From Spirochaetales bacterium (GTDB lineage: Bacteria; Spirochaetota; Spirochaetia; DSM-27196; Salinispiraceae), in assembly GCA_009991955.1 (NCBI GenBank), contig JAACWS010000014.1:1-64000 (forward strand): 64,000 nucleotides of DNA, read 5' to 3'. The notes beneath the pieces were generated by a model. The model ran no database searches, was not told the DNA's origin, and saw nothing but the letters and a program-made list of their open reading frames with translations. Positions 1 to 64,000 of this stretch are shown in pieces (position 1 is the first letter of the stretch; each line of letters begins with the position of its first letter). Position numbers and translations under genes: made by a program.

Positions 1-41
1 TTCTTTTTGGCCTCTTTGGCCTGCTTGTTTTTCTCACCCAT
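1..41 (-). CDS. Start of a lysine-rich protein, cut by window edge
   Basis: Only the first 13 codons are inside the window, reading leftwards from an ATG at 41. They encode a very lysine-rich start (MGEKNKQAKEAKK). A GGGAGG ribosome site sits about nine bases upstream (51-56), which is the main reason to believe the start. There is too little sequence to assign a family. It reads in the same direction as the alcohol dehydrogenase upstream, with a 40-base gap, so it may be the next gene of that transcript. Function unknown. Confidence 0.45.
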   Translation of the reverse strand, partial: MGEKNKQAKEAKK

Positions 42-81
42 CTTGGCGTTCCTCCCTGGTGATATTCTACACTAAAATATA

Positions 82-1227
82 CTAAATTTCGCTCAGGATT
101 TGGGCAATTTCTGCGGGTTCTAGGGGAAGTGGACTGTTTCGATTTTGTGCTTTTGTTACCATAGGCTCGATCATCTCGGGTTTCCATCCATAGTTTTGAG
201 CCCGGGGAATTTCTAGACGGTCGGGCAGCCCAGAGGTCCAATTTATCCACTCATCGAGGGATTCTACCGAACGCCCCAAAAAGAGGCCCGCAATCCGCCT
301 GGCTTCGGGTAGTTGGGGGTGGTCTGCGGCCTGTAAATCGCGAAAGAACCGAGAAAATACCGGACCATACAGCCGGGCACAGGCTACCCCGTGGGGAATG
401 GGAATTGTCGCCCCCAGGGTTCCGGCAATCCCGTGAACCAGTCCCAGGCCAGCATTTGCCAGACCGATACCCGAGCAAAAGGCAGCCAGGGCCATGGATG
501 TTCGCCCATCTTCGTCGGTAGGATCTTCCACCACCCGGGCCAAGCCCCGAGCCACGTGTTCGAGCCCCAGACCTGTCCATCGGCGGCTGAGGTCTGTAGC
601 CTGGGTAGAAAAATGACTCTCCATGAGCTGACTTAGGGCATCCATTCCACTCGCGGCACTTACTGCCCTTGGAACTCCGGTCATGAATTCAGGTTCCAAC
701 ACGGAGACATCGGGCACCAAACAGAAGTGCCGCAAGGACTTCTTGAAATGCCCCTTTCCCGGTACTTCTCCACTAATTACTGCATTATTGGTCGCCTCGC
801 TACCGGTTCCGCCGGTGGTAGGAAATACCGTAAAGGATAGCCGGGTTGCCGGTGCTGGTCGGTCCCCTACTCCTTCCAGGTAGCCCCGAGAAGGACCAGT
901 TACCGACAGAAGGCTGGCCATGGCTTTGGCGGCGTCAATTACGCTGCCTCCTCCTATAGCCAGTACCTGGGTTATCCCCTTGGGCCGGAGTTCGGCTAGC
1001 CACTGGTCAAGATCCCGGTCGGTCGGTTCGTAGGCCATCGCCCGGGTGTAGACGGGCCCGGCCGATTGCCCTTGCAGGTAGCCGGCAAAGGCCGGGTAGC
1101 GGTCCAGACCCCCGGCCCCATGAACCACAAGGACCGGGCCTGGGGGCGGGGCGCCCTGTTCATTTGCCCAGGTTTCGAAGGCGCCTTTTCCCCAGTAAAG
1201 GGCCGGGACGGGGAGTAACTTAGCCAC
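82..1227 (-). CDS. Iron-containing (group III) alcohol dehydrogenase
   Basis: About 381 residues, the usual length for the Fe-ADH family of cytosolic NAD(P)-dependent alcohol/aldehyde oxidoreductases. Visible marks are the nucleotide-binding GGGSVIDAAKAM, the FPTTGGTGSEAT loop, the metal region GMDALSQLMESH and the later histidines in LVHGIAGTLG and IPHGVACA. In FucO-type enzymes the metal region reads DxxxH; here the fourth position is Gln (DALSQ), a variant I recall from other Fe-ADH subgroups, so metal type is uncertain. I chose GTG 1227 over an upstream ATG because it overlaps the stop of the preceding ABM gene by 8 bases and has GAGGA about seven bases upstream, implying translational coupling. 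Substrate cannot be told from sequence. Confidence 0.88.
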   Translation of the reverse strand: MAKLLPVPALYWGKGAFETWANEQGAPPPGPVLVVHGAGGLDRYPAFAGYLQGQSAGPVYTRAMAYEPTDRDLDQWLAELRPKGITQVLAIGGGSVIDAAKAMASLLSVTGPSRGYLEGVGDRPAPATRLSFTVFPTTGGTGSEATNNAVISGEVPGKGHFKKSLRHFCLVPDVSVLEPEFMTGVPRAVSAASGMDALSQLMESHFSTQATDLSRRWTGLGLEHVARGLARVVEDPTDEDGRTSMALAAFCSGIGLANAGLGLVHGIAGTLGATIPIPHGVACARLYGPVFSRFFRDLQAADHPQLPEARRIAGLFLGRSVESLDEWINWTSGLPDRLEIPRAQNYGWKPEMIEPMVTKAQNRNSPLPLEPAEIAQILSEI

Positions 1228-1534
1228 GGAATTCCTCGGCTTCGAAGCGCAGGTAGGGGACTCCTTTGCGGGGTTGGGCCATGAGGGGGGCAACGGTGTC
1301 TCGCCAGCTCAGGTAGTGGGGGGTACGTTTATGGGCCGCGGATGCGTCGGAATCGGCGAAGACTTCGTAGAGGATGAAGTTGTCTGGGTTATTGGGATCT
1401 TGAAGGATGTCGAAGGCGATGTTTCCCGGTTCTTGATGGGTACCCTGTTGATTTGCCAGGGTTGCGGTCAAGAATTCTTGGGTAGTGCCGGGGACGAGGT
1501 GGATGTGGACAAGGGTGGTGTGGAGAGTTTTCAT
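1220..1534 (-). CDS. ABM-family quinol monooxygenase-like small protein
   Basis: A 104-residue protein of the dimeric alpha+beta barrel (antibiotic biosynthesis monooxygenase, YgiN/LsrG-like) fold. Family signs are the N-terminal strand with VHIHLVPGT, the central FILYEVFADSDASAAHKRTPHY block and the following W(R)DTVAPL helix, all in the usual order and length. Members oxidise quinols or small aldehydes without cofactor, or simply bind reactive small molecules; the substrate here is unknown. It is co-transcribed with the downstream Fe-alcohol dehydrogenase, whose GTG overlaps its stop. ATG 1534 is preferred; it has no proper Shine-Dalgarno but a TACACT box lies exactly six bases upstream, suggesting a leaderless mRNA. 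Longer reading-frame extensions into the GC-rich palindromes are unlikely to be coding. Confidence 0.82.
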   Translation of the reverse strand: MKTLHTTLVHIHLVPGTTQEFLTATLANQQGTHQEPGNIAFDILQDPNNPDNFILYEVFADSDASAAHKRTPHYLSWRDTVAPLMAQPRKGVPYLRFEAEEFRG

Positions 1535-1540
1535 AGTCCT

Positions 1541-1546
1541 AGTGTA
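1541..1546 (-). promoter_or_regulatory. Putative -10 box, leaderless start of the ABM gene
   Basis: TACACT on the minus strand, separated by exactly six bases (AGGACT) from the ATG at 1534. This spacing would place the transcription start on the start codon. No good -35 box is seen. One of five similar cases in this window. Confidence 0.45.
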
Positions 1547-1624
1547 ACAACCCGGAGGGGGTGGCGGAAGACCCCGCAGGCCCGGGATAGAAATTTTTTT
1601 GTGCCCCGGCCACAAGCGACCCTG

Positions 1625-1677
1625 CCGGGTCTTAACCCGGGCCGAGGAGGCTGGAGCCAGGGGGAGGGCCCTCCCCC
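1625..1677. repeat. Cluster of GC-rich palindromes between divergent genes
   Basis: Three palindromes lie within 53 bases: CCGGGT-CTTA-ACCCGG (1625-1640), CTGG-AG-CCAG (1651-1660) and the loopless 18-base GGGGGAGGGCCCTCCCCC (1660-1677). They sit in the 186-base region between the divergent ABM/ADH operon and the MATE gene. No adjacent T-run in the right orientation is present, so they are not simple intrinsic terminators; they could act on leader RNA of the MATE transcript or be protein sites. Confidence 0.55.
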
Positions 1678-1720
1678 ACCAAAAAAAGAAAGTGAGTATA
1701 CACACCGGGTCTTTAGTGGT

Positions 1721-3106
1721 ATGAATTTCTTATTCATGAAAGATTTTAGTCGCCGTCTCATTGCCCTCTCGGCTCCGATCGCCGTGCAGCAGGCTGTGTT
1801 TACCGGAGTGAATTTGGTAGACAATTTGATGATCGGGCAGATTTCTCAGACCAGTTTGGCTGCGGCGGCGGTGGCGGGACAGGTCTATTTCTTGGTTATG
1901 CTGTTTTTATTCGGCATCACCAGCGGGTCGGCGATTTTAATGAGCCAGTTTTTTGGTGCCCATAATTTGCGGGGGATTCGTCATAGTATGGCCCTGGGGT
2001 TGGTTACCGCGGCGCCGGGGATTGGGTTCATCATGATCGTTTCTATGGCCTGGCCCGAGGTGCTCTTAGGGCTGTTCACGAATGATCCGGCGGTTATCGC
2101 TTTAGCAGTGCCCTACCAACGGATTATCGCTCTGAGTTATCCGGCGACCCTCATGACCAATAGCCTTTCGGCAACTTTGCGTTCGACCCGGGAAGTGAAG
2201 CTTCCTATGGTGGCCTCGAGTACGGCCCTCATTTTAAATACCTTGAGCAATATCGTCCTCATCAATGGGTTTTTGGGTTTTCCACGGCTCGGACTTTTTG
2301 GAGCGGGCATTGCGACTCTTATTGCCCGGTGGATAGAAACGGGGCTCATTGTAGTATTTACCCTGGGTCGACGAAGGTGGTTGTTTTGGAAGATTCGGGG
2401 CTGGTTCGATTTTACCCGGGATTTTGTCCGCAAATACTACCGAATTACGCTCCCGGTGGTCGGGAACGAGCTGTTCTGGAGTATCGGTTTCAGTTCCTAT
2501 CTGGCGGTGTTTGGGCGAATTAGCACTGCGGCTTTGGCGGCCTATAACATTCAAGAAATGGCGATTCGGATTTTTATTATCATCTTTGTGGCTATCGGAA
2601 ACGGTGGCGCAATTTTGCTGGGAAATACCTTGGGGGCGGGGAAGCAAGATTTGGCCCATAGTTATGCCCTCAAGATTATGACGATGGGTCCGGTGTTGGC
2701 GTTGCTCTTTTCGGGTTTGAGTTTGATCTTGGCTCCAATTTTGCCCGGGTTTTATACTATTAGTCCCGAGTCCCAGGAGATTGCGGTACAGATGTTGCGG
2801 TTGTTGGCTATCATTTTACCTTTTAAAGTGCTTAATATTGTTAATATTGTGGCAATTTTCCGGTCCGGTGGGGATACAGTGTTTTCGTTGTACATGGATG
2901 TTGGGGTGCTTTGGCTCATTGGGGTTCCGCTGGCGTTCTTGTCCGGTTTAGTCTGGAAGGTTAACCCTGCTTTTGTACTGCTCATTGCGAGCTCTGAAGA
3001 GGTGGTAAAGGCCTTCATAGGGATTTACCGCGTTCGTAGCCGGAAGTGGATTCACGTGTTTACCGGCCGGTCGACGGTTGGCCGGGCCCCGGAGGTAGGT
3101 GCATGA
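1721..3106 (+). CDS. MATE-family multidrug/metabolite exporter
   Basis: About 461 residues with the twelve-helix pattern and internal duplication of the MATE (MOP superfamily) cation-coupled exporters. The N-terminal segment SRRLIALSAPIAVQQ followed by NLVDNLMIGQ is typical of helix 1 and the first loop in bacterial NorM/DinF-like members, and the second half repeats the pattern around LPVVGNELFWSIGFSSYLAVFG. It sits in the inner membrane and exports unknown compounds in exchange for Na+ or H+. ATG 1721 (MNFLFMKDF) is taken as start; ATG 1736 is an alternative, and neither has a strong ribosome site. The frame is open further upstream but through palindromic non-coding DNA. Its TGA overlaps the ATG of the next gene, so both are co-transcribed. 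Confidence 0.88.
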   Translation: MNFLFMKDFSRRLIALSAPIAVQQAVFTGVNLVDNLMIGQISQTSLAAAAVAGQVYFLVMLFLFGITSGSAILMSQFFGAHNLRGIRHSMALGLVTAAPGIGFIMIVSMAWPEVLLGLFTNDPAVIALAVPYQRIIALSYPATLMTNSLSATLRSTREVKLPMVASSTALILNTLSNIVLINGFLGFPRLGLFGAGIATLIARWIETGLIVVFTLGRRRWLFWKIRGWFDFTRDFVRKYYRITLPVVGNELFWSIGFSSYLAVFGRISTAALAAYNIQEMAIRIFIIIFVAIGNGGAILLGNTLGAGKQDLAHSYALKIMTMGPVLALLFSGLSLILAPILPGFYTISPESQEIAVQMLRLLAIILPFKVLNIVNIVAIFRSGGDTVFSLYMDVGVLWLIGVPLAFLSGLVWKVNPAFVLLIASSEEVVKAFIGIYRVRSRKWIHVFTGRSTVGRAPEVGA

Positions 3107-3744
3107 TTGAATATACCCAAGCTCACAATCCCGATGATCGTATCATTACCCGGGCTGCCCATATTCTGGCCGAGGGTGGTATAGTCGCCTATCCCACGGA
3201 CTCTAGTTGGGCAATTGGGTGTTCCAGCGACTCGTCCCGGGGCCTGGATCGCCTGGCCCGGCTGAGGGAAGAAAAGCGATCGCGGTTTTCCCTCATCTGC
3301 TCGGATATTCGCCAGATGAGTTCCTATGCAATTATGGATACCCCGGTTTTTAGGCTGGTAAAAAACTACACCCCCGGTCCCTACGTGTTTGTCTTGGATA
3401 CGGTGCATAAGGTTGAAAAGAAGATTGGTATTCGTCGGCCCGAGGTGGGTATGCGCATACCCGACCACGTAATTCCCTTACGAATTGTCCAAGCCCTGGG
3501 AGTACCGATTTTTTCGATAACCGCCAGTCGGGATATGAGTGACGTGTACGACATGGAAGACGTGTACGCCGAAGAAATGCTTTTCGACGAAGGGTGGGAG
3601 CTGGATATCATCGATGGTATCGATTTAATCATCGATTCGGGAGAAACCCTCGATCGGGAACTGTCGACGGTAGTACGCATTAATCGGGAAGGTATCGAAA
3701 TTATCCGGCAAGGGAAGGGTCCCTGGGAGGATGGTGAGTCCTGA
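3103..3744 (+). CDS. YciO/YrdC/Sua5-family protein (TsaC-like)
   Basis: 213 residues of the Sua5/YciO/YrdC superfamily, whose TsaC members make threonylcarbamoyl-AMP for tRNA t6A and whose YciO members have a less clear role. The N-terminal ILAEGGIVAYPTDSSWAIGC block, the KRSRFSLICSD segment and the PGPYVFVLD and RRPEVGMRIPDH motifs are in the family order. The length matches E. coli YciO rather than two-domain Sua5. ATG 3103 is chosen because a GGAGGT ribosome site lies at 3091-3096 and the start overlaps the MATE stop as ATGA. Assignment to YciO versus TsaC is not settled by sequence reading alone. Confidence 0.85.
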   Translation: MIEYTQAHNPDDRIITRAAHILAEGGIVAYPTDSSWAIGCSSDSSRGLDRLARLREEKRSRFSLICSDIRQMSSYAIMDTPVFRLVKNYTPGPYVFVLDTVHKVEKKIGIRRPEVGMRIPDHVIPLRIVQALGVPIFSITASRDMSDVYDMEDVYAEEMLFDEGWELDIIDGIDLIIDSGETLDRELSTVVRINREGIEIIRQGKGPWEDGES

Positions 3745-3755
3745 GTGTTTAAAAA

Positions 3756-3776
3756 AAGCCCGGTGCGCCCGGGCTT
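3756..3776 (-). terminator. Intrinsic terminator of the FMN-binding protein gene
   Basis: Perfect stem GCCCGG (3758-3763) / CCGGGC (3769-3774) with a five-base loop. On the minus strand it is followed by a run of seven T. It serves the gene ending at 3800 and may also block read-through from the convergent YciO-like gene. Confidence 0.8.
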
Positions 3777-3799
3777 CTAAAGAGGTTGTTTCGGTTCGA

Positions 3800-4231
3800 T
3801 TATCTACGTGCGCTCCGCAGGGCCTGCTGAACGAGGACGTAGTGGGGCATAATGGTAATAGAAACCCCGGAGATTGCATCGACAGCACTTTGGTTACGAG
3901 CCAGGTTTGCAGGGTCTTGCACCTTCAAGAGTTCAGCTACCGCAACATCTGCTTGAACGTACCAGGGCGATTGGGCTCCACCCCGTTGGAACATACCATA
4001 CTCACCTTGGACCGATCGAAGGTATTTATAGGTGCCGGCGGCTTCGGGAATAGCATCAAAATGGGCGTCGACGATGTAACCACCTTTTACTACAACCGTA
4101 ACAGTATTTTTCCAACCGTTGTCAAAGGTTGTCCCGTTGGCCGTATAGGTACCGTCAACCCACAGACCTTGTGCGAATAGCGAACCCATAGCTGCCATCA
4201 GTATGAGCACTAGAAGAACTATCTTTTTCAT
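3800..4231 (-). CDS. Exported FMN-binding-domain-like protein
   Basis: 143 residues beginning with a clear signal peptide (MKKIVLLVLILMAAMGSLFA, cleavage probably after AMGSLFA). The mature part, GLWVDGTYTANGTTFDNGWKN then a VKGGYIVDAHFDAIPE strand pair and DAISGVSIT near the end, has the layout of FMN_bind domains; the SGVSIT motif stands where covalent-FMN proteins have SGATxT. Similar small exported proteins are known in treponemes as the Tpp15-type 'major membrane immunogen'. No lipobox cysteine is present, so it is probably periplasmic. ATG 4231 has GGAG at a good distance. It is followed by a strong terminator and appears monocistronic. Whether it really carries flavin is not known. Confidence 0.72.
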   Translation of the reverse strand: MKKIVLLVLILMAAMGSLFAQGLWVDGTYTANGTTFDNGWKNTVTVVVKGGYIVDAHFDAIPEAAGTYKYLRSVQGEYGMFQRGGAQSPWYVQADVAVAELLKVQDPANLARNQSAVDAISGVSITIMPHYVLVQQALRSARR

Positions 4232-4315
4232 TGAAATCTCCTGGATTTGATGGTAACAGAAAACTTTCGAGGTGTAAAGGAAGGATGGAGAATACAAGCA
4301 CCCTCTTCCAAGGCC

Positions 4316-4460
4316 GACTGGGTCAAAATTTACAATAAAAAAGTCCATTGCCCATCCTATTAGTCGTTGTAAGGTCATTGAGGCCAATGACCGGAAGACT
4401 TTTCGACTTAAACAAAATGTTGGGCAATGGACTGGGTCAAAATTTACAACGATTTTGACC
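4316..4460. repeat. Nested direct and inverted repeats, IS21-end-like
   Basis: A 20-base direct repeat gactgggtcaaaatttacaa occurs at 4316-4335 and 4430-4449. Inside are a 12-base inverted pair (gtccattgccca 4343-4354 / tgggcaatggac 4421-4432), an 8-base hairpin GGTCATTG/CAATGACC (4373-4392), and GGTCAAAAT/ATTTTGACC (4435-4443/4452-4460). Multiple short repeats containing 'tgggtcaa' near the ends are a feature I associate with IS21-family elements. No transposase is present, so this would be a relic or a non-autonomous element. The element assignment is inference; the repeats themselves are seen. Confidence 0.55.
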
Positions 4461-4513
4461 TCCTATAGTGGGATCCATTCGACTGTGGCATAATTGTCGT
4501 TGGAGGAGCACAC

Positions 4514-5218
4514 GTGGAACTGCTAGAAATTCGATGTAAAACCTGCGGATCACCTATATCCCTAACCCCTGCAATTCTTCTTCGACAATCGGTGGAATGT
4601 GACTACTGTAAATCGGTCTTTGGTTTGACAAGCCTAGGACAAGATCTATCTAATGAGCCACCACCCTTGCGAGCAAAAACGGCGATGCCCAAGGGAATTT
4701 CCATCGAGTCGGACGAGGGTTTTACCTTGGTTCGAAAATGGTTGAGCCCCGCCACCTACTTTTTTCTCTTCTTCGCCCTTTTCTGGAATGGTTTTTTGGT
4801 GGTGTGGAATGTTATTGCCTTCTCTTCGGGCCAATATTTTATGGCCCTCTTCTCCCTCATCCACGGAGCGGTGGGTCTTAGCCTGGGCTATAAGGTAGTA
4901 GCCGATTTCGCGAACAAAACCCGAATTCAAGTAACCTTTGGTACACTGAAGGTGAACCACGGCCCACTACCTTGGCCAGGGAACGCAGAAATCGCCTCGG
5001 CCGAAATCGTTCAGTTCTTTGTACGACGGACAGTCTCCCGATCCTCTAAGGGAGGCTCCTCTTCGAGTTACGCCGTAATGTGGATGGATCAGAATCAAAA
5101 ATCCCATCACCTCATAAAAGGACTTACAAGTCCCGATCAAGCCCTCTACATCGAGCAAGAACTTGAAACTTATCTTGGAATTCGCGATCGCAGAGTAGAA
5201 GGGGACTTCAAGGGATGA
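4514..5218 (+). CDS. Zinc-ribbon membrane protein of unknown function
   Basis: 234 residues. An N-terminal zinc ribbon (CKTCGSP about residue 8, then CDYCKSVFG about residue 29) is followed by a linker, two hydrophobic helices (about 75-125, FFLFFALFWNGFLVVWNVI and the next), and a C-terminal soluble domain predicted to be beta-rich. The GTG start at 4514 is supported by TGGAGGAG at 4501-4508. A CATAAT -10 candidate lies at 4489-4494. Similar zinc-ribbon/two-helix proteins occur in many bacteria without known function. It stands alone directly after the IS21-like repeat cluster, with no conserved partner visible. Confidence 0.68.
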   Translation: MELLEIRCKTCGSPISLTPAILLRQSVECDYCKSVFGLTSLGQDLSNEPPPLRAKTAMPKGISIESDEGFTLVRKWLSPATYFFLFFALFWNGFLVVWNVIAFSSGQYFMALFSLIHGAVGLSLGYKVVADFANKTRIQVTFGTLKVNHGPLPWPGNAEIASAEIVQFFVRRTVSRSSKGGSSSSYAVMWMDQNQKSHHLIKGLTSPDQALYIEQELETYLGIRDRRVEGDFKG

Positions 5219-5312
5219 AAGAACCGTGGGTTGGGAGTCAAGAACCCCCGAACCATAACAATCCTCAACAAACCTAGTAGGATGACCGCCAGAAGCGAAC
5301 ACAACAAATGTC

Positions 5313-5789
5313 TTGAGAACTCTGCCTGAGAGAGACAAGCTGTCAACTTTTTTGACTTTTCTAAGGGGTCACTATCGGCTACTATGGGGCGTGGAATTTC
5401 TTACTTCAACGACAGTTTCTGCTTGGGTCTCTCAGTATTTGTACTGGGTCTTCCTGGGCCTCGTAATGGTGTATTTGACCCAAAGACCCCATCGCAAACA
5501 CGGCAGGGCAAAACAAACTGCTGTTTCCTACTACCTGTACGGGACGTTATTTCTCTATTTTATGAGTATTACCGTCGTCGAATTCAACATGGGGGATATA
5601 TTTTTCTATCTCGGGCTGGGCAGCGTCTTGGTGCTCTATTGGTATTTTCGAAAATCTACCCTTCCCTTTTCTCTACGGTGTAAGAAGTCTGGAAGATTTC
5701 TTGATATGAAAACATTTCTTTACGATGACCGAAATATCTTACCCGAATACCTCGAACAAATTGAACGGGAGCAAGATCCAGAACGCTAA
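5313..5789 (+). CDS. Small membrane protein of unknown function
   Basis: Up to 158 residues with three hydrophobic segments (around WVFLGLVMVYL, YLYGTLFLYFMSITVV and IFFYLGLGSVLVLYWYF) and a charged cytosolic-looking tail ending EYLEQIEREQDPER. I do not recognise the family. The start is uncertain: TTG 5313 lacks a ribosome site, and TTG 5352 or GTG 5391 are alternatives. An ATG at 5282 opens a different frame that runs into a stop, so an N-terminal frameshift is possible. It follows the zinc-ribbon gene by about 95 bases in a region with several broken genes, so it may itself be decaying. Confidence 0.45.
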   Translation: MRTLPERDKLSTFLTFLRGHYRLLWGVEFLTSTTVSAWVSQYLYWVFLGLVMVYLTQRPHRKHGRAKQTAVSYYLYGTLFLYFMSITVVEFNMGDIFFYLGLGSVLVLYWYFRKSTLPFSLRCKKSGRFLDMKTFLYDDRNILPEYLEQIEREQDPER

Positions 5790-6168
5790 CTCGTATCCGG
5801 GTGAATGAAACAAACCCTCGGAAGTAACGACAATAGAAGATATCGTACGGAATTGCAAAGATAAGTCCCACGACCAGTTCAAAGTAGGGGTCACCCAATG
5901 TCGGGCGACATTCGCGGTCATACTGCCGACAAATGTGACGAATTCTCGGTTCACCGGAACCACGGCGGTCTTCCTAACAAACTCCGCCGGGTCTTTGAAT
6001 GGGCCGGGCTTGATGTCCTTATCGGCTTCGCCCGAAGCTTCTTCGATGTAGCAGACAATATCATCCGCCTCGTGACCTGACATCGATAAAAATGGCAGGG
6101 CAAAGATGGTCGTTGTCGGCGATTTGCAAAAAGCACCGGAGTTCGGTCAAAAACTGCTCGGCCTTCAT
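5739..6168 (-). pseudogene. Possible two-frame gene relic
   Basis: An ATG at 6168 with a GGTGG site seven bases upstream opens a 35-codon frame (MKAEQFLTELRCFLQIADND...) that stops at 6061. Overlapping it, a second frame from 6083 continues with acidic, protein-like sequence (CYIEEASGEADKDIKPGP...) to a stop at 5739, intruding 51 bases into the convergent gene ending at 5789. The two frames differ by one base, which suggests one ancestral gene broken by a frameshift, or an unusual overlapping pair. No family is recognised. Its neighbour upstream is also a broken gene. Low confidence. Confidence 0.3.
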
Positions 6169-6243
6169 CCAATCCACCTTTCAATGGGGTAGCCTGTTAG
6201 TATGCTATACCACACTACTCGGTCGATTGAAGACGACGTATCC

Positions 6244-6575
6244 CTACACTTCCACAAAGCGCTTTGCTGAATCCAGGGATCCAATAGTATAGACCTGGGT
6301 GTAGCCCATTGTTTTTAGGGCCATAACCGCTGCCCTCGCCCGGGAGCCCGTGGCACAGCGGCCTTTTTTATCGACTCGACAGGTACGTTAATCGCACCCT
6401 CTACCGCTCCATCGCGAAATTCGCCCGAGGTTCGAACATCAACAAGTAACGAGGTAGGGTCGGTTCGGAAGAGGTTTAGAGCCTTTTTCCTTTTTAAACC
6501 TTTTAAAAAGGAACCTCCATACACGAGAACAAATAAACCGATGAGTACGATGCCAGAAATCCAGGGTGATGTCAT
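6244..6575 (-). pseudogene. Membrane-anchored rhodanese, frameshifted and deleted
   Basis: The first frame from ATG 6575 gives one membrane helix (GIVLIGLFVLVYGGSFL) and the rhodanese front half with LLVDVRTSGEFRDGAVEGAINVPV. It then leaves frame. The missing back half is present in the next frame: GRCATGSRARAAVMALKTMG and then YTQVYTIGS up to the stop at 6244, including the catalytic-loop cysteine. Compared with intact family members roughly a dozen residues between VESI and the CATGSRA loop are absent, so this is a deletion plus frame change, not just a one-base error. It lies 14 bases after the thiamine importer ATPase, so it is the last member of that transcript. Intact relatives are single-domain sulfurtransferases. 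Confidence 0.75.
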
Positions 6576-6589
6576 GGCCGAAATGTACC

Positions 6590-7600
6590 TTAAGGCTGTT
6601 CAGAAGGCAAGATAGGAGTGCAGTGTGAAGGATTCACCCTTAGGACTTTTGTCGCCCCGATTTCTTCGTGCTGGGAAGAAAGGACTGTCAGCAACCCGGG
6701 ACCGTCTGGAAGTTGACATTGGACCTCGTATTCCCAACCGGAACCCCGAAACATTCGATTTGAGATTGTCCCCACACCCCGAGTAGATGGAAGACCCGGA
6801 GGGAGAAGCTCTATGTTTTCCGGGCGAACCAAGTATGCAGGTTCAGAAAAGGTTTGAACATCGACCCCCAAAGTGGTCCAAGCTTCAGGACTCAGGATGT
6901 TTGCCTTGCCCAAAAACCGAGCGGTGTATTCATGATTCGGGTTTGTGTAGAGGTCATGGGGCGAGCCAGATTCCACAACCGAGCCTTCTTTCATGAGTAA
7001 GATTGTCGAAGCAATAGCCAAGGCCTCTTGGCGACTATGGGTAACAAAGACCATAGGAAGGGCCAGTTCGTGCTGGAGGTCTCGAAGGTATCGTCCAAGC
7101 TCTTCCCTCCGCTCGGGGTCGACCGCCGAAAAAGGCTCATCCAAGAGCAGTGCCTGGGGCCGAGGTGCCAAAGCACGAGCAAGGGCGACCCGTTGTTGCT
7201 CTCCACCAGAAAGATTTGTCACTCTTCGATCGCCAAATCCTTCAAGTCCCGTTAATTCTAATAACTCTCTTACCCGTCTTTCTTGTTCCATTTTTGCCCA
7301 CCCTTGGGCACCTAAGCCATACGCGATATTTCCAGCCACCGACAGGTGAGGAAAGAGAGCGTAATCTTGAAAAACGAAACCAATTTTCCGTTGGGACACC
7401 GGGAGGGACGTTATTTCTGAACCCCCAAGAAAAATCTTTCCCGAGTCTGGCTTTTCAAACCCCGCAACAATTCGTAGAGTTGTGGTCTTCCCAGACCCGC
7501 TGGCTCCCAGAAGGGTAAGAATTCCCCGGTCGGGTCCTCGGAAATCTACCTCCAGGCGAAAATCGTCATAATCCTTTCGAATCTTCTGAATCTCTATCAT
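6590..7600 (-). CDS. thiQ: Thiamine ABC importer, ATPase subunit (ThiQ-like)
   Basis: 336 residues. Walker A GASGSGKTT, Q-loop VFQDYALFPH, signature LSGGEQQR, Walker B ALLLDEPF and the H-loop histidine in VFVTHSRQEAL are all intact. About 100 extra residues at the C-terminus look like a TOBE-type regulatory domain, making it longer than E. coli ThiQ and closer in size to FbpC/PotA ATPases. The thiamine role is inferred from position: it is the third gene of a TPP-riboswitch operon after a ThiB-like binding protein and a ThiP-like permease. Its ATG overlaps the permease stop by four bases (7597-7600). Confidence 0.88.
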   Translation of the reverse strand: MIEIQKIRKDYDDFRLEVDFRGPDRGILTLLGASGSGKTTTLRIVAGFEKPDSGKIFLGGSEITSLPVSQRKIGFVFQDYALFPHLSVAGNIAYGLGAQGWAKMEQERRVRELLELTGLEGFGDRRVTNLSGGEQQRVALARALAPRPQALLLDEPFSAVDPERREELGRYLRDLQHELALPMVFVTHSRQEALAIASTILLMKEGSVVESGSPHDLYTNPNHEYTARFLGKANILSPEAWTTLGVDVQTFSEPAYLVRPENIELLPPGLPSTRGVGTISNRMFRGSGWEYEVQCQLPDGPGLLTVLSSQHEEIGATKVLRVNPSHCTPILPSEQP

Positions 7601-9231
7601 AGATACTCCCGAGAACTAGGTCCGATAAAAAATATGCCCACGGAAAGTATCATATACCCTACGCCCAGTGCCAGGGCAGAAGTGAAGTGTTGAAATCCAA
7701 TGAGCCGAAAAAGGGCGATAGGAATCGTAACAATATCTCCCCTCCCCAAAGTATAGACGGCAGTAAAATCGCCTAAAGACACAGCGGCTCCAAAGGAAAA
7801 TCCCTGGATAACCGCCGGCGCCAACAAAGGAAGCTCCAAATGCCGAAACCCGTAGACGCCCCGGGCACCCAGGGACCGGGAGGCCTCGGTATAGGAGGGA
7901 GGAAAACTGCGAAAGGCCTCGCGAAAGAAGCGAAATACCAAGGGAAAGGCCATGGTAGACTGGACCAACACAATCAGCAAGGTTGGAGAGATCACTCCCC
8001 GAAGGAGCATTCCTATCCCCAGAGACAAGGTCACCCCCGAAACCACCAGAGGCAATAAAAAGAGCAGATCTATACCCGGATGGTCCCGTCCCCCCAAGCT
8101 CCGGGCAGCTAGGTACCCCGAAACCGAAGTCACCAACCCCGTCAATACCGCAAAGCTTAGGCTGGTTCCCAAAGCTTGGGCCAAGGTTCCACGAATGACC
8201 CGTTCCAGATTTGCTCCAGTACCCCGGGCGGCTCGGCCGGTGACCAAGAGCCTATAGGCCTCGAGGCTCCACTGTCCATCAACTCGAAAGGATCGAAAGG
8301 CAAAAGCCACCAGAGGTGCCACAAGAACAAGAAAAACGAAGACCCAATAGAAACCCCAAGCCGCTCGAAGACTTGGCCGGAGAGTCCTCATGGGAAGTTC
8401 CTCCCAGGTGGCCTTTCCGCGGACCGATTCCCGTTTTTTGCCTCCCTTCTGAATACCCCAGGCCAAGAGGCTCGTCACTCCCAGTTGCAGAAACACGAGA
8501 AAACCCGCTCCCGCGGGCCTCAAGGCCACGTACATTTCCCGGTAGATTTGCACCTCGAGGGTCACAAATCCTACTCCTCCAAAGAGAAGTACGATGGAAA
8601 AACTCAAGAAACAGTAGAGAAAAATGAGCAAATAGGCACTAATAATTCGCCGGGTAAGGAAGGGAAGGTAAAGCCGAAATATCCTTTGCAGGGGTGAATC
8701 GCCCAGACTCCTACTGGCCTCAATTTGCCGTGGATCCATATCGGCCCAGCCTTGGGAGAGCATACCCAAGGCGATAGCCCCGTTGAACATCATGTGGGCG
8801 ATGATTATTCCTACCGGCGAATAGACAAATGAGAAGTCGGTCCCCAGGACTGCGTTGAGTACCCCCGATCGACCGTAAAAACTGACTACCCCAAGAATAA
8901 TGAGCAGACTCGGCATAACAAAGGAGGCCATTCCCAGGGCACGAATGAGCTTCTTGCCTCTAAATCGGTAACGAACCAAGGCAAAAGAACCAGGCAGAGC
9001 CAGTAGAATCGTGAACAGGGCAGACAGACCCGCCTGGGCAAGGGAAAAGCCGAGACTTCTCCAGGTGGATGCCTTTGTACTCAGGTCTAAGGCAGCTTCG
9101 CCCCATCCGCTCCACCCCCCATCGGCCAGGGCTCCGTACACTACCCCCCCCAAAGGAAGCCCCAGGGTCATAAGACCCACGAAAAAAGCCAAAGTACTAA
9201 CCGACGGGGAGTAAGTACGGGACAGGGTCAT
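7597..9231 (-). CDS. thiP: Thiamine ABC importer, fused permease (ThiP-like)
   Basis: 544 residues forming two consecutive BPD-type permease domains, the arrangement and length of ThiP. Each half carries an EAA-type cytosolic loop that docks the ATPase: EASRSLGDSPLQRIFRLYLP in the first and EASRSLGARGVYGFRHLELP in the second. About twelve membrane helices can be counted. It would move thiamine, TPP or related compounds handed over by the ThiB-like protein across the inner membrane. It starts four bases after the ThiB stop and overlaps the ATPase gene, so the three are translationally linked. The ATG at 9231 fits the expected short cytosolic N-terminus. Confidence 0.92.
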   Translation of the reverse strand: MTLSRTYSPSVSTLAFFVGLMTLGLPLGGVVYGALADGGWSGWGEAALDLSTKASTWRSLGFSLAQAGLSALFTILLALPGSFALVRYRFRGKKLIRALGMASFVMPSLLIILGVVSFYGRSGVLNAVLGTDFSFVYSPVGIIIAHMMFNGAIALGMLSQGWADMDPRQIEASRSLGDSPLQRIFRLYLPFLTRRIISAYLLIFLYCFLSFSIVLLFGGVGFVTLEVQIYREMYVALRPAGAGFLVFLQLGVTSLLAWGIQKGGKKRESVRGKATWEELPMRTLRPSLRAAWGFYWVFVFLVLVAPLVAFAFRSFRVDGQWSLEAYRLLVTGRAARGTGANLERVIRGTLAQALGTSLSFAVLTGLVTSVSGYLAARSLGGRDHPGIDLLFLLPLVVSGVTLSLGIGMLLRGVISPTLLIVLVQSTMAFPLVFRFFREAFRSFPPSYTEASRSLGARGVYGFRHLELPLLAPAVIQGFSFGAAVSLGDFTAVYTLGRGDIVTIPIALFRLIGFQHFTSALALGVGYMILSVGIFFIGPSSREYL

Positions 9232-9235
9232 AGGT

Positions 9236-10291
9236 CTAGCGCATTACTTCTTCCCACTGGATAAGCCAACGGTCAAAATTCGCCGCAACTAGGTCGTTAT
9301 CCAGCATTACCGAGTGAAGGATCCGATCGTTAGCACTTTCAAATCCCTCGGGCAGGGCGACATTGGCTTGGATGGGGTACATAAATTGATTCAGCGGAAT
9401 GAGTTCCTGGATTTCTGGACTTAACAGGAGGTCTATAAACTTTTCTGCCAAGTCGCGATTTTTTGTTCCCCGTACAATACCCGCTACTTCGACCTGAAGG
9501 TAGCCCTCGCCATCGAGAGGCAGGGATCGATACTGGTCGGTCTCTTCGAATATCCGATGGTAGGCAGGGCTGGTGTCGTAGCTGACGACCAATGGAGCTT
9601 CCCCCTGGCCGTAGAGGCCGTACCCTTCGGACCAACCGCCGGCGACGGTAAGAATGCTGGGCTTTAGAGCCCGCCAAAAATCCAGGTAGCCATCCTCGCC
9701 AAATTTTGCGATGGTCAGAAGCAGAAAGTTGCGCCCTGGACTGCTGGATGCGGGATTGAGCATTATTATCGACCGGTCGAAATCGGGACCCGTGAGTTCC
9801 TGCCAGGTAGTTGGGACTGTTCTATCTCCCAGGCCCTGGGCGTCGTAGTTTAGGGTAATGTACCCAAAATCGAAGGGTATTACTCGGTAGTCTGTATCGA
9901 TAATGGGTTCGGGGATTCGGGGATTTAGGGCCGATGGGCGGTAGGATTCGGCCAGGTTGTCGGCGAGGAGCCGGTGGAGGTAGGTTTGGTCCAAGCCAAC
10001 AAAGACGTCCGCTTGGGGATTTGTTCGTTCCAGGTACAATCGGGTAAAAACTTCCCCTGTGTCCCCAGGCTGGACAAAGTCGAGTTCGACCCCGTAGTTC
10101 TGGAAGAAGACCTCGGCCATGGCGTCCATAATGTCTCCTCCAAAACTATCGTAGGTATACACCACAAGAGTGGGTGTAGTGGGGGTTGGATTTTCTTGAC
10201 GGGCGCCAGCGGAAAATCCTCCAAAAATAAGTACTAACCCAAAGGTCAGGACAAGACTACTACGGAGAAACAACGAAGATAGGTAGTGCAT
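9236..10291 (-). CDS. thiB: Thiamine-binding periplasmic protein (ThiB-like)
   Basis: 351 residues with an N-terminal signal peptide (hydrophobic LVLTFGLVLIFGGFSAGA). The mature protein starts near LVVYTYDSFGGD, the hallmark first strand of ThiB, and has the ThiB-type blocks PQADVFVGLDQTYLHR, IPFDFGYITLNYD and VVSYDTSPAYH. It binds thiamine or its phosphates outside the membrane and delivers them to ThiP. The TPP riboswitch immediately upstream is strong independent support for the substrate. AAGGAG at 10299-10304 is the ribosome site; a CTCCT segment in the leader RNA (10325-10329) could mask it. First gene of thiB-thiP-thiQ. Confidence 0.94.
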   Translation of the reverse strand: MHYLSSLFLRSSLVLTFGLVLIFGGFSAGARQENPTPTTPTLVVYTYDSFGGDIMDAMAEVFFQNYGVELDFVQPGDTGEVFTRLYLERTNPQADVFVGLDQTYLHRLLADNLAESYRPSALNPRIPEPIIDTDYRVIPFDFGYITLNYDAQGLGDRTVPTTWQELTGPDFDRSIIMLNPASSSPGRNFLLLTIAKFGEDGYLDFWRALKPSILTVAGGWSEGYGLYGQGEAPLVVSYDTSPAYHRIFEETDQYRSLPLDGEGYLQVEVAGIVRGTKNRDLAEKFIDLLLSPEIQELIPLNQFMYPIQANVALPEGFESANDRILHSVMLDNDLVAANFDRWLIQWEEVMR

Positions 10292-10358
10292 AAAAAACTC
10301 CTTGTAGCTTCACTGGGGTTTGGTAGGAGATCAGGAATAGGAATGCAGATGAATAGGT

Positions 10359-10459
10359 GCATACGTTTTCCTACGCCGGCATTACCCGGATCAGGTTCAT
10401 GGGTTTGATCTCAGCCGGAGACTTGGTTCAACGAACCGTACTCCAGCACCCCGCGATGC
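10359..10459 (-). promoter_or_regulatory. TPP (THI element) riboswitch
   Basis: On the minus strand the region contains the conserved THI-box elements in order: GGGGTGC, a variable arm, CTGAGA (10409-10414), ACCTGATC, CGGGTAATGCCGGCGTAGG. The ends GCATCG and CGTATGC can pair as P1. It lies 67 bases before thiB. No T-run terminator follows; instead a CTCCT sequence between aptamer and start codon can pair with the AAGGAG ribosome site, so control of translation is more likely than of transcription. Binding of thiamine pyrophosphate would switch the importer off. Confidence 0.95.
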
Positions 10460-10468
10460 GTTGAGTGA

Positions 10469-10497
10469 AAGGTACTCGAAGGTTAGGACTAGGTCAA
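10469..10497 (-). promoter_or_regulatory. Putative promoter of the thi operon
   Basis: TTGACC at 10492-10497, a 17-base spacer and TACCTT at 10469-10474 on the minus strand. Transcription would begin near 10462, just before the riboswitch. The -35 is good and the -10 is weak. Confidence 0.5.
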
Positions 10498-10674
10498 GGG
10501 GTATTAATTTTGGATATTGTGCAGTAAGTGGTCGGTAATTGGGCGAATAAGTGTTATATTTCCCCCTAGGCGAGGCTATCCCTCGCTGGTGTAAAAACAG
10601 TTTGACCTTCAGGGTCTCCCTTTCTATTCGTTCAATAAAAGAGGTGGAGATTTTGGGGGTGTCCAAGGATATTC

Positions 10675-12753
10675 ATGGACTTTGAGACCTTTAAGAAGGG
10701 TTTAGAAAACTACGCTATACGAGAAAGAATCCTCGCCTGTCTATCCTTTGCCCGGGAGCATGGGCAGACCTACCCCCAACAAACCGACGCTTGTCTCGAT
10801 GATCTCACCCAATACCCCGAGGCTGAAGAAGTTGCAGGGGCAATTACCCTTGCCCGGGGATGGATTTGGTTCGATGCGGGAGAGTATTCTTTGGCTCGAA
10901 GTTTTTTTGATCGAAGTCTGGCAATTGCCGAGCAACTTTCGAATACCCTCGACCTTATAAAGGCTCTCAATGGTCTGGCATCGTGTCTAGTAGTGCAAGG
11001 TGAACCAGAAGTGGGGCTCCAGCACTACGAACGAGCCCTCATCCTTGCCGAAGAACTAGAAAACCGAGATCAGCAACAGATTCTGATGACAAACATAGGG
11101 ATCATTCTCTCCGAGCAGGGTCACTTCGACGAATCTCTAGATTATTTTCGACGCAACCACGAACTAGGGTGGATGGATTCGTTTAATCGCATTATTAATA
11201 TTTCCCAGATGTCTTGGGCGTTGGTTGGGGCGGGCAGATACGACGAAGCCGAATCTTACATTGAAGAGGTTCTAAGAAACACAAGTAAGGATTATATGCC
11301 TTCGATCTTCGCAGGAGCGATGATCTGCCGTGCTCGAATTTACATAGAAAAGAAAAAGACTGAAGAGGCAAAAGTTCTACTTTTAAAGATACAGGACATT
11401 CCCCTTGTCCACTCGAATCCAAGAAACAACGCCCAAATGTACTATTTGCGCGGTCGCTTAGCTACAGCCCTTGATAAATACCAAGAAGGGCACATGTTCC
11501 TAACAAAGGCCGAGGAAGAAAATCGCCATACTAAAAACCTTTCATTGGACCTCGATATTTTGAAAACCCGGGTAGTAATAGCAAAGGCCCAGGGGAATTT
11601 AGAAGAAGCACTTACCTACTTAGAAAAACTCAGCGAGCTATCTGCCAGCTTTCGAACCCAACAGGTCCGCCAAGAGGTCGCTCGAATATCCGGTCGCCAG
11701 GCCCAACGGGAAACCGAACTTTACCGAAGTCTTTTTAGGAAAATTCAAGCAATTAGTAGGGTTGGGCAGCTTATTACCTCGAATCTCCAACTTTCGGATA
11801 TTTTAGATACCATTTCGAAACAAGTCGAAAGTATTATGCCCAGCGATGCCTTTGGCATAAGTCTCTATGACGAAAAGAACCATACCCTGGACTACACCCT
11901 TTTTATGGAGCAGGGAGTTCAACTCCCGGGAGGACGAAAACCGCGGCCCGTCGCCCTCGATAGTTTTTCCGGGTGGACAGTCCTTAATCGAACACCAATA
12001 TTACTGGGTGACGCCCTGGAGGAGTACGGTCCCTACCTAACCCAGGCACCACCACGGTTTACCGGCGGTGGGAACCAGACCGCCCGATCGGTAATGTACG
12101 TGCCCCTCCTGATTCAAGATAGGGTCTTGGGAGTAGTAACCGCCCAAAGTTACCAGGTGAATGTCTATTCTGATCAAGATCTTGAGGCCCTCAAAGCCCT
12201 TGGCTCCTACATTGCTATAGCCCTCGAGAACTCGAAGCTCTACGCCAAAATGTTAGCGATAGCTTCGACCGACACCCTCACCGGAGCTATGAGCCGACAC
12301 CGATTGTACGATGTCGCCCGGGGCGAACTGTCTCGGTACAAACGGTTCGGTACCCTGTTCTCGATCATCATCGTAGACCTCGACTTCTTCAAACAGATAA
12401 ACGATACCTACGGCCATAGTGCGGGAGATTTTGCCCTCAAAGAGTTCGCGGCCCGGTGTATAACTATGAAACGAGATTCAGACTCCTTTGCCCGATATGG
12501 TGGAGAAGAGTTCTTGTTTATTTTAGGCGACACGGACCTCGAAGGTGCCTTCCAGTTTGCCGAACGGGTTCGTAGGCAGATAGAAAAAAACCCAATCGAC
12601 CTCATTGATGGAGACGTTCTGTCCCTAACAGCCAGTTTTGGAGTTACGGAGGTAAAGGACACCGATGAGTCTCTCGACGACGCCCTAGGTCGGGCCGATG
12701 CGGCTCTGTACCGGGCCAAGGCCAAGGGGAGAAATTTGGTAATAACCGGTTAG
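10675..12753 (+). CDS. TPR-GAF-GGDEF diguanylate cyclase
   Basis: 692 residues. The first half (about 50-310) is a string of tetratricopeptide helices (for example AGEYSLARSFFDRSLAIAEQ and GHFDESLDYFRRN). A short coiled segment leads to a GAF domain (about 370-515) and a C-terminal GGDEF domain (about 525-692). The active site reads GGEEF (residues 609-613), with the substrate-loop DLDFFKQINDTYGH ahead of it, so it should make cyclic-di-GMP from GTP. The product-inhibition site RxxD is present nine residues before the motif (RDSD). No membrane helix is seen, so it is a cytosolic sensor. The ATG at 10675 has AAGGAT upstream. It is transcribed away from the thi operon and converges on the ion channel gene. 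Confidence 0.92.
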   Translation: MDFETFKKGLENYAIRERILACLSFAREHGQTYPQQTDACLDDLTQYPEAEEVAGAITLARGWIWFDAGEYSLARSFFDRSLAIAEQLSNTLDLIKALNGLASCLVVQGEPEVGLQHYERALILAEELENRDQQQILMTNIGIILSEQGHFDESLDYFRRNHELGWMDSFNRIINISQMSWALVGAGRYDEAESYIEEVLRNTSKDYMPSIFAGAMICRARIYIEKKKTEEAKVLLLKIQDIPLVHSNPRNNAQMYYLRGRLATALDKYQEGHMFLTKAEEENRHTKNLSLDLDILKTRVVIAKAQGNLEEALTYLEKLSELSASFRTQQVRQEVARISGRQAQRETELYRSLFRKIQAISRVGQLITSNLQLSDILDTISKQVESIMPSDAFGISLYDEKNHTLDYTLFMEQGVQLPGGRKPRPVALDSFSGWTVLNRTPILLGDALEEYGPYLTQAPPRFTGGGNQTARSVMYVPLLIQDRVLGVVTAQSYQVNVYSDQDLEALKALGSYIAIALENSKLYAKMLAIASTDTLTGAMSRHRLYDVARGELSRYKRFGTLFSIIIVDLDFFKQINDTYGHSAGDFALKEFAARCITMKRDSDSFARYGGEEFLFILGDTDLEGAFQFAERVRRQIEKNPIDLIDGDVLSLTASFGVTEVKDTDESLDDALGRADAALYRAKAKGRNLVITG

Positions 12754-12761
12754 GTTTGGTG

Positions 12762-12905
12762 TGTGCTCCAAAGCTTGTGGTTCCTTCTTTTTTCTATCCT
12801 AAGGCCCTTAAAAATCGTCATCTTTTGTACTTTGGGATGAAGAAAACAACGGTTTGGAACACTTAAAAAATGAGAATTTGCAATTACCACAAGCTTTGGA
12901 GCACA
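12762..12905. repeat. 19-bp perfect inverted repeat bounding a 144-bp element
   Basis: tgtgctccaaagcttgtgg (12762-12780) is repeated exactly in inverted orientation at 12887-12905. The 106-base interior is AT-rich, has no open frame of note, and fills the gap between two convergent genes (stops at 12753 and 12908). Outside the arms a TAGGTT can also pair if six bases on the left are looped out. It could be a miniature inverted-repeat element or a large bidirectional terminator or RNA-stability hairpin. Confidence 0.7.
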
Positions 12906-12907
12906 AC

Positions 12908-14266
12908 CTAGGACTTGGAAGCCTTCTTGGCTGCTTCTTCTGTTTCCTTTCGTCGTTGTTCGGCCATCTCTTTTACGTTCTTCGCAAAGTCCGGATACCG
13001 GGACAAAATTCGCTCGAAGGTAGTCTTATTCAACGAATAAAGATCGCAGTAGTCCTTGGCCTTAATGGTAGCTGTTCGGGGAGTACTTAAGAGGAGGGCA
13101 ATTTCGCCAAAAAAGGCCCCTTCCTGCAAGGTAGCAAAGACAATCGATTCGTCCTCCGAAACTACATCTACCGAGCCTCGGCTGATAAAGAACATCTCTT
13201 CGCCAATTTCTCCTTTACGGACAACATAATCGCCAGGAGTAAATACAACCGATACCATGTTCAAAATAAGGTCTCGAATGAATGCCGAACTAGCGCCGGC
13301 GAATAAAGGAACCTTTGCAATTATCTCCCGATGGAGCTCGGTAGCAACCTGTATTCGTAGGCTAAAGGGAAGCTCGTCGACTACCGAGGATTCGTCATAT
13401 CCCCGTCGGCTTTCCCAAAGATAGTCGTAGTAATCGTTAATTCGTTTAGTAAGGTTTTCCGGCATATTGCGATACTTGAGGAAGGTGTTAATTTTTTCCA
13501 TCTTTTCCCGATACTGGGTCTTCGCAATGTCTATGTTCGCAATAACTGTCGAAATATTACCAATTACAAAACCGTACATACCTACCCCAACCAATTGGGT
13601 TATGATTACATAGATGAGCTGGAGGGTATTTGTCCTGTCCGGAGTTATATCTCCGTACCCGACGGTCGCGACGGTTGTTATTGTCCAGTAAAAAGATTGT
13701 AAGTACCGAGTGGCCGACGGTAAGTCGGGGCTCACTCCTTCGACCATAATAAAACCGCAGGCGATAATATGCGAAGCCATAAGTAGCCAAAAAATCATGA
13801 GCACTAGACGAAGTACGTTGGGGTTAAACTGCGATTTTTTTACCCGAGATAAACTTCGGGCGCCGGAAAAGAGTTTTATAATTCGTATCATCCGAGCAAA
13901 ACGAACGATCCTATTAATCGCCAAGAATTGAACACCGGTGAACATGAAAAACGGAAAAGCGGCGAGTAGATCCAATGCAAACCATCCCTGGAGATAGGCC
14001 CTACGAATACTTTGAGGATCTAAAACAACCTTCCGCCTTTCGACAATTCCCGTATGGAGAATGACAACTATATCCGTCACAAAAATAACGGTGACCAGAA
14101 TATCAAAAACTAAGAGGATACCTTTCGACTCCAGTTCCAAGGCAATGGTAAGGGGAGCAAGGACTGTGGCAATAACGACGAAAACCAGGACGAGAGCATC
14201 CCAACGGACTTTCCAGGGGTTGTCGGGGTCAAGGATCGGTAAGGTATGATTTTTTTGGGTAGACAT
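12908..14266 (-). CDS. Cyclic-nucleotide-gated K+ channel, SthK-like
   Basis: About 452 residues. Six membrane helices precede and follow a pore with the K+ selectivity filter TVGYGD (residues 201-206). S4 (about 116-140) carries regularly spaced Arg/Lys (NRIVRFARMIRIIK). After S6 comes a C-linker (YDYLWESRRGYDE) and a cyclic-nucleotide-binding domain whose phosphate cassette reads GEIALLLSTPRTAT (387-400). Order and wording match SthK of Spirochaeta thermophila closely, including YWTITT before the filter and AKVPLF at the start of the CNBD. It should open on cAMP binding and conduct K+ across the inner membrane. ATG 14266 is preferred because AAAAGGAA precedes it; an ATG seven codons earlier would place that site inside the gene. 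The tail is a charged helix. Confidence 0.93.
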   Translation of the reverse strand: MSTQKNHTLPILDPDNPWKVRWDALVLVFVVIATVLAPLTIALELESKGILLVFDILVTVIFVTDIVVILHTGIVERRKVVLDPQSIRRAYLQGWFALDLLAAFPFFMFTGVQFLAINRIVRFARMIRIIKLFSGARSLSRVKKSQFNPNVLRLVLMIFWLLMASHIIACGFIMVEGVSPDLPSATRYLQSFYWTITTVATVGYGDITPDRTNTLQLIYVIITQLVGVGMYGFVIGNISTVIANIDIAKTQYREKMEKINTFLKYRNMPENLTKRINDYYDYLWESRRGYDESSVVDELPFSLRIQVATELHREIIAKVPLFAGASSAFIRDLILNMVSVVFTPGDYVVRKGEIGEEMFFISRGSVDVVSEDESIVFATLQEGAFFGEIALLLSTPRTATIKAKDYCDLYSLNKTTFERILSRYPDFAKNVKEMAEQRRKETEEAAKKASKS

Positions 14267-14420
14267 CTCTGTTCCTTTTAGGGGCACCTCGATAGACTCC
14301 TTCCGATTAGATCTCTGGCGGGGCTTTTGGATCGCATTACTCAGGGGATCCGCTGGAAAGTATTTCGCTTGTAATTTTGATCCATTGAGGTCCCATGAGT
14401 TTGTTCTTCCAATTACGAGT

Positions 14421-15410
14421 TTAAGGTATGGCCCCCAAGAATTCTATCATTTTATTAACAAAGCTTTCGGTGTTTTCTGGCGATCGAATTTCCCCGGTAA
14501 GTACGTGGTAGCCCGGATCCGAGGAGGTAGGAACGCTAACCAACTCCTTTTCTTTAGCTCCCCATTCCTCGAAGAATTCAGTCGCTCGACGAACCGATAC
14601 AACCTGGTCAAAGGGACTGGAAAACTGCAGCAGAGGTACCTGAACTTCTGAATAATCGAGACCCGCCGCATAGGAAACTAGATTCATGAGCTCGGGTATT
14701 GCCCGGGAAGGATAACTGGATGTCCAGTAGCGGGCGTGCTGTTCGCTATAAGGTTCCCAGCTGTAGGTAGGTCCCATGACGAGGCTACCAATCTGTCTTC
14801 CCCAGGGCCCTGCGGTTAACCACGACAACTCATCGGACGGCCCCATATTGGGGCTCACGCCAATAACCGCTGTTATAAGTTCGGGAAACTGATGGGCAAG
14901 TATGGCCGCCAGGGTTACTCCGGTCGAAGTACCAATGAGAATCACCCTTTGACCCAAGACCCTCGCTATTGCAAGGGCCTCCAACCCATCAGCGTACCAA
15001 TCACCGGCGGTGGCCTGACCCATGGGTTCTCCGTCGATACTCCCGTGGCCGGTCAGACGGGGATAATAAAGATTCGCCCCCCGGGCCCGGGCTACCCGTT
15101 GGGGCACCGGATCTATTTCAACCGGGCTGGCACTAAAACCGTGAAGGTATACAACAACGTCGGCGGTTCGTTGGGGATCGTCTGGATTGTTCCAAAGAAT
15201 TTTCTTCTCCGTACCTGGCACAAGGGGTTGAGCAAGGGCTTCGGCCTGAGCGAGGTAGGATTCCAGAGCCGAAAAACTCTGGGGCACGGAGGGCAAATCC
15301 TGGGCTTCAGGAAAGGAAACTCGTGGGCCCAATAGGTATACCACAGCCAATAGACCGACCACGAGAACAATACCAAATAAAATCCGTCCAAAAGTTCTTC
15401 CCAGGTTCAT
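14421..15410 (-). CDS. Membrane-anchored alpha/beta hydrolase
   Basis: 329 residues. One N-terminal helix (ILFGIVLVVGLLAVVYLLG) anchors or exports an alpha/beta-hydrolase domain. The oxyanion region VVVYLHGFSASP, nucleophile elbow GTSTG (serine in the middle), a late acid in SSPFDQVVS and a catalytic histidine near DPGYHVLTGE can be seen in order. Substrate is unknown; esterase or lipase-like activity on a cell-envelope compound is the simplest guess. It begins 12 bases after the CDP-alcohol phosphotransferase gene and has no strong ribosome site of its own, so the two are probably co-expressed. Confidence 0.8.
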   Translation of the reverse strand: MNLGRTFGRILFGIVLVVGLLAVVYLLGPRVSFPEAQDLPSVPQSFSALESYLAQAEALAQPLVPGTEKKILWNNPDDPQRTADVVVYLHGFSASPVEIDPVPQRVARARGANLYYPRLTGHGSIDGEPMGQATAGDWYADGLEALAIARVLGQRVILIGTSTGVTLAAILAHQFPELITAVIGVSPNMGPSDELSWLTAGPWGRQIGSLVMGPTYSWEPYSEQHARYWTSSYPSRAIPELMNLVSYAAGLDYSEVQVPLLQFSSPFDQVVSVRRATEFFEEWGAKEKELVSVPTSSDPGYHVLTGEIRSPENTESFVNKMIEFLGAIP

Positions 15411-15422
15411 ATATTGACCATC

Positions 15423-16031
15423 TTACTTCGCTTTTTTGGGCGAATCAAGGATGGTTCGAGCCCATATAAATCGTAGAACAATGGTGAGCATCACTAATCC
15501 GGTCATCGTCCAGGCAAGAATGGTAGCAACAGATGGAAAAATGAGCATTAGCGAAAGGAAAATAATTGATTCGAAACCCTCCACCAGCCCTTTAGGCATG
15601 GGCAGGGAGGTGAGGGCTTCGTCTTTGGCTAAGAGAGCCGAGAGATACATCCAACTCGCCGCATTTAGGTAAAAACTTGCTAAGAGGGCACCCAGGGCAA
15701 GCCAGCTAGAGGAATCACCTTGAAGGGACCAAAATACCCCCAAAGGCAACAAAGAATACACCAAGAAATCGGCCAGTATATCAAGGTACCCACCAAGGTC
15801 TGAATTCTTGCCGGTCAACCGAGCTACCGCCCCATCGAGTCCATCAGCGAGCCGATTTCCGAGCCAAAAGCCCAGAGCCAGGCCATAAAATCCCTGAAAA
15901 GCCCCGTATACCCCCACCAGGCCCAAACCCAATCCTCCAATCGTCAGCCCCGTGGGACCGAGGGGACTTAAGAGCCGGGCCAAGGGAAAAATGAGTCTGT
16001 CTTTTAGGGGGCGTAAAAGTTCATCGTACAA
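15423..16031 (-). CDS. ynjF: YnjF-like CDP-alcohol phosphatidyltransferase
   Basis: About 202 residues, a polytopic membrane enzyme. The full family signature DG-x2-AR-x8-G-x3-D-x3-D is present (DGAVARL...GGYLDILAD). These enzymes swap the CMP of CDP-diacylglycerol or CDP-alcohols for an alcohol. Length and helix pattern match E. coli YnjF, whose function is unknown, and in E. coli ynjF also lies beside ynjBCD, as here. TTG 16031 is chosen because AAGGA lies seven bases upstream and it gives the usual length; the open frame runs back to 16115 but would overlap the divergent ATPase gene. Confidence 0.85.
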   Translation of the reverse strand: MYDELLRPLKDRLIFPLARLLSPLGPTGLTIGGLGLGLVGVYGAFQGFYGLALGFWLGNRLADGLDGAVARLTGKNSDLGGYLDILADFLVYSLLPLGVFWSLQGDSSSWLALGALLASFYLNAASWMYLSALLAKDEALTSLPMPKGLVEGFESIIFLSLMLIFPSVATILAWTMTGLVMLTIVLRFIWARTILDSPKKAK

Positions 16032-16079
16032 AGAGTTTTCCTTCCCTCGGTGAGCATGTACTAGTATCTTTCCTCCAAC

Positions 16080-17060
16080 ATGGCCGCAACACAAAAGTTC
16101 TTGTATATACAGCAAGTTTCAAGGACCTATGGTACCACAAAAGCCCTCACCGATGTCACCTTTGCATTAGAAGAAGGAGAGTTTTTCTCCCTTATTGGTC
16201 CTTCGGGGGCCGGCAAGTCGACCTTACTTAGAATAATAGCGGGAATAGAAAAGCCTGACCGTGGGAGCTTCCGATTTTTAGACGACAAAAGACCGGACAA
16301 AAAGCCAGTTTTAGTATTTCAGGACTTCTGGCTCTTTCCGGGCATGACAATCGAAAAAAATATCGGTTTTGGACTCCGGGCCCGAAAAGTTGACTCACGG
16401 GAGATCCACCGAAGGGTGGGTGAACTCATCCTGGACTTTGGCTTGGCCGGAAAAGAAAAAATGTATCCCTCGCGCTTGTCGGCGGGTCAACAACAAAGGG
16501 TTGCTTTGGCTCGAGCCTTGGCTGTTCGTCCGCGACTTCTCCTACTGGACGAGCCTTTTGCCCATCTGGATCGAGAACTCAAGGGAGAAACGGCCGCATA
16601 CCTTCGTTGGGTCCACGACGAGTATAAACTAACAACCTTGGCGGTTACCCACGATCAAGACGAAGCTTTGGCGATGAGTGATCGAATAGGATTTTTATCC
16701 CAGGGTCGACTGAGACAAGTCGGAAGTCCCCTGGACCTTATTTATTCACCTAACGAAGAAGAAACCGCTCAGTTTTTTGGACCGTTGAACCGAATCTCCC
16801 CGTCTGTCCTCTGTCGCCCTCAAGATCTAGAAATTCGAACCCCAGCAATCGATGACGCCTCGGCCTTATCGGGTATCATTCGAAAAGCGACAATCCAGAC
16901 CAGGGGAGTGTTGTACCGGGTAGAGGTTGCAAATTCAACACTCCTTGTCTTCTCTCCTGGTCCAGTACTTTCCTGTGGAACGCCTGTTTCCCTTACCCTA
17001 AGAACCTACTATTCATTTTCCGACAATCCCCCAAAAAAAGAACGAGAGGTACCCCAATGA
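16080..17060 (+). CDS. ynjD: ABC importer ATPase (YnjD-like)
   Basis: 326 residues with Walker A GPSGAGKST, Q-loop VFQDFWLFPG, signature LSAGQQQR, Walker B LLLLDEPF and the switch histidine in AVTHDQDEAL, all intact. A C-terminal region of about 90 residues makes it longer than E. coli YnjD. It is first of a four-gene operon (ATPase, binding lipoprotein, two permeases) joined by ATGA/GTGA overlaps. The transported compound is unknown; sequence resemblance is to the thiamine/iron/spermidine branch. ATG 16080 has no ribosome site and faces the divergent YnjF-like gene 48 bases away, so the two share a promoter region. Confidence 0.86.
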   Translation: MAATQKFLYIQQVSRTYGTTKALTDVTFALEEGEFFSLIGPSGAGKSTLLRIIAGIEKPDRGSFRFLDDKRPDKKPVLVFQDFWLFPGMTIEKNIGFGLRARKVDSREIHRRVGELILDFGLAGKEKMYPSRLSAGQQQRVALARALAVRPRLLLLDEPFAHLDRELKGETAAYLRWVHDEYKLTTLAVTHDQDEALAMSDRIGFLSQGRLRQVGSPLDLIYSPNEEETAQFFGPLNRISPSVLCRPQDLEIRTPAIDDASALSGIIRKATIQTRGVLYRVEVANSTLLVFSPGPVLSCGTPVSLTLRTYYSFSDNPPKKEREVPQ

Positions 17061-18274
17061 GAACGCAAAGTGTTATGGTTTTCTTTTTTCTTTTCGCTTT
17101 ATTCGGATGTTCTAATTCCCCAGATTCCCAGGTTCTCGATTGGAACGAGGCCAGTTGGGAAGGTATCGTGGCCAAAGCCCGAGGTACTGAGGTGAGTTTT
17201 CATATGTGGGGGGGCTCTCAGGCAATTAATCAGTGGATCGATGAAGAAGTTGCCACCGGTCTTTACGAGGAATATGGTCTTCGATTACGTCGGGTTCCCA
17301 GTGAAGCGCCGGTCTTCGTAAACCGACTTATGACCGAAAAGGCGGCAGATAGAACGGTTGGATCGATCGATTTAATGTGGATTAATGGTGAAAACTTCCG
17401 CCGAGCCCGGGAGGCCGACATTTTGGCTGGGCCAGTTACCCCAGTCATGCCAAACTTTCGGAACTACGTCGACCCCTCCACCGCAGAGTTTGATTTTGGG
17501 TACCCGACCGAGGGTTTCGAAACACCCTACGGTCGAGCCCAGTTCGTCTTTGAGTACGACACCGCTATTACCGAATCTCCCCAGAGCTTTCGGGAACTTG
17601 GCCAATGGGTTCGACAGAATCCTGGCCGATTCACCTACCCTGAACCCCAGGACTTTACCGGCAATGCCTTCATTCGTCAGGCCTTTTTGGCCCTTACCGG
17701 GGGCCCTCAGCAGTACCTTGGGGGATGGGATGAAGAGCTCTACCGAAAAAAATCGCCAGCCCTATGGGACTACCTTCTAGACCTCTCCCCCTACCTTTGG
17801 CAGGAGGGAAGATCCTATCCTAAGGACCTGGCCTTCCTCGACACCCTGTTTGAAAACCAAGAGGTCTGGATAAACATGAGCTACACCCAAGCCCAGGTCC
17901 AAGCCCGAATATTGCAAGGTCGCTACCCCTCCACTGTTCGGAGTTTTCTTATGGAAGAGGGGAGTCTGTACAACACCCATTTTACCGCCATGGCGTACAA
18001 TGCTCCAAATCCAGCCGGAGCCTTGGTGCTCATGAATTATCTACTAGAACCGAAGATTCAGCGGGCTAAAAACGACCCCGCAACCTGGGGCGACTTTACC
18101 GTTCTTGACCTTAACCGGCTCTCTCTGGAGGATCGAACGGATTTTGAGACCCTCGATCTTGGTCCTGCCACCCTTCCCCTTGAGATACTCGAGGCCGGCG
18201 CTCAACCAGAAATTCCCAGTCCTTACCTAGAGGCCCTCCAGCGAGACTGGTACACCATTGTCTTGGGTCAATGA
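17057..18274 (+). CDS. ynjB: ABC substrate-binding lipoprotein (YnjB-like)
   Basis: 405 residues with a lipoprotein signal peptide ending ALFGC, so it would be tethered outside the inner membrane. Strong YnjB features are VSFHMWGGSQAINQWIDEEV, EKAADRTVGSIDLMWINGEN followed by FR, and the late NQEVWINMSYTQAQVQ. YnjB belongs to the same fold group as thiamine and iron binding proteins but its ligand is not established. The protein is the second gene, overlapping the ATPase stop and the first permease start by four bases each. The adjacent, divergent YnjF-like phosphotransferase suggests a ligand connected with phospholipid head groups, which is inference only. Confidence 0.9.
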   Translation: MRTQSVMVFFFLFALFGCSNSPDSQVLDWNEASWEGIVAKARGTEVSFHMWGGSQAINQWIDEEVATGLYEEYGLRLRRVPSEAPVFVNRLMTEKAADRTVGSIDLMWINGENFRRAREADILAGPVTPVMPNFRNYVDPSTAEFDFGYPTEGFETPYGRAQFVFEYDTAITESPQSFRELGQWVRQNPGRFTYPEPQDFTGNAFIRQAFLALTGGPQQYLGGWDEELYRKKSPALWDYLLDLSPYLWQEGRSYPKDLAFLDTLFENQEVWINMSYTQAQVQARILQGRYPSTVRSFLMEEGSLYNTHFTAMAYNAPNPAGALVLMNYLLEPKIQRAKNDPATWGDFTVLDLNRLSLEDRTDFETLDLGPATLPLEILEAGAQPEIPSPYLEALQRDWYTIVLGQ

Positions 18275-19104
18275 AGAATCGGCGACTCCTTCCCCCATGG
18301 ATTGCACTTTTGCCTGCTCTGGTTCCTCTGGTTTTCTTCCTAGGTTCGGCCCTGGTAATTACCCTCTGGGAGGCTCGTGGAGCCTTTATCCAGGTCTGGA
18401 ACACTCCAGGATTTAGAAACTCTCTCGTGTTCTCCGCCAGGGTTGGATTCTTATCCGCTAGCTTATCTACTTTCCTTGGCCTCATCCTTGGATTGGCAGT
18501 TGTCAAGCCCTTTGGCCAAAGAGGACGATGGTCTCAACTCCTCGATCCCCTTCTTTATCTTCCACTCGTATTGCCCCCCGTTGCTGTCGCATATCTGACG
18601 GTCTTTTGGCTAGGGAATACGGGAATGACAGCACGGTTCGCTGGATTTTTCGGCCTTGATTTCGCCTCGCCACTGTTTCGGGGCAATGGGTGGGGGGTAG
18701 TTTTGGCGTACGTTTACAAGGAAATTCCCTTCGGCCTTCTTTTTTTGGTTCCTGTCTTGCGAGCGTTTCCACGGGAATTAGTTTTCACAGCCCGGGGGTT
18801 AGGAGCTTCCCCGGGGATAGTATTCTGGACCCTCATGGTACCCCGACTGCTACCCGCCTTGGGAACGGTGTTTCTCATCCTCTTTATTTTTACCTTTGGG
18901 GCCTACGATATACCCTTTGTGGTCGGCGAGAGTTCCCCGTCCATGGTCAGTCAGTATCTGTACAGGGCCTATTTCGTGGCTCCCTTGGATCAAAGGCCCC
19001 TTGCTTCTGGGGGCTTGGTAATCCTCTTTCTTCTGAGTCTCGGAACGGTGGTAGGGTATTCCTATCTTGCTGGCTCTTTGGACGAAAAAGAGAGAACCCT
19101 GTGA
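18271..19104 (+). CDS. ynjC: ABC importer permease (YnjC N-half)
   Basis: 277 residues, one BPD-type permease domain with about six helices. The N-terminal helix starts LLPPWIALLPALVPLVFFLG; the EAA-like loop facing the ATPase is around ARGLGASPGIVFWTLMVPRL. E. coli YnjC is one long protein of two such domains; here the two halves are separate genes that overlap by four bases (GTGA at 19101-19104). The ATG overlaps the TGA of the binding protein gene. It would form the channel together with the next gene product. Confidence 0.85.
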   Translation: MKNRRLLPPWIALLPALVPLVFFLGSALVITLWEARGAFIQVWNTPGFRNSLVFSARVGFLSASLSTFLGLILGLAVVKPFGQRGRWSQLLDPLLYLPLVLPPVAVAYLTVFWLGNTGMTARFAGFFGLDFASPLFRGNGWGVVLAYVYKEIPFGLLFLVPVLRAFPRELVFTARGLGASPGIVFWTLMVPRLLPALGTVFLILFIFTFGAYDIPFVVGESSPSMVSQYLYRAYFVAPLDQRPLASGGLVILFLLSLGTVVGYSYLAGSLDEKERTL

Positions 19105-19859
19105 GGGTTATCCGCCTAGTTACCCTTGTTTTTATTCTCCTACCTCTGGTGTTTCTTGGGGTATCTCTTTTTGCCGGTCCCTGGCCATATCCCCTTCTAC
19201 TTCCGTCCGAATGGTCTTTAAGAAGCCTTTCGTTCCTCTGGCGTTCGAGGGAAGGTTTAATCCGGGCTCTGGGATCTTCCTTGGCCTACTCGTTTCTATC
19301 GGTCATATTCGCTACCCTCTTGTCGTGGGCTCCAGCTCGTTACTTAGCCAGGCATTCGTTTCGCGGAAAAGCTCTGGTGGAAGGTTTACTTTTAGCCCCG
19401 GCTATTATTCCTTCAATTACCTTCGCCGCTGGGCTTTACCGGGTTGTTCTTTTCGTCGGTCTCTCGGATACCCTTGTTGGTGTAGCCCTTTCGCTCTCAC
19501 TCACCGGCTATCCTTATCTACTACGAAGCCTAAAAATTGGGTATCTTCTTTACCCAATGGAGTATACGAACGCGGCGAAGAATCTGGGGGCCTCAAGATG
19601 GCAACAATGGTGGGAGGTCGAGGTTCCGGCCATGATTCCGGCCCTTGCTTCTGGGGTAAGTTTGGTATTTCTCACGGCGTTTTCGGAGTATTTTTTGGTA
19701 TTTCTTATCGGTGGTGGAAGGGTAGAGAGCTTTGCGGGCTATCTGGTACCCTTTATTCAGGCTTCCGACCGGGGTATGGCTGCGGGTCTCACCCTAGGAT
19801 TTCTGGTTGTGCCTTTAGGCTTGTTTGGACTACAAGAACTCTATCTTCGTCGTCGTTAA
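19101..19859 (+). CDS. ynjC: ABC importer permease (YnjC C-half)
   Basis: 252 residues, second BPD-type permease. About six hydrophobic helices, beginning RLVTLVFILLPLVFLGVSLF; the EAA-like loop is AKNLGASRWQQWWEVEVP. The GTG at 19101 overlaps the previous stop and is the only start that fits; the frame is open much further upstream but only as a shadow of the previous permease. It pairs with the first permease to complete the YnjDBC-type importer. The operon may continue into the hydrolase gene 12 bases further on. Confidence 0.85.
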   Translation: MRVIRLVTLVFILLPLVFLGVSLFAGPWPYPLLLPSEWSLRSLSFLWRSREGLIRALGSSLAYSFLSVIFATLLSWAPARYLARHSFRGKALVEGLLLAPAIIPSITFAAGLYRVVLFVGLSDTLVGVALSLSLTGYPYLLRSLKIGYLLYPMEYTNAAKNLGASRWQQWWEVEVPAMIPALASGVSLVFLTAFSEYFLVFLIGGGRVESFAGYLVPFIQASDRGMAAGLTLGFLVVPLGLFGLQELYLRRR

Positions 19860-19871
19860 GGAGGGCTTCGA

Positions 19872-20636
19872 ATGAAACGGCTGCTTCGAATCGTACTTTT
19901 TGGCACTCTTGGTCTCCTGGTCTTAAGTGGTGGTGGTTTTGTCCTTTGGGCACTGCAAGCCCTTGGACCGGGTCCCCAAGCTATCGAGTCTCTTCAAAGT
20001 GATTCGGACATTACAATCGAGACCAATGACCAAAATTGGGTACTTTTTCGGCCAAATCGAGAACAATCAGACCTACCGGGCTTTATCTTTTATCCCGGTG
20101 GGAAAGTTGACTACCGATCCTACGCCCCAGTACTTCGAAAAATCGCCCAAGAAGGTATTTTTGTCGTTTTGGTACCCGCTCCCTTGAATCTCATGATACT
20201 GGGATCGAATCGTGCCCAGAAGGTAATCGATGCCTTTCCCGACCGATCGTGGGTCATAGGCGGCCATAGCCTAGGTGCTGCGGTCGCAGGATTCTTTGGG
20301 TATAATAATCCTGAACTTCTCAATGATGGACCCATTAAAGGTCTCGTTCTTTGGGCAGGTTATTTGTCTTCGGGATGGGATTTGTCGACTACAACCCTTC
20401 CAGTCCTATCAATACGAGCGGAGAACGACCAGGTTTTTAACCAGGAAAACTTCGAGGCAGGCCAGGCGCTGCTGCCCCGGGGGTGGGTCGACCGGGAAAT
20501 CGCCGGAGGAAACCACGCGGGTTTTGGCGATTACGGACCCCAGCCCGGTGATGGTCAGGCATCGATACCCCAAGAAGAACAGTGGACTGTGATTGCTGGG
20601 TGGACGGCTGAGTTCTTCCAGAACCTCGGACCTTGA
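19872..20636 (+). CDS. Membrane-anchored alpha/beta hydrolase (hydrolase_5 type)
   Basis: 254 residues. A single N-terminal helix (LLRIVLFGTLGLLVLSGGGF) precedes an alpha/beta-hydrolase with FIFYPGGKVDYRSYAP, the nucleophile elbow GGHSLGAA, an acid in IRAENDQVF and a histidine in AGGNHAGFGDYGPQPGDG. The wording of the last motif is typical of the dienelactone-hydrolase-like hydrolase_5 group. Starting 12 bases after the last permease gene with AAGGAGGG as ribosome site, it is probably the last gene of the YnjDBC-type operon. It is the second anchored hydrolase in this neighbourhood (the other is at 14421-15410). Substrate unknown. Confidence 0.83.
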   Translation: MKRLLRIVLFGTLGLLVLSGGGFVLWALQALGPGPQAIESLQSDSDITIETNDQNWVLFRPNREQSDLPGFIFYPGGKVDYRSYAPVLRKIAQEGIFVVLVPAPLNLMILGSNRAQKVIDAFPDRSWVIGGHSLGAAVAGFFGYNNPELLNDGPIKGLVLWAGYLSSGWDLSTTTLPVLSIRAENDQVFNQENFEAGQALLPRGWVDREIAGGNHAGFGDYGPQPGDGQASIPQEEQWTVIAGWTAEFFQNLGP

Positions 20637-20670
20637 AAACTCGCCGAATGCCCCCTACAATAGACCAATA

Positions 20671-22214
20671 ATGGTATACCGAGCGGCCCTCGCCCTGGGA
20701 TTCGGAGTCTCCTTCCTCTCCCTCCTTACCGGACAGGAACTAGATCCGACCTTTCGACACCTCGGCGTCGCAACCCTCCTCATTGATAGCGAAACTTCAA
20801 CGATTGTCGACGCGAACCCTGCGGCTGTGGATTTTTATGGCTACCCAAGATTTGAGCTTCTGGGCAAGAATCTCGGCGAAATAAACACCCTAAGCCCTTC
20901 GGAAATCGAAATAGCCCTGGAACGAGCGGTGCAAGCCGACCAGGACTTCGTTTCTTTCAAACATCTCTTGGCCAACGGAGACCTTCGCGACGTAGAAGTC
21001 TACACTTCCCCGATACTTTTTGGACCCAGAACCTATCTGCTGTCCCTCATCCACGACGCGACCCCACGGATTAAAGCCCTAGACGAAACCCTTCAACTAA
21101 AACAACAATTGGTGAGGGCGGAAGAAGTGGCCCAGGTTGGTCATTGGGAGTTCGACCTCGAAAAAGGACTGGTCCACGCCTCTGATGGGGCTGCGGCAAT
21201 TTATGGTCTCTCTTCTACCCCCTGGACAATTCCAGAAATTCAAGAGATTCCCCTTCCTTTGTACCGGCCCCTATTGGACAAGGCTCTCCAAGAACTCATC
21301 GATCTAGGCCGACCTTACGAGGTCACCTTCGAAATCCAACGACCTTCGGATGGCTCAAGAGCGGTAATTCGCTCGGTTGCCGAATACGACCGAGTAAAGA
21401 ATCGGGTTTTTGGCATCTTACAGGACATTACGGATGAAGCCGAAATCGTCGCGTCCCGCGAACGATCCTTTCGAATTGCTGTAGTAGCAACCATTTCTTT
21501 TAACGGCCTTCTCCTCATCGGTATCGTTCTCTTGTTCCTCCAAGCTCGACACCGAAAAGTAGTCCACTTGCAAATTCAAGGGCTCCTTCGGGAAAAAGAA
21601 GTAGTACTCAAGGAAGTTCATCATCGCATTAAGAATCACATGAATTCAGCAATCGGCCTACTCGAACTGCAAAGGGGCAAAAAACCCAATGTTGGCCAAA
21701 CTCCCGAGGACTTCGTAGATCAGTCACTACAGGTCGCCAGCGATCGCATGCGGGGAATGATGCTCGTCTATGACCGACTCTACCGGTCAGAAAACTACAC
21801 CGAAGGTTCTATAGGTCAATTCCTCGAGAATCTCGTGCACGAACTGTGGCAAAGTCTCCAGAACTCAAAACCCATTGAACTCGATTTACACCTGGAAGAT
21901 TTCAATGGTACACCCCAAGTTCTCATGAATCTAGGAATGATCGTCAACGAATTAATTACTAATGCCTTTAAGTACGCTTTCTTAGCGAGAAAAATGGGAA
22001 TAATTCGAATATCTCTATCCTCGGATAAAACCGAGGGGTACTGGAAATCCAAGATAACGGAAAAGGGGCTTCCTTGGACGAACTAAGGGCAAGTCGGGGA
22101 TTTGGTTGGAATCTGGTAGAAATGACCGTTGCCCAAATTTGCGGCCATCTCGACCTTATGCCACCCCCAGGGCTTGGGGTTCGAATAACCTTTCCCCTCG
22201 GAGGGTGTTCGTGA
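20671..22214 (+). pseudogene. Membrane sensor histidine kinase (HisKA_2), frameshifted
   Basis: From ATG 20671 the frame encodes an N-terminal signal/anchor, two PAS-like regions (about 30-140 and 150-260), a membrane helix (about 270-293, VVATISFNGLLLIGIVLLFL), a HisKA_2 dimerisation region EVHHRIKNHMN (phospho-His about 318) and the kinase N-box NELITNAFKYA. It then stops early at 22086 with unrelated residues. The true end, VLEIQDNGKGASLDELRASR followed by GFGWNLVEM and up to FPLGGCS, is present in the next frame and ends at 22214, overlapping the next kinase GTG. The break lies near 22030-22035 in a run of four G; one added G restores the frame. It may be a real mutation, a slippage site, or a sequence error. 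Confidence 0.82.
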
Positions 22215-25200
22215 ACTTTCAGCAATTAACCCAAGATATTTTGGAAGAGTATGGACCTGGAATCCTTCTTCTTTCATCCTTTGAGGAAAGGCGGATTATC
22301 GAGGCAAATAAGCAGGCCGGACTATTGTTCGAGACTCCCCTTGAAGAACTTTTAGGGAAACATCTCGACTATTTTGGTAACCTCGAACTAACCGCCGAAT
22401 ATACCGGTGAATTACAGACTATCACCAAACCTCAACGATGGCTTTCGCTCAAGGGGAGTAAAGTATCACCGGAATCGGAGAACCTGATTCTCATTCTGGA
22501 GGATAGTACCCAGACAAAGGCCCGGCTAAAACACCTGTCCCGTCTGGAATCCCGGTGGCGAAGAGCTCTAGAATCCGCAGGAGATGGGGTTTGGGAAATA
22601 GATTTGAAATCGGGGAAGGTGTATTTTTCGCCCCTTTGGAAGTCGATGTTGGGGTATTCCATAGGAGAAATCCAAGGAACTCTCGATCAATGGGACAGTC
22701 TTGTCCATCCCGACGACCTAGGACCAATGAAAGCAGTATTTCGAGACCATTTATGGGGGAGAACGCCCACTTACAGCCACGCCCATAGGATTAGAAAGAA
22801 AGACGGATCCTACTTGTGGGTCTTTGACCGTGGAAAGGTTATCGAAACCGACAAAAATGAAGAACCTCTCCGGGTGGTCGGAACCCATACCGATATTTCC
22901 AACCTCACTGGTATTCAGGAAAAGCTCTCCCAAACCCAAGCCATTCTCGAAGCAACTACCCAAATAGCAAGAATTGGAGGGTGGGAACTGGATCCCCACT
23001 CTAACAACCTCATTTGGAATCAAATGGCCCGGGATATCCATCGTATACCAAAGGACTACGAAGTCTCAATAGCGAAGGCTCTTTCCTTCTACCCCGGGCC
23101 CGAAGACCGAGATCGACTGAAAAAGGCCGTTCTCGACTGTGCAAAAAACCGGAAATCCTTTGACCTGCATATTCGACTCCAAACCTACGATGGTCAACTC
23201 ATTTGGGTTCGGGCCCGGGGCCAAGCCGAAGAAGTTCGGGGCCAGGTGCGCAGAGTTTACGGCACAATTCAGGACATAACCGACCAGAAAATTACCGAAC
23301 AAATTCTTCGGGACGAGCGCACCTTACTCGAGCAGGCAAACCAAGTAAAAATTCGGTTCTTGTCGTCTATGAGCCACGAGCTGCGAACTCCATTGAACGC
23401 CATCCTTGGATTAAGCCAATACGCTCTAAGCCACGCCCCAGACACCCAGTATCAAGATTTTAACCAACGAATTCTGCAAAGCGCTAATCAGCTACTGGAG
23501 TTAGTGAACAATCTGTTGGACTATTCCAATATTGAGTCGAAACAAATGAAGGTGCAACCCGAGGTAGTCCAGCTTAGGCAACTTGTGACAAGCCTTGTAG
23601 AAAGCCTTGAACCCCGGGCCCGGGAAAAAAAACTGAATCTTTCGTTGTCCCTCGACAGTTCCCTGCCCACCTACCTTTGGATAGATAGAAATCTAATCGG
23701 TCAGATAATCGACAATTTGGTAAGTAATGGTATTAAGTTCACCGAGGAAGGATCCGTGTTTGTTCGCCTCTGGTCCACAGGAGGACACTTCTTTATCGAG
23801 GTAAAGGACACGGGCATTGGAATTCCCCCGGAATTTTTGTCCAAAATTTTTCTTCCTTTCACCCAACAGGATTCATCGGATACCCGCCGATTTGGGGGAA
23901 CCGGACTTGGACTTTCATTAGTCCAGCGAATAGTTACCCTTATGGGAGGTGCTATTTCGACAACGAGCAAACCGGGAAAAGGAAGTACTTTCTCAGTCCA
24001 CCTTCCCATACCTATACTGGGAAAAAAGGATACCCTGGAGCAATCCCTTGGAAAGTCGCGGCTCAAAATGGGTGTCCTATCGCCCAAGACCGAAGTTCCC
24101 AGGTATGAAGACCTACTTAAACTTGGGAGAGACGCCGGAATTGACATCGTATTCGAACCCGAACGAGACGTCCTTGGGGAATTCGATGGGGCCTTTGCGC
24201 TTGGTAAGGACTTCTCTTCGGCAGAGGAAGTCAGGAACCGTTTTGAACTCTCCCAGACTTTTCCCGTCCTATGGATTTCCTCGCCTCCACCGGGGATTAG
24301 GGACTCCTTTCTCCCCCTACCCCCCAGTGACCAGGAATTCTTCCAAGCCTTTGCCAGTGGGTTTCTGAATCCCCTTTCGAGCCCCCAAATAGCGAAAATA
24401 CTCATTGGGTTACCAGTGCTCTACATATCTACTCCGGGGGTGGAACAAAATCAGATACGTGGTTACTTGGAATCGTTCGGCCTATGGGTCAGCGAAATGA
24501 ATTTTGGTTCCCAAATACCGACCGGCTGTCAGGATGTTGATTTTCGGTGTATTTTTATAGATCTCGATAAACTCGCCCCTTTGGAAGCTATTGACTTCTG
24601 GAAGCTCTACCCCGATTGCGTCCAAATACCTGTCGTTGGGCTGAGTAGTAATCCCGGCACCTTTCGAGACCTGCCTCAAAGTCCCTGGGAGCGGATCTTA
24701 GAAAAACCGATTCGTAAGGAGTCCCTTTTGCGCAGCCTCTACGTAACGGTGCTATTGGCCGAAGACCTCCAACGAATGACCGAAGAAAGCCAAATCGTCT
24801 TAGACTATGAAAAAGGTCTCGCTCGAATCGAGGGTGACAAAGAACTCTACGATCAAATGCTTGCCAGTTTTGTCGACGAGGCTCCGGCTATTATTTCGAA
24901 TCTCAAAGAAGCATGTAGAATGAATATTCCTGTGGGCGATTGGCCCGATGAATCTTTTCAGCGGATTGGATTTCTCATTCACCGACTCAAGGGTATATCT
25001 GCGGGTATCGAAGCCACGAACCTTTTTTATGGCTGCATTGGTTGCGAGCGAGCAATTCAAGTTCGACAGGTTACCCAAGAACACATAGATTCGATGGTAA
25101 AGGCAATACAGCAGGTGACCTACGCTATCGAACAAAAAATTGCCACAGGTCTAAACGTACCGAAAAAGACCATCGAAGATTTCTCCCTGAGTATCGTCGA

Positions 25201-25399
25201 AGATGTACGCCATGGTATTCAGGAGCGGCTAATCCTCGACTCCACCCTACTGCAGGAACTAGGGGATCGTCTAGGAGGCACGAAAAAATCCCAGAATCTC
25301 TTTCAAGACTTTAAGAAAAAAGTATGGTCCCTTCAATACGATGAAGCAAATGATCTACTCGATTCGATAGAAGCCTACCTCAAGGATGAGGAAGCATAA
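22211..25399 (+). CDS. Hybrid sensor kinase: PAS repeats-HisKA-HATPase-REC-like-Hpt
   Basis: 1062 residues, no clear membrane helix. Several PAS domains occupy about 1-370 (for example GDGVWEIDLKSGKVYFSP and the PAC-like VVGTHTDISNL). The H-box is SHELRTPLNAILG (His 389), followed by N-box NLVSNGIKFTEEG, G1 DTGIGIP and G2 GGTGLGLS. Then come two weakly conserved receiver-like stretches; in the second, FIDLDK (Asp 784) and EKPIRKESL are recognisable but the acidic pair at the front is missing. An Hpt domain ends the protein with IHRLKGISAG (His 924). GTG 22211 overlaps the end of the previous kinase by four bases. No separate response regulator gene is adjacent. Confidence 0.9.
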   Translation: MNFQQLTQDILEEYGPGILLLSSFEERRIIEANKQAGLLFETPLEELLGKHLDYFGNLELTAEYTGELQTITKPQRWLSLKGSKVSPESENLILILEDSTQTKARLKHLSRLESRWRRALESAGDGVWEIDLKSGKVYFSPLWKSMLGYSIGEIQGTLDQWDSLVHPDDLGPMKAVFRDHLWGRTPTYSHAHRIRKKDGSYLWVFDRGKVIETDKNEEPLRVVGTHTDISNLTGIQEKLSQTQAILEATTQIARIGGWELDPHSNNLIWNQMARDIHRIPKDYEVSIAKALSFYPGPEDRDRLKKAVLDCAKNRKSFDLHIRLQTYDGQLIWVRARGQAEEVRGQVRRVYGTIQDITDQKITEQILRDERTLLEQANQVKIRFLSSMSHELRTPLNAILGLSQYALSHAPDTQYQDFNQRILQSANQLLELVNNLLDYSNIESKQMKVQPEVVQLRQLVTSLVESLEPRAREKKLNLSLSLDSSLPTYLWIDRNLIGQIIDNLVSNGIKFTEEGSVFVRLWSTGGHFFIEVKDTGIGIPPEFLSKIFLPFTQQDSSDTRRFGGTGLGLSLVQRIVTLMGGAISTTSKPGKGSTFSVHLPIPILGKKDTLEQSLGKSRLKMGVLSPKTEVPRYEDLLKLGRDAGIDIVFEPERDVLGEFDGAFALGKDFSSAEEVRNRFELSQTFPVLWISSPPPGIRDSFLPLPPSDQEFFQAFASGFLNPLSSPQIAKILIGLPVLYISTPGVEQNQIRGYLESFGLWVSEMNFGSQIPTGCQDVDFRCIFIDLDKLAPLEAIDFWKLYPDCVQIPVVGLSSNPGTFRDLPQSPWERILEKPIRKESLLRSLYVTVLLAEDLQRMTEESQIVLDYEKGLARIEGDKELYDQMLASFVDEAPAIISNLKEACRMNIPVGDWPDESFQRIGFLIHRLKGISAGIEATNLFYGCIGCERAIQVRQVTQEHIDSMVKAIQQVTYAIEQKIATGLNVPKKTIEDFSLSIVEDVRHGIQERLILDSTLLQELGDRLGGTKKSQNLFQDFKKKVWSLQYDEANDLLDSIEAYLKDEEA

Positions 25400-26519
25400 T
25401 GGTATTTATTCGGACATCCAGCTCCCGGGCGAGTTCGTAGACCCTTTCTTCGGTAATTGGACCACGGGGAATAGGATGGGGTGGAGCATCGCCGATAAGA
25501 ATAATTTCTCGCTCTTCGGCCTCCCACTCGTAGTGGGTAAGAGCAGTATAGAGGGCCTCGTACACAGCCTCGGGAATGTCCCGGCCACCGTAGGCCCGAG
25601 CTCTATCGAGGTAAGGTTGAATATCCTCTAACCGATTTTGAATTGGCGATGGCCTATTAAGGTACTCATCGAAGTAGTCCCGAAAAACAACAAATCCAAT
25701 TCTTAGGGTCTGAAACCGACCGGTATAGGGCTGTAAGGTTTTTACTAAATCCCTTCGCACAACATTCAACGAGTTGGTCATGCTTTGGGTGGTATCGAGA
25801 ACCAATATTAGATCGAGGGTTCCGCCATCGAGCTCATCCATGATCTCTTCAATAAGGGACGGCAGTTCTTCCGAGTTGTCTGCGGCCAGGACTCTAGCTT
25901 CGGTTTCATCCGAAGCCTTTGTAAAAGCTTCGACCGTAGCCTCCATAAATGCAACTTCTTCCTCGGGTTCTTCTTCCGGGGGAGGCGGAGGCAATTGCAC
26001 TACTCTTAGGATGAAGGGATTATCGAGAAATCCCCCGGAATAATCGGCGTAGGGTCGTTCAAAGGTCCGAATACTTAAATAGGTACCGTCGAGAACCTGC
26101 ACCTGGCCATTTCTTGTCCAGGGGTAACCGAAGTCGACAATGTAAGGAATAAAGAGGCGAAACGATTGGCCTAATTCGGAATCTGGTTCGGGGGTGCTGT
26201 CGATAATAAAATAATTTCCTGGACCAGTAGGAAGGAAATCACCATCCAACAGCCGAGGTTCGTCGCCGTTGAGGGGATGAAATTGAGGATTTCGAAAGGC
26301 GTAACTGGCCTCTTCCCAGGCTGGATCCTCGGTAGACTCGGTCAATAACACCGAGCCAATACCTTCGGCTCGAATTCGAATAATGTAGCCACCCTCGGTA
26401 CTTTGGTCGATGCGTAGGTCTGCGGGGTCTATCCGAAGCTGGGCCCCAAGAGGCAGAGAGCCCCCCAGGGCCAAAATCAGCGCCGAAACAAAATAAACGA
26501 GAGCTCTGTTCGGTCTCAT
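25380..26519 (-). CDS. Exported von Willebrand factor A domain protein
   Basis: 379 residues with a signal peptide (LVYFVSALILALGGSLPLGA). A beta-rich N-terminal region of about 150 residues is followed by a proline/glutamate linker (LPPPPPEEEPEEEV) and a VWA domain from about 235. The metal-ion site is present as DTTQS (Asp 242, Thr 244, Ser 246), with later FRDYFDEY and ILIGDAPPHP elements. VWA domains mediate metal-dependent protein binding, here in the periplasm or on the surface. Its last 20 bases overlap the convergent kinase gene. It follows leuD by 24 bases but is functionally unrelated; a TACACT box lies three bases before the ATG. Confidence 0.8.
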   Translation of the reverse strand: MRPNRALVYFVSALILALGGSLPLGAQLRIDPADLRIDQSTEGGYIIRIRAEGIGSVLLTESTEDPAWEEASYAFRNPQFHPLNGDEPRLLDGDFLPTGPGNYFIIDSTPEPDSELGQSFRLFIPYIVDFGYPWTRNGQVQVLDGTYLSIRTFERPYADYSGGFLDNPFILRVVQLPPPPPEEEPEEEVAFMEATVEAFTKASDETEARVLAADNSEELPSLIEEIMDELDGGTLDLILVLDTTQSMTNSLNVVRRDLVKTLQPYTGRFQTLRIGFVVFRDYFDEYLNRPSPIQNRLEDIQPYLDRARAYGGRDIPEAVYEALYTALTHYEWEAEEREIILIGDAPPHPIPRGPITEERVYELARELDVRINTIMLPHP

Positions 26520-26543
26520 AGTAGTGTATCGGCGTAAAATTGT

Positions 26544-27149
26544 CTAGTCTTGAGTCCAGGCCATGTAGGGAAGGCTCGCGGCGATTGCTTCTATTTTGTC
26601 TTTATTGGCCAATAACAGAGACGTCGAATCCCAGGTACCCTCAAGAAGGGCATTTCGTCTGGTCTCGGGCATGGTAATCTTATATGAGTGATCGCCAACC
26701 TTCAGGATCATGGCTTCGAGGTCGAGAACGAGTTGGGCCTCGGGATTTGCTGCAACCCACTTTTGAATGGCCGCCACGTCGTCTTTTGAAGCTACCACCG
26801 CTGGAGTACCGAGCATGACACAGTTTCCGGCAAAAATTTCGGCGTAGCTTTCGGCGACAATAGCCCTAATGCCCCATCGAACGAGGCTTTGGGGGGCGTG
26901 CTCCCGGGAGCTTCCACATCCGAAGTTACTATTTGCCACGAGAATTCCGGCACCCTGATACTCGGGTTTATTGAAGGAGTGGTCCTTTTTTTTGCCCTCG
27001 GGGGTGAATCGTTCGTCGTAGAACGGATAGTCTCCCATTTTGCTGAAAGTTATTTCCTTCAGGTAACGAGCTGGTATTATTCGGTCGGTGTCGATGTCAT
27101 TTCCAACCACAGGGACTCCCCGGGCTTCAATTTTTTTTATTTTTGACAT
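26544..27149 (-). CDS. leuD: 3-isopropylmalate dehydratase small subunit
   Basis: 201 residues, the swivelling domain of isopropylmalate isomerase, which with LeuC converts 2- to 3-isopropylmalate in leucine synthesis. The diagnostic GNDIDTDRIIPARYLK and NFGCGSSREHAP motifs are intact. It starts 11 bases after leuC with a ribosome site GGAG, so it is translated from the same mRNA. The length is at the long, bacterial-type end for LeuD. Homoaconitase or citraconate-hydratase relatives cannot be excluded, but leuA/leuB are not in this window to test the pathway. Confidence 0.93.
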   Translation of the reverse strand: MSKIKKIEARGVPVVGNDIDTDRIIPARYLKEITFSKMGDYPFYDERFTPEGKKKDHSFNKPEYQGAGILVANSNFGCGSSREHAPQSLVRWGIRAIVAESYAEIFAGNCVMLGTPAVVASKDDVAAIQKWVAANPEAQLVLDLEAMILKVGDHSYKITMPETRRNALLEGTWDSTSLLLANKDKIEAIAASLPYMAWTQD

Positions 27150-27160
27150 TTCGTTCTCCT

Positions 27161-28588
27161 TTAAGCCGCTGGAAATTGACGAACATCGGTCACTTTTCCG
27201 GTAAGGGCGGCAGCGGCAACCATTGCCGGACTCATGAGTAAGGTTCGACCACTGGGACTTCCCTGCCGGCCGATAAAGTTTCGGTTACTCGAGGAAGCAC
27301 TAATTTGGTCTCCCTTTAGTTGGTCGGGATTCATCGCCAGACACATAGAACAGCCTGCCCCCCGCCATTCAAAACCAGCATCCTGGAAAATTGTGTGGAG
27401 GCCTTCTTCCATCGCTTGTTTGCGAACCTGCATAGAGCCAGGAACGACAAAGGCGGTTACTCCGGGGGCAACTTTCTTCCCGGCCTTTATTCCCTGGGCG
27501 ACAACCGCTGCTGCGGCCCGCAAGTCTTCTATTCGACCGTTGGTACACGAACCAATAAATGCTACATCAATTTTAATTTCATCCGGTCGTTGGCCCGGTT
27601 TGAGTTTCATGTGTTTGTACGCTAACTCGATGCTTTGGCGCTCGCCACTATCGTCATAATCTTCGGGCCGAGGCAGGGTCTGGTGAATTCCAATGCTTTG
27701 GCCGGGGGTTATTCCCCAGGTAACCATAGGTTGTATGTCTTCGGCATTATAACGAACTACTTCGTCGTATTCGGCCTCAGGACCGCTGGCCAACGAACGC
27801 CATTTTTCCACTGCCTTATCCCATTCTTCGCCCTTGGGCGAATGATCGCGACCCTTTAGATACTCGAAGGTTGTATCGTCGGGATTCACATATCCGGCCC
27901 TGGCGCCACCTTCGATAGACATATTACACACAGTCATTCGACCTTCCATAGTCATCGAGTCAAAAGCATCGCCGGCATATTCGTAGGCAAATCCGATTCC
28001 CCCCTTCACTCCCAGGCGATTTATGATGTAAAGAATTACATCCTTCGGTGTTACCCCCGGGCGGAGAGTGCCATTAACTTCGATTCGGCGAACCTTCATG
28101 GGATCCATAGCTAAACACTGGGTAGCAAGTACATCCCGTACCTGGCTAGTGCCAATACCAAAGGCCAGGGTTCCAAAGGCGCCGTGGGTCGAGGTATGAC
28201 TATCACCACAGGCTATGGTCATTCCCGGCTGAGTTAGCCCAAGCTCCGGGCCAATAATATGAACAACCCCTTGCTTGCCGGTTTCGAAATTGAGAAAAGT
28301 AACTCCAAATTCCTCGGTGTTTCGTTCGATAGCCTGCATCATTGCTTCGGCTTGGGGATCCAAGAATGGTCGCTTTTGACTTCGGGTTGGAACTATATGG
28401 TCCATGGTTGCAAAAGTACGTTCGGGGTACATAACCTTGAGCCCTTTTTCTCGAACCATGTCGAAGGCCTGGGGGCTTGTGACCTCATGAACCATGTGTA
28501 ATCCAATAAATAACTGGGTCTGGCCAGTAGGTAGGGTTGCTACCGAATGGGCATCCCACACCTTGTTATAGAGAGTATTTTTTGCCAT
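27161..28588 (-). CDS. leuC: 3-isopropylmalate dehydratase large subunit
   Basis: 475 residues, the [4Fe-4S] aconitase-fold subunit of isopropylmalate isomerase. Cluster cysteines are visible in [10 protein letters not shown] and [10 protein letters not shown], and the active-site blocks [19 protein letters not shown] and [14 protein letters not shown] are complete. ATG 28588 (MAKNTL) is chosen because AAGGAGG stands six bases upstream; the frame continues five codons further but that would put the site inside the gene. leuC-leuD form the usual pair. No leader peptide or T-box is visible in the short 87-base gap to the bacteriohemerythrin gene. Confidence 0.95.
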
Positions 28589-28675
28589 CTTGGCCTCCTT
28601 CACACGCTACCGGTGAAAGAATACAAGAAATCGTTCTATTAGTAAAAGATATAGTTTCTATATGTACGATAGCTT

Positions 28676-29101
28676 TTAACTATGGGAAGTCGCCAGGAAA
28701 TCTTTCAAAAGCATATCTTCTTTGAGAAAATGCCCTTTTACAATCTGGCCAAAAAGGAAGGAATAGAGGTCACCAAAGGACATCGACTGGGCCTCGTAGT
28801 GGGCAAGGGTTCGGGCCGCCTTGGCCATAATTGCTTCGTGTTGTTCCCGCTGTTCTGGGAGTCGGGGATAGTCAAGGGCATCGAGAATTGCTTCTTCATG
28901 GGTAAAATGATTTTGTAGTTCAGTGTATAATTCTCGCATCCCTTCGATAATTTGTGGCCGGGGAGAGTTTAAGAGAAAGGCGTGGAGTACAGCCCGAGAT
29001 TTTTCGAAAAGACTACGATGTTCTCGATCGATGACCGGGTGGCCAACGAGGAACTCGTCTGAGTAATCTATTCCAATATTAATTGGTGAGGCTTGACCCA
29101 A
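28676..29101 (-). CDS. Bacteriohemerythrin
   Basis: 141 residues forming the four-helix hemerythrin bundle with a diiron site that reversibly binds O2. Ligand motifs appear in order: GHPVIDREHRSLFE, NHFTHEEAILD, EQHEAIM and GHFLKEDMLL. Such proteins act as oxygen stores or sensors in microaerophilic and anaerobic bacteria, in keeping with a spirochaete host. The start is a TTG at 29101 with AAGGAG seven bases upstream. It is in the same orientation as leuC but separated by 87 bases. Confidence 0.9.
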   Translation of the reverse strand: MGQASPINIGIDYSDEFLVGHPVIDREHRSLFEKSRAVLHAFLLNSPRPQIIEGMRELYTELQNHFTHEEAILDALDYPRLPEQREQHEAIMAKAARTLAHYEAQSMSFGDLYSFLFGQIVKGHFLKEDMLLKDFLATSHS

Positions 29102-29160
29102 AAACGGTCTCCTTAGGTTTGTTGTCTTCCGGGACCCCGAGGGGCGTCCGAGGGTAGCAG

Positions 29161-29964
29161 TTAGTTCGATGATCTGTACTCCAAAGATATAAAACTATCA
29201 ACAAAACGTGGGCTTTCTTTTATCCAATCTAAAAACTTTTGAGCTTCGGCTCGCTGGGTATACGGTCCATACCGTAATCGATAGTAGGTAACCTCGTCGA
29301 TCCGGGTAGTGGTAACCCTTCCACCCAGTCCGTAGGATTCAAGTTCTTGTTGTACCTGTTCAATCCTATCCCGGCTTGGAGTCGAGAGTACTTGTATCCA
29401 AAACTCCTCGACGGTCGTTGGGGTTACACTTGCCTGGGTACTTTGGGATGGCGCGGTGGTTTGGACTCGAGTCGAATTGGTCGGGGTTGAGCTGGTCGGG
29501 GTTGAGCTGGTCGGGGTTGAGCTGGTCGGGGTTGAGCTGGTCGGGGTTGAGCTGGTCGGGGTTGAGCTTGTGGGATTTTGGGCGATCAGCTCCCGAGCGG
29601 GGGTCCGAGTTTGCACCTCTAAGCTTAGGCTACTAGTGGTATTCACTTCGGAGGTAATAGGCGAAAGCTGGCGCCCTAAGGGATCGTCTAGGTAGGTAGC
29701 ATCGTCAAGAATCCCATATACAATTTCCAGGCTTCCCTGGTCCCCGGATGGGTTCCCGTCTAGAACTGGAGATTTTCCGGTTTCGTTCGTTTCATCGGCT
29801 TCAGGATTTTCGGTGACGTTTGCCTCCCGAAAGAATCGACTGGCTACTGGCAACCCAACTTCGGCTTGCTGGTACGGATAGAAAAGCCACGCGGCTGCGC
29901 CAAAAAGGGCAGCGACCACGAGAGTGACCGATAGAATTATGACAAAGCTTCGATTCTCTTCCAT
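29161..29964 (-). CDS. SPOR-domain membrane protein with repeat linker
   Basis: 267 residues. An N-terminal helix (FVIILSVTLVVAALFGAAAWLF) anchors the protein in the inner membrane. A low-complexity linker of about 120 residues includes six tandem SSTPT-type pentapeptides, and the last 75 residues (EEFWIQVLSTPSRDRIEQVQ ... YYRLRYGPYTQRAEAQKFLD) form a SPOR domain, which binds denuded glycan strands at the division site. The ATG at 29964 lies inside the 3' end of coaE (28-base overlap), so it belongs to the polA-coaE transcript. A role in cell division or envelope growth is likely. Confidence 0.83.
   Translation of the reverse strand: MEENRSFVIILSVTLVVAALFGAAAWLFYPYQQAEVGLPVASRFFREANVTENPEADETNETGKSPVLDGNPSGDQGSLEIVYGILDDATYLDDPLGRQLSPITSEVNTTSSLSLEVQTRTPARELIAQNPTSSTPTSSTPTSSTPTSSTPTSSTPTSSTPTNSTRVQTTAPSQSTQASVTPTTVEEFWIQVLSTPSRDRIEQVQQELESYGLGGRVTTTRIDEVTYYRLRYGPYTQRAEAQKFLDWIKESPRFVDSFISLEYRSSN
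29481..29570. repeat. 15-bp minisatellite, six copies, in SPOR gene
   Basis: Six head-to-tail copies of tcggggttgagctgg, the last with one change (gagcttg). Fifteen bases keep the frame and encode SSTPT/TPTSS units in the linker of the SPOR protein. Copy number could vary by slippage without breaking the gene. Confidence 0.95.
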
Positions 29965-30590
29965 AGCTCCCTTACGAGGGTTTCCACCTTACGGTGAATA
30001 TTCCTCTTTCCTCCCCAGTTCGATACCCTTCGAATATCGACATTTCCCGTGGAAAGTTGAGGAAGTATTTTTTTTTGGGAGCGGATTCTTTGCCAAGCCT
30101 GGGTAAGGGAAAGGGCGTCTCGGCGGAGGGCTCGAAAGAGTCGAACAAGGGCCGGTGCAGTAACCCCAAGTATCCAGTCGCAGCGAGTATCCAGACCCAT
30201 TTTGAATAGTATAGCAGCGTTGAGGACTACAACTCCTGATTCTGCCTGCTCAATAATTTGATCTACCTCCGCAACCATCACGGGGTGAACAATCTTCTCG
30301 AGATCGTTGAGGGCCCGGGCGTCTCGAAATACGATAGTCCCCAGGGCCTTCCGATCTATTCCTATGCGTCCATCGGGACCTTCTCTACTAATCGTCGAGC
30401 CAAAGCGGGCAATCACTCGATCGGCAACCTTCTCCAGGGCCCGGTGTCCCAAATGATCGACTTCTAGGTGGACTACTGCAATTCTCGGACTCAGCTGCTC
30501 GACAAGTAGGTCGGCAATGGTCGTTTTACCCGCACTGTAGCTACCGGTTATCCCCACTACGAAGGGACGAATGCTTGAAAAAGGCTCCAC
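29937..30590 (-). CDS. coaE: Dephospho-CoA kinase
   Basis: 217 residues of the P-loop kinase that phosphorylates dephospho-CoA in the last step of coenzyme A synthesis. The P-loop is GITGSYSAGKTT, followed by VDHLGHRALE, the conserved IDRKALGTIVFRD and the HPVM motif, all typical of CoaE. GTG 30590 directly follows the polA stop with one base between. polA-coaE adjacency is common in bacteria. The downstream SPOR gene begins inside it. The C-terminus is slightly diverged but of normal length. Confidence 0.92.
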   Translation of the reverse strand: MEPFSSIRPFVVGITGSYSAGKTTIADLLVEQLSPRIAVVHLEVDHLGHRALEKVADRVIARFGSTISREGPDGRIGIDRKALGTIVFRDARALNDLEKIVHPVMVAEVDQIIEQAESGVVVLNAAILFKMGLDTRCDWILGVTAPALVRLFRALRRDALSLTQAWQRIRSQKKILPQLSTGNVDIRRVSNWGGKRNIHRKVETLVRELWKRIEALS

Positions 30591-30591
30591 T

Positions 30592-33507
30592 CTAGTGCAT
30601 ATCTCCCCATCGGGTTCCCGATTCCACAGAAACTTGCAATGGTACTTTCAACTCGATCGCCTGGGTCATTTCCTCTTTCAAGAGCCCTTCCACCCTCCTC
30701 ACCTCCCTATCGGGACATTCCAAGATAATTTCGTCGTGAACTTGAAGAATCATTTTACTTTTTAGGCCCTCCGCCTTCAGTCTATTCTGAACCCGAACCA
30801 TTGCGATCTTTACAATGTCTGCTGCACTCCCCTGAATAGGGGTATTCACTGCGATGCGTTCCGCCGCCGCCCGTTCAGTTTTATTTGAGGTATAAATTTC
30901 GGGAATCCGACGAAAACGACCAGCCAAGGTGAAGACTCCTCCGTAGGTTTCAGCCTCTTTTCCTTGGTCGGATAGGTATCGATTAATCCCCGTATAGGTG
31001 CGAAAGTACGACTCAATGAAGGCACTCGCGTCCCGACGAGGAATACCTAGTTCTCGACTGAGTCGGAAGGCGCTCATACCGTACATCACCCCAAAATTAA
31101 TAGTTTTTGCTATCCGACGTTGCTCGGGGGTTACATCCTCAGGAGCAACACCAAAAATGAGACTTCCCGTCGCCCGGTGAACGTCGATTCCTTTTTCAAA
31201 AGCGTCGGTAAGGCCCTTGTCCCCTGCAAAGTGGGCCAATACCACCAGTTCAATCTGGCTATAGTCCGCCGATACAAACTGTCGTCCCGTGGGGGCAACA
31301 AAGGCCTGGCGAATTTTTCTCCCCTCCTCGTCCTTGATAGGAATATTCTGAAGATTTGGATCCTTGCTCGACATTCGTCCGGTGGCCGTACCGTGTTGAT
31401 GGAACGTCGTATGAAGCCTTCCGGTCGTGGAGTTTACCAGGGCTGGCAAGGTATCAACATAGGTACTCTTGAGCTTTGCCAATCCTCTATACTCCAAGAT
31501 TTTTGCTGGAACTGGATCCTCGGATGCCAGTTCTTCGAGAACACTGGTATCGGTACTGTAGCCAGTCTTTGTTTTCTTAGATGGGGTGAGTTTTCGCTCG
31601 GTGAACAAGATTTCTTGGAGCTGCTTTGTTGAATTAATATTAAACTCGTGTCCTACAAGATCGTAGATGTCTTGGACTATTCGCCCCAGTTTCCCTTCAA
31701 GTTCGATAGAAAAAGCCCCAAGGGCCGGAACATCTAAACCTATACCCTCAAATTCCATATCTGCCAAAATAGGCAATAGGGGCATTTCGATTTCATAGAA
31801 CAGTTTCTCTAGTCCGCGTAGGGCGATTAACTTTTCAAAGAGTCGAAAGAGCCGAAAGGTTATGTCCGCGTCCTCTGCGGCGTAGGCCATAGCCTCGGCC
31901 AAGGGAACCTGGTCAAAGGTGGAATCCTTTCCCAAACCAGCGTCCTTCATTACCTCTTGGTAATGAATTGTAGTGTATCCAAGATAGAGTTGGGCCAGGT
32001 CATCCATATTAAATCGGTTCGATGCGGACTCAAGAACCCAGGCGGCAATCATCGTATCGAAACCCGGTTGGAGTTCGACACCCCAGCGTCTGAGGACCTT
32101 TATATCGTATTTTATGTTCTGGCCTACCACGAGAACTCCAGAGGTGCCAAGCAAACTCGACAAACCAGTTCTGACTTCGTCGGCCGGGAGAACGGGCCCC
32201 AGGGGTCCAAAGAGGGCAAGATAATAGGCCCGCCCCGGTCGAGCACACAAACTTATTCCCACTATCTGAGCGTTCATGGGATCGAGCCCTGTAGTCTCCG
32301 TATCCAAAGCGAGGGCCTTTACTCCGCCAAGATCCTTGAAGCACTCGCGAAGTTCGGCCACACTTTGAACCAAGGTATAGTTCTTCTCTACCGACGCCAG
32401 TTCCCGGGCCAGAGTGGTAACCTCGGGGGAATCGACCCCCCCAGGGGTATCGGGCAGTCGTTGGATCGCCGTCTCCTTAGCTGCAGCTTGGGGACTAGCC
32501 GCAGGACTCTTTCCACCCCCGGGCTCAAACAAGTCCCCTTGAACGGCCCCTTCTCCGCCACCAAAGGTGGTGGGAGTGCCGAGAATATCCGCCGACTTCT
32601 TGAAATGCCCCAAAGCCCCGGACACGTCTTGGGCCAAGACAACTCCAATGTCCGCCACCAGGCCAGTCATACCCAGGGGTAAAAGAACCTCAGCCAAGGC
32701 ATTGGCATTCAGGCCCTGCAAATGAAATTCTTCTGGCGCTTTTTCCAGCCCGGTCTGGTCAGCCAAGGTCACCAACCTCTGCGAGAAATAGGCCATCTCC
32801 CTCCCATCGGCAAGTTTCGATGCAATTCCTTTTTGGGCGATTTTCTCCTCGTCTAAGGCTGCGTAAATCTTATCGAGAGTGCCAAATTCTTCTAGGAGTT
32901 TGGCCGCTCCTTTCTCTCCTATTCCTTTTACCCCCGGTACGTTGTCCGACGAGTCGCCAATTATGGATAGAAAGTCGATAATCTGTTCGGGCCATACCCC
33001 CTTGTCGGCGTAGACTCCCTCGCGGTCGAGGTAAACCAGGCCCTCTTTGGTCGTGGGACGCAACATTTTGATTGGACCATCCACCAGCTGCATGAGGTCT
33101 TTATCTGAACTAATAATAAAACACTCCCGTCCCTCTTCCCTGCACCGCCGGGCCAAGTCCGCAATGAGGTCATCGGCCTCGTACCCGTTTATGCGAACCG
33201 AGGGAAGACCAAAGGCCCCAATCGCTTCTTCAATCAAAGGAAATTGCTCCTTTAGCTCCTCTGGGGTCGCGTCCCGGGTACCCTTGTACTCTTCGTACAT
33301 CTGATCGCGAAAGGTTGGCCCCCGAGAGTCCAGGGCAACAACAAAGTTTTCGGGTTTATACTCTTTGAAAAGACTCAGAAGGGTTCGAAAAAAACCAAAA
33401 ATCGCAGACACGTTCCGACCATCAGGAGCCCGCCGGGGTGCCTTGAAGAAGGCAAAATATGAACGAAAAATGAGGCCGTAGCCGTCCAAGATATACAGTG
33501 GTTTCAT
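30592..33507 (-). CDS. polA: DNA polymerase I
   Basis: 971 residues with all three domains. The N-terminal 5' nuclease (1-about 290) has DGYGLIFRSYFAF and acidic metal residues (EADDLIAD, SSDKDLMQLV). A linker with low complexity (about 320-370) leads to a proofreading domain with Exo I LDTETTGLDP, Exo II GQNIKYDIKV and Exo III YAAEDADITF, so 3'-5' exonuclease should be active. The polymerase has motif A DYSQIELVVLAHFAGD, motif B RRIAKTINFGVMYG and motif C QVHDEIILE. It acts in repair and Okazaki fragment maturation. The ATG at 33507 has no ribosome site; a TACATT box stands exactly six bases upstream. First gene of polA-coaE-SPOR. Confidence 0.97.
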   Translation of the reverse strand: MKPLYILDGYGLIFRSYFAFFKAPRRAPDGRNVSAIFGFFRTLLSLFKEYKPENFVVALDSRGPTFRDQMYEEYKGTRDATPEELKEQFPLIEEAIGAFGLPSVRINGYEADDLIADLARRCREEGRECFIISSDKDLMQLVDGPIKMLRPTTKEGLVYLDREGVYADKGVWPEQIIDFLSIIGDSSDNVPGVKGIGEKGAAKLLEEFGTLDKIYAALDEEKIAQKGIASKLADGREMAYFSQRLVTLADQTGLEKAPEEFHLQGLNANALAEVLLPLGMTGLVADIGVVLAQDVSGALGHFKKSADILGTPTTFGGGEGAVQGDLFEPGGGKSPAASPQAAAKETAIQRLPDTPGGVDSPEVTTLARELASVEKNYTLVQSVAELRECFKDLGGVKALALDTETTGLDPMNAQIVGISLCARPGRAYYLALFGPLGPVLPADEVRTGLSSLLGTSGVLVVGQNIKYDIKVLRRWGVELQPGFDTMIAAWVLESASNRFNMDDLAQLYLGYTTIHYQEVMKDAGLGKDSTFDQVPLAEAMAYAAEDADITFRLFRLFEKLIALRGLEKLFYEIEMPLLPILADMEFEGIGLDVPALGAFSIELEGKLGRIVQDIYDLVGHEFNINSTKQLQEILFTERKLTPSKKTKTGYSTDTSVLEELASEDPVPAKILEYRGLAKLKSTYVDTLPALVNSTTGRLHTTFHQHGTATGRMSSKDPNLQNIPIKDEEGRKIRQAFVAPTGRQFVSADYSQIELVVLAHFAGDKGLTDAFEKGIDVHRATGSLIFGVAPEDVTPEQRRIAKTINFGVMYGMSAFRLSRELGIPRRDASAFIESYFRTYTGINRYLSDQGKEAETYGGVFTLAGRFRRIPEIYTSNKTERAAAERIAVNTPIQGSAADIVKIAMVRVQNRLKAEGLKSKMILQVHDEIILECPDREVRRVEGLLKEEMTQAIELKVPLQVSVESGTRWGDMH

Positions 33508-33513
33508 ACATTC

Positions 33514-33519
33514 AATGTA
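33514..33519 (-). promoter_or_regulatory. Putative -10 box, leaderless start of polA
   Basis: TACATT on the minus strand, six bases (GAATGT) before the ATG at 33507. No Shine-Dalgarno precedes the gene. The -35 region overlaps the terminator of the upstream rhodanese operon. Confidence 0.4.
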
Positions 33520-33537
33520 CCACGGAAATGGAAAACG

Positions 33538-33564
33538 AAAAAACCCGGGGCAGAACCCCGGGTT
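33538..33564 (-). terminator. Intrinsic terminator of the sulfur operon
   Basis: Stem ACCCGGGG / CCCCGGGT with a short loop. On the minus strand it is followed by TTTTTT. It lies 44 bases after the stop of the tandem rhodanese lipoprotein and closes the operon that begins at 38376. Confidence 0.88.
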
Positions 33565-33607
33565 ATCGATCCTCGTTTATCTTAGTTATAACAAGGGCCA
33601 GAAAAAA

Positions 33608-34564
33608 CTAGTTGCTGGCTACTACAGGGAATCCCTTGTTGGCCCATCCACGGGGTGCCGTGGTTGCAGTACCCATACCAAATTGGATCGAATAGGCATC
33701 GTAGCCCAGAAGTCGTAAGAGGGCGATTCCCTGGTTACAGGTCTGGCCACTATAACAATAAGAAACCAGAGCCTTGTCGGTGGGTAGCAGGGCAGTACCT
33801 TCCCACATATCTCCGTTGAATGGAACATTGACTGCGGTTTCGATATGTCCAGCGGCAAAGTCAGCGGGTCGGCGCATAGATACAAACTGTACCCCTTGAT
33901 CTTTGGCATCCAGAATCGACTTTGCAGTTTCTTCGCTTAACATGTTGTTCGCAAAGGGAGTTCCGTTTCGGGTTGCCATGTCGGCAAAGTACTCTTGTAC
34001 GATGGTTACCACGGCGTCGGAAACTCCGTTACTCGTCGAGGTGTTAAGAACGTTCGGGGTAGTTTCGGTAAGGGCTTCGTAGCCTTCAACCTTCGAAATT
34101 CCCAGGTTCCAGCCCGAGCTAATCGAAACTGCGTCGATTCCGGCCATCTTGGCCATGACAATGAACTGCCCAGCGGTCTGCCCCGTATAACAATGGACAT
34201 ACACCTTTTGATCGGTTGGTAGGTACTCTAGACTCTCCCACATAGCTGGGGTTGACCACGGCAGATTTATAGCACCTTGCAGGTGGGCTTCGCCGTAGAC
34301 GTCCGACTGTCGTATGTCGACGATAAAAGGTGCCTTGCCCTCCCGGAGCTCGGTAAGGACGGCTGCGGGGGCAACGATGTTGTTGTTGTTCGCAAGACCA
34401 GCCATATAGCCACGAGCAAAGTCGTTAACCGAGAAAGTAGGCGCTGCGGGGGCCGCTGCAACAGGAGCTGCTTCGGCCGCAGGTGCGGGTACCGCAGCCT
34501 GCTGACCACATCCGATTACAAGAATCGAGGCAAGAACCAAAAGTACCACGAAAAACTTCTTCAT
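33608..34564 (-). CDS. Tandem-rhodanese lipoprotein
   Basis: 318 residues. A lipoprotein signal peptide ends at LVIGC (Cys 19), followed by an Ala/Pro linker. Two rhodanese domains follow (about 65-170 and 205-315), and unusually both have a catalytic-type loop: CYTGQTA (Cys 125) and CYSGQTC (Cys 270). Rhodaneses carry sulfane sulfur as a cysteine persulfide. The location outside the inner membrane, as the last gene of an operon with a YeeE/YedE transporter and TusA, suggests that it captures or presents sulfane sulfur for uptake. ATG 34564 has a GGAG site. A strong terminator follows. Confidence 0.88.
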   Translation of the reverse strand: MKKFFVVLLVLASILVIGCGQQAAVPAPAAEAAPVAAAPAAPTFSVNDFARGYMAGLANNNNIVAPAAVLTELREGKAPFIVDIRQSDVYGEAHLQGAINLPWSTPAMWESLEYLPTDQKVYVHCYTGQTAGQFIVMAKMAGIDAVSISSGWNLGISKVEGYEALTETTPNVLNTSTSNGVSDAVVTIVQEYFADMATRNGTPFANNMLSEETAKSILDAKDQGVQFVSMRRPADFAAGHIETAVNVPFNGDMWEGTALLPTDKALVSYCYSGQTCNQGIALLRLLGYDAYSIQFGMGTATTAPRGWANKGFPVVASN

Positions 34565-34629
34565 TTCTATCTCCTTTTTTGGGCTTTAGCCCATGTATCG
34601 TTCTGTCGAATTAGGGTATCTACTCAAAA

Positions 34630-35562
34630 TTAAGACTGATCTGCAGGCTGAAGGACTTGGGTTTGAACTTCGGGCTTGACGATTGGATTCATCGGATTGG
34701 CAGACCATTCTGCCCATGCCCCATCGTAGAGCCTCAGATTTCGATACCCGGCGTTATACATGGCCAAGTAGGTTTGGGCAGCTCGAATGGAGGTCTGACA
34801 GTAGAGAATAACTTCGGTATCATAGTCAAATCCAGCTCCCAAGTACTTAATCTGGATGTGTTGCACAGTCCGGAAGGTTCCGTCACGGAAATTATTCTCG
34901 ATATAGTTGATGTGAACAGCACCGGGAATAAACCCTGCTGCCCACTCATCGTCGGTGCGAACATCGATAAGACCTACCTGGAGGTTTGGCTCGTTGATAT
35001 ATCTACGAATTTCCGGGGCAGTAATAAGCATCTCATCCCGACGGGTCGCTGGAGTAAAGGTAGCTCGGGAAAGCGAAACGGTAGCGGAGTCCTGGGCGTA
35101 ACCTTCTGCTAATAGGGCCTTCATCCCTCCGCTCACAACCTTCACCTGGTCGTGGCCGTAGATTTTTAGGGTCCACCATAATCGGGCAGAATCCATGTTG
35201 TTGTTGTCGTCGTAGATGACTACCATGGTATCGTTGCTTATGCCTCGAGTACCCATTACCCGGGCAATTTGGTCTGCCGGAGCTAAAAGCCCAGGAATGG
35301 GCTGATTCACCACTATGTCCACCCGAGAGATATTGACCGCACCGGTGATATGGGTTTCTCGATAGTCCGGAAGATTCCGTGCATCCACTAATACCGTTCC
35401 AGACTGGGCCAGAAGGGCGGCAACCTCCTTGGCCTCAACTATCTCGGTACCGGTTTCTCCTGCGGGTTTTGGCGCGCAGGAACTAAGTCCAAGAATCCCA
35501 AGAATTCCCAGAATTAGCGCGGCCCGGGCTGGGCCGCTTCGCCAGTAGGCGTTTAGGGTCAT
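34630..35562 (-). CDS. Thiosulfate-sulfurtransferase-like lipoprotein
   Basis: 310 residues with a lipoprotein signal (LGLSSC, Cys 29). It has the two-domain architecture of SseA/thiosulfate sulfurtransferases: an inactive first domain (DARNLPDYRETHITGAVNI ... VVIYDDNNNMDSARLWW) and an active second one with DVRTDDEWAAGFIPGAVHI and the catalytic loop CQTSIRA (Cys 255). It could split thiosulfate or another sulfane donor in the periplasm. Its ATG overlaps the TGA of the flavoprotein gene by four bases, and it lies 65 bases before the second rhodanese lipoprotein. Loop length and a following SIRA rather than GxR leave the exact donor open. Confidence 0.88.
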   Translation of the reverse strand: MTLNAYWRSGPARAALILGILGILGLSSCAPKPAGETGTEIVEAKEVAALLAQSGTVLVDARNLPDYRETHITGAVNISRVDIVVNQPIPGLLAPADQIARVMGTRGISNDTMVVIYDDNNNMDSARLWWTLKIYGHDQVKVVSGGMKALLAEGYAQDSATVSLSRATFTPATRRDEMLITAPEIRRYINEPNLQVGLIDVRTDDEWAAGFIPGAVHINYIENNFRDGTFRTVQHIQIKYLGAGFDYDTEVILYCQTSIRAAQTYLAMYNAGYRNLRLYDGAWAEWSANPMNPIVKPEVQTQVLQPADQS

Positions 35563-36815
35563 ACTACTACCTCTACTGGTTGGGCTACGAGCTTATTCAA
35601 ACGGGTCATGATGCTTTTTTTATCGCACTGGCCACACACGTCCATAACCTTTCCATCTTTTGTGTAGAAAGTTGTCATAGGCTCAATATCGCAACCTAAG
35701 CGGTCGCAAAGACTCTTACCTTTGTACTGGTCGATCACATTGAGCTTAACCTGTCCATTGAAAACGGATTCAATCTCCTGCATCATCGGCAACAATTCAC
35801 GGCTCGGAGCATCAATTGCGCTGTAAATGTAGATGAGTCCGATCTTATCTTTTTGCATTATTTGGTTTTCAAACATTTCGGTTTCGGCAATAAATTTCTC
35901 TGCTGCAACCCCCGCAATAGCACCGTCGCCTACGGCGGTAGCTACCTGCTTTAATTCTTTTTCCCGAACGTCACCGCAGGCAAAAACTCCGGGTATTCCG
36001 ACGGACATGTGCTCATCGGTGTAGATGTACTTGCGCTTGGACATGTTCACCTTACCTTCGAAGACTTCGGTATTTGGTTCGTATCCAATAAACTCGAAAC
36101 ACGAATCAACTTTCACCCCTTCAATATCTCCGGTTTTCAAATTCTTGAGGTTAACGGTGTCCAGGTGCCCGTCGCCAGCAAAACTTTCGGTCATCGTGTT
36201 CCATTTAAAGGTCATCTTGGGATTTGCCAATGCTGCATCCCGGGCGATTTCGTTGCAGTCCATTTTTCCCGTATCGTGAATTACGCTGACAATCACCTCT
36301 TTGGCAAACTTGGTTAAGAACATTCCCTCTTCGATAGCCGCATCCCCTGATCCAATGACCATTACCGTCTTTCCGGTGTTAGCTGCCGCATCGCAGGTAG
36401 CACAGAACGAGATACCTTTGTCAAACAAATACTTCTCTTCGTCCTTGGCGCGGGTTATTCGAGGTCGTCCACCGGCGGCGATGATCACTGTCTTGGCGTG
36501 GTAGGTGGTCCGGAAGGTCTCTACCACCTTTACTTCATCTTCGAGTTCCACGCTTCGCACGTCGGTGAGCTTAAACTTTACTCCGAATTTCTTTGCCTGT
36601 TTTTCGAAAAGTTTCATTAGCCCCAGGCCAGATACCCCTTCGGGGAAGCCAGGAAAGTTTTCGATTTCGTTCGTATAGGTAGCTAATCCACCCACCAGAG
36701 ATTTTTCAATGAGCAAAGTATTCAAACGAGCCCGGCCACAATAAATCGCTGCGGTAAGTCCCGAGGGTCCGCCCCCGATGATAACCACGTCGTAATTTTC
36801 TACTTTCTTTTCCAT
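35559..36815 (-). CDS. Thioredoxin-reductase-like flavoprotein with Trx-like tail
   Basis: 418 residues. The first 315 follow thioredoxin reductase: FAD site GGGPSGLTAA, redox pair CATC (Cys 138, 141) and the second FAD motif GVFACGDVR. The pyridine-nucleotide fold GSGDAAIEE is present, but the HRRxxxR arginines that grip the NADPH phosphate are absent (the region reads VSVIHDTGKMD), so NADH or another donor is likely. Residues 318-418 are an added thioredoxin-like domain lacking a normal CxxC near its start; instead it has Cys 370, 375 and a CGQC (394-397) near its end. ATG 36815 has AAAGGAA upstream. Fourth gene of the sulfur operon; it may reduce persulfides or disulfides generated during sulfur transfer. 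Confidence 0.85.
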   Translation of the reverse strand: MEKKVENYDVVIIGGGPSGLTAAIYCGRARLNTLLIEKSLVGGLATYTNEIENFPGFPEGVSGLGLMKLFEKQAKKFGVKFKLTDVRSVELEDEVKVVETFRTTYHAKTVIIAAGGRPRITRAKDEEKYLFDKGISFCATCDAAANTGKTVMVIGSGDAAIEEGMFLTKFAKEVIVSVIHDTGKMDCNEIARDAALANPKMTFKWNTMTESFAGDGHLDTVNLKNLKTGDIEGVKVDSCFEFIGYEPNTEVFEGKVNMSKRKYIYTDEHMSVGIPGVFACGDVREKELKQVATAVGDGAIAGVAAEKFIAETEMFENQIMQKDKIGLIYIYSAIDAPSRELLPMMQEIESVFNGQVKLNVIDQYKGKSLCDRLGCDIEPMTTFYTKDGKVMDVCGQCDKKSIMTRLNKLVAQPVEVVV

Positions 36816-36835
36816 GATAATTCCTTTGTTTTTTT

Positions 36836-37387
36836 CTACATGAAGTACTTCACCAGAAGCTTGCTGCCGACGATCGCGCCCAGGAAGATGAATATTGCAA
36901 ATACCCAACCCGAAAGGGAAAGGACTGAGATACCGGAAAAAAATGCTCCAATGTTACACCCAAAGGCTATTCGAGCCCCGTATCCCATTAGTGTTCCGCC
37001 CAAGATTGCGGCAACTACTTGTTTCTTGGTTTTTATTTTCTTGATTTTGAATCCCGATGCAATGAGCACCGAGAACAGAGCTCCGAAGATAACTCCGATA
37101 TTCCGCATAGAGGCAGGATCCTGCAGAAGTCCCCGATCCAAGACCGCCAGGGCACCCTCGGAAGAGAAGAAATACCACTTCTCTACCGAGACCCCCAGGG
37201 CTTGAAGTATCCAAGCACCCCAGTTTGCGAACGCAGTCGACACTCCCCAGGGATTTCCCGATACAGCCATGGTAACAATTTGAAAAATTGATAGGAGAAC
37301 TGCACCGGTAATGTAGGGCCAAGCATCTTTGAACCAGAGTTTATAGTATTCGTTCTTGGCAACTGCCTCGGAAAATTTCTTTAACAT
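36836..37387 (-). CDS. YeeE/YedE-type sulfur transporter, C-half
   Basis: 183 residues with about five membrane helices. The hallmark is GARIAFGCNIGAFFSGI, whose GC motif corresponds to a thiosulfate-path cysteine loop of YeeE (TsuA). Full-length YeeE carries two pseudo-symmetric halves in one chain; here the halves are separate genes with tusA between them. The N-terminal segment (KLWFKDAWPYITGAVLLSIF) matches the start of the second half. It would work together with the product of 37657-38376. The gene starts 15 bases after tusA and ends 20 bases before the flavoprotein gene. Confidence 0.85.
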   Translation of the reverse strand: MLKKFSEAVAKNEYYKLWFKDAWPYITGAVLLSIFQIVTMAVSGNPWGVSTAFANWGAWILQALGVSVEKWYFFSSEGALAVLDRGLLQDPASMRNIGVIFGALFSVLIASGFKIKKIKTKKQVVAAILGGTLMGYGARIAFGCNIGAFFSGISVLSLSGWVFAIFIFLGAIVGSKLLVKYFM

Positions 37388-37402
37388 AGGGTGCTCCTTC
37401 GC

Positions 37403-37630
37403 TTATTTTGCCTTCTCGATAACAACTTCCCACTCGCCATCATCGACTTCTTCGATTTCGACGTTGTGGCCAGCTTCTCGAGCCCACTCAGGCACGTTCT
37501 TCATTGCACAGGAGTGGTCAATCGATACAATCAACACATCACCAATAGCCAAGTCTTCCAAAGCCTTTTGAGCCTTGACCAATGGAACCGGACAAGCCTC
37601 GCCCAAACAATCTAAAGTAACTTCTTTCAT
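37403..37630 (-). CDS. tusA: TusA-family sulfur carrier
   Basis: 75 residues, a small cytosolic TusA/YeeD/SirA-fold protein. The persulfide-carrying CPxP motif is present as EACPVPLVKAQKA (Cys 13), preceded by another cysteine at position 8. YeeD-type members partner with YeeE transporters and process imported thiosulfate; TusA-type members pass sulfur to tRNA or molybdopterin synthesis. The position between the two transporter halves favours the transporter-coupled role. AGGAAAAAG precedes the ATG at 37630. Confidence 0.92.
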   Translation of the reverse strand: MKEVTLDCLGEACPVPLVKAQKALEDLAIGDVLIVSIDHSCAMKNVPEWAREAGHNVEIEEVDDGEWEVVIEKAK

Positions 37631-37656
37631 ACTTTTTCCTCCAAAAGTGATTTTTT

Positions 37657-38376
37657 CTAATGCGCGTCAGACGCGCCTTTTGCTTTTCCGTACTTATCTG
37701 CGGCGATCCACAAGAACCCTATAATGAGAAGTTGGACTACAATTGCCCCAAACCAACCTAAGACATCGGGCAAGAAGACCTTGGGACTTTGGTTAATAAA
37801 GTTGAGTTGCCACCATCCGAAGGTTGCCGCACTTAGGACCGAACCAACAATAAAGAAGGTAAGGGACAGAATTTGCATAAGAAATCCTTCACCTACCCGC
37901 ATGAGGGTCCCCGAAGCACACCCGCCGGAAATAACCATTCCGATGCCGAAGATGAAAGCCCCCACCATGGTGTGGACTCCAAAGGGAACAACAAATCCTT
38001 GTCCAGGAATTGGTAAGCCTTTGGCGTGTGCGCTGTACATAATTGCCCAGAAGCCCAGGCTCGTAATTGCCAGGGCGGTAAGAACTGCTTTGGTGAGGCT
38101 TGTACTGCCAGTCAAATAAGGATCGCGAAGGGACGCAGTAAAGCAGAAACGGGTCTTCTGAAGAATGAAGCCGAAGGCCATACCGGTAAACCAAAAGAAC
38201 CCAAGGGTAAAGTTGACCGTACCCAGGGCCACACCGATCCCACCAATGACAAGCGCCAGGAGAATTCCATAAGGAATTGTGCTTTTTTTGGGTTTTTTCG
38301 AGGCCCGCGACGAACTACTCCGACGAATTCCACCAGTTGTTCCGGTTGCTGGAGTATTTTCTGTGGTGTCACTCAT
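37657..38376 (-). CDS. YeeE/YedE-type sulfur transporter, N-half
   Basis: 239 residues. A Ser/Lys/Thr-rich hydrophilic start of about 34 residues precedes some six membrane helices. Family loops are FGFILQKTRFCFTASLRDPY and VISGGCASGTLMRVGEG, where the cysteines line the thiosulfate path in the Spirochaeta thermophila YeeE structure. It forms the first half of a split transporter, the second being at 36836-37387. First gene of the operon (transporter N-half, tusA, transporter C-half, flavoprotein, two rhodanese lipoproteins). AGAGGGAGG upstream of ATG 38376 is a strong ribosome site. Selenium or other sulfane compounds are alternative substrates. Confidence 0.88.
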   Translation of the reverse strand: MSDTTENTPATGTTGGIRRSSSSRASKKPKKSTIPYGILLALVIGGIGVALGTVNFTLGFFWFTGMAFGFILQKTRFCFTASLRDPYLTGSTSLTKAVLTALAITSLGFWAIMYSAHAKGLPIPGQGFVVPFGVHTMVGAFIFGIGMVISGGCASGTLMRVGEGFLMQILSLTFFIVGSVLSAATFGWWQLNFINQSPKVFLPDVLGWFGAIVVQLLIIGFLWIAADKYGKAKGASDAH

Positions 38377-38462
38377 TTGATTCCTCCCTCTAACTTGAGT
38401 AATGCACTAAACAATCTTTAAACCACCAATTACTAGCTTTTAAGACTAATATTGAGTTTTAA

Positions 38463-38478
38463 TGTGATTCATATCACT
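38463..38478. promoter_or_regulatory. CRP/FNR-type operator palindrome
   Basis: TGTGATTCATATCACT: half-sites GTGAT and ATCAC separated by four bases, a perfect match in spacing to CRP/FNR superfamily sites. Its centre is 94 bases from the sulfur operon ATG and 249 bases from the rightward ATG, so the leftward operon is the likelier target. A candidate regulator is not adjacent. Confidence 0.6.
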
Positions 38479-38661
38479 TAAGACAACTGCATTCTACAAT
38501 ATCATCGCAGGCTTGTCATCAAATATTTACTTTTTTATAGATAAAATTTTCTATATATTACAATTTTACTCAAGTTTTTAGATGAGAACCTCTCGAAACT
38601 CGATGGGAATAAGGGGGTAATCGAATATATGTCAACTTTTTTTGTATTTTTTTGAAATATC

Positions 38662-38690
38662 TTGACATTAATTCTTTTTTTATCGATATT
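38662..38690 (+). promoter_or_regulatory. Promoter of the small unknown gene
   Basis: TTGACA at 38662-38667, 17-base spacer, GATATT at 38685-38690; transcription would start near 38697, leaving a short leader that carries the AGGAGGG ribosome site. Confidence 0.6.
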
Positions 38691-38719
38691 GAGGGAGAAC
38701 AGACCACTAGGAGGGTCAT

Positions 38720-39133
38720 ATGAACGAAAAAATGAACGACACCCCAGCCGATCTTCGATACCTCACTGGAATCACCGACGGTATATTTTCTGAAAACGAA
38801 CTGGAAATCCTAAAGGAACAGATATCGGTTCACAAATACTTTGTGAATCAATCTATTCCTTGGACTATCTCTTGGGAAGATGCAGTCTTTTCATGGTACG
38901 AAAATGTCTTTAAACCTATAGTCGAAGTTGTAGACTCTTGGGAAGTACGAAATGCTTTTACCAGTTCGACGCAAAATAGACTTTACCTCGACATTTCGAA
39001 CCATTGGTATTATCTCTTGGAAAAGGATCCACAAACCTTTGCTGGCTACGCCGCAATACACTACGCCGCGACCTACGGAAAGGGCCTGGGTAGTTGGCTA
39101 TCAAAGTTGTCGTTATCTACCAAAGCCGCCTAG
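38720..39133 (+). CDS. Small conserved-looking protein of unknown function
   Basis: 137 residues, soluble, acidic N-terminus, no signal peptide. A segment WYENVFKPIVEVVDSW followed by RLYLDISNHWYYLLEKDP resembles the 'YxPIVExI ... DLYLWIxxHxYYL' stretch that I recall from DUF4032 and from tails of some stress or ParB-like proteins; this is a weak memory-based match. AGGAGGG seven bases before ATG 38720 and a TTGACA promoter support expression. It is divergent from the sulfur operon and shares its control region, which may link them. Its last 21 bases overlap the convergent transglycosylase gene. Confidence 0.72.
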   Translation: MNEKMNDTPADLRYLTGITDGIFSENELEILKEQISVHKYFVNQSIPWTISWEDAVFSWYENVFKPIVEVVDSWEVRNAFTSSTQNRLYLDISNHWYYLLEKDPQTFAGYAAIHYAATYGKGLGSWLSKLSLSTKAA

Positions 39134-41218
39134 TAGGTTTTGTTCGATAGGGGTAAACGATAGCTCCCCAAGACGCGAGTCTTCGTACTCTTGGGGACTA
39201 ATACGTTGACGCTCGAGCATTATATCGAGCAAAAACCGAAGCCTGGGTAACCAGTAGTCCGCCGGCTTTCCATCCCGGATAAACTGGCTATATCGAATTG
39301 GGCTTGGTAACATGCTTGCCATCCAGAGTGCCTCGGGAATCGTGAGCTCCCCTGGATCCTTATTGAAGTAATACCGAGCACCCTCTCGGGCTCCGTAGAC
39401 TCGAGGGCCGAAGGGTGCAATATTCAGGTACAGCTCGAGGATTCGCTCTTTACTAATTCCGGCCCGATGTTCTAACAGATAGACCAAAAAAGCTTCCTGA
39501 ATTTTTCGAACAAGTTCTTGATCCTGGACCAAAAACAAATTCTTCACCAGTTGCATACTCACCGTGCTCGCCCCAAACTCCACCTCGCCGGTGCGAAGAT
39601 TGCGCTCGATCGCTGAACGAAAGGTATTCCAATCGATTCCCGAATGGAAAAAGAAATCTCCATCCTCCCCGGTTAAGACCGCCCGAGGAAGCCACTGACC
39701 CATCGCGCTCAAGGGTGTGTATTCCAGATTTTCTTCATTTTCATCTTCGCCTCCAAGAAATCGGGTATTCTGGTCTCCGTAGAAACGGTGCGGAAAACTC
39801 CGTTGGGAATGTAATTGTTGATTCCTCATTTCGAGGCGAGAAGGGATCTGCTCGGCTAACGCGGCCAATTCTTCCCGATCTATTGGGATGAAAGGATCTA
39901 CCTTCAAAACCAGTGGGGACTGGCCTTCGGGAACATCCAAAATAAAGTCAAATTCTTGGTTCAGTCCAAAGGGGCTGTAACGCCTGGGAAAACTCAAGAT
40001 GGTAAAATCTTCAACCTTCGGATTCGATATCCATTGCATATGAGAAAGGCGATCCAGGGGAATTTCTGCCTCAAGTTCCCACGAAAAATAGCCACCCAGC
40101 TCCATGGCAGAAAAGTCCGCGGCTACTGAAGGGGGAACACTCTCCAGAATATCCTGGAGAGGAGTCCGGGGTATATCAATCAACATCTTAATTCTCTTCG
40201 GTTCCCCAAAAACCCCGAAGAGACTGGGTCGAAACTCGCCGGTCACCTCGCCCAACCTTAGGCTACCTTGAGTGAGACTCAACACCCCCCTCCGATTACC
40301 CGGCGGATCGGGGGTAGGCACTATCTGGGGCTCCCCAATTACTCCCAATGGATCAAAGAACCCGGCAAAACTATACTCAACCCCGAGAAAATCAATGGGG
40401 GAGCTGGAGAATACCGGCCAGTCGATCACGAGGTCCGCCAATTCAAAATTTCCGAAAAAATCCCACCTTCCACCAGCGCCGAGAGTAGCGTCGACGTCTA
40501 TAGCTCCTTGCCCTTCCGTAAGATAACCAGTCCAAGTGGGCACATACCCCAAGGAACGAAGGGGCTCCAGTGCCGAAAACAAGAATTGCGACCCCGAAAA
40601 CCCTATCTTTTCAAAGCCCAAAAGCGAGTCTTTACCCGAAACCGCAACGTGGCCCCAGCCACCGAGGGTTCCAAAGTCTGCTTCCATATTCCAAAAGGAC
40701 GCATTTCGTACGAAAACCAGGGCTGAAATAGAAAGCAAAAACGAAGTACCATCCAGAGCTACTTGTCCAGGTCCTAGCTCAATAGATTCAGGAATCAACC
40801 CCAAACCCGATGACCTCGAAATTCCCAAAACCGAAAAATCAGAGGCCGTTGATTGGGAAGGACCAGAAAGGGAAAACGAAAAAGTTCCTACCCGAAGACT
40901 GGAAAGGGGGGACGTCACCGGAGAATCGCCGGATTCAGAAGAGGCAAAAAGGTTCCACAATCCTCTACCACTGACTCGGAATTCTAGATCCCATAACTCA
41001 GCCGTACCTCGAGGATGCTCAACCTGAACCCGGTCGACAGTCCAGCCAGCAAGAGGATTCCACCCGAGGGTGTCCACTACAATCTGGACTCCGAATCGAT
41101 TTTCGAGGGCTATCTCGACTCGAGAAATCAGCCTTGAAATAAGAACCGAAAAAATACCCCCAAGAAGGAGGACGGGGACCAAAATAAAAAGAACGACAAA
41201 CCGAACTTTTCGATTCAT
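39113..41218 (-). CDS. AsmA-like protein fused to GT51 transglycosylase
   Basis: 701 residues. An N-terminal membrane helix (VVLFILVPVLLLGGIFSVLI) is followed by about 430 residues of repeating beta-rich sequence (VDTLGWNPLAGWTVDRVQVE and onwards) like AsmA/TamB-type periplasmic proteins. The C-terminal 230 residues are a GT51 peptidoglycan glycosyltransferase: motif 1 GEDGDFFFHSGIDW (catalytic Glu), motif 2 EFGASTVSMQLVKNLFL, and ILELYLNIAPFG. No transpeptidase domain is present. It would polymerise lipid II outside the membrane. Usual monofunctional enzymes are about 230 residues, so the large front part is unusual. Its ATG overlaps the acetyltransferase TGA (ATGA). Confidence 0.82.
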   Translation of the reverse strand: MNRKVRFVVLFILVPVLLLGGIFSVLISRLISRVEIALENRFGVQIVVDTLGWNPLAGWTVDRVQVEHPRGTAELWDLEFRVSGRGLWNLFASSESGDSPVTSPLSSLRVGTFSFSLSGPSQSTASDFSVLGISRSSGLGLIPESIELGPGQVALDGTSFLLSISALVFVRNASFWNMEADFGTLGGWGHVAVSGKDSLLGFEKIGFSGSQFLFSALEPLRSLGYVPTWTGYLTEGQGAIDVDATLGAGGRWDFFGNFELADLVIDWPVFSSSPIDFLGVEYSFAGFFDPLGVIGEPQIVPTPDPPGNRRGVLSLTQGSLRLGEVTGEFRPSLFGVFGEPKRIKMLIDIPRTPLQDILESVPPSVAADFSAMELGGYFSWELEAEIPLDRLSHMQWISNPKVEDFTILSFPRRYSPFGLNQEFDFILDVPEGQSPLVLKVDPFIPIDREELAALAEQIPSRLEMRNQQLHSQRSFPHRFYGDQNTRFLGGEDENEENLEYTPLSAMGQWLPRAVLTGEDGDFFFHSGIDWNTFRSAIERNLRTGEVEFGASTVSMQLVKNLFLVQDQELVRKIQEAFLVYLLEHRAGISKERILELYLNIAPFGPRVYGAREGARYYFNKDPGELTIPEALWMASMLPSPIRYSQFIRDGKPADYWLPRLRFLLDIMLERQRISPQEYEDSRLGELSFTPIEQNLLGGFGR

Positions 41219-41832
41219 GACCCGGGCTTTAAAAGTTTTCCGAAGTATATTACCCCAGGATAGGCGCCTATTTGCTCCAGTCCCAGCTTGTGGTAAAAGC
41301 CGAGGGCTCCGGAGTTGAGAGGATCAACTCCAAAATGAAATCCCCCCACTCCGAGGGCGGCAAGGGCCTGGGTAAATTGCTCCATGAGTGACCGTCCTAT
41401 CCCTTGGCCCTGGGCATCAGGGAGGATGTCGATATGTAAGTGGGCGGGATATTTTGGGCAGAAATCCGGAAGATCAGAATTGGTTGTCCAAATCTTCCTT
41501 CCCAGAAGTTGTTTCTGAGCCGGCTTGTAAGTCTTCTTTTTTGGGTAGAGTTGGGCAAGATCGGGCTTCCACCTTTGGCGGAAGTATCCGTCAAAGGCCC
41601 GGGAATCGGCGGTTCCGAGAATGTATCCCATAGGAACTCCGTCTACTAAAGCGGTGAAGGTGAGCTCGGGCTCCCGCTCGACGTAGGGACCAACAAAAAT
41701 ATGACCAAGGAGTCTCGAGTCGTCGTAGTCAGCCCCGGCATCCCCTCCTCGCAACCCCGTCAAGGTACAGATCTCATAGAGGTAAGGTAGGTCACAAGGC
41801 CTATATCCACGGATTACTAGATCTTTTTCCAT
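41215..41832 (-). CDS. GNAT acetyltransferase (OGA-tail-like)
   Basis: About 205 residues of the GNAT fold. The CoA-binding motif A is DILPDAQGQGIGRSLMEQF and motif B is GGFHFGVDPLNSGALGFYHKLG. The front part, RPCDLPYLYEICTLTGLRGG then LLGHIFVGPYVEREPELTFT, resembles the acetyltransferase-like domain at the end of O-GlcNAcases and its bacterial stand-alone relatives. Substrate unknown. Start is ambiguous: ATG 41832 has TATACT exactly six bases upstream (leaderless), while GTG 41847 in the same frame has GGGAG. It is the first gene before the transglycosylase and overlaps it. Confidence 0.85.
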   Translation of the reverse strand: MEKDLVIRGYRPCDLPYLYEICTLTGLRGGDAGADYDDSRLLGHIFVGPYVEREPELTFTALVDGVPMGYILGTADSRAFDGYFRQRWKPDLAQLYPKKKTYKPAQKQLLGRKIWTTNSDLPDFCPKYPAHLHIDILPDAQGQGIGRSLMEQFTQALAALGVGGFHFGVDPLNSGALGFYHKLGLEQIGAYPGVIYFGKLLKPGS

Positions 41833-41838
41833 AGGGAC

Positions 41839-41844
41839 AGTATA
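41839..41844 (-). promoter_or_regulatory. Putative -10 box, leaderless start of GNAT gene
   Basis: TATACT on the minus strand, six bases (GTCCCT) before ATG 41832. If this is the promoter, the upstream in-frame GTG 41847 is not used. Confidence 0.42.
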
Positions 41845-41893
41845 CACGATAAACTCCCAGGGATCTCTAAAATCTAGTTTTCTGGCCTTGATG

Positions 41894-41912
41894 GTCATTG
41901 CACCGCAATGAC
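41894..41912. repeat. Perfect short hairpin between divergent genes
   Basis: GTCATTGC-ACC-GCAATGAC, eight perfect pairs with a three-base loop, in the region between the divergent GNAT and metalloprotease genes. No T-run follows in either direction, so it may be an operator rather than a terminator. Confidence 0.5.
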
Positions 41913-41985
41913 TTAAGAGCGCGGGCCTATTTAGAAACAAGGTTTTTAGAGGTCCCTGCTCTACCCTCGAGTAACTTGACTGGGG

Positions 41986-41991
41986 TATAGT
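41986..41991 (+). promoter_or_regulatory. Putative -10 box, leaderless start of M30 gene
   Basis: TATAGT six bases (TAAAGA) before ATG 41998, with no Shine-Dalgarno. Same geometry as at four other genes in the window. Confidence 0.48.
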
Positions 41992-41997
41992 TAAAGA

Positions 41998-43605
41998 ATG
42001 ATGTTTCGTGCCTTTGTTCGGATTTTTGTTATTGGATTGATTGGGGGATTAGCCGCCTGTGCACCTCCCCTCTACATGCGGGTAGATTCGGCCCGCATCG
42101 AACTATCCCCCTCGAATCCCCTAGCCCAGTATGTTGCAGATCCAGGATATCCATCAGCCGAAATAACCGTCCGTTCCACCGACCCAACTCCCCGTTCCCT
42201 TTTTGTTACGGTTACCAATACCGATCTTCTATCCCAGATTACTACCCCCTCTATTTCGAGTCGAGGCACTCCCCTATCACCCTCGAGTCCCCAGGAATAT
42301 TTTGCCCAAGAAAATTTCCGTCGGGCCCAAGAACTTATCGAGAGCGGCGATTCCCTATCTCCTACCAGCCGGAGCGTAGTGGTGAATAAAGACTACTCCA
42401 GCGCGGAAATTGGAAACACCACAACTTACCGCTTTCGAGACTTTCAAGGAAATACCGTGATCCAAGAGTTGACGTTGGGCTACAAAAACCCCATCCCCAC
42501 TAGGCCAACTACGCTCTTTATTTGGGTAAACGGTATCGTGCCCAATGGAGCAATGAATTCCGTTGCCGACTACTTTTCGCAGGTAATTTTTCCTACCACC
42601 ACCTCGTTAGTTGGACCTCATTGGGGCGATCATTCTAACCCTTCGTTGGTGAGTAGTGACTCGAATCAAATTCACATTATCCTTGGAAAGACCGAAGCCA
42701 TCGAATACCACCCCTCGTCTCCTTCGATAGTTGGCTTCTTCTATTCCCGCGATCTTTTCCTCGACGAGGCCGACAGTTTTGGAGCACCGGTCATTGTTAT
42801 GAATGCCGGAATGATTAGTTACGACTGGGAGACTAGCGGCGGAGTTGGATCCTGGTTCTGGAGGGTCGGTATTTCGACCCTTGGCCACGAATTGCAGCAT
42901 TTGGTTAATTTCTACCAACGGACGGTGCTCCGCGGCAGTGCCACGCCCATTTGGCTCGACGAGCTGTCGTCTCTCATGGTAGAGGATGCCCTCACCGGAC
43001 CCTTGAATACTACCCTCGGGGTCCTGAACCCAGCAAAGGCTGATCCGGGATTCGACCTACCAGCTGTCGATCGATACTCCCAGGCCATAAAGGCCCTCCA
43101 GGTTCCAATAGTTCAGTGGGCAACCACCGCCAATTCGATCGATGAGCTCTTGGCTCACTACGGGGTAGCCGCCCTCTTCGGCGCTTACCTGCATCGGAAC
43201 TCCGAAGGGGCAGGACTGCTCTCGACGCTGACGAACAGCAGCGGGACGGGGGCCTCGGCTCTGGATGGGGCCCTAAGGGCAGTGGGGGTCGACGGAGGGC
43301 TGCCCGGTGCCCTTAGCCGCTGGGTTCCAGCGGTGCTTCTTTCGGAAACCAGCGCCTCGGACCTGCCGGGGTACAGAATGACCAGCAAAGCTGCCCAAGG
43401 CTCAGACCCTTCGTTTGGAGCATTTGTTGCCCCCGAGGCCCTACTTTTTTCCGAAGGCACGGGGACCGATAGTGGTTTTTACTGGGGCTTTTCGCTGCAA
43501 CCCGCATCGACCCTGGTCCATCGCATGGACCCATTTTTCGTGGGCCAGCGAACCTGGAAGATTGAAACTCCCCCAGGCTCGGTCCTCACCTTCGTCCTTA
43601 GGTAG
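41998..43605 (+). CDS. M30-type zinc metalloprotease lipoprotein
   Basis: 535 residues. The lipoprotein signal peptide ends GGLAAC, so the protein is anchored outside the cell membrane. A beta-rich region of about 200 residues precedes the protease domain with the zinc motif HELQH (His 297, His 301; HExxH) in STLGHELQHLVNF and a downstream WLDELSSLMVEDAL that may supply further ligands, as in hyicolysin-like (M30) peptidases. The remaining C-terminal part is again beta-rich. No dedicated ribosome site; see the -10 box at 41986. Its end overlaps valS by eight bases. A role in surface proteolysis or nutrition is inferred. Confidence 0.83.
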   Translation: MMFRAFVRIFVIGLIGGLAACAPPLYMRVDSARIELSPSNPLAQYVADPGYPSAEITVRSTDPTPRSLFVTVTNTDLLSQITTPSISSRGTPLSPSSPQEYFAQENFRRAQELIESGDSLSPTSRSVVVNKDYSSAEIGNTTTYRFRDFQGNTVIQELTLGYKNPIPTRPTTLFIWVNGIVPNGAMNSVADYFSQVIFPTTTSLVGPHWGDHSNPSLVSSDSNQIHIILGKTEAIEYHPSSPSIVGFFYSRDLFLDEADSFGAPVIVMNAGMISYDWETSGGVGSWFWRVGISTLGHELQHLVNFYQRTVLRGSATPIWLDELSSLMVEDALTGPLNTTLGVLNPAKADPGFDLPAVDRYSQAIKALQVPIVQWATTANSIDELLAHYGVAALFGAYLHRNSEGAGLLSTLTNSSGTGASALDGALRAVGVDGGLPGALSRWVPAVLLSETSASDLPGYRMTSKAAQGSDPSFGAFVAPEALLFSEGTGTDSGFYWGFSLQPASTLVHRMDPFFVGQRTWKIETPPGSVLTFVLR

Positions 43606-46276
43606 ACAGGTCTCGAATATGACCCTGCATGGCTTCAATAACTCCCCGCAATTGGGCAGCACGGGCTTGCTCCTGCTCTACGTATTCGGGTTTGGCGTTT
43701 GTCATAAAAGCTTGGTTCTTGAGCCGACCCTCGATTCCTTCCAGGGCCTTTTGTTCTTTCTGAATTCCTTTCTCCAGTCGAGCTAGGGCTGCGTCCAGGT
43801 CGATGCTCTCTCGAATACCCAGGGCCAAATCGAACCCAACCCCCGCGGCTCCAACTCCTCCAACAACCTTCGCTTTTCCTTCTTGGAAATCCAGAACCTC
43901 AAGTCCACAAAGAGAACGAATAAGGACCTCGTGGTTCCGAAAGAAATCTTTATGACTAAAACCAACATCGAACCCAACAGCGGCTCGTAATTTTTTCGAG
44001 GGGGGAATAGTGAACTCGCTTCGTAGGGTCCGTAAATGGCGAATTGCTTCCTGAAGACTGGCAAAGGCTGTCGCTTCGGCTTCGAAGACCCGCCAGCTTT
44101 CTTGGGCCGGATAGGGCTCGGTTATGAGGGCACGATCGCTTCCATGGACCTGGGGGAGTTTCTGAAAAATTTCCTCGGTAATAAAGGGTAAAAAGGGATG
44201 AAGAAGCGCCAGACCCTGCTCTAGAACGTACATCAACAGGCTTACGGCCCTGTCTTTCTCCTTGTCGTCATCCCTATTGAGAGAGAGCTTGGTACCTTCA
44301 ATGTACCAGTCACAAAAGTCACTCCAAAAAAATTCGTATGCCCCACTGGTACCGTCGTTAAACCGATAGGAGTCCATCGCTTTTCGAACCTGTTCGGCCG
44401 AATCGTTAAGGCGGGATAGAATCCATTTATCCATCGATGTTAGGCCCCCAAGGGCTCCCTGAGCTATGTCATGAACCGAGTAGAGGGTACGACCTTCCAG
44501 ATTCATGAGTAGATAACGGCTGGCGTTCCATATTTTGTTCGCAAAACGGCTTCCCATTCCAAAGGTTTCTTTATCTAAGAGAATGTCTTGGCCTTGGGCA
44601 GCGAGGAAGGCCAGGGTAAACTTGAGAGCATCGGCTCCGTATTCGTCGACTATTTCCAGGGGATCAATTCCATTCCCCAGGGACTTGGACATCTTTCGGC
44701 CCTTCTTATCCCGAACGAGGCCGGTGACGTAAATATCCCGAAATGGGGCCTTTCCGGTAAACTCCATCCCAGCCATAACCATTCGTGCTATCCAAAAGAA
44801 AATAATGTCGTACCCGGAAACCAGTGCGGTGGTTGGATAGTAGGAGTCTAGGTCAGGTGCTTCTTCTGGCCAGCCCATTACGCTAAAGGGCCATAGCCAG
44901 CTAGAGAACCAGGTATCAAGAACATCTTCATCTTGGCGTAGGCTTCGCCCGGCGTTGGCCGGATCGGTGGTCGGGTCGGTGCTACTTACGATCATTTCTC
45001 CCGTATCTTCGTCGTACCAAACGGGAATTCTATGCCCCCACCAGAGTTGTCGACTTATACACCAATCACGAATATTTCGCATCCAGCTGGTGTAGGTGTT
45101 TTCCCATTTTCTGGGGTAGAAGATAATGTCCGAGTCTTCCCAGGCCTTTAGAGCTTTTTGGGCCAGAGGTTCCATTTTGACAAACCACTGCTCGCTCAAG
45201 AAGGGTTCGATGACCGTGTCGGTCCGGTAACAGTGACCGACCTGATGGGTGTGGGGGTCTGCACCCACAAAGAGCTCAAGGGCTTCGAAATCTTGAATGA
45301 TCGCTTTTCGGGCCTCGCCCATGGTCATTCCCCGGTATTTCTCTGGGGCTTGGGAGTTTACCCTTCCGTCGGGATTCATGATGCCAATGACCTCGAGGCC
45401 GTGGCGTTTACCCATTTCGTAGTCGTTCGGATCGTGGGCGGGGGTAATTTTTACCATTCCGGTGCCAAATTCCCGGTCGACGTAGGTGTCGGCGATAACA
45501 GGTATTTGTCTACCGGTCAGGGGCAAATCGATCATCTTCCCGATAAGATGGATATATCGTTCATCTTCGGGATGCACCGCCACAGCTGTATCGCCGAGCA
45601 TGGTCTCGGGCCGGGTAGTTGCCACTTGGACAAATCCACTTCCGTCTGCCAAGGGGTAGCGAAGGTGGTATAGTTTCCCTTTGACTTCTTTAAACTCAAC
45701 TTCATCGTCCGAAAGAGCCGACTGCATTCCTACAGACCAGTTCACCAGATAGGTACCTTTGTAAATGAGGCCCCGCTCGTAAAGGGTGACAAAGGTATGG
45801 GTAACGGCTTTACTTAAGCCCTCGTCGAGGGTAAATCGTTCCCGACTCCAGTCGCAACTGGCCCCGATTTTTTTCAGTTGATCAGTAATTATTCGATGGT
45901 GTTCATCTTTGACCTTCCAGGTTTCTTCGAGAAACTTCTCTCGGCCCAGTTCTTTTCGGTCTATACCCCGTTCCCGTAGTTTTTTTTCCACGATATTTTG
46001 GGTTGCGATCCCCGCATGGTCGGTACCAGGAACCCACAGAGTCGGGTCCCCTTTCATTCGGTGGTATCGAACGAGAATATCTTGGAGGCTATTGTTAAGC
46101 CCGTGACCCAGGTGGAGCACTCCGGTGACATTTGGGGGAGGAATTACTACTACGTAAGGTTTTTCGCCCGGCCTTGGTGTTCGAGGCATAAAAGCGCCTC
46201 GTTTTTCCCAAAACTCGTAAATGTGGCGCTCAAAATCTTTGGGATTATAGGTTTTGTCCAGTTCGATCGCTTTCAT
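43598..46276 (-). CDS. valS: Valyl-tRNA synthetase
   Basis: 892 residues, class Ia synthetase that charges tRNA-Val. The ATP site signature is PNVTGVLHLGHGLNNSLQD (HIGH as HLGH), the editing domain lies around TTRPETMLGDTAVAVHPED, and KMSKS is exact (GRKMSKSLGN). The anticodon-binding region contains WSDFCDWYIEG. The C-terminal coiled coil (about 825-892, ARLEKGIQKEQKALEGIEGR) that contacts tRNA is present. GAGGAAGAG precedes ATG 46276. No T-box leader is visible in the 73 bases upstream. Confidence 0.97.
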   Translation of the reverse strand: MKAIELDKTYNPKDFERHIYEFWEKRGAFMPRTPRPGEKPYVVVIPPPNVTGVLHLGHGLNNSLQDILVRYHRMKGDPTLWVPGTDHAGIATQNIVEKKLRERGIDRKELGREKFLEETWKVKDEHHRIITDQLKKIGASCDWSRERFTLDEGLSKAVTHTFVTLYERGLIYKGTYLVNWSVGMQSALSDDEVEFKEVKGKLYHLRYPLADGSGFVQVATTRPETMLGDTAVAVHPEDERYIHLIGKMIDLPLTGRQIPVIADTYVDREFGTGMVKITPAHDPNDYEMGKRHGLEVIGIMNPDGRVNSQAPEKYRGMTMGEARKAIIQDFEALELFVGADPHTHQVGHCYRTDTVIEPFLSEQWFVKMEPLAQKALKAWEDSDIIFYPRKWENTYTSWMRNIRDWCISRQLWWGHRIPVWYDEDTGEMIVSSTDPTTDPANAGRSLRQDEDVLDTWFSSWLWPFSVMGWPEEAPDLDSYYPTTALVSGYDIIFFWIARMVMAGMEFTGKAPFRDIYVTGLVRDKKGRKMSKSLGNGIDPLEIVDEYGADALKFTLAFLAAQGQDILLDKETFGMGSRFANKIWNASRYLLMNLEGRTLYSVHDIAQGALGGLTSMDKWILSRLNDSAEQVRKAMDSYRFNDGTSGAYEFFWSDFCDWYIEGTKLSLNRDDDKEKDRAVSLLMYVLEQGLALLHPFLPFITEEIFQKLPQVHGSDRALITEPYPAQESWRVFEAEATAFASLQEAIRHLRTLRSEFTIPPSKKLRAAVGFDVGFSHKDFFRNHEVLIRSLCGLEVLDFQEGKAKVVGGVGAAGVGFDLALGIRESIDLDAALARLEKGIQKEQKALEGIEGRLKNQAFMTNAKPEYVEQEQARAAQLRGVIEAMQGHIRDLST

Positions 46277-46349
46277 TCTCTTCCTCCGAAGGGGGATAGT
46301 AACAAAAATGACCGGAGTTTGAACAGAACGGGGCAGGGGTTACCCTGGG

Positions 46350-47582
46350 CTAGACTTTCTTGCCTTCGTTTCGTCTCTGAGCTATTTTCTGAAGCTTGCG
46401 ATAATACTGGGTCTGTTTAGAAATTTCGTCGATGTCGGTACACACTATTCTACCATCCATCGCCTTGAGCTTGGAGTTCTTTATAAGCTCCATAAGGGCC
46501 CTATCGCCCTCGGCCTTTGACAATCCCACCATATGAATGAGTTCTTTTGGGCCAAAATCGAAGGTATAAGATTCCCCAGCCTTTATTAAGATCCGGTTTT
46601 TTTCCAGCTGAATACTCAGTCCATCGTAGAGCTTTCCAACCGGATCGGAAAGCAAAGTATTGGCTAGCTGTTTATAAATAAACCATATTCGCTCGGAGAG
46701 AAGGGTAGTAAGGCGCGAGATAATCTGGGGCTGGGTCGATACCATTCGGGCAAAGTTTTCTTTATTGACCGCTAGTAGGGTGCATTCCTCAAAAGCCGAA
46801 GCACTTGCACTCCGTGGCCGGTCATCCAGGAGTGCCATTTCGCCAAAAATATCCCCGGGCTTGAGGAGAGCAAGGAGAACTTCGTTGCCATTGATAATCT
46901 TCGAGATTTTTACCTGCCCCTTTTGAATAATATAGAGTTCTTTGCCGGACATCGACTCGGCGAAAATCATGGTATCTTTTGGGTAGGTCCGGGTAAATTG
47001 ATCGGTTGGTTCATCGAGGTATACGGCTTTTGAATAGGCCTTAATCTTACCCATTCGCATTTTTGCCGTGTCGCTGTGCATCCCGTTAGGGCAAAATTTT
47101 AGGTATTGGTAGTAAGCGTAAAAAGCTTGGTTAAACTGGCTCTGTTTTGCGTAGTATTCTGCAACTTCAAACAGGTGATTAGGATCTTCATCGGTCCCTT
47201 GGGCTTTTTGGGTGATTCGGGTAAGGGCAGTATCGAGGTAGCGCATTCTTCGACTGAAGCTCTCGATAATTTTCATCGCCACCGGCCCATTTCGCTCTAT
47301 GAGCGTCCCGTAGTTTTCCCGGGTAACCGAAATGAGGGTGACATCGGTTAAGGCTCGGGCTGTCTCGATGTGGCTGTGACTGGACATGGTCGCCACAACC
47401 CCAAAGAAATCACCAGGTCCGAGGATATTTCCACCTTCTTCGGCGACTACCTCAACTTCTTTGCTGATGAGCACCTTACCCTGGCGGATAATAAAAAATT
47501 GATTTGCTTTCTGCCGTCCTTCAACAATGATATACGCATCTTTGATAAAGTTGACCATCGAAAGCTGCAATGGGTTGCTCAT
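46350..47582 (-). CDS. Tandem cNMP-binding protein with C-terminal winged helix
   Basis: About 410 residues. Two cyclic-nucleotide-binding beta-barrels (about 1-125, and 190-305) are separated by a helical, TPR-like stretch (HLFEVAEYYAKQSQFNQAFY). The second has a good phosphate cassette, FGEMALLDDRPRSASA; the first is degenerate (FFGVVATMSSHSHIETARAL). The last 90 residues look like a Crp-type winged helix (FGPKELIHMVGLSKAEGDRA ... GRIVCTD). It could be a cAMP- or c-di-nucleotide-responsive transcription factor of unusual build. ATG 47582 is downstream of a clear promoter at 47610-47638. It is monocistronic, followed by valS in the same direction. Confidence 0.82.
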   Translation of the reverse strand: MSNPLQLSMVNFIKDAYIIVEGRQKANQFFIIRQGKVLISKEVEVVAEEGGNILGPGDFFGVVATMSSHSHIETARALTDVTLISVTRENYGTLIERNGPVAMKIIESFSRRMRYLDTALTRITQKAQGTDEDPNHLFEVAEYYAKQSQFNQAFYAYYQYLKFCPNGMHSDTAKMRMGKIKAYSKAVYLDEPTDQFTRTYPKDTMIFAESMSGKELYIIQKGQVKISKIINGNEVLLALLKPGDIFGEMALLDDRPRSASASAFEECTLLAVNKENFARMVSTQPQIISRLTTLLSERIWFIYKQLANTLLSDPVGKLYDGLSIQLEKNRILIKAGESYTFDFGPKELIHMVGLSKAEGDRALMELIKNSKLKAMDGRIVCTDIDEISKQTQYYRKLQKIAQRRNEGKKV

Positions 47583-47609
47583 TCTGTATCCCGTATCATA
47601 ACTGAGTTC

Positions 47610-47638
47610 AGTATACGAGCGCACCCGACCGAAGTCAA
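47610..47638 (-). promoter_or_regulatory. Promoter of the tandem cNMP-binding gene
   Basis: TTGACT (47633-47638), exact 17-base spacer, TATACT (47610-47615) on the minus strand. It lies between the glyA stop and ATG 47582 and rules out the longer upstream start of that frame. Confidence 0.75.
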
Positions 47639-47654
47639 TTCTAGGGCGTCGTTA

Positions 47655-48941
47655 TTACCGGGTCCGAGGGAATTCTTTACTGAAGCCTTGGACCTTTTGT
47701 GCTATTTTACGAATTGTGGCTTCATCCCCCTTGCTCCTTAGGGCCTCGAGGATAAACCCGCCAACCGTCGCCATATCTTTTTCAACCAGTCCCCGGGTCG
47801 TGAGGGCTGGGGTTCCAATCCGAATTCCGCTAGTTACCAAAGGACTCTTGGTATCGTAAGGTATTCCATTCTTATTAACGGTAATATTAGCCCTATCCAG
47901 TATAATTTCTGCTTCTTTTCCGGAAATTTCTAGGGGACTTACGTCCATTAGCATTAGGTGATTGTCTGTTCCCCCGGAAATGAGTCGCATTCCTTCGGAA
48001 ATAAAAAATTCTGAAAGCCTTTTGGCATTCTTTATAATCTGTTGCTGATAGATTTTAAACGAGGGTTCCAAAGCTTCTTTGAAGGCTACAGCCTTAGCAG
48101 CAATTATATGCATCAATGGGCCACCCTGAATCCCAGGCATGATAGATGAATCAATTATTTCACTCCACAACTTGGTACGACCAGATTTCGCCGCTACCAT
48201 TCCTAGGGTATTCTCTGCGTCCTTTCCAACCAAGATCATTCCACCCCGGGGGCCCCGCAGGGTTTTATGGGTAGTGGTCGTGACCACGTGGCTATGGGGC
48301 AATGGATCTGGATGCACCCCCGCCGCAACCAAACCAGCTATATGAGCCATATCGGTCATGAAAAGCGCACCTACTGAGTCGGCTATTTCTCGAAATCTTC
48401 CAAAATCGATAACCCGGGGATAGGCCGATGCCCCGGCAATGATAATTTTTGGTTTATGGGCCAGGGCAAGTTCGGCAACCTGATCATAGTCGATACGTTC
48501 GGTATCTCGGGTTACCCCGTAGTGATAGGCCTTGTATAAATTTCCCGACATACTTACGGCCACACCGTGGGTTAAGTGGCCCCCATGGGCAAGATCCATT
48601 CCAAGAATTACATCACCAGGCTTAATAAATGCGTTGTACACTCCAATGTTTGCACTCGAACCCGAGTGGGGTTGAACGTTCACATAGTCGGCGTGAAAAA
48701 GCTTTTTTGCTCGGTCTCTGGCCAAATTTTCGGCCATGTCGATGTATTCACACCCACCGTAGTAGCGCTTACCCGGGTATCCCTCTGCATACTTGTCGGT
48801 CAAAACAGTTCCCGCCGCAGCTAAAACTGCCTCGGAAGTAAAGTTTTCGGAAGCTATCATTTCAAGCTTTTCGATTTGCCTGGCTTCTTCCTTTTGAATT
48901 ATCGAAAACAGTTCAGGGTCGGCCTGCTTAAGGATAGACAT
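47655..48941 (-). CDS. glyA: Serine hydroxymethyltransferase
   Basis: 428 residues, PLP enzyme that converts serine and tetrahydrofolate to glycine and methylene-THF. Clear marks are the N-terminal [42 protein letters not shown] and the PLP-lysine segment [18 protein letters not shown] 48941 has AAGGAG seven bases upstream and gives the normal length; the open frame reaches 49109 but overlaps the promoter and the preceding gene. The promoter is at 48977-49005. It converges on nothing and is followed 73 bases later by the cNMP-binding gene. Confidence 0.97.
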
Positions 48942-48976
48942 CGAGCATCTCCTTCGTTTTTGTGTCGGGTACGAGA

Positions 48977-49005
48977 CGAGGATAGATAGATTACCCACCT
49001 CTGTC
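48977..49005 (-). promoter_or_regulatory. Promoter of glyA
   Basis: TTGACA (49000-49005), 17-base spacer, TATCCT (48977-48982) on the minus strand. The -35 box overlaps the stop codon region of the upstream transglutaminase-fold gene, and the leader is about 30 bases. Confidence 0.75.
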
Positions 49006-50689
49006 AACGTGAAGATTCGACTGAAACTGCGACTGGAAGAATCCACTTCGGCTGGGTAAAGAGCTGCTCCCTTCCGGGAAACAGGCCAGCCCTTCCTTGA
49101 AAATACCAACTTTTGAGCTCGAGGGCCCCAGGGGGACTCGGTGAGTTGTCTATCCCCAAGGGGCCAAGATCTACTCGACGAGAATCGAGATTCCCAAAAT
49201 AGTAACCCCGTGGATTAGGATTTCGCATCTGTTGTTCCCCGTACATGCCATCAGCAAACCCAGGATCCATTGGAATCCACCCAATTTCAGGCAAAAGCAC
49301 CTCCACCCAGAAGTGGGGCACCAGCTCCTCATAATCGAGCACCAAAAATCCCTCGATAATCCTACTCGGAATTTGAATCCCACGTAGTAAGCCAACCAAC
49401 AGCCCACTATAGCCCAAGGAACCGGTAACCCCCGCCGATTGACCCGTCTCACCCAAGGACGTAAACAGAGCCCCTAGATCAGGAAAGTCCGCCCTGGGGA
49501 CATAGATGGGCTTCAATTGATCCATAATCCAATAATAAAGGAGCCGTGACCGGACGAGAGGATTGGTCTGCCTGCCTACTATCGTACGAGCTGTTTGGGC
49601 GATGAGTACCTGGTCTTCCTCGGACAAGGCCAGAACTGGTGAGTCTAAACTCAACCAGGGCCGAGAGATCTCTTCTAATCCACCGTAGTTGCTAAGAATT
49701 TGAGAATCGACAAAATTAAAACGACGTTCGAGGGTAGAAAGCTCTACTTCCACCCGATGAATCCAAGGGATCGAGGTATTTTCTAACCCAGAAGTAAATG
49801 ATACCCGAGATTGAGCGGTACCAAACCTTTCCTGGGCCTCGGTTACCAAGGCACCCTGAGGGCTTTGGATCTGGAGTATCCGAAACCGTTGAAAACTTGT
49901 CTCCCTAGGTAGGGGCAACCGGGACAAAGCTCCGAAACTTGGACTTTTCGTTTGATTTTCTATGATCCTTGGTTCCAAAGTTGCCAGTACCCCGTAACTC
50001 AGAGTCCATTGGAGCTCGAGCGAATCTAGGTCTGGTTCAGGGTCTTGGACCAGCCCAAGACCGCGGGGAGGAAGAACAACCATGGGGAAATCGTACCGTT
50101 CACCCGCGGCTTTCACAAAGGATAGAACCCCGCTTTCCGCCTCAATTGGCACCACCAGGGTAATTCTGCTAGCTTCCCACCGGCGTACGGGAACTTCGAT
50201 TTCCCAGTCGTTTTGGAGCTGCCATACTACTCGATCACCCAGAGGAAATGGGCCTATTTGGGAGCCCGTAATTTGAAATTCTTGCCCACGCCGTACCTGG
50301 GTTAGGTTCACTTCCGGGCGCCGTTCATCCGGTCGAGAGATTGGGGTCAAAGCTACGGGTACGAGACTTCGTTGGGCGAAAAGGAAGGTGTTACTTACAC
50401 CCTGGCGGTTTTCGACGGCTACCATACCTGAACTTAGTTCATCGGGTAAACGGAGGGAAATTCGTGAATTCGACCATTCTAAATAGGAACTTTGGGTAAG
50501 TCTTTGACCCGCGATATACACGTCCCCCCGGGTATCTCCGAAATTCCTTCCTTCCAAAATAAGAATATCTCCAGCTCCTCCAATTCGCGGGTTCATTGAA
50601 GTGAGCACGGGAGTCCTCGGAACTTGAACAAAAAGGAGAATCGCGAGAATCAGAACCAGGGGAACTAGGAAAAAAAGGATCTTTTTCAT
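49004..50689 (-). CDS. IPT/TIG-transglutaminase-fold exported protein, Cys lost
   Basis: 561 residues. An N-terminal membrane helix or uncleaved signal ([20 protein letters not shown]) leads to an IPT/TIG-like Ig domain ([20 protein letters not shown]), a second Ig-like part and a C-terminal transglutaminase core. The core has the usual downstream His ([11 protein letters not shown], His 459) and Asp (GWIPMDPG, Asp 475), but at the catalytic cysteine place the sequence reads [15 protein letters not shown], so Cys is Ser 424. It may be a non-catalytic scaffold or a serine variant. It is the last gene of the cysS-sigma-anti-sigma-exported protein operon, three bases after its neighbour. It probably acts outside the membrane. 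Confidence 0.78.
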
Positions 50690-50692
50690 GTA

Positions 50693-51301
50693 TTAGGGTC
50701 TGCGGGGTATCTCGGAGGTTTGATTCGATTCTTGGGACCCCGCTGGCTGTCCCGAAGCGTCGGCACCTGCGTCGGTACCTGCAGCGCGCAAAACATCGGC
50801 CAGGGAATGGATAGTTACTTGAAGTTCGAGTACCGCTCGTCCAAGCCCCGAGTCGGTCAAATCGACGCCCAAGGGATAAAAGAGTACCGGTTCGCCAAGA
50901 GATATTGGCATAGTCCGGAGGGCTGACTGATACTTTACGTCGTCGGTATCTTGGGACCGAACCCAGGTCTGACCTTGGGCTAAAAGCATGATCTGTTCCG
51001 CCGCTTCATTGGGCGTGTAGGGAGTAAAATCTGCCGCAACAGTAATATTTTGCCCACTAATTCGCACCTGTACTTGTTTTCCAAAAACGGTAATTTCTCG
51101 GACCTCGGTCATCCACAGGGTTACATCATCCTCAGAACGAATAATCGCAGAAATTTCAACCAGCAAAGCCTCTTGTCGAAGCACCTCTACCAACTGATCC
51201 GCAGCCCGCTCTTCGGTGGACGGCGTGGTAGTCGTTTGAGCCCACGCAACTAAAGGAAACAATAATAAGGCCAGGGCAACATTTCCTTTCACCATTCTCA
51301 T
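50693..51301 (-). CDS. Exported protein in the ECF-sigma operon
   Basis: 202 residues with a signal peptide (VALALLLFPLVAWA, cleavage after WAQ or WA). The mature region contains VEISAIIRSEDDVTLWMTEV and ISGQNITVAADFTPYTPNEA, then a variable Ala/Asp/Gln-rich C-terminus. I do not recognise a family. Its ATG overlaps the anti-sigma stop (ATGA at 51298-51301) and the next gene begins three bases after its stop, so it is an integral operon member. It may be an envelope target or modulator of the sigma/anti-sigma pair. Confidence 0.68.
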   Translation of the reverse strand: MRMVKGNVALALLLFPLVAWAQTTTTPSTEERAADQLVEVLRQEALLVEISAIIRSEDDVTLWMTEVREITVFGKQVQVRISGQNITVAADFTPYTPNEAAEQIMLLAQGQTWVRSQDTDDVKYQSALRTMPISLGEPVLFYPLGVDLTDSGLGRAVLELQVTIHSLADVLRAAGTDAGADASGQPAGSQESNQTSEIPRRP

Positions 51302-52032
51302 TGATTGGAACTTTCTCCTTGTCCGTTCATTCGGGGCCTTGAGGGCATCAAGGTAGGCTCACCGAGGAGTTCTAAGTCGCCGTGCCCAGGCAGCTCAATA
51401 GAAATTTCCCGAATATTCGACGCCCCTTGTAAAAGTTGTAACAACTGGTCTACGTCCTGTAAATTGATTGTAACTCCAACGCCCTCTCCTGTTAAGGGAA
51501 CTCCACTCTGAGAGAGTCTTTGCATAAGAGTAATCTGGTCCAAACTCAACGGGACCCCAGCTAATTGGGTACTAAAGAGGGTCTGGATATTTGGCAGTCC
51601 ACCACTCCCAACGGGCGTAGCGGAAATAGCAGAAACCGAAGTATCAACAGCCTGTACGGAGGTCAATGGAGAATCGGGTCCGAGAGTTTGCCGAGCGATA
51701 GTAAACCCAAGACTGAAGAAGAGTAAGAGAGCCGCAACGGCGGCCAGGGGAACTGGGATGGAAACCCGACTGTGCCAGATATCCTTACGCAGTTTGTAGC
51801 CCGGGCGAAAAATCTCTTGGGAAAGGGACTTCCAAACTCGATCTTCAATTTCGGGTATTCCTTTGTCAATTTCGGCTCGATCGACCTGTAATTTTTCGTG
51901 GGATACGAGAAAAGACTGATACAGCTTTTGATCCTCAGCACTCTCGGTCAACTTTTCTTCAATTTGTTCTTTCCATGGAGAAGGAATCTCCCCATCGAGG
52001 TACGCGGACAAGAGTTCTGAATCAAGAGCCAT
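51298..52032 (-). CDS. Membrane anti-sigma factor
   Basis: 244 residues. The N-terminal 60 residues (LLSAYLDGEIPSPWKEQIEE) have the helical form of anti-sigma domains but lack the zinc HxxxCxxC motif. One membrane helix follows at about 98-120 (VPLAAVAALLLFFSLGFTIA), then a periplasmic tail of about 120 residues ending in Gln/Ser-rich sequence. It would hold the ECF sigma factor at the membrane until an envelope signal. Start ATG 52032 overlaps the sigma gene stop by 11 bases, the usual coupling for such pairs. Function is inferred from topology and position. Confidence 0.83.
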   Translation of the reverse strand: MALDSELLSAYLDGEIPSPWKEQIEEKLTESAEDQKLYQSFLVSHEKLQVDRAEIDKGIPEIEDRVWKSLSQEIFRPGYKLRKDIWHSRVSIPVPLAAVAALLLFFSLGFTIARQTLGPDSPLTSVQAVDTSVSAISATPVGSGGLPNIQTLFSTQLAGVPLSLDQITLMQRLSQSGVPLTGEGVGVTINLQDVDQLLQLLQGASNIREISIELPGHGDLELLGEPTLMPSRPRMNGQGESSNQ

Positions 52033-52549
52033 AGTTCCCCCCTTGCTGGAGAAGGGCGGCTAATTTTTCCCGCCCTCGAAATGCCCGAACTTTTACATTT
52101 CCTTCGGTAAGCCCAAGAGCTTCTCCGATTTCTTTATAACTTAGGTCGCCGTATTCTTTCATGATCAAAATAACCCGATATTTTTCGGGGATTTGTTCTA
52201 AAGCTTCCTGGACTTCTTTCCGGGTTTCCTTTCTTACGACTAAGGTCTCGCCCGATTGAACTTCCCTTGTTGGTTCCTTCAATAATCGTTCGTACGCCCG
52301 CTTTTCTCGCTTTTTCCGCTTTATATAATTCAGGGCTAGATTCTTACTTACTCGAATAAGCCAGTACTTTGCTTGGGGCTCGTCGGGAATTTGATCGAGC
52401 CTTGCATAGTAACGAATAAAGGCCTCGTGACACACCTCCTCCGCAGCCTCGGTGCTGTTCGTAATTCGGGAGGTAACCCGGGTGATGATAGGAAATACTT
52501 CCTTATACACTCGGTGGAAACGGGCTTCTTGGTCCTTGCTCCAATTCAT
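52022..52549 (-). CDS. ECF-type RNA polymerase sigma factor
   Basis: 175 residues. Region 2 is visible in NSTEAAEEVCHEAFIRYYAR and KYWLIRVSKNLALNYIKRKK (the -10 binding helix), and region 4 in IPEKYRVILIMKEYGDLSYK followed by EIGEALGLTEGNVKVRAFRG, with the DNA-recognition helix. This is the RpoE-like ECF build with no extra domain. ATG 52549 is preferred over a TTG one codon earlier. It lies 25 bases after cysS and directs the operon of anti-sigma, exported protein and transglutaminase-fold protein. Its target promoter cannot be read from one copy. Confidence 0.93.
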   Translation of the reverse strand: MNWSKDQEARFHRVYKEVFPIITRVTSRITNSTEAAEEVCHEAFIRYYARLDQIPDEPQAKYWLIRVSKNLALNYIKRKKREKRAYERLLKEPTREVQSGETLVVRKETRKEVQEALEQIPEKYRVILIMKEYGDLSYKEIGEALGLTEGNVKVRAFRGREKLAALLQQGGNYGS

Positions 52550-52573
52550 CAAACAATGACCCTCATAGGTGCG

Positions 52574-54016
52574 TTACATCTTTCGTTCATGGTTTTCCCA
52601 AGAAGTTCCTGTGGGGGTGTCGATAATCGTTATTCCTCGCCCTTTTAGCTGATTTCGAATTTCATCTGCCCGAGCGAAGTTCTTGTTCTTCCTCGCGGTG
52701 TTCCGTTCATCAATGAGAGCTTCAACCTCGGCGGCCAAAGCTGGATCCTGGGTAGGAACCGGTACCCCATCGGGGGTGAGGGCTTCTAATCCAAGGCCAA
52801 AGACCCTGTCCATGGTGTTTATAATCCAACGTTTTTCTTCGGGTCCGAGGGTAACGTCCTTGAGAGTACCCCATAATTCGGCTAGAGCCCGGGGCATGTT
52901 TAAGTCCTCGCCCAGATACTGTTCAAACCGGTCGAGATAGTCCCTACCCGTTGCCGATACTTGGTTTGGACCAAAGCCTGGCGAGGGGGAAGGAAGAGAT
53001 TTTACTTTTTCGAACAGGGCTCGGCGTCCTGCTCTAGCCCCTTCCAGGGCTTGTTCGGTAAAGGTTAGTTGGGTCCGGTAGTGGGCCCCAAGACAAAAGA
53101 ATCGGTAATCTAGGGCCTCAAAGCCCATCTCTTCAATTTTCGAGAGGGTCAAAAAGTTTCCCTCACTCTTACTCATCTTAAAGGTTTTGGTAAGCAGAAA
53201 TTCGGCGTGGAGCCAGTACTGTACCCACGGTTCCTTCCCGGTAGCAGCCTCGGTTTGAGCTATTTCGTTGGTGTGGTGGACAGGAATGTGATCTACCCCT
53301 CCACAGTGAATATCAAATTGGTCTCCCAGGTACTTTCGACTCATAGCACTGCATTCGACGTGCCACCCGGGGTACCCAACACCCCATGGACTTTCCCACA
53401 CCATAGCCTGGCGTCCAAATTTCGAGTTTGTAAACCACAGGACAAAATCTTGGGGGTTTCGTTTCGCCGTGTCCACTTCGATTCTTGCCCCCGCCTTGAG
53501 CTCTGTCCGGTCTAACAAGGCCATTTCGCCATACTTCGGAAACTTGCTCACATCAAAGTACACGTTACCCTCGGCCTGATACGTAAACCCTTTCTCTTCC
53601 AGGATTTTGATGAGGTCTATCATGTCTTGTATGTGTTCGGTGGCCTTACATATCACCGTTGGAGTCTGGATATTGAGTCTTGCCGTATCGGCAAAAAAGG
53701 CATCGGCATAAAATTTTGCGATATCCCATGGGGTCATACCTTTTTCTTGGGCCGACTTGAGCATCTTATCTTCGCCCTCGTCCCCATCTCCGGTGAGATG
53801 CCCCACATCGGTAATATTCATGACGTGACGGACTTTGTAGCCCGCATAGGTCAGGGTCCGCACGAGGAGATCTTCAAAAATATAGGTCCGCAAATTGCCA
53901 AGATGGGCGTAGTTGTAGACCGTTGGCCCACAGGCGTAGAGTTTTACTTCTTTGTCAGTAAGGGGTTTGAAAGGCTCAAGAACCCGTCCGTGACTATTGT
54001 AGAGTGCTATTTTCAA
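52574..54016 (-). CDS. cysS: Cysteinyl-tRNA synthetase
   Basis: 480 residues, class Ia synthetase for tRNA-Cys. Visible are the zinc cysteine in LYACGPTVYN, the HIGH motif as AHLGNLRTYIFEDLL, MNITDVGHLTGD, the WHVECSAMS and HCGGVDHIPVHHTNEIAQTE zinc ligands, and KMSKSEGN. The start is a TTG at 54016 with AAAGGG upstream; using the next internal ATG would remove the conserved front strand. Its promoter (54031-54059) overlaps the divergent murB promoter. It heads the transcript that continues into the ECF sigma operon. Confidence 0.96.
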   Translation of the reverse strand: MKIALYNSHGRVLEPFKPLTDKEVKLYACGPTVYNYAHLGNLRTYIFEDLLVRTLTYAGYKVRHVMNITDVGHLTGDGDEGEDKMLKSAQEKGMTPWDIAKFYADAFFADTARLNIQTPTVICKATEHIQDMIDLIKILEEKGFTYQAEGNVYFDVSKFPKYGEMALLDRTELKAGARIEVDTAKRNPQDFVLWFTNSKFGRQAMVWESPWGVGYPGWHVECSAMSRKYLGDQFDIHCGGVDHIPVHHTNEIAQTEAATGKEPWVQYWLHAEFLLTKTFKMSKSEGNFLTLSKIEEMGFEALDYRFFCLGAHYRTQLTFTEQALEGARAGRRALFEKVKSLPSPSPGFGPNQVSATGRDYLDRFEQYLGEDLNMPRALAELWGTLKDVTLGPEEKRWIINTMDRVFGLGLEALTPDGVPVPTQDPALAAEVEALIDERNTARKNKNFARADEIRNQLKGRGITIIDTPTGTSWENHERKM

Positions 54017-54030
54017 GTTGGGTGCCCTTT

Positions 54031-54059
54031 TCTATAGAAGTGCCCTTGGTTATACTCAA
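54031..54059 (-). promoter_or_regulatory. Promoter of cysS
   Basis: TTGAGT (54054-54059), 17-base spacer, TATAGA (54031-54036) on the minus strand. It overlaps the -10 box of murB on the other strand, so the two promoters may exclude each other. Confidence 0.65.
54051..54056 (+). promoter_or_regulatory. Putative -10 box, leaderless start of murB
   Basis: TATACT, six bases (CAAATC) before GTG 54063; no ribosome site is visible. Confidence 0.5.
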
Positions 54060-54062
54060 ATC

Positions 54063-54977
54063 GTGAGTAAGGTACGAGAAAACCTCAAAAGAATCAACAT
54101 TGAGGGTTCGGTTGTCTACAACGAACCTATGGCAAAACATACTACCTTTCGGGTTGGAGGACCGGCCGAAGTTTATATTCGGCCAAAAAATTCGGCGGAC
54201 GTCGCAAAGGTTGTTCAATATTGCCGATCTTCCCAGACCCCCCTGTTTGTACTGGGGGGGGGCGCTAACATACTGGTTTCCGACAAGGGAATCTCGGGTA
54301 TCGTGTTGGCTATGGAATCCTTACACCACATTTCTCTTTCGGGCACCGACCTTTTGGTCCAGGCTGGAGCCGGAGTTTCGGAAGTGTCGGCCTTTGCGGC
54401 AGAACGGGGTTTGGGAGGGTTCGAGTTCATTTATTCGATGCCCGGCTCCTTCGGAGGGGCCGTATGGATGAATGCCCGTTGTTACGGCTCAGAGGTGGCC
54501 GAGGTCCTAAGAGAAGTGACATACCTTGACACCGAAGGAAATGTGGCTCAGATGTACCCTGCCCGGGAGGAGTTCTCCTATAAGGACACGCCGTTCATGA
54601 AAAACCCCTGGATAATCCTCGAAGGAAAAATCAGTTTGACCCCAGCAGATCCGAATTCTCTATGGAAGGAAATGAAAGAATTCGAAACCGATCGGCGAAC
54701 GAAGGGCCATTTTGATGCCCCCTGTGCAGGCTCAGTTTTTAAAAATAACCGAGACTTTGGGGCCCCCTCGGGGCAAATTATCGACCGCCTCGGTCTTCGG
54801 GGCACTACCCTCGGGGGTGCTCAAATTAGCCCGATTCACGGGAATATAATCATAAACCAAGGAAATGCCCGGGCCCAAGATATCGGTGACCTCATCGATT
54901 TTGTACAAAACCAGGTACATACCCAGTTTGGCTTCCATCTGGAACCAGAAGTTATTCGGGTTGGGGACTGGACCTAA
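54063..54977 (+). CDS. murB: UDP-N-acetylenolpyruvoylglucosamine reductase
   Basis: 304 residues, the FAD enzyme that completes UDP-MurNAc in peptidoglycan synthesis. Type IIb (short) MurB features: MAKHTTFRVGGPAEVYIRP, LGGGANILVSDKGI, YSMPGSFGGAVWMNARCYGS, the proton-donor serine in AGSVFKNN and the terminal Glu in HLEPEVIRVG. GTG 54063 is chosen over frame extension to 54018 because family members begin with this ENLKRI helix and the TATACT box stands six bases upstream. It diverges from cysS. Its last 26 bases overlap the convergent outer-membrane-like gene. Confidence 0.95.
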   Translation: MSKVRENLKRINIEGSVVYNEPMAKHTTFRVGGPAEVYIRPKNSADVAKVVQYCRSSQTPLFVLGGGANILVSDKGISGIVLAMESLHHISLSGTDLLVQAGAGVSEVSAFAAERGLGGFEFIYSMPGSFGGAVWMNARCYGSEVAEVLREVTYLDTEGNVAQMYPAREEFSYKDTPFMKNPWIILEGKISLTPADPNSLWKEMKEFETDRRTKGHFDAPCAGSVFKNNRDFGAPSGQIIDRLGLRGTTLGGAQISPIHGNIIINQGNARAQDIGDLIDFVQNQVHTQFGFHLEPEVIRVGDWT

Positions 54978-56376
54978 AGGATACTTCCCCACGAATTTGA
55001 GTTAGCCCCATCGCCGGTCCTCGAAGATAACTGCCAAGAGTAACTCCCCGGTACCATTGAGCCTCAAGGTAATCGGTTTGTTCGAGTCCAAGAGACCACC
55101 CTAGGACCCCTCCGGGCAGCTCGGTCTCGAAATCAACCTGGGCTCGGCCTTTTAATTCCCAGACCCGCAAATCCCTTAAATGTTGATCGACGACAAAGCT
55201 CGCCCCTATCAGAGGCCCTTTCGTCGAAAGGGTGTGGACCAGTCTCTTTTTTTCTATCGAAGGTACCGTCCCTCCTTCACCTTCAACTGCCAGCTCCCCC
55301 AGAATACCAAGGGTAAGAGTTCGGGAACCAAAAAGGATCGAAAGTTTTGGCTCCAGGCTATAGGTCATGCGAGAAAATTGCGATCCACCTAGGGAGGGTA
55401 CCTCAAATGGAAGAGAACGACCATTCACCATTCCTCGAACACTCAAACTTCCCGATTGCCTCTTTTCGGTAAAGGTTACACTACCCGAACCCTCAAGAAA
55501 GGTATCCTTTTGATTATGGTAAAGTCCAAGCACCGTCTTGGCCTCCAGTTTTTTTGAGCCAAAATTCAAGGTTCCAAGCCCTACTCCCTCCGCAGACCAG
55601 AAAAGATCGGGGTGTATCCTCGCCCCCTGGTAGATCAGCAGAAACTCCCCGGCCCATACTTGGCCAGAAGAAGCCTTTTCCTGCCGCCGCACCCTCCCCA
55701 CAATACCCGACCACCAAACTTGATCGAGGGGGCCCGAGAGGAGATTGTATCTGAAACCCCCACCAGCCCAGCCGAACCAAGGACCAAGAACTCCACCTTG
55801 GATTCCAACACCGCCACCAAGGCTCCAAAGATCACCGATATTTACTATACTTCCACCTAGAAGCTGTACCTCAGTCCCCTTCTCTCCCAAAAATAACGTT
55901 CCTTTGCCTAAACCGAAGATGGTCGGATCTTTGTCAGACTTAAGCTCCGTAAGAAGCCCAAGATGACCCTTACCTGGGAGGGTTATCACTCCCCCCCAAC
56001 GCTGTTTTTGGTAATCATCAAAGGGCATAGTTCCGGGAAAGGATGGAAGGCCAATAAGGGAGGGGGTCAGAGATTGGGGTTGCAGAAATCTTCGAAACTC
56101 GAGGTCCAGAACCATCGGACCTAGTCGAACCCAAGGCAGGGAGAGACTCCCCCGGGGAACAGTTACTTCCCGGCCTTCGGTGGGATGAATGGCCTCCATG
56201 ACGACCTCGAGAGGTTTCCATTCGAAGGAAAGACGGGACACCACCACGGAGTTCTTCCAGGAGGTAGTACCTTTCCAACGGGCAGGAGTTTGTGGCCCGA
56301 GATTTTGGGCACAAATTTCGGTCTGGGGCAGAGCAATGCACCCAAGAATAAGAAAAACACCCAGGTAAAGTCTCAT
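54952..56376 (-). CDS. Probable outer-membrane or exported beta-rich protein
   Basis: About 474 residues with a signal peptide (LYLGVFLILGCIALPQTEICA). The rest is strongly beta-rich with alternating hydrophobic residues, many Gly/Trp/Tyr and repeated strands such as GGGVGIQGGVLGPWFGWAGG and RGVTLGSYLRGPAMGL, as expected for a membrane beta-barrel, though no known family is recognised. A Cys in LGC could also make it a lipoprotein. The start is uncertain: ATG 56376 has AAGGAG almost touching it, while GTG 56400 lies just upstream. It is downstream of the DJ-1 gene by about 75 bases and ends inside murB. Confidence 0.65.
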   Translation of the reverse strand: MRLYLGVFLILGCIALPQTEICAQNLGPQTPARWKGTTSWKNSVVVSRLSFEWKPLEVVMEAIHPTEGREVTVPRGSLSLPWVRLGPMVLDLEFRRFLQPQSLTPSLIGLPSFPGTMPFDDYQKQRWGGVITLPGKGHLGLLTELKSDKDPTIFGLGKGTLFLGEKGTEVQLLGGSIVNIGDLWSLGGGVGIQGGVLGPWFGWAGGGFRYNLLSGPLDQVWWSGIVGRVRRQEKASSGQVWAGEFLLIYQGARIHPDLFWSAEGVGLGTLNFGSKKLEAKTVLGLYHNQKDTFLEGSGSVTFTEKRQSGSLSVRGMVNGRSLPFEVPSLGGSQFSRMTYSLEPKLSILFGSRTLTLGILGELAVEGEGGTVPSIEKKRLVHTLSTKGPLIGASFVVDQHLRDLRVWELKGRAQVDFETELPGGVLGWSLGLEQTDYLEAQWYRGVTLGSYLRGPAMGLTQIRGEVSFRSSPQPE

Positions 56377-56451
56377 ACTCCTTATTACGGGGCTGGACAC
56401 CTGGGTGCTTCAAGAATGCAAAAAAAAGTTCGAAAAACTGTGGATTACCCC

Positions 56452-57012
56452 TCAGGCTCTAAGGAGAACCGAGCCTTTTAGGTCATCTGCCACCCTTGTT
56501 CCAAAAAGCTCTTCGATAAGGGTGTAGGCAAATTCTCCTGCGGTACCCGCTCCCCGGCTTGTTACCAAACGCCCGGATACGACGACCCGGTCTTCTTTCC
56601 AGGCACCCTCGGTCACCCTCGACTCAAATCCGGGGTAACAGGTAAAAAGCTGATCTTTGAGTAATCCTTGAGGGCCCAACACCACGGCTGGGGCTGCACA
56701 AATTGCTCCAATTAAGCCACCGGCCTCTTTTACTCTTGCTATAAGTGCACCGACCTCTGGAGAATCGGCCAGGTTCTGGGCGCCAGGCATACCCCCCGGA
56801 AGCACTACACAATCGGGAGTACCGGTATAGGACTCTATAGATCCCTCGGTCTTTACAGTCACTCCTCTGCTCCCAACCACCGTTCCGTCGGGGTCGGAGC
56901 CGACTCCAAGAACGCGGACTTTCACTCCTGCACGACGCAGGTAGTCTACCGGGGTTATGGCTTCTACTTCCTCGAACCCTGGAGCGAATAAAACAATTGC
57001 AGATTTTTCCAC
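56452..57012 (-). CDS. DJ-1/PfpI-family protein (YajL-like)
   Basis: 186 residues. The nucleophile-elbow cysteine is in GLIGAICAAPAVVLG, with the conserved glutamate in APGFEEVEAITPVDYLRRAG and GGMPGAQNLADS as expected for DJ-1/YajL. These act as oxidative-stress chaperones or glyoxalase/deglycase-type enzymes; activity is debated for the family. The GTG at 57012 starts 14 bases after the OmpA-type gene, so both are probably on one mRNA. The C-terminus TSRGAGTAGEFAYTLIEELF is typical. Confidence 0.92.
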   Translation of the reverse strand: MEKSAIVLFAPGFEEVEAITPVDYLRRAGVKVRVLGVGSDPDGTVVGSRGVTVKTEGSIESYTGTPDCVVLPGGMPGAQNLADSPEVGALIARVKEAGGLIGAICAAPAVVLGPQGLLKDQLFTCYPGFESRVTEGAWKEDRVVVSGRLVTSRGAGTAGEFAYTLIEELFGTRVADDLKGSVLLRA

Positions 57013-57025
57013 CGGTTCCCTCTCC

Positions 57026-59623
57026 TTACTTTTCGAGAATAAACTCGACCCGTCTATTCTTCCAGCGATTCTCGAGATCCGAATGGGGAACTATTGGACG
57101 GGATCCTCCAAAGCCTTCGATGGACATTCTATTCCAATCGACTCCTAAAATTGTTAGGGCCTTGCGAACCTCGGTAGCTCGGTTTCGACTCAAAGGAATG
57201 AGCTCATTTCGCTGTTCAGCCGCGGCCCGGGCGGAATCGTTCCAGAGAACTTGAACGGCATGCCCCTCGATTCTTATACGATAGTCGCTGTATCGGTTCA
57301 AAATCCCAGCCAATCGCCGTAGGGTAACAAGGTTTGTCGTCCGTTGGCCGTTTTCCACTGCGAACAAACTGGAGGTATTCCCTGCAAAAATGATACTGGG
57401 AATAAGAATCCGTAGCCGGTCTCCTTCTCGCATAACCAGCACATCGGTTGCGATTCCTGCTCCACTCAGGTGCCGACTACCAAACTCGTCGAAGATTGTG
57501 AGTTGAACAAAGTAGTCCGAAGCCGATTGAACAAGTTCTCCGGATTCGCTGGTACCATCCCAGATCAAGGTAGCCGGCGGCGTACCCGATCCGCTCCACT
57601 GGCGGAAAGGATTCCCAACAGGGTCGAGGATATCGAGAACCCATCGAGCAACCGGCCGCGACGATGCAGAGGTATCGGTAGTAATCGTGAGAACATCGTC
57701 AGATCCATCGTCATCGGGACTGAACAACTCGGGTGACACCCTTACCCTACCTACTAAAGGTGCACTTCCGAGAGCGATGGAAGTATCGCTAACCACCCGT
57801 AGGAGGTCGCCATTCATGAACCGAAGCTCGGCCTCTGCCCGGTACTCCCCATCGGGAGCAGGAATACCGTTCGACCGACTTCCATCCCATATGACCAGAG
57901 GGATAAAGTCCCGACTGGTACGGATGAAGTACGCTCGATTATCAGTGCCCACCAACGAAACCGACATAGTCTCGAGGTTTTCAACGTTATTCAATAGAAC
58001 CCGAATTTGGGTCGAGTCGGCGCCGTCTTGTCCCGGGGTCAGGAGGGTTTCGCTCACGGTAATTCTCAGGTCCGATCGGTCGGCGGTATCTTTAATGAAC
58101 CGAGCGGGGTTACTAACTCCCAAGTTTCCGGCCCTATCTCGGGCTTCGAGGGTGAACTGATAAAGCCCATCGGGCAAGGGTACATTTTGTACACCCTCGG
58201 GTACCTGGAATCCATATTGCCGGGCAAAAGCCGATGGCAAGGTGCCGTCCCATCGATGGGGAAAGGTTACTCCAGCATTCGTAAGAACACTCAAAGGTAT
58301 TTCGTAGCGCTCTTCATCCTGATAGAGAGCCACAAGATTCCACTCAACGGTCTCGTCGGCGTTTACTAGGATATTTAAGTGAGTTTTTTGGTCACCTCCA
58401 AAAATAACCGGGAACCCAAGCTCGGTGCCCGTAGGCTGGGTTGCTAGAGTGATTCCTGCTCTGGGAGCTGTTCGGTCGATGGTGATTTGTAGAGGACCAG
58501 AAATTGGATTATTTCCATTGGCGTAGAGAATACTTAATTCTGCCAGATATTCACCTTCGGGCAAATCGAGGGTTTCGGTCTCGGGCCTTCCTGGGTTGCC
58601 CTTACCGGTAAACACTACAGATGAAGGAAGTGGCCCTTGGCCAGTAAACCTGCGAACAACTATGGCGTCTTTATCGCGGATTTCGAGGGTCCACGAAGTT
58701 ATACCTTCGGTGCGACTCACCTCGAGCTGGAGAGGCAAGGAGCCACTGGCTTCGGGACTGAAATACCGAAGATCTGAATCCTCCAAGTAGACCCTTACAT
58801 CTCCGGTATCGGTGTTTAACCGGAAGGGCAAGGCTTGAGTGATTTGATTTCCTGCTCGGTCGATTCCATCGATGACAAATTGGTATTCCCCATTGGGCGC
58901 CGCGCCGGTCGAACCGACATTTGCAACCCCATCCCAGATGGTCGATCCACTGGCGACTACGTCTGAGGCTGTAGGATTAGTATCCGCTTGGGTTGCCGGG
59001 GCCTCCCATACCTTTTGACCTGTAGATGTTTGAATTGAGTAATTCCAGGTCAAGGCCGGGCCTGTTCGATGGGTAAAGGTAATTGTATCCCGTACCCCGT
59101 CGCCATTTGGACTAAAGAGGGTCACATTCGAGGTAAGATCGAGAACTTCAGGGGCGCGGGTATCTACAACAACTTGGAGCGGTGGGGTGGCGGAGCCCCG
59201 GCCCTCATCGTTTTTTACTCCCAGTTGATAAAAGTACACGTCATCGGAAACTACAGCTCCTGATTGGTTTTGGCCATTCCACCGAATGTTGTCTGGTAGG
59301 GCGATAACCGGTCGCGCTTGGGTAGCAAATGTCCGCTGGAGGAAGGTTCTCGAATCGGTGACCGTGGCTTCCTGCCGGAATACAACCTCACCATTCTTAT
59401 CGAAAATGTTGAGCTCAAACACCTTAATCGACTCCAGGTTTTCGACCTGTTCTGCTTCGATTTCTAGCAATAGCTCTCCATTTGCACTTCCGGGGGAAAT
59501 AAATGTGGGTGCTTTACGAAAATTCACCGACGGAATAGGCTCCTGACCTCCCCCCGCAATAAGGGGGAAAAGGGTAAGGACTAATAAACTTAGGACGATA
59601 ATCCACTTCTGTTGACCTTTCAT
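57026..59623 (-). CDS. Ig-repeat exported protein with OmpA-like C-terminus
   Basis: 865 residues with a signal peptide (WIIVLSLLVLTLFPLIAGGG). Residues 30-740 are a series of FlgD/Ig-like modules with recurring 'xxWDGxxxxGxxxPxGEY' strands (for example IRWNGQNQSGAVVSDDVYFY, WDGSRSNGIPAPDGEYRAEA, WDGTSESGELVQSASDYFVQ) and 'FSPNGDGVRDTI'/'FSPDDDGSDDVL' openings. The last 110 residues are an OmpA domain (IRIEGHAVQV, RATEVRKALTILGVDWNRMS, NRWKNRRVEFILEK) that binds peptidoglycan. Such proteins span the periplasm or cover the surface in spirochaetes. AGGAGC precedes ATG 59623. It heads a transcript with the DJ-1 gene. Confidence 0.9.
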   Translation of the reverse strand: MKGQQKWIIVLSLLVLTLFPLIAGGGQEPIPSVNFRKAPTFISPGSANGELLLEIEAEQVENLESIKVFELNIFDKNGEVVFRQEATVTDSRTFLQRTFATQARPVIALPDNIRWNGQNQSGAVVSDDVYFYQLGVKNDEGRGSATPPLQVVVDTRAPEVLDLTSNVTLFSPNGDGVRDTITFTHRTGPALTWNYSIQTSTGQKVWEAPATQADTNPTASDVVASGSTIWDGVANVGSTGAAPNGEYQFVIDGIDRAGNQITQALPFRLNTDTGDVRVYLEDSDLRYFSPEASGSLPLQLEVSRTEGITSWTLEIRDKDAIVVRRFTGQGPLPSSVVFTGKGNPGRPETETLDLPEGEYLAELSILYANGNNPISGPLQITIDRTAPRAGITLATQPTGTELGFPVIFGGDQKTHLNILVNADETVEWNLVALYQDEERYEIPLSVLTNAGVTFPHRWDGTLPSAFARQYGFQVPEGVQNVPLPDGLYQFTLEARDRAGNLGVSNPARFIKDTADRSDLRITVSETLLTPGQDGADSTQIRVLLNNVENLETMSVSLVGTDNRAYFIRTSRDFIPLVIWDGSRSNGIPAPDGEYRAEAELRFMNGDLLRVVSDTSIALGSAPLVGRVRVSPELFSPDDDGSDDVLTITTDTSASSRPVARWVLDILDPVGNPFRQWSGSGTPPATLIWDGTSESGELVQSASDYFVQLTIFDEFGSRHLSGAGIATDVLVMREGDRLRILIPSIIFAGNTSSLFAVENGQRTTNLVTLRRLAGILNRYSDYRIRIEGHAVQVLWNDSARAAAEQRNELIPLSRNRATEVRKALTILGVDWNRMSIEGFGGSRPIVPHSDLENRWKNRRVEFILEK

Positions 59624-59820
59624 ATATGCTCCTCGCTCGATAAGAAAACCCCAATAATCGATTTTTGTATCATTCTTGGGATGTCACTTGTAAAATATAC
59701 TCATTTTTTACCCATTTTCCCTGGATTTTCTCGGCTAAAGTTCTTTTTTGTGAGAATTCGTCATTCCATTGCTCGACTAGTCTTGGGCGATTTGCTCTTC
59801 TTCCCCCTTTTTGTTATCTT
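59624..59820. other. Non-coding divergent spacer
   Basis: First part of the 273-base gap between the OmpA-type gene and the GNAT/racemase pair. Pyrimidine-rich on the plus strand. An open frame of about 70 codons here looks artificial (low complexity, no ribosome site). No RNA gene is recognised. Confidence 0.6.
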
Positions 59821-59838
59821 TATTTAGTGTACTAAATA
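59821..59838. promoter_or_regulatory. Palindromic operator-like site TATTTAGT-GT-ACTAAATA
   Basis: Perfect 8+8 palindrome with a two-base centre, 59 bases before the GNAT start. A TTGTTA at 59811-59816 and the TAAATA inside the right arm (16-base spacing) could be the promoter, so a protein bound here would cover the -10 box. Confidence 0.55.
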
Positions 59839-59896
59839 ATTTATCCCACAGTCCACCCATTAAACACCCTGGGCACCTCAATAACAAGGAGCATGA

Positions 59897-60370
59897 ATGA
59901 GTATCTTTTCGTCTGTACTTACCCAAGAGAATCAAGGGAATTATCCGGTCTCTCTTGGGAATATTGTAGAATTTTTATATACCCACCTCGATGAGTTCCG
60001 GGACTCCCGTTCAGCTATTTCTAACGCCATCGATTACGCCCTTTCGGCTCCGAACAGAGAAAAAGGATTTGTTCTCGGGGCCTTTTCCCAAGAAGGTAAT
60101 GATCCTTCCGCCCTGATTGGCCTCGTAGTAATGAATGCCACCGGCATGTCCGGTTACGTACCACCCAATTTTCTTGTCTACATCGCGGTTCACCGAGATT
60201 TTCGGGGGAAGGGATTAGGAAAGACGCTACTGACCGAAGTCTTTGCGCAGACCTCCGGATCCATCTCCCTCCATGTGGAGTACAATAATCCGGCGAAGGG
60301 ACTTTACGAAAAGCTCGGATTCACCTCGAAATATGCCGAAATGCGCTGGGAGGCTCCAACCAATGGCTAA
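59897..60370 (+). CDS. GNAT acetyltransferase next to racemase
   Basis: 157 residues of the GNAT fold. The CoA-binding region is VYIAVHRDFRGKGLGKTLLT, and the final NNPAKGLYEKLGFTSK is the usual substrate-side loop. AAGGAG and an ATG at 59897 give a good start. The stop codon overlaps the start of the PLP racemase gene by eight bases, so the two enzymes are made together. N-acetylation of an amino acid or amine handled by the racemase is a reasonable inference, but the substrate is not visible. Confidence 0.87.
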   Translation: MSIFSSVLTQENQGNYPVSLGNIVEFLYTHLDEFRDSRSAISNAIDYALSAPNREKGFVLGAFSQEGNDPSALIGLVVMNATGMSGYVPPNFLVYIAVHRDFRGKGLGKTLLTEVFAQTSGSISLHVEYNNPAKGLYEKLGFTSKYAEMRWEAPTNG

Positions 60371-61475
60371 TCTCCTGGTTGACCCCAAAAAGATCCGCCA
60401 AAACATACAGCTTTTACAGCAATACTTCGAGTCCCACCGCTTGTCATGGAGCCTTATTACGAAGATGCTTTCGGCAAATAAAGATCTCTTGGCCGAGGTG
60501 CTTACCCCCGAGGTCTGCAAGGGAATTCATAGCATCGGAGACAGCCGAATTAGTGGACTTCAGGCGGTGAAAGAAATCGACCCAAAGATCCAGACCCTCT
60601 ATATCAAACCTCCGGCCCAGGAGTTGGCCGACGAAATAGTAGCCTTCGCTGATATCTCTATGAACACCTCATGGGACACGATTCAGGCCCTCGATAGGGC
60701 CGCGGGAAAGGCAGGTGTGCTTCACCATGTTTTGGTGATGATTGAGTTGGGAGAACTTCGGGAAGGCATCTTGGGCGAAAAGTTGCTCGATTTTTATCGA
60801 CGGATTTTTAGCTTGGAACACGTCAAGGTTATTGGTATAGGAACGAACCTTGGATGTCTGTTTGGGGTAGAGCCCACCCGGGACAAACTCATTCAAATGA
60901 GCCTGTACAAACAACTTTTAGAGGCGAGTTTCTCCAAGAAGGTCGAACTCGTGTCCGGGGGGACGAGTATTACCCTTCCCCTCATTGAAGATCGAAAACT
61001 CCCCCGAGGAGTGAATCACTTTCGCATTGGAGAAGCCGTTTTTATGGGTACAAGTCCCTTGACCGGCGAGCAATTCCTTACCCTTCATACGGATTCATTC
61101 GAGTTCGAAGCCCAGATTCTGGAAATTGAAGCCAAGGAAGGCACTCCCGACGGGGTTATTGGGGAGGGGAGCATTGGCCATGGGCCCGAGTCGGCCCAAA
61201 TCTTTGACCTTGAACCAGGCGAAACTAGCGTTCGAGCCTTAGTCGACTATGGTCTTATTGATGCAGACCCCCAGGATTTACAATGTACTTCTGAGGATGT
61301 ACGATTCTTTGGAAGCACAAGCGACATGACCGTGTACGACCTGGGAAAAAATCGAACCCCAAAGGGCGAACCCCGGTACCAAGTTGGACAGGCTTTGAGC
61401 TTTCGCCCATCTTATATGGGGGTTGCCCGGCTATTAAGTTCGAAATTTGTAAATATTCTTACGAAATCTGACTAA
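60363..61475 (+). CDS. Alanine/ornithine racemase-family PLP enzyme
   Basis: 370 residues with the fold-III PLP barrel of alanine racemase N-terminal-domain proteins. The PLP lysine is in WSLITKMLSANKDLL, the barrel ends with VELVSGGTSITLPL and the phosphate-side NHFRIGEAVFMG, wording close to ornithine racemase (Orr) rather than Alr. The C-terminal part is beta-rich. Substrate could be ornithine, lysine or another amino acid. ATG 60363 (MANLLVDPKKI) lies within the end of the acetyltransferase gene; the open frame continues upstream only as a shadow. Confidence 0.86.
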   Translation: MANLLVDPKKIRQNIQLLQQYFESHRLSWSLITKMLSANKDLLAEVLTPEVCKGIHSIGDSRISGLQAVKEIDPKIQTLYIKPPAQELADEIVAFADISMNTSWDTIQALDRAAGKAGVLHHVLVMIELGELREGILGEKLLDFYRRIFSLEHVKVIGIGTNLGCLFGVEPTRDKLIQMSLYKQLLEASFSKKVELVSGGTSITLPLIEDRKLPRGVNHFRIGEAVFMGTSPLTGEQFLTLHTDSFEFEAQILEIEAKEGTPDGVIGEGSIGHGPESAQIFDLEPGETSVRALVDYGLIDADPQDLQCTSEDVRFFGSTSDMTVYDLGKNRTPKGEPRYQVGQALSFRPSYMGVARLLSSKFVNILTKSD

Positions 61476-61515
61476 TAGTTCAATCCCACAGCCTTCCAGC
61501 CTGGTAATAGAAGGT

Positions 61516-62223
61516 ATGGATATACGAGAACAAGAAATTGCCATCGACTACGGTCGAACCCGACAAACCGGGAATGGATCAGCCCTTTTAGGAGGTCCTC
61601 GGGAGAAGGCCAGAGATCGGGGGATTCAGTATCTGTCCAACCAAGAATTGGTCATGATGATGATTGGTTCGGGCTCGCCCCGAAATCCGGTAGAAAACCT
61701 AGCGGCCCAAGCCCTTCCAGTTATTCTACGGGGATTGCCCGGGGTACTAGAGCCCCGGCACCTTCAAACAATTAAGGGAATTGGTAACGCAAAAGCTTCG
61801 GTCATGAGTGCCAGCATGGAGCTGGCTCGGCGGTGTTACGCGCCGAGCGGAAAAAAAATCACAAACCCTTGCGATGCCTTCGCCCTCTTGTCCCACTACG
61901 CCTCGACCAAGCAGGAACATTTTTTGTGTATGGCCCTCAACGGAGCCCACGAGGTCCTCGGGACCTTCGTGGTCTCTATTGGCTTGGTGAATCGAACATT
62001 GGTACACCCCCGAGAGGTCTTCGCCCCCGCCCTGGAAACGCGCGCTGCGGCTATCCTAGTAGCCCACAACCATCCTTCAGGGAATCTTCAACCCAGCCAG
62101 GAAGACCGTGATGTAACCCGACGTCTAAAAGAAGCAGGAGAAATTTTAGGAATTCCGGTACTCGACCATCTTATCTTTAGCGCCGGAGAGTACGCGAGTC
62201 TTTTAGAATTGGGAGATTTTTAA
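61516..62223 (+). CDS. radC: RadC-family JAB-domain protein
   Basis: 235 residues. An N-terminal helix-hairpin-helix region (LQTIKGIGNAKASVMSASME) and a C-terminal JAMM metalloprotease-like domain with AHNHPSGNLQPSQED, the family signature with zinc-binding His, His and Asp. Despite the name, a role in DNA repair is not firmly established. GAAGGT just before ATG 61516 is a weak ribosome site. It ends one base before the convergent cyclase-like gene. The length is normal. Confidence 0.93.
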   Translation: MDIREQEIAIDYGRTRQTGNGSALLGGPREKARDRGIQYLSNQELVMMMIGSGSPRNPVENLAAQALPVILRGLPGVLEPRHLQTIKGIGNAKASVMSASMELARRCYAPSGKKITNPCDAFALLSHYASTKQEHFLCMALNGAHEVLGTFVVSIGLVNRTLVHPREVFAPALETRAAAILVAHNHPSGNLQPSQEDRDVTRRLKEAGEILGIPVLDHLIFSAGEYASLLELGDF

Positions 62224-62224
62224 G

Positions 62225-63778
62225 TTATGAGGAATCGATACAGCCCTTATTCTCCTGGGGATCTGAGACTTCGTTCATCGTAAAGGCCAGAGAATATCCA
62301 TCGGCAGTCGGTACCTTGACCTGTTTCATACACCAAGAGAGGGACGCACGACCGGCAGCATTTCGGTCCGCAAGGACTGGATACTTCCCTATCGAGGCCC
62401 GGGCCTGAAGTATCTGGGCGCGTCGGATTGGCAGACCGTAACAGGTAAATTCCATCCGGTGTACATTTCCCGTAGTACCTGTGAATATCATTCCGTAGCT
62501 TATTCCTATGCTCAAGGTGATGTTTGGACCCTCTTCGATATTCCGCACATCGTTGTAGGTGCGAACATATCGATGAACGCTATCGGCGGCAGCGAAGGCT
62601 CGGTCTACGTCGTCGGCGTGTCGGGCCAAGATACCAAAGAGGGCTACTACCGAATCTCCTTCGGTTCGAGCCACAATACCCCGACGACCGTGGATAAGAT
62701 CGGAAATATCGCTTAAAAGCTCGTTAATAAACACGCTAAATCGTTCAGCCGAGATATGGGAGTGGTAGAATGCAGCCTCTTCGATTTTAATGTAGAGTAC
62801 AGTTGCTTCGGAGTTTCGTGGCCGAATCTGTTCTTCCCCCCGATCGACTAACTCAAGTCGGAGTTCTTCAGGTAGGTATCGAGCGAAAGCATCCCTTTGG
62901 GCTTCAACGTTCCGGCTCTTTTCTTCTAAGAGACTCCCTTCCTGCTTGAGTCGTTCTATTACCTGCATATGAGCGCTGACGTTAGAAAGGGAGCCGGCGA
63001 TTCGTCGTGCCTTACCATCGGTACCGAATTCGGCTACTCCCCGGACTAACATCCACCGGTGAGCGCCATCTTTGTGGGTCATGCGAAAATGACATAGGAA
63101 TACATCTCGTTCTCTCTTGAGATGAGCGCGAAGGGAATCACGAAAACCCTCTAAATCCGAGGGGTGAATTCGGCTTGTCCACTCGCTTAGGCTGTTATGA
63201 ATTTCTAAGTCATCGTATCCGAGAATAGCCTTCCATCGGTTCGAGTAACGAACCTCTTCCGTTCGCAGGTCCCAATTCCACAAACCTTCGTTCGCCCCTT
63301 CTAGGGCTAGGTCGAAAACCTCCATTTCGCGCCCAATAGGAAGTTGCCTATGTTCGGAATGAACAAGACCGATGTATCCACCGATACTTCCATCGGTCAA
63401 ATGCCACACCGTCGCATCAACAGTTGATTGCACAGTCGCACCACCTCGGGTCTTTAGGGTTAGACTCACCCCGTGGGCCCGACCGTTACCTTCAATAGTC
63501 CCACGAAAACGCCGGCGTTCGGAAGGAAGGGCGTAAATGTCTTTCACCGGTACACGAAAAATCTCTTTTGGACTGTATCCAAGAAGTCTCCCGAAGGCGG
63601 CATTCACCAGCAAGAATTGACCTGCAACAGTAGTGATACACATTGGTTCGGTAGTACGTTCAAAAAACTCCGTGAGCATCTCCGATACAGGAGGAGCACC
63701 CCGAGTCGCCGCTTTTCGACGAAGAGATTCTTCGAACCGCTCCCGGTTCGCTAACAGTTTCTCGAAATCGTCAGACAA
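62225..63778 (-). CDS. PAS-PAS protein with degenerate class III cyclase domain
   Basis: 517 residues, cytosolic. Two PAS domains (about 35-140 and 155-280; NAAFGRLLGYSPKEIF and GLWNWDLRTEEVRYSNRWKA) are followed by a short coiled link (RLKQEGSLLEEKSRNVEAQ) and a class III nucleotidyl-cyclase-like domain. At the first metal position, where active enzymes have FxDIxxFT, this protein reads VLYIKIEEAAF; the second acidic site EGDSVVALFG is kept. Catalysis is therefore doubtful and it may be a regulatory or pseudo-cyclase. The start is a TTG at 63778 that overlaps the stop of the upstream kinase gene, so the two are translationally coupled. Confidence 0.85.
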   Translation of the reverse strand: MSDDFEKLLANRERFEESLRRKAATRGAPPVSEMLTEFFERTTEPMCITTVAGQFLLVNAAFGRLLGYSPKEIFRVPVKDIYALPSERRRFRGTIEGNGRAHGVSLTLKTRGGATVQSTVDATVWHLTDGSIGGYIGLVHSEHRQLPIGREMEVFDLALEGANEGLWNWDLRTEEVRYSNRWKAILGYDDLEIHNSLSEWTSRIHPSDLEGFRDSLRAHLKRERDVFLCHFRMTHKDGAHRWMLVRGVAEFGTDGKARRIAGSLSNVSAHMQVIERLKQEGSLLEEKSRNVEAQRDAFARYLPEELRLELVDRGEEQIRPRNSEATVLYIKIEEAAFYHSHISAERFSVFINELLSDISDLIHGRRGIVARTEGDSVVALFGILARHADDVDRAFAAADSVHRYVRTYNDVRNIEEGPNITLSIGISYGMIFTGTTGNVHRMEFTCYGLPIRRAQILQARASIGKYPVLADRNAAGRASLSWCMKQVKVPTADGYSLAFTMNEVSDPQENKGCIDSS

Positions 63779-64000
63779 TGACGACCTCGCCCTCGATTGC
63801 AGGAAGGGTAATTACGATCTCTAAAAACTCCCCGGCTCTACTACTGAGGCGGAGTTTTCCACCGATCTTAGCAAGGGTACTGCGAACTACAGACATCCCC
63901 ATACCTCGGCCGGCAACCTCCGACTCATTGTCCTCGGCGGTAGAGAATCCCGGGGTAAAGAGTAGCCTTACCAAGTCCTGTTCCGCAAATTTCTCTTTGC
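63771..64000 (-). CDS. End of a CheA-like histidine kinase (partial)
   Basis: The last 76 codons of a gene that enters from the right edge. It has the G1-to-G2 part of a HATPase domain in CheA style: LVRLLFTPGFSTAEDNESEV then AGRGMGMSVVRSTLAKIGG and a final strand before the stop at 63771. There is no CheW-like domain after the ATPase, unlike true CheA. It overlaps the PAS/cyclase-like gene by eight bases, which suggests the two proteins form one signalling unit. Confidence 0.8.
   Translation of the reverse strand, partial: KEKFAEQDLVRLLFTPGFSTAEDNESEVAGRGMGMSVVRSTLAKIGGKLRLSSRAGEFLEIVITLPAIEGEVVIV

Follow-up and report, generated by a model that had tools for sequence, protein, structure and literature searches.

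The closest described relative of the locus studied here is in Escherichia coli, where the genes for an ABC importer, YnjBCD, lie within a few kilobases of ynjF, a gene for a CDP-alcohol phosphotransferase (ydjXYZ-ynjABCDE/ynjF; NC_000913, b1750-b1758). The importer has been termed uncharacterized (PMC9207381), and we found no paper, in the literature searched, that gives a function for YnjF. The E. coli region also encodes two DedA-family proteins, YdjX and YdjZ. Because ynjF is on the opposite strand and convergent to ydjXYZ-ynjABCDE, the association in E. coli is one of proximity and not of a shared operon.

Other relatives have known roles. For the importer, these are the PotABCD, Phn, ThiBPQ, and Fbp types (for polyamines, aminoethylphosphonate, thiamine, and iron), which share the fold of YnjB and the families of the ATPase and the permeases. 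For YnjF, they are PIPS/PgsA1 and the choline/ethanolamine phosphotransferases of the Kennedy pathway (CEPT1); the latter share the superfamily motif with YnjF and likewise join an alcohol to a lipid.

A spirochaetal locus with YnjBCD and YnjF

We analyzed a 64,000-nucleotide stretch of a Spirochaetales genome (the window). A first-pass annotation had described a YnjF-like CDP-alcohol phosphotransferase divergent from an importer with a YnjB-like binding protein and had pointed to the clustering of the same families in E. coli; all of the named genes are present in the window as described, and the comparison with E. coli is correct as a matter of proximity. On the minus strand, ynjF (15423-16031) is followed, 12 bp downstream, by a gene for an alpha/beta hydrolase of the Hydrolase_4/S33 type (hydrolase 1, 14421-15410; PF12146, 1.9e-12). 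The longest open reading frame for ynjF overlaps ynjD; the alignment and an upstream GGAAGG favor a TTG start at 16031, which leaves 48 bp (16032-16079) between the divergent start codons of the two genes. No sigma-70 consensus scored inside this gap, and a promoter scan of the region matched the expectation from shuffled sequence. On the plus strand, ynjD (16080-17060; ABC ATPase, PF00005, 5.6e-31), ynjB (17057-18274), and two separate permease genes that are equivalent to ynjC (18271-19104 and 19101-19859; BPD_transp_1, PF00528, 7.3e-11 and 6e-12) form an operon with overlapping reading frames: the start of permease 1 overlaps the end of ynjB, and the GTG start of permease 2 overlaps the stop codon of permease 1. 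With an ATPase and two permease domains, this is a YnjBCD transporter. A second alpha/beta hydrolase gene (hydrolase 2, 19872-20636; Abhydrolase_5, PF12695, 2.5e-45) begins 12 bp after permease 2. Both hydrolases appear, from a reading of the sequence, to have a hydrophobic stretch at the N terminus. A cyclic-nucleotide-gated ion channel (Ion_trans and cNMP_binding; 12908-14272) adjoins hydrolase 1.

The layout differs from that in E. coli: ynjF is divergent from ynjD, ydjXYZ, ynjA, and ynjE are locally absent, and the two hydrolases are present. Also, E. coli YnjC is a single fused protein of 511 amino acids, whose C-terminal half aligns with permease 2, and the YnjD of the window has a C-terminal extension that E. 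coli YnjD lacks.

YnjB, which has a lipoprotein-like N terminus (LFGCS), scores 467 bits against NF008633/PRK11622 (cut-off, 203 bits) over residues 9-399 of 405, and its identity to E. coli YnjB is 36% across 373 amino acids. YnjD is 34% identical to its E. coli counterpart, and its motifs are intact (Walker A, GPSGAGKST; signature, LSAGQQQR; Walker B, LLLLDEP). Its best NCBIfam model is PhnT2, at 250 bits and below the cut-off. Unlike the Pot, Phn, Thi, and Fbp importers, YnjB belongs to a separate curated subfamily, NF008633, and neither the ATPase nor the permeases of the window exceed the cut-off of any listed equivalog model.

The predicted model of YnjB (pLDDT, 92.9) has a periplasmic-binding-protein fold. 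Foldseek ranked STM0429 (4r6y) first, followed by polyamine binders, and VIA-align gave a tie between a sugar binder (Z, 28.1; rmsd, 3.0; 331 aligned) and 4r6y (Z, 27.6; rmsd, 2.5; 300 aligned). These matches of a predicted model, which span binders of sugars, polyamines, iron, and thiamine, indicate a fold and not a ligand. By sequence, YnjB comes closest among solved proteins to polyamine binders, but at no better than 3e-5 in a weak and short alignment, in which the PotD segment FWMDSLAIP is not conserved; for this comparison we used the residues that we take to form the polyamine pocket of PotD.

The YnjF of the window shares 36% identity with its E. coli counterpart across 197 amino acids (E = 6e-19), and it falls in a YnjF clade (support, 0.904) that is separate from the organism's own PgsA-like, C60b, and C20 paralogues and from E. 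coli PgsA. It scores 209 bits against our YnjF alignment model (A4), which includes the sequence from the window as a row. The motif DGLDGAVAR..GGYLDILAD is intact and matches the superfamily motif DxxDGxxAR(x8)GxxxDxxxD, whose key residues are invariant in an alignment of 24 YnjF sequences. In PIPS, R195 binds phosphate, and S132, K135, and R155 are also inositol-phosphate residues. The best solved relatives in a profile search were PIPS (1.6e-17) and DIPPS, and the predicted model of YnjF (pLDDT, 90.6) was closest to PIPS as well (6h59/6h5a; TM, 0.72-0.74; PIPS/PgsA1 is also represented by 5d92). The match to CEPT1 was weaker in both profile and fold (TM, 0.58), and we identified no cytidylyltransferase gene next to ynjF. 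However, in the profile alignment only the equivalent of R195 is conserved in YnjF: the position of R155 is S, T, or G, and S132 and K135 are unmatched. YnjF has instead a conserved G-L-x-E-x-x-E segment, in which both glutamates are invariant across the 24 sequences. Because R155 is replaced and the other two residues are unmatched, we do not predict the acceptor of YnjF; inositol phosphate was considered and rejected.

Linkage and neighborhood of YnjF and YnjB

The first-pass annotation proposed that YnjF and YnjBCD share a task. We ran a family model for YnjB and model A4 for YnjF over the same sets of genomes; we did not use PF01066 as the probe because nearly every genome contains members of it. 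Among 249 genomes of the Bacillales (the order of genome G296), YnjB was over the cut-off in 81, YnjF in 79, and both in 79. In other words, YnjF was found in 79 of 81 genomes with YnjB and in 0 of 168 others (Fisher's test, 1.6e-63, ignoring kinship). The two genes were within 10 kb of each other in 71 of the 79 pairs, and eight genomes keep both at a large distance or on separate contigs; such retention without adjacency argues for selection. Among 296 genomes of Spirochaetota, YnjB was over the cut-off in just 7 and YnjF in 11: all 7 genomes with YnjB contain YnjF, versus 4 of the 289 without it (Fisher's test, 9e-12, again ignoring kinship). Five spirochaete families have both genes. The four spirochaetes with YnjF alone imply that the substrate of YnjF need not come via YnjB. 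Since the rows of A4 include the window and several YnjF sequences of Bacillota and Spirochaetota from YnjB loci, divergent YnjF proteins that are not linked to YnjB could be under-detected; the gap between members and non-members in Spirochaetota (137 versus 81 bits) argues against a large effect.

We also examined 86 fetched YnjB loci. YnjF lies within 10 kb in at least 44 of them (by tblastn at 60 bits; clustering of the neighboring ORFs found 42), from Bacillota, Spirochaetota, Chloroflexota, Actinomycetota, and E. coli. The 80-locus collection was picked by similarity to YnjB, so proportions among these loci are not population frequencies. The gene order varies, with divergent, convergent, and co-directional arrangements; the divergent ynjF/ynjD layout of the window is shared with L037, which is from the same family, and L049. 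Overall, we are confident that the linkage is real, and the co-occurrence in two phyla supports the proposed joint task well: YnjF and YnjBCD very probably serve one function.

Besides YnjF, the main non-transporter families near YnjB are DedA (42 loci) and a MerA-like flavoprotein (36 loci). DedA shares a locus with YnjF in 36 cases (22.5 expected) and the flavoprotein in 31 (18.4 expected). In two spirochaetes that lack YnjB, G073 (with DedA and DUF547) and G051, the MerA-like gene still adjoins ynjF. The window contains a spirochaetal copy of a unit that crosses phyla and consists of YnjB, YnjC, YnjD, and YnjF, usually with DedA (of the YdjX/YdjZ type) and the MerA-like flavoprotein. The families of the components are known, but the multi-gene unit appears to be undescribed in the literature that we searched, in which no paper joined DedA, mercuric reductase, and CDP-alcohol phosphatidyltransferase. 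We considered and rejected mercuric reductase as the identity of the flavoprotein: a member from L066 scores 343.8 bits against TIGR02053 (cut-off, 454), and the C-terminal CC pair of mercuric reductase is absent from the three members that we read at full length (L054_13, L066_14, and L092_15). Near YnjDBCC in another locus, a 713-amino-acid ORF (L048:3885-6026) is an apparent natural fusion of DedA and the MerA-like protein.

The window's organism seems to have the wider unit in two separate pieces: another contig (C15; L128, 3718-9675) carries a run of genes for DUF547, GlsA-like and GlsB-like acyltransferases, DUF3179, the MerA-like protein, and DedA. Other spirochaete loci additionally carry DUF547, DUF3047, FA_hydroxylase, and GlsB-like genes, and in L037 and L066 an OlsE-like fatty acid hydroxylase adjoins either ynjF or ynjD. 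Together, these neighbors point to lipid metabolism as the context in spirochaetes. The GlsA- and GlsB-like proteins, which are acyltransferases of the glycine-lipid type, are below the cut-offs of the equivalog models, so synthesis of an aminolipid is suggested but not established.

The idea that the two hydrolases release the substrate did not hold up as a general feature of the unit, and we consider it unlikely. Neither hydrolase has a homolog in the 86 other YnjB loci. In the related genomes for which we retrieved wider sequence around the homologs, those of both hydrolases are away from YnjF and YnjB; hydrolase 2 has homologs in 10 of 60 relatives (in G203, about 460 kb from that genome's YnjB). 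Hydrolase 1 is lineage specific, and neither hydrolase is a conserved part of the module. Because they are just 12 bp behind ynjF and permease 2, a local role in the window's organism is possible.

What the unit might do

The mechanism that we favor, at a probability of roughly 40% for the whole, is import followed by lipidation. YnjB would capture a small solute that bears a hydroxyl group, and, judging from its family, the ABC importer would move it to the cytoplasm. There, YnjF would join the imported alcohol, or an alcohol derived from the solute, to a phospholipid; given that PIPS is closest in fold and sequence, the donor would most likely be CDP-diacylglycerol. DedA may then shift the lipid product between leaflets, as suggested by published activities of DedA proteins (PMC10127716). 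Uptake of an alcohol and its attachment to a lipid, as first proposed, is compatible with our data. If so, a phospholipid would be built from an imported compound, and the poorly understood DedA proteins of the YdjX/YdjZ type would have a candidate substrate. In any case, the near-obligate co-inheritance across phyla gives ynjB, ynjC, ynjD, ynjF, and ydjX/ydjZ of E. coli, whose functions are unknown, one common and testable hypothesis.

Simple attachment of a headgroup does not explain the flavoprotein, rhodanese, YdjY, and selenium-type neighbors, which suggest redox or chalcogen chemistry. Perhaps the unit is an envelope module for such chemistry (with sulfur, selenium, or arsenic), in which the compound brought in by YnjBCD, of a sulfur, selenium, or nucleoside type, serves the flavoprotein, the rhodanese, and enzymes related to them. 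YnjF and DedA would then tune the membrane lipids, and the imported solute would not be the substrate of YnjF. This is a tentative alternative, which could account for the 36 loci with the flavoprotein, for a cluster of oxidoreductases similar to TIGR03169 (Nterm_to_SelD) in 24 loci (the one tested member scored 272 bits; cut-off, 310), and for several loci that have YdjY and rhodaneses similar to YnjE. Also, L106 contains YedE-type, NF045663 ("near Sec"), and TIGR04282/TIGR04283 genes, L082 carries the same clusters, L042 carries the TIGR04282/TIGR04283 clusters, and four loci contain UGA-containing PrdB-like genes. A screen of genetic interactions in E. coli placed ynjABCDEFI in a group with Suf genes (PMC3930520), and the same species has an FNR site at ydjXYZ-ynjABCD (PMC3688515). 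However, selenium- or arsenic-type neighbors are found in few loci, and in neither the window nor the fetched region of C15; the MerA-like proteins that were read lack the cysteine pair; and such a module would not by itself explain why YnjF nearly always accompanies YnjB. A literature search for arsenosugars found nothing relevant.

The PrdB-like genes (L067:8988-9779, L069:8957-9742, L072:8975-9772, and L077:14763-15497) are near YnjBCD and YnjF in Bacillus-type genomes, and each has one conserved in-frame TGA (NPG-U-YICHQS), which is likely a selenocysteine codon.

If YnjF instead used an endogenous alcohol, then YnjBCD might recover that headgroup, or a breakdown product of it, from outside the cell. 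Such recycling would account both for the near-obligate presence of YnjF with YnjB and for the four spirochaetes with YnjF alone, in some of which the core of YnjF and the MerA-like protein persists without YnjBCD; and in the window's organism, the anchored hydrolases behind each operon could free the headgroups. We consider it unlikely, as YnjF was never seen without YnjBCD in the Bacillales sample and the hydrolases are not conserved. Finally, it is very improbable that the genes share no function and are linked only as passengers of a mobile or ancient island: their distribution in Spirochaetota is patchy (7 of 296 genomes) and our counts ignore phylogeny, but gene order and orientation vary both between and within phyla, and both genes persist in the five spirochaete families and in the eight Bacillales genomes where they are not adjacent.

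YnjBCD loci with other partners

Where YnjF is absent, YnjBCD is often paired with a different enzyme that acts on hydroxyl or ribosyl groups: an APH-family kinase in 11 loci (mainly from Desulfobacterota, and commonly encoded immediately upstream of ynjD) or a nucleoside hydrolase in 13. No locus with YnjF contains either of them (0 observed for each, versus 5.6 and 6.7 expected). The split between kinase and YnjF is confounded with phylum, and one genome (G119) contains both; the separation of nucleoside hydrolase from YnjF is also seen within Chloroflexota and within Actinomycetota, in few loci. Among YnjB positions that are at least 85% conserved in each of the three types of loci, 32 polar or aromatic positions are identical across the types, which is compatible, at the level of sequence, with a single class of ligand.

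More speculatively, YnjBCD, YnjF, DedA, and the MerA-like protein might form an unrecognized salvage pathway for one imported hydroxylated compound, possibly similar to a ribosyl compound or a nucleoside, that is linked to selenium or arsenic metabolism in some lineages. The compound would be alternatively hydrolyzed, phosphorylated, or, via YnjF, incorporated into phospholipids of a new class, which DedA would flip. We view this broader scheme as rather improbable.

A trio of TIGR04283, TIGR04282, and APH kinase genes is beside YnjBCD in three distant lineages (L042:551-2865, L082:14262-17053, and L106:13931-16291); the two TIGRFam assignments were confirmed for L042 and L106, and those for L082 were made by cluster.
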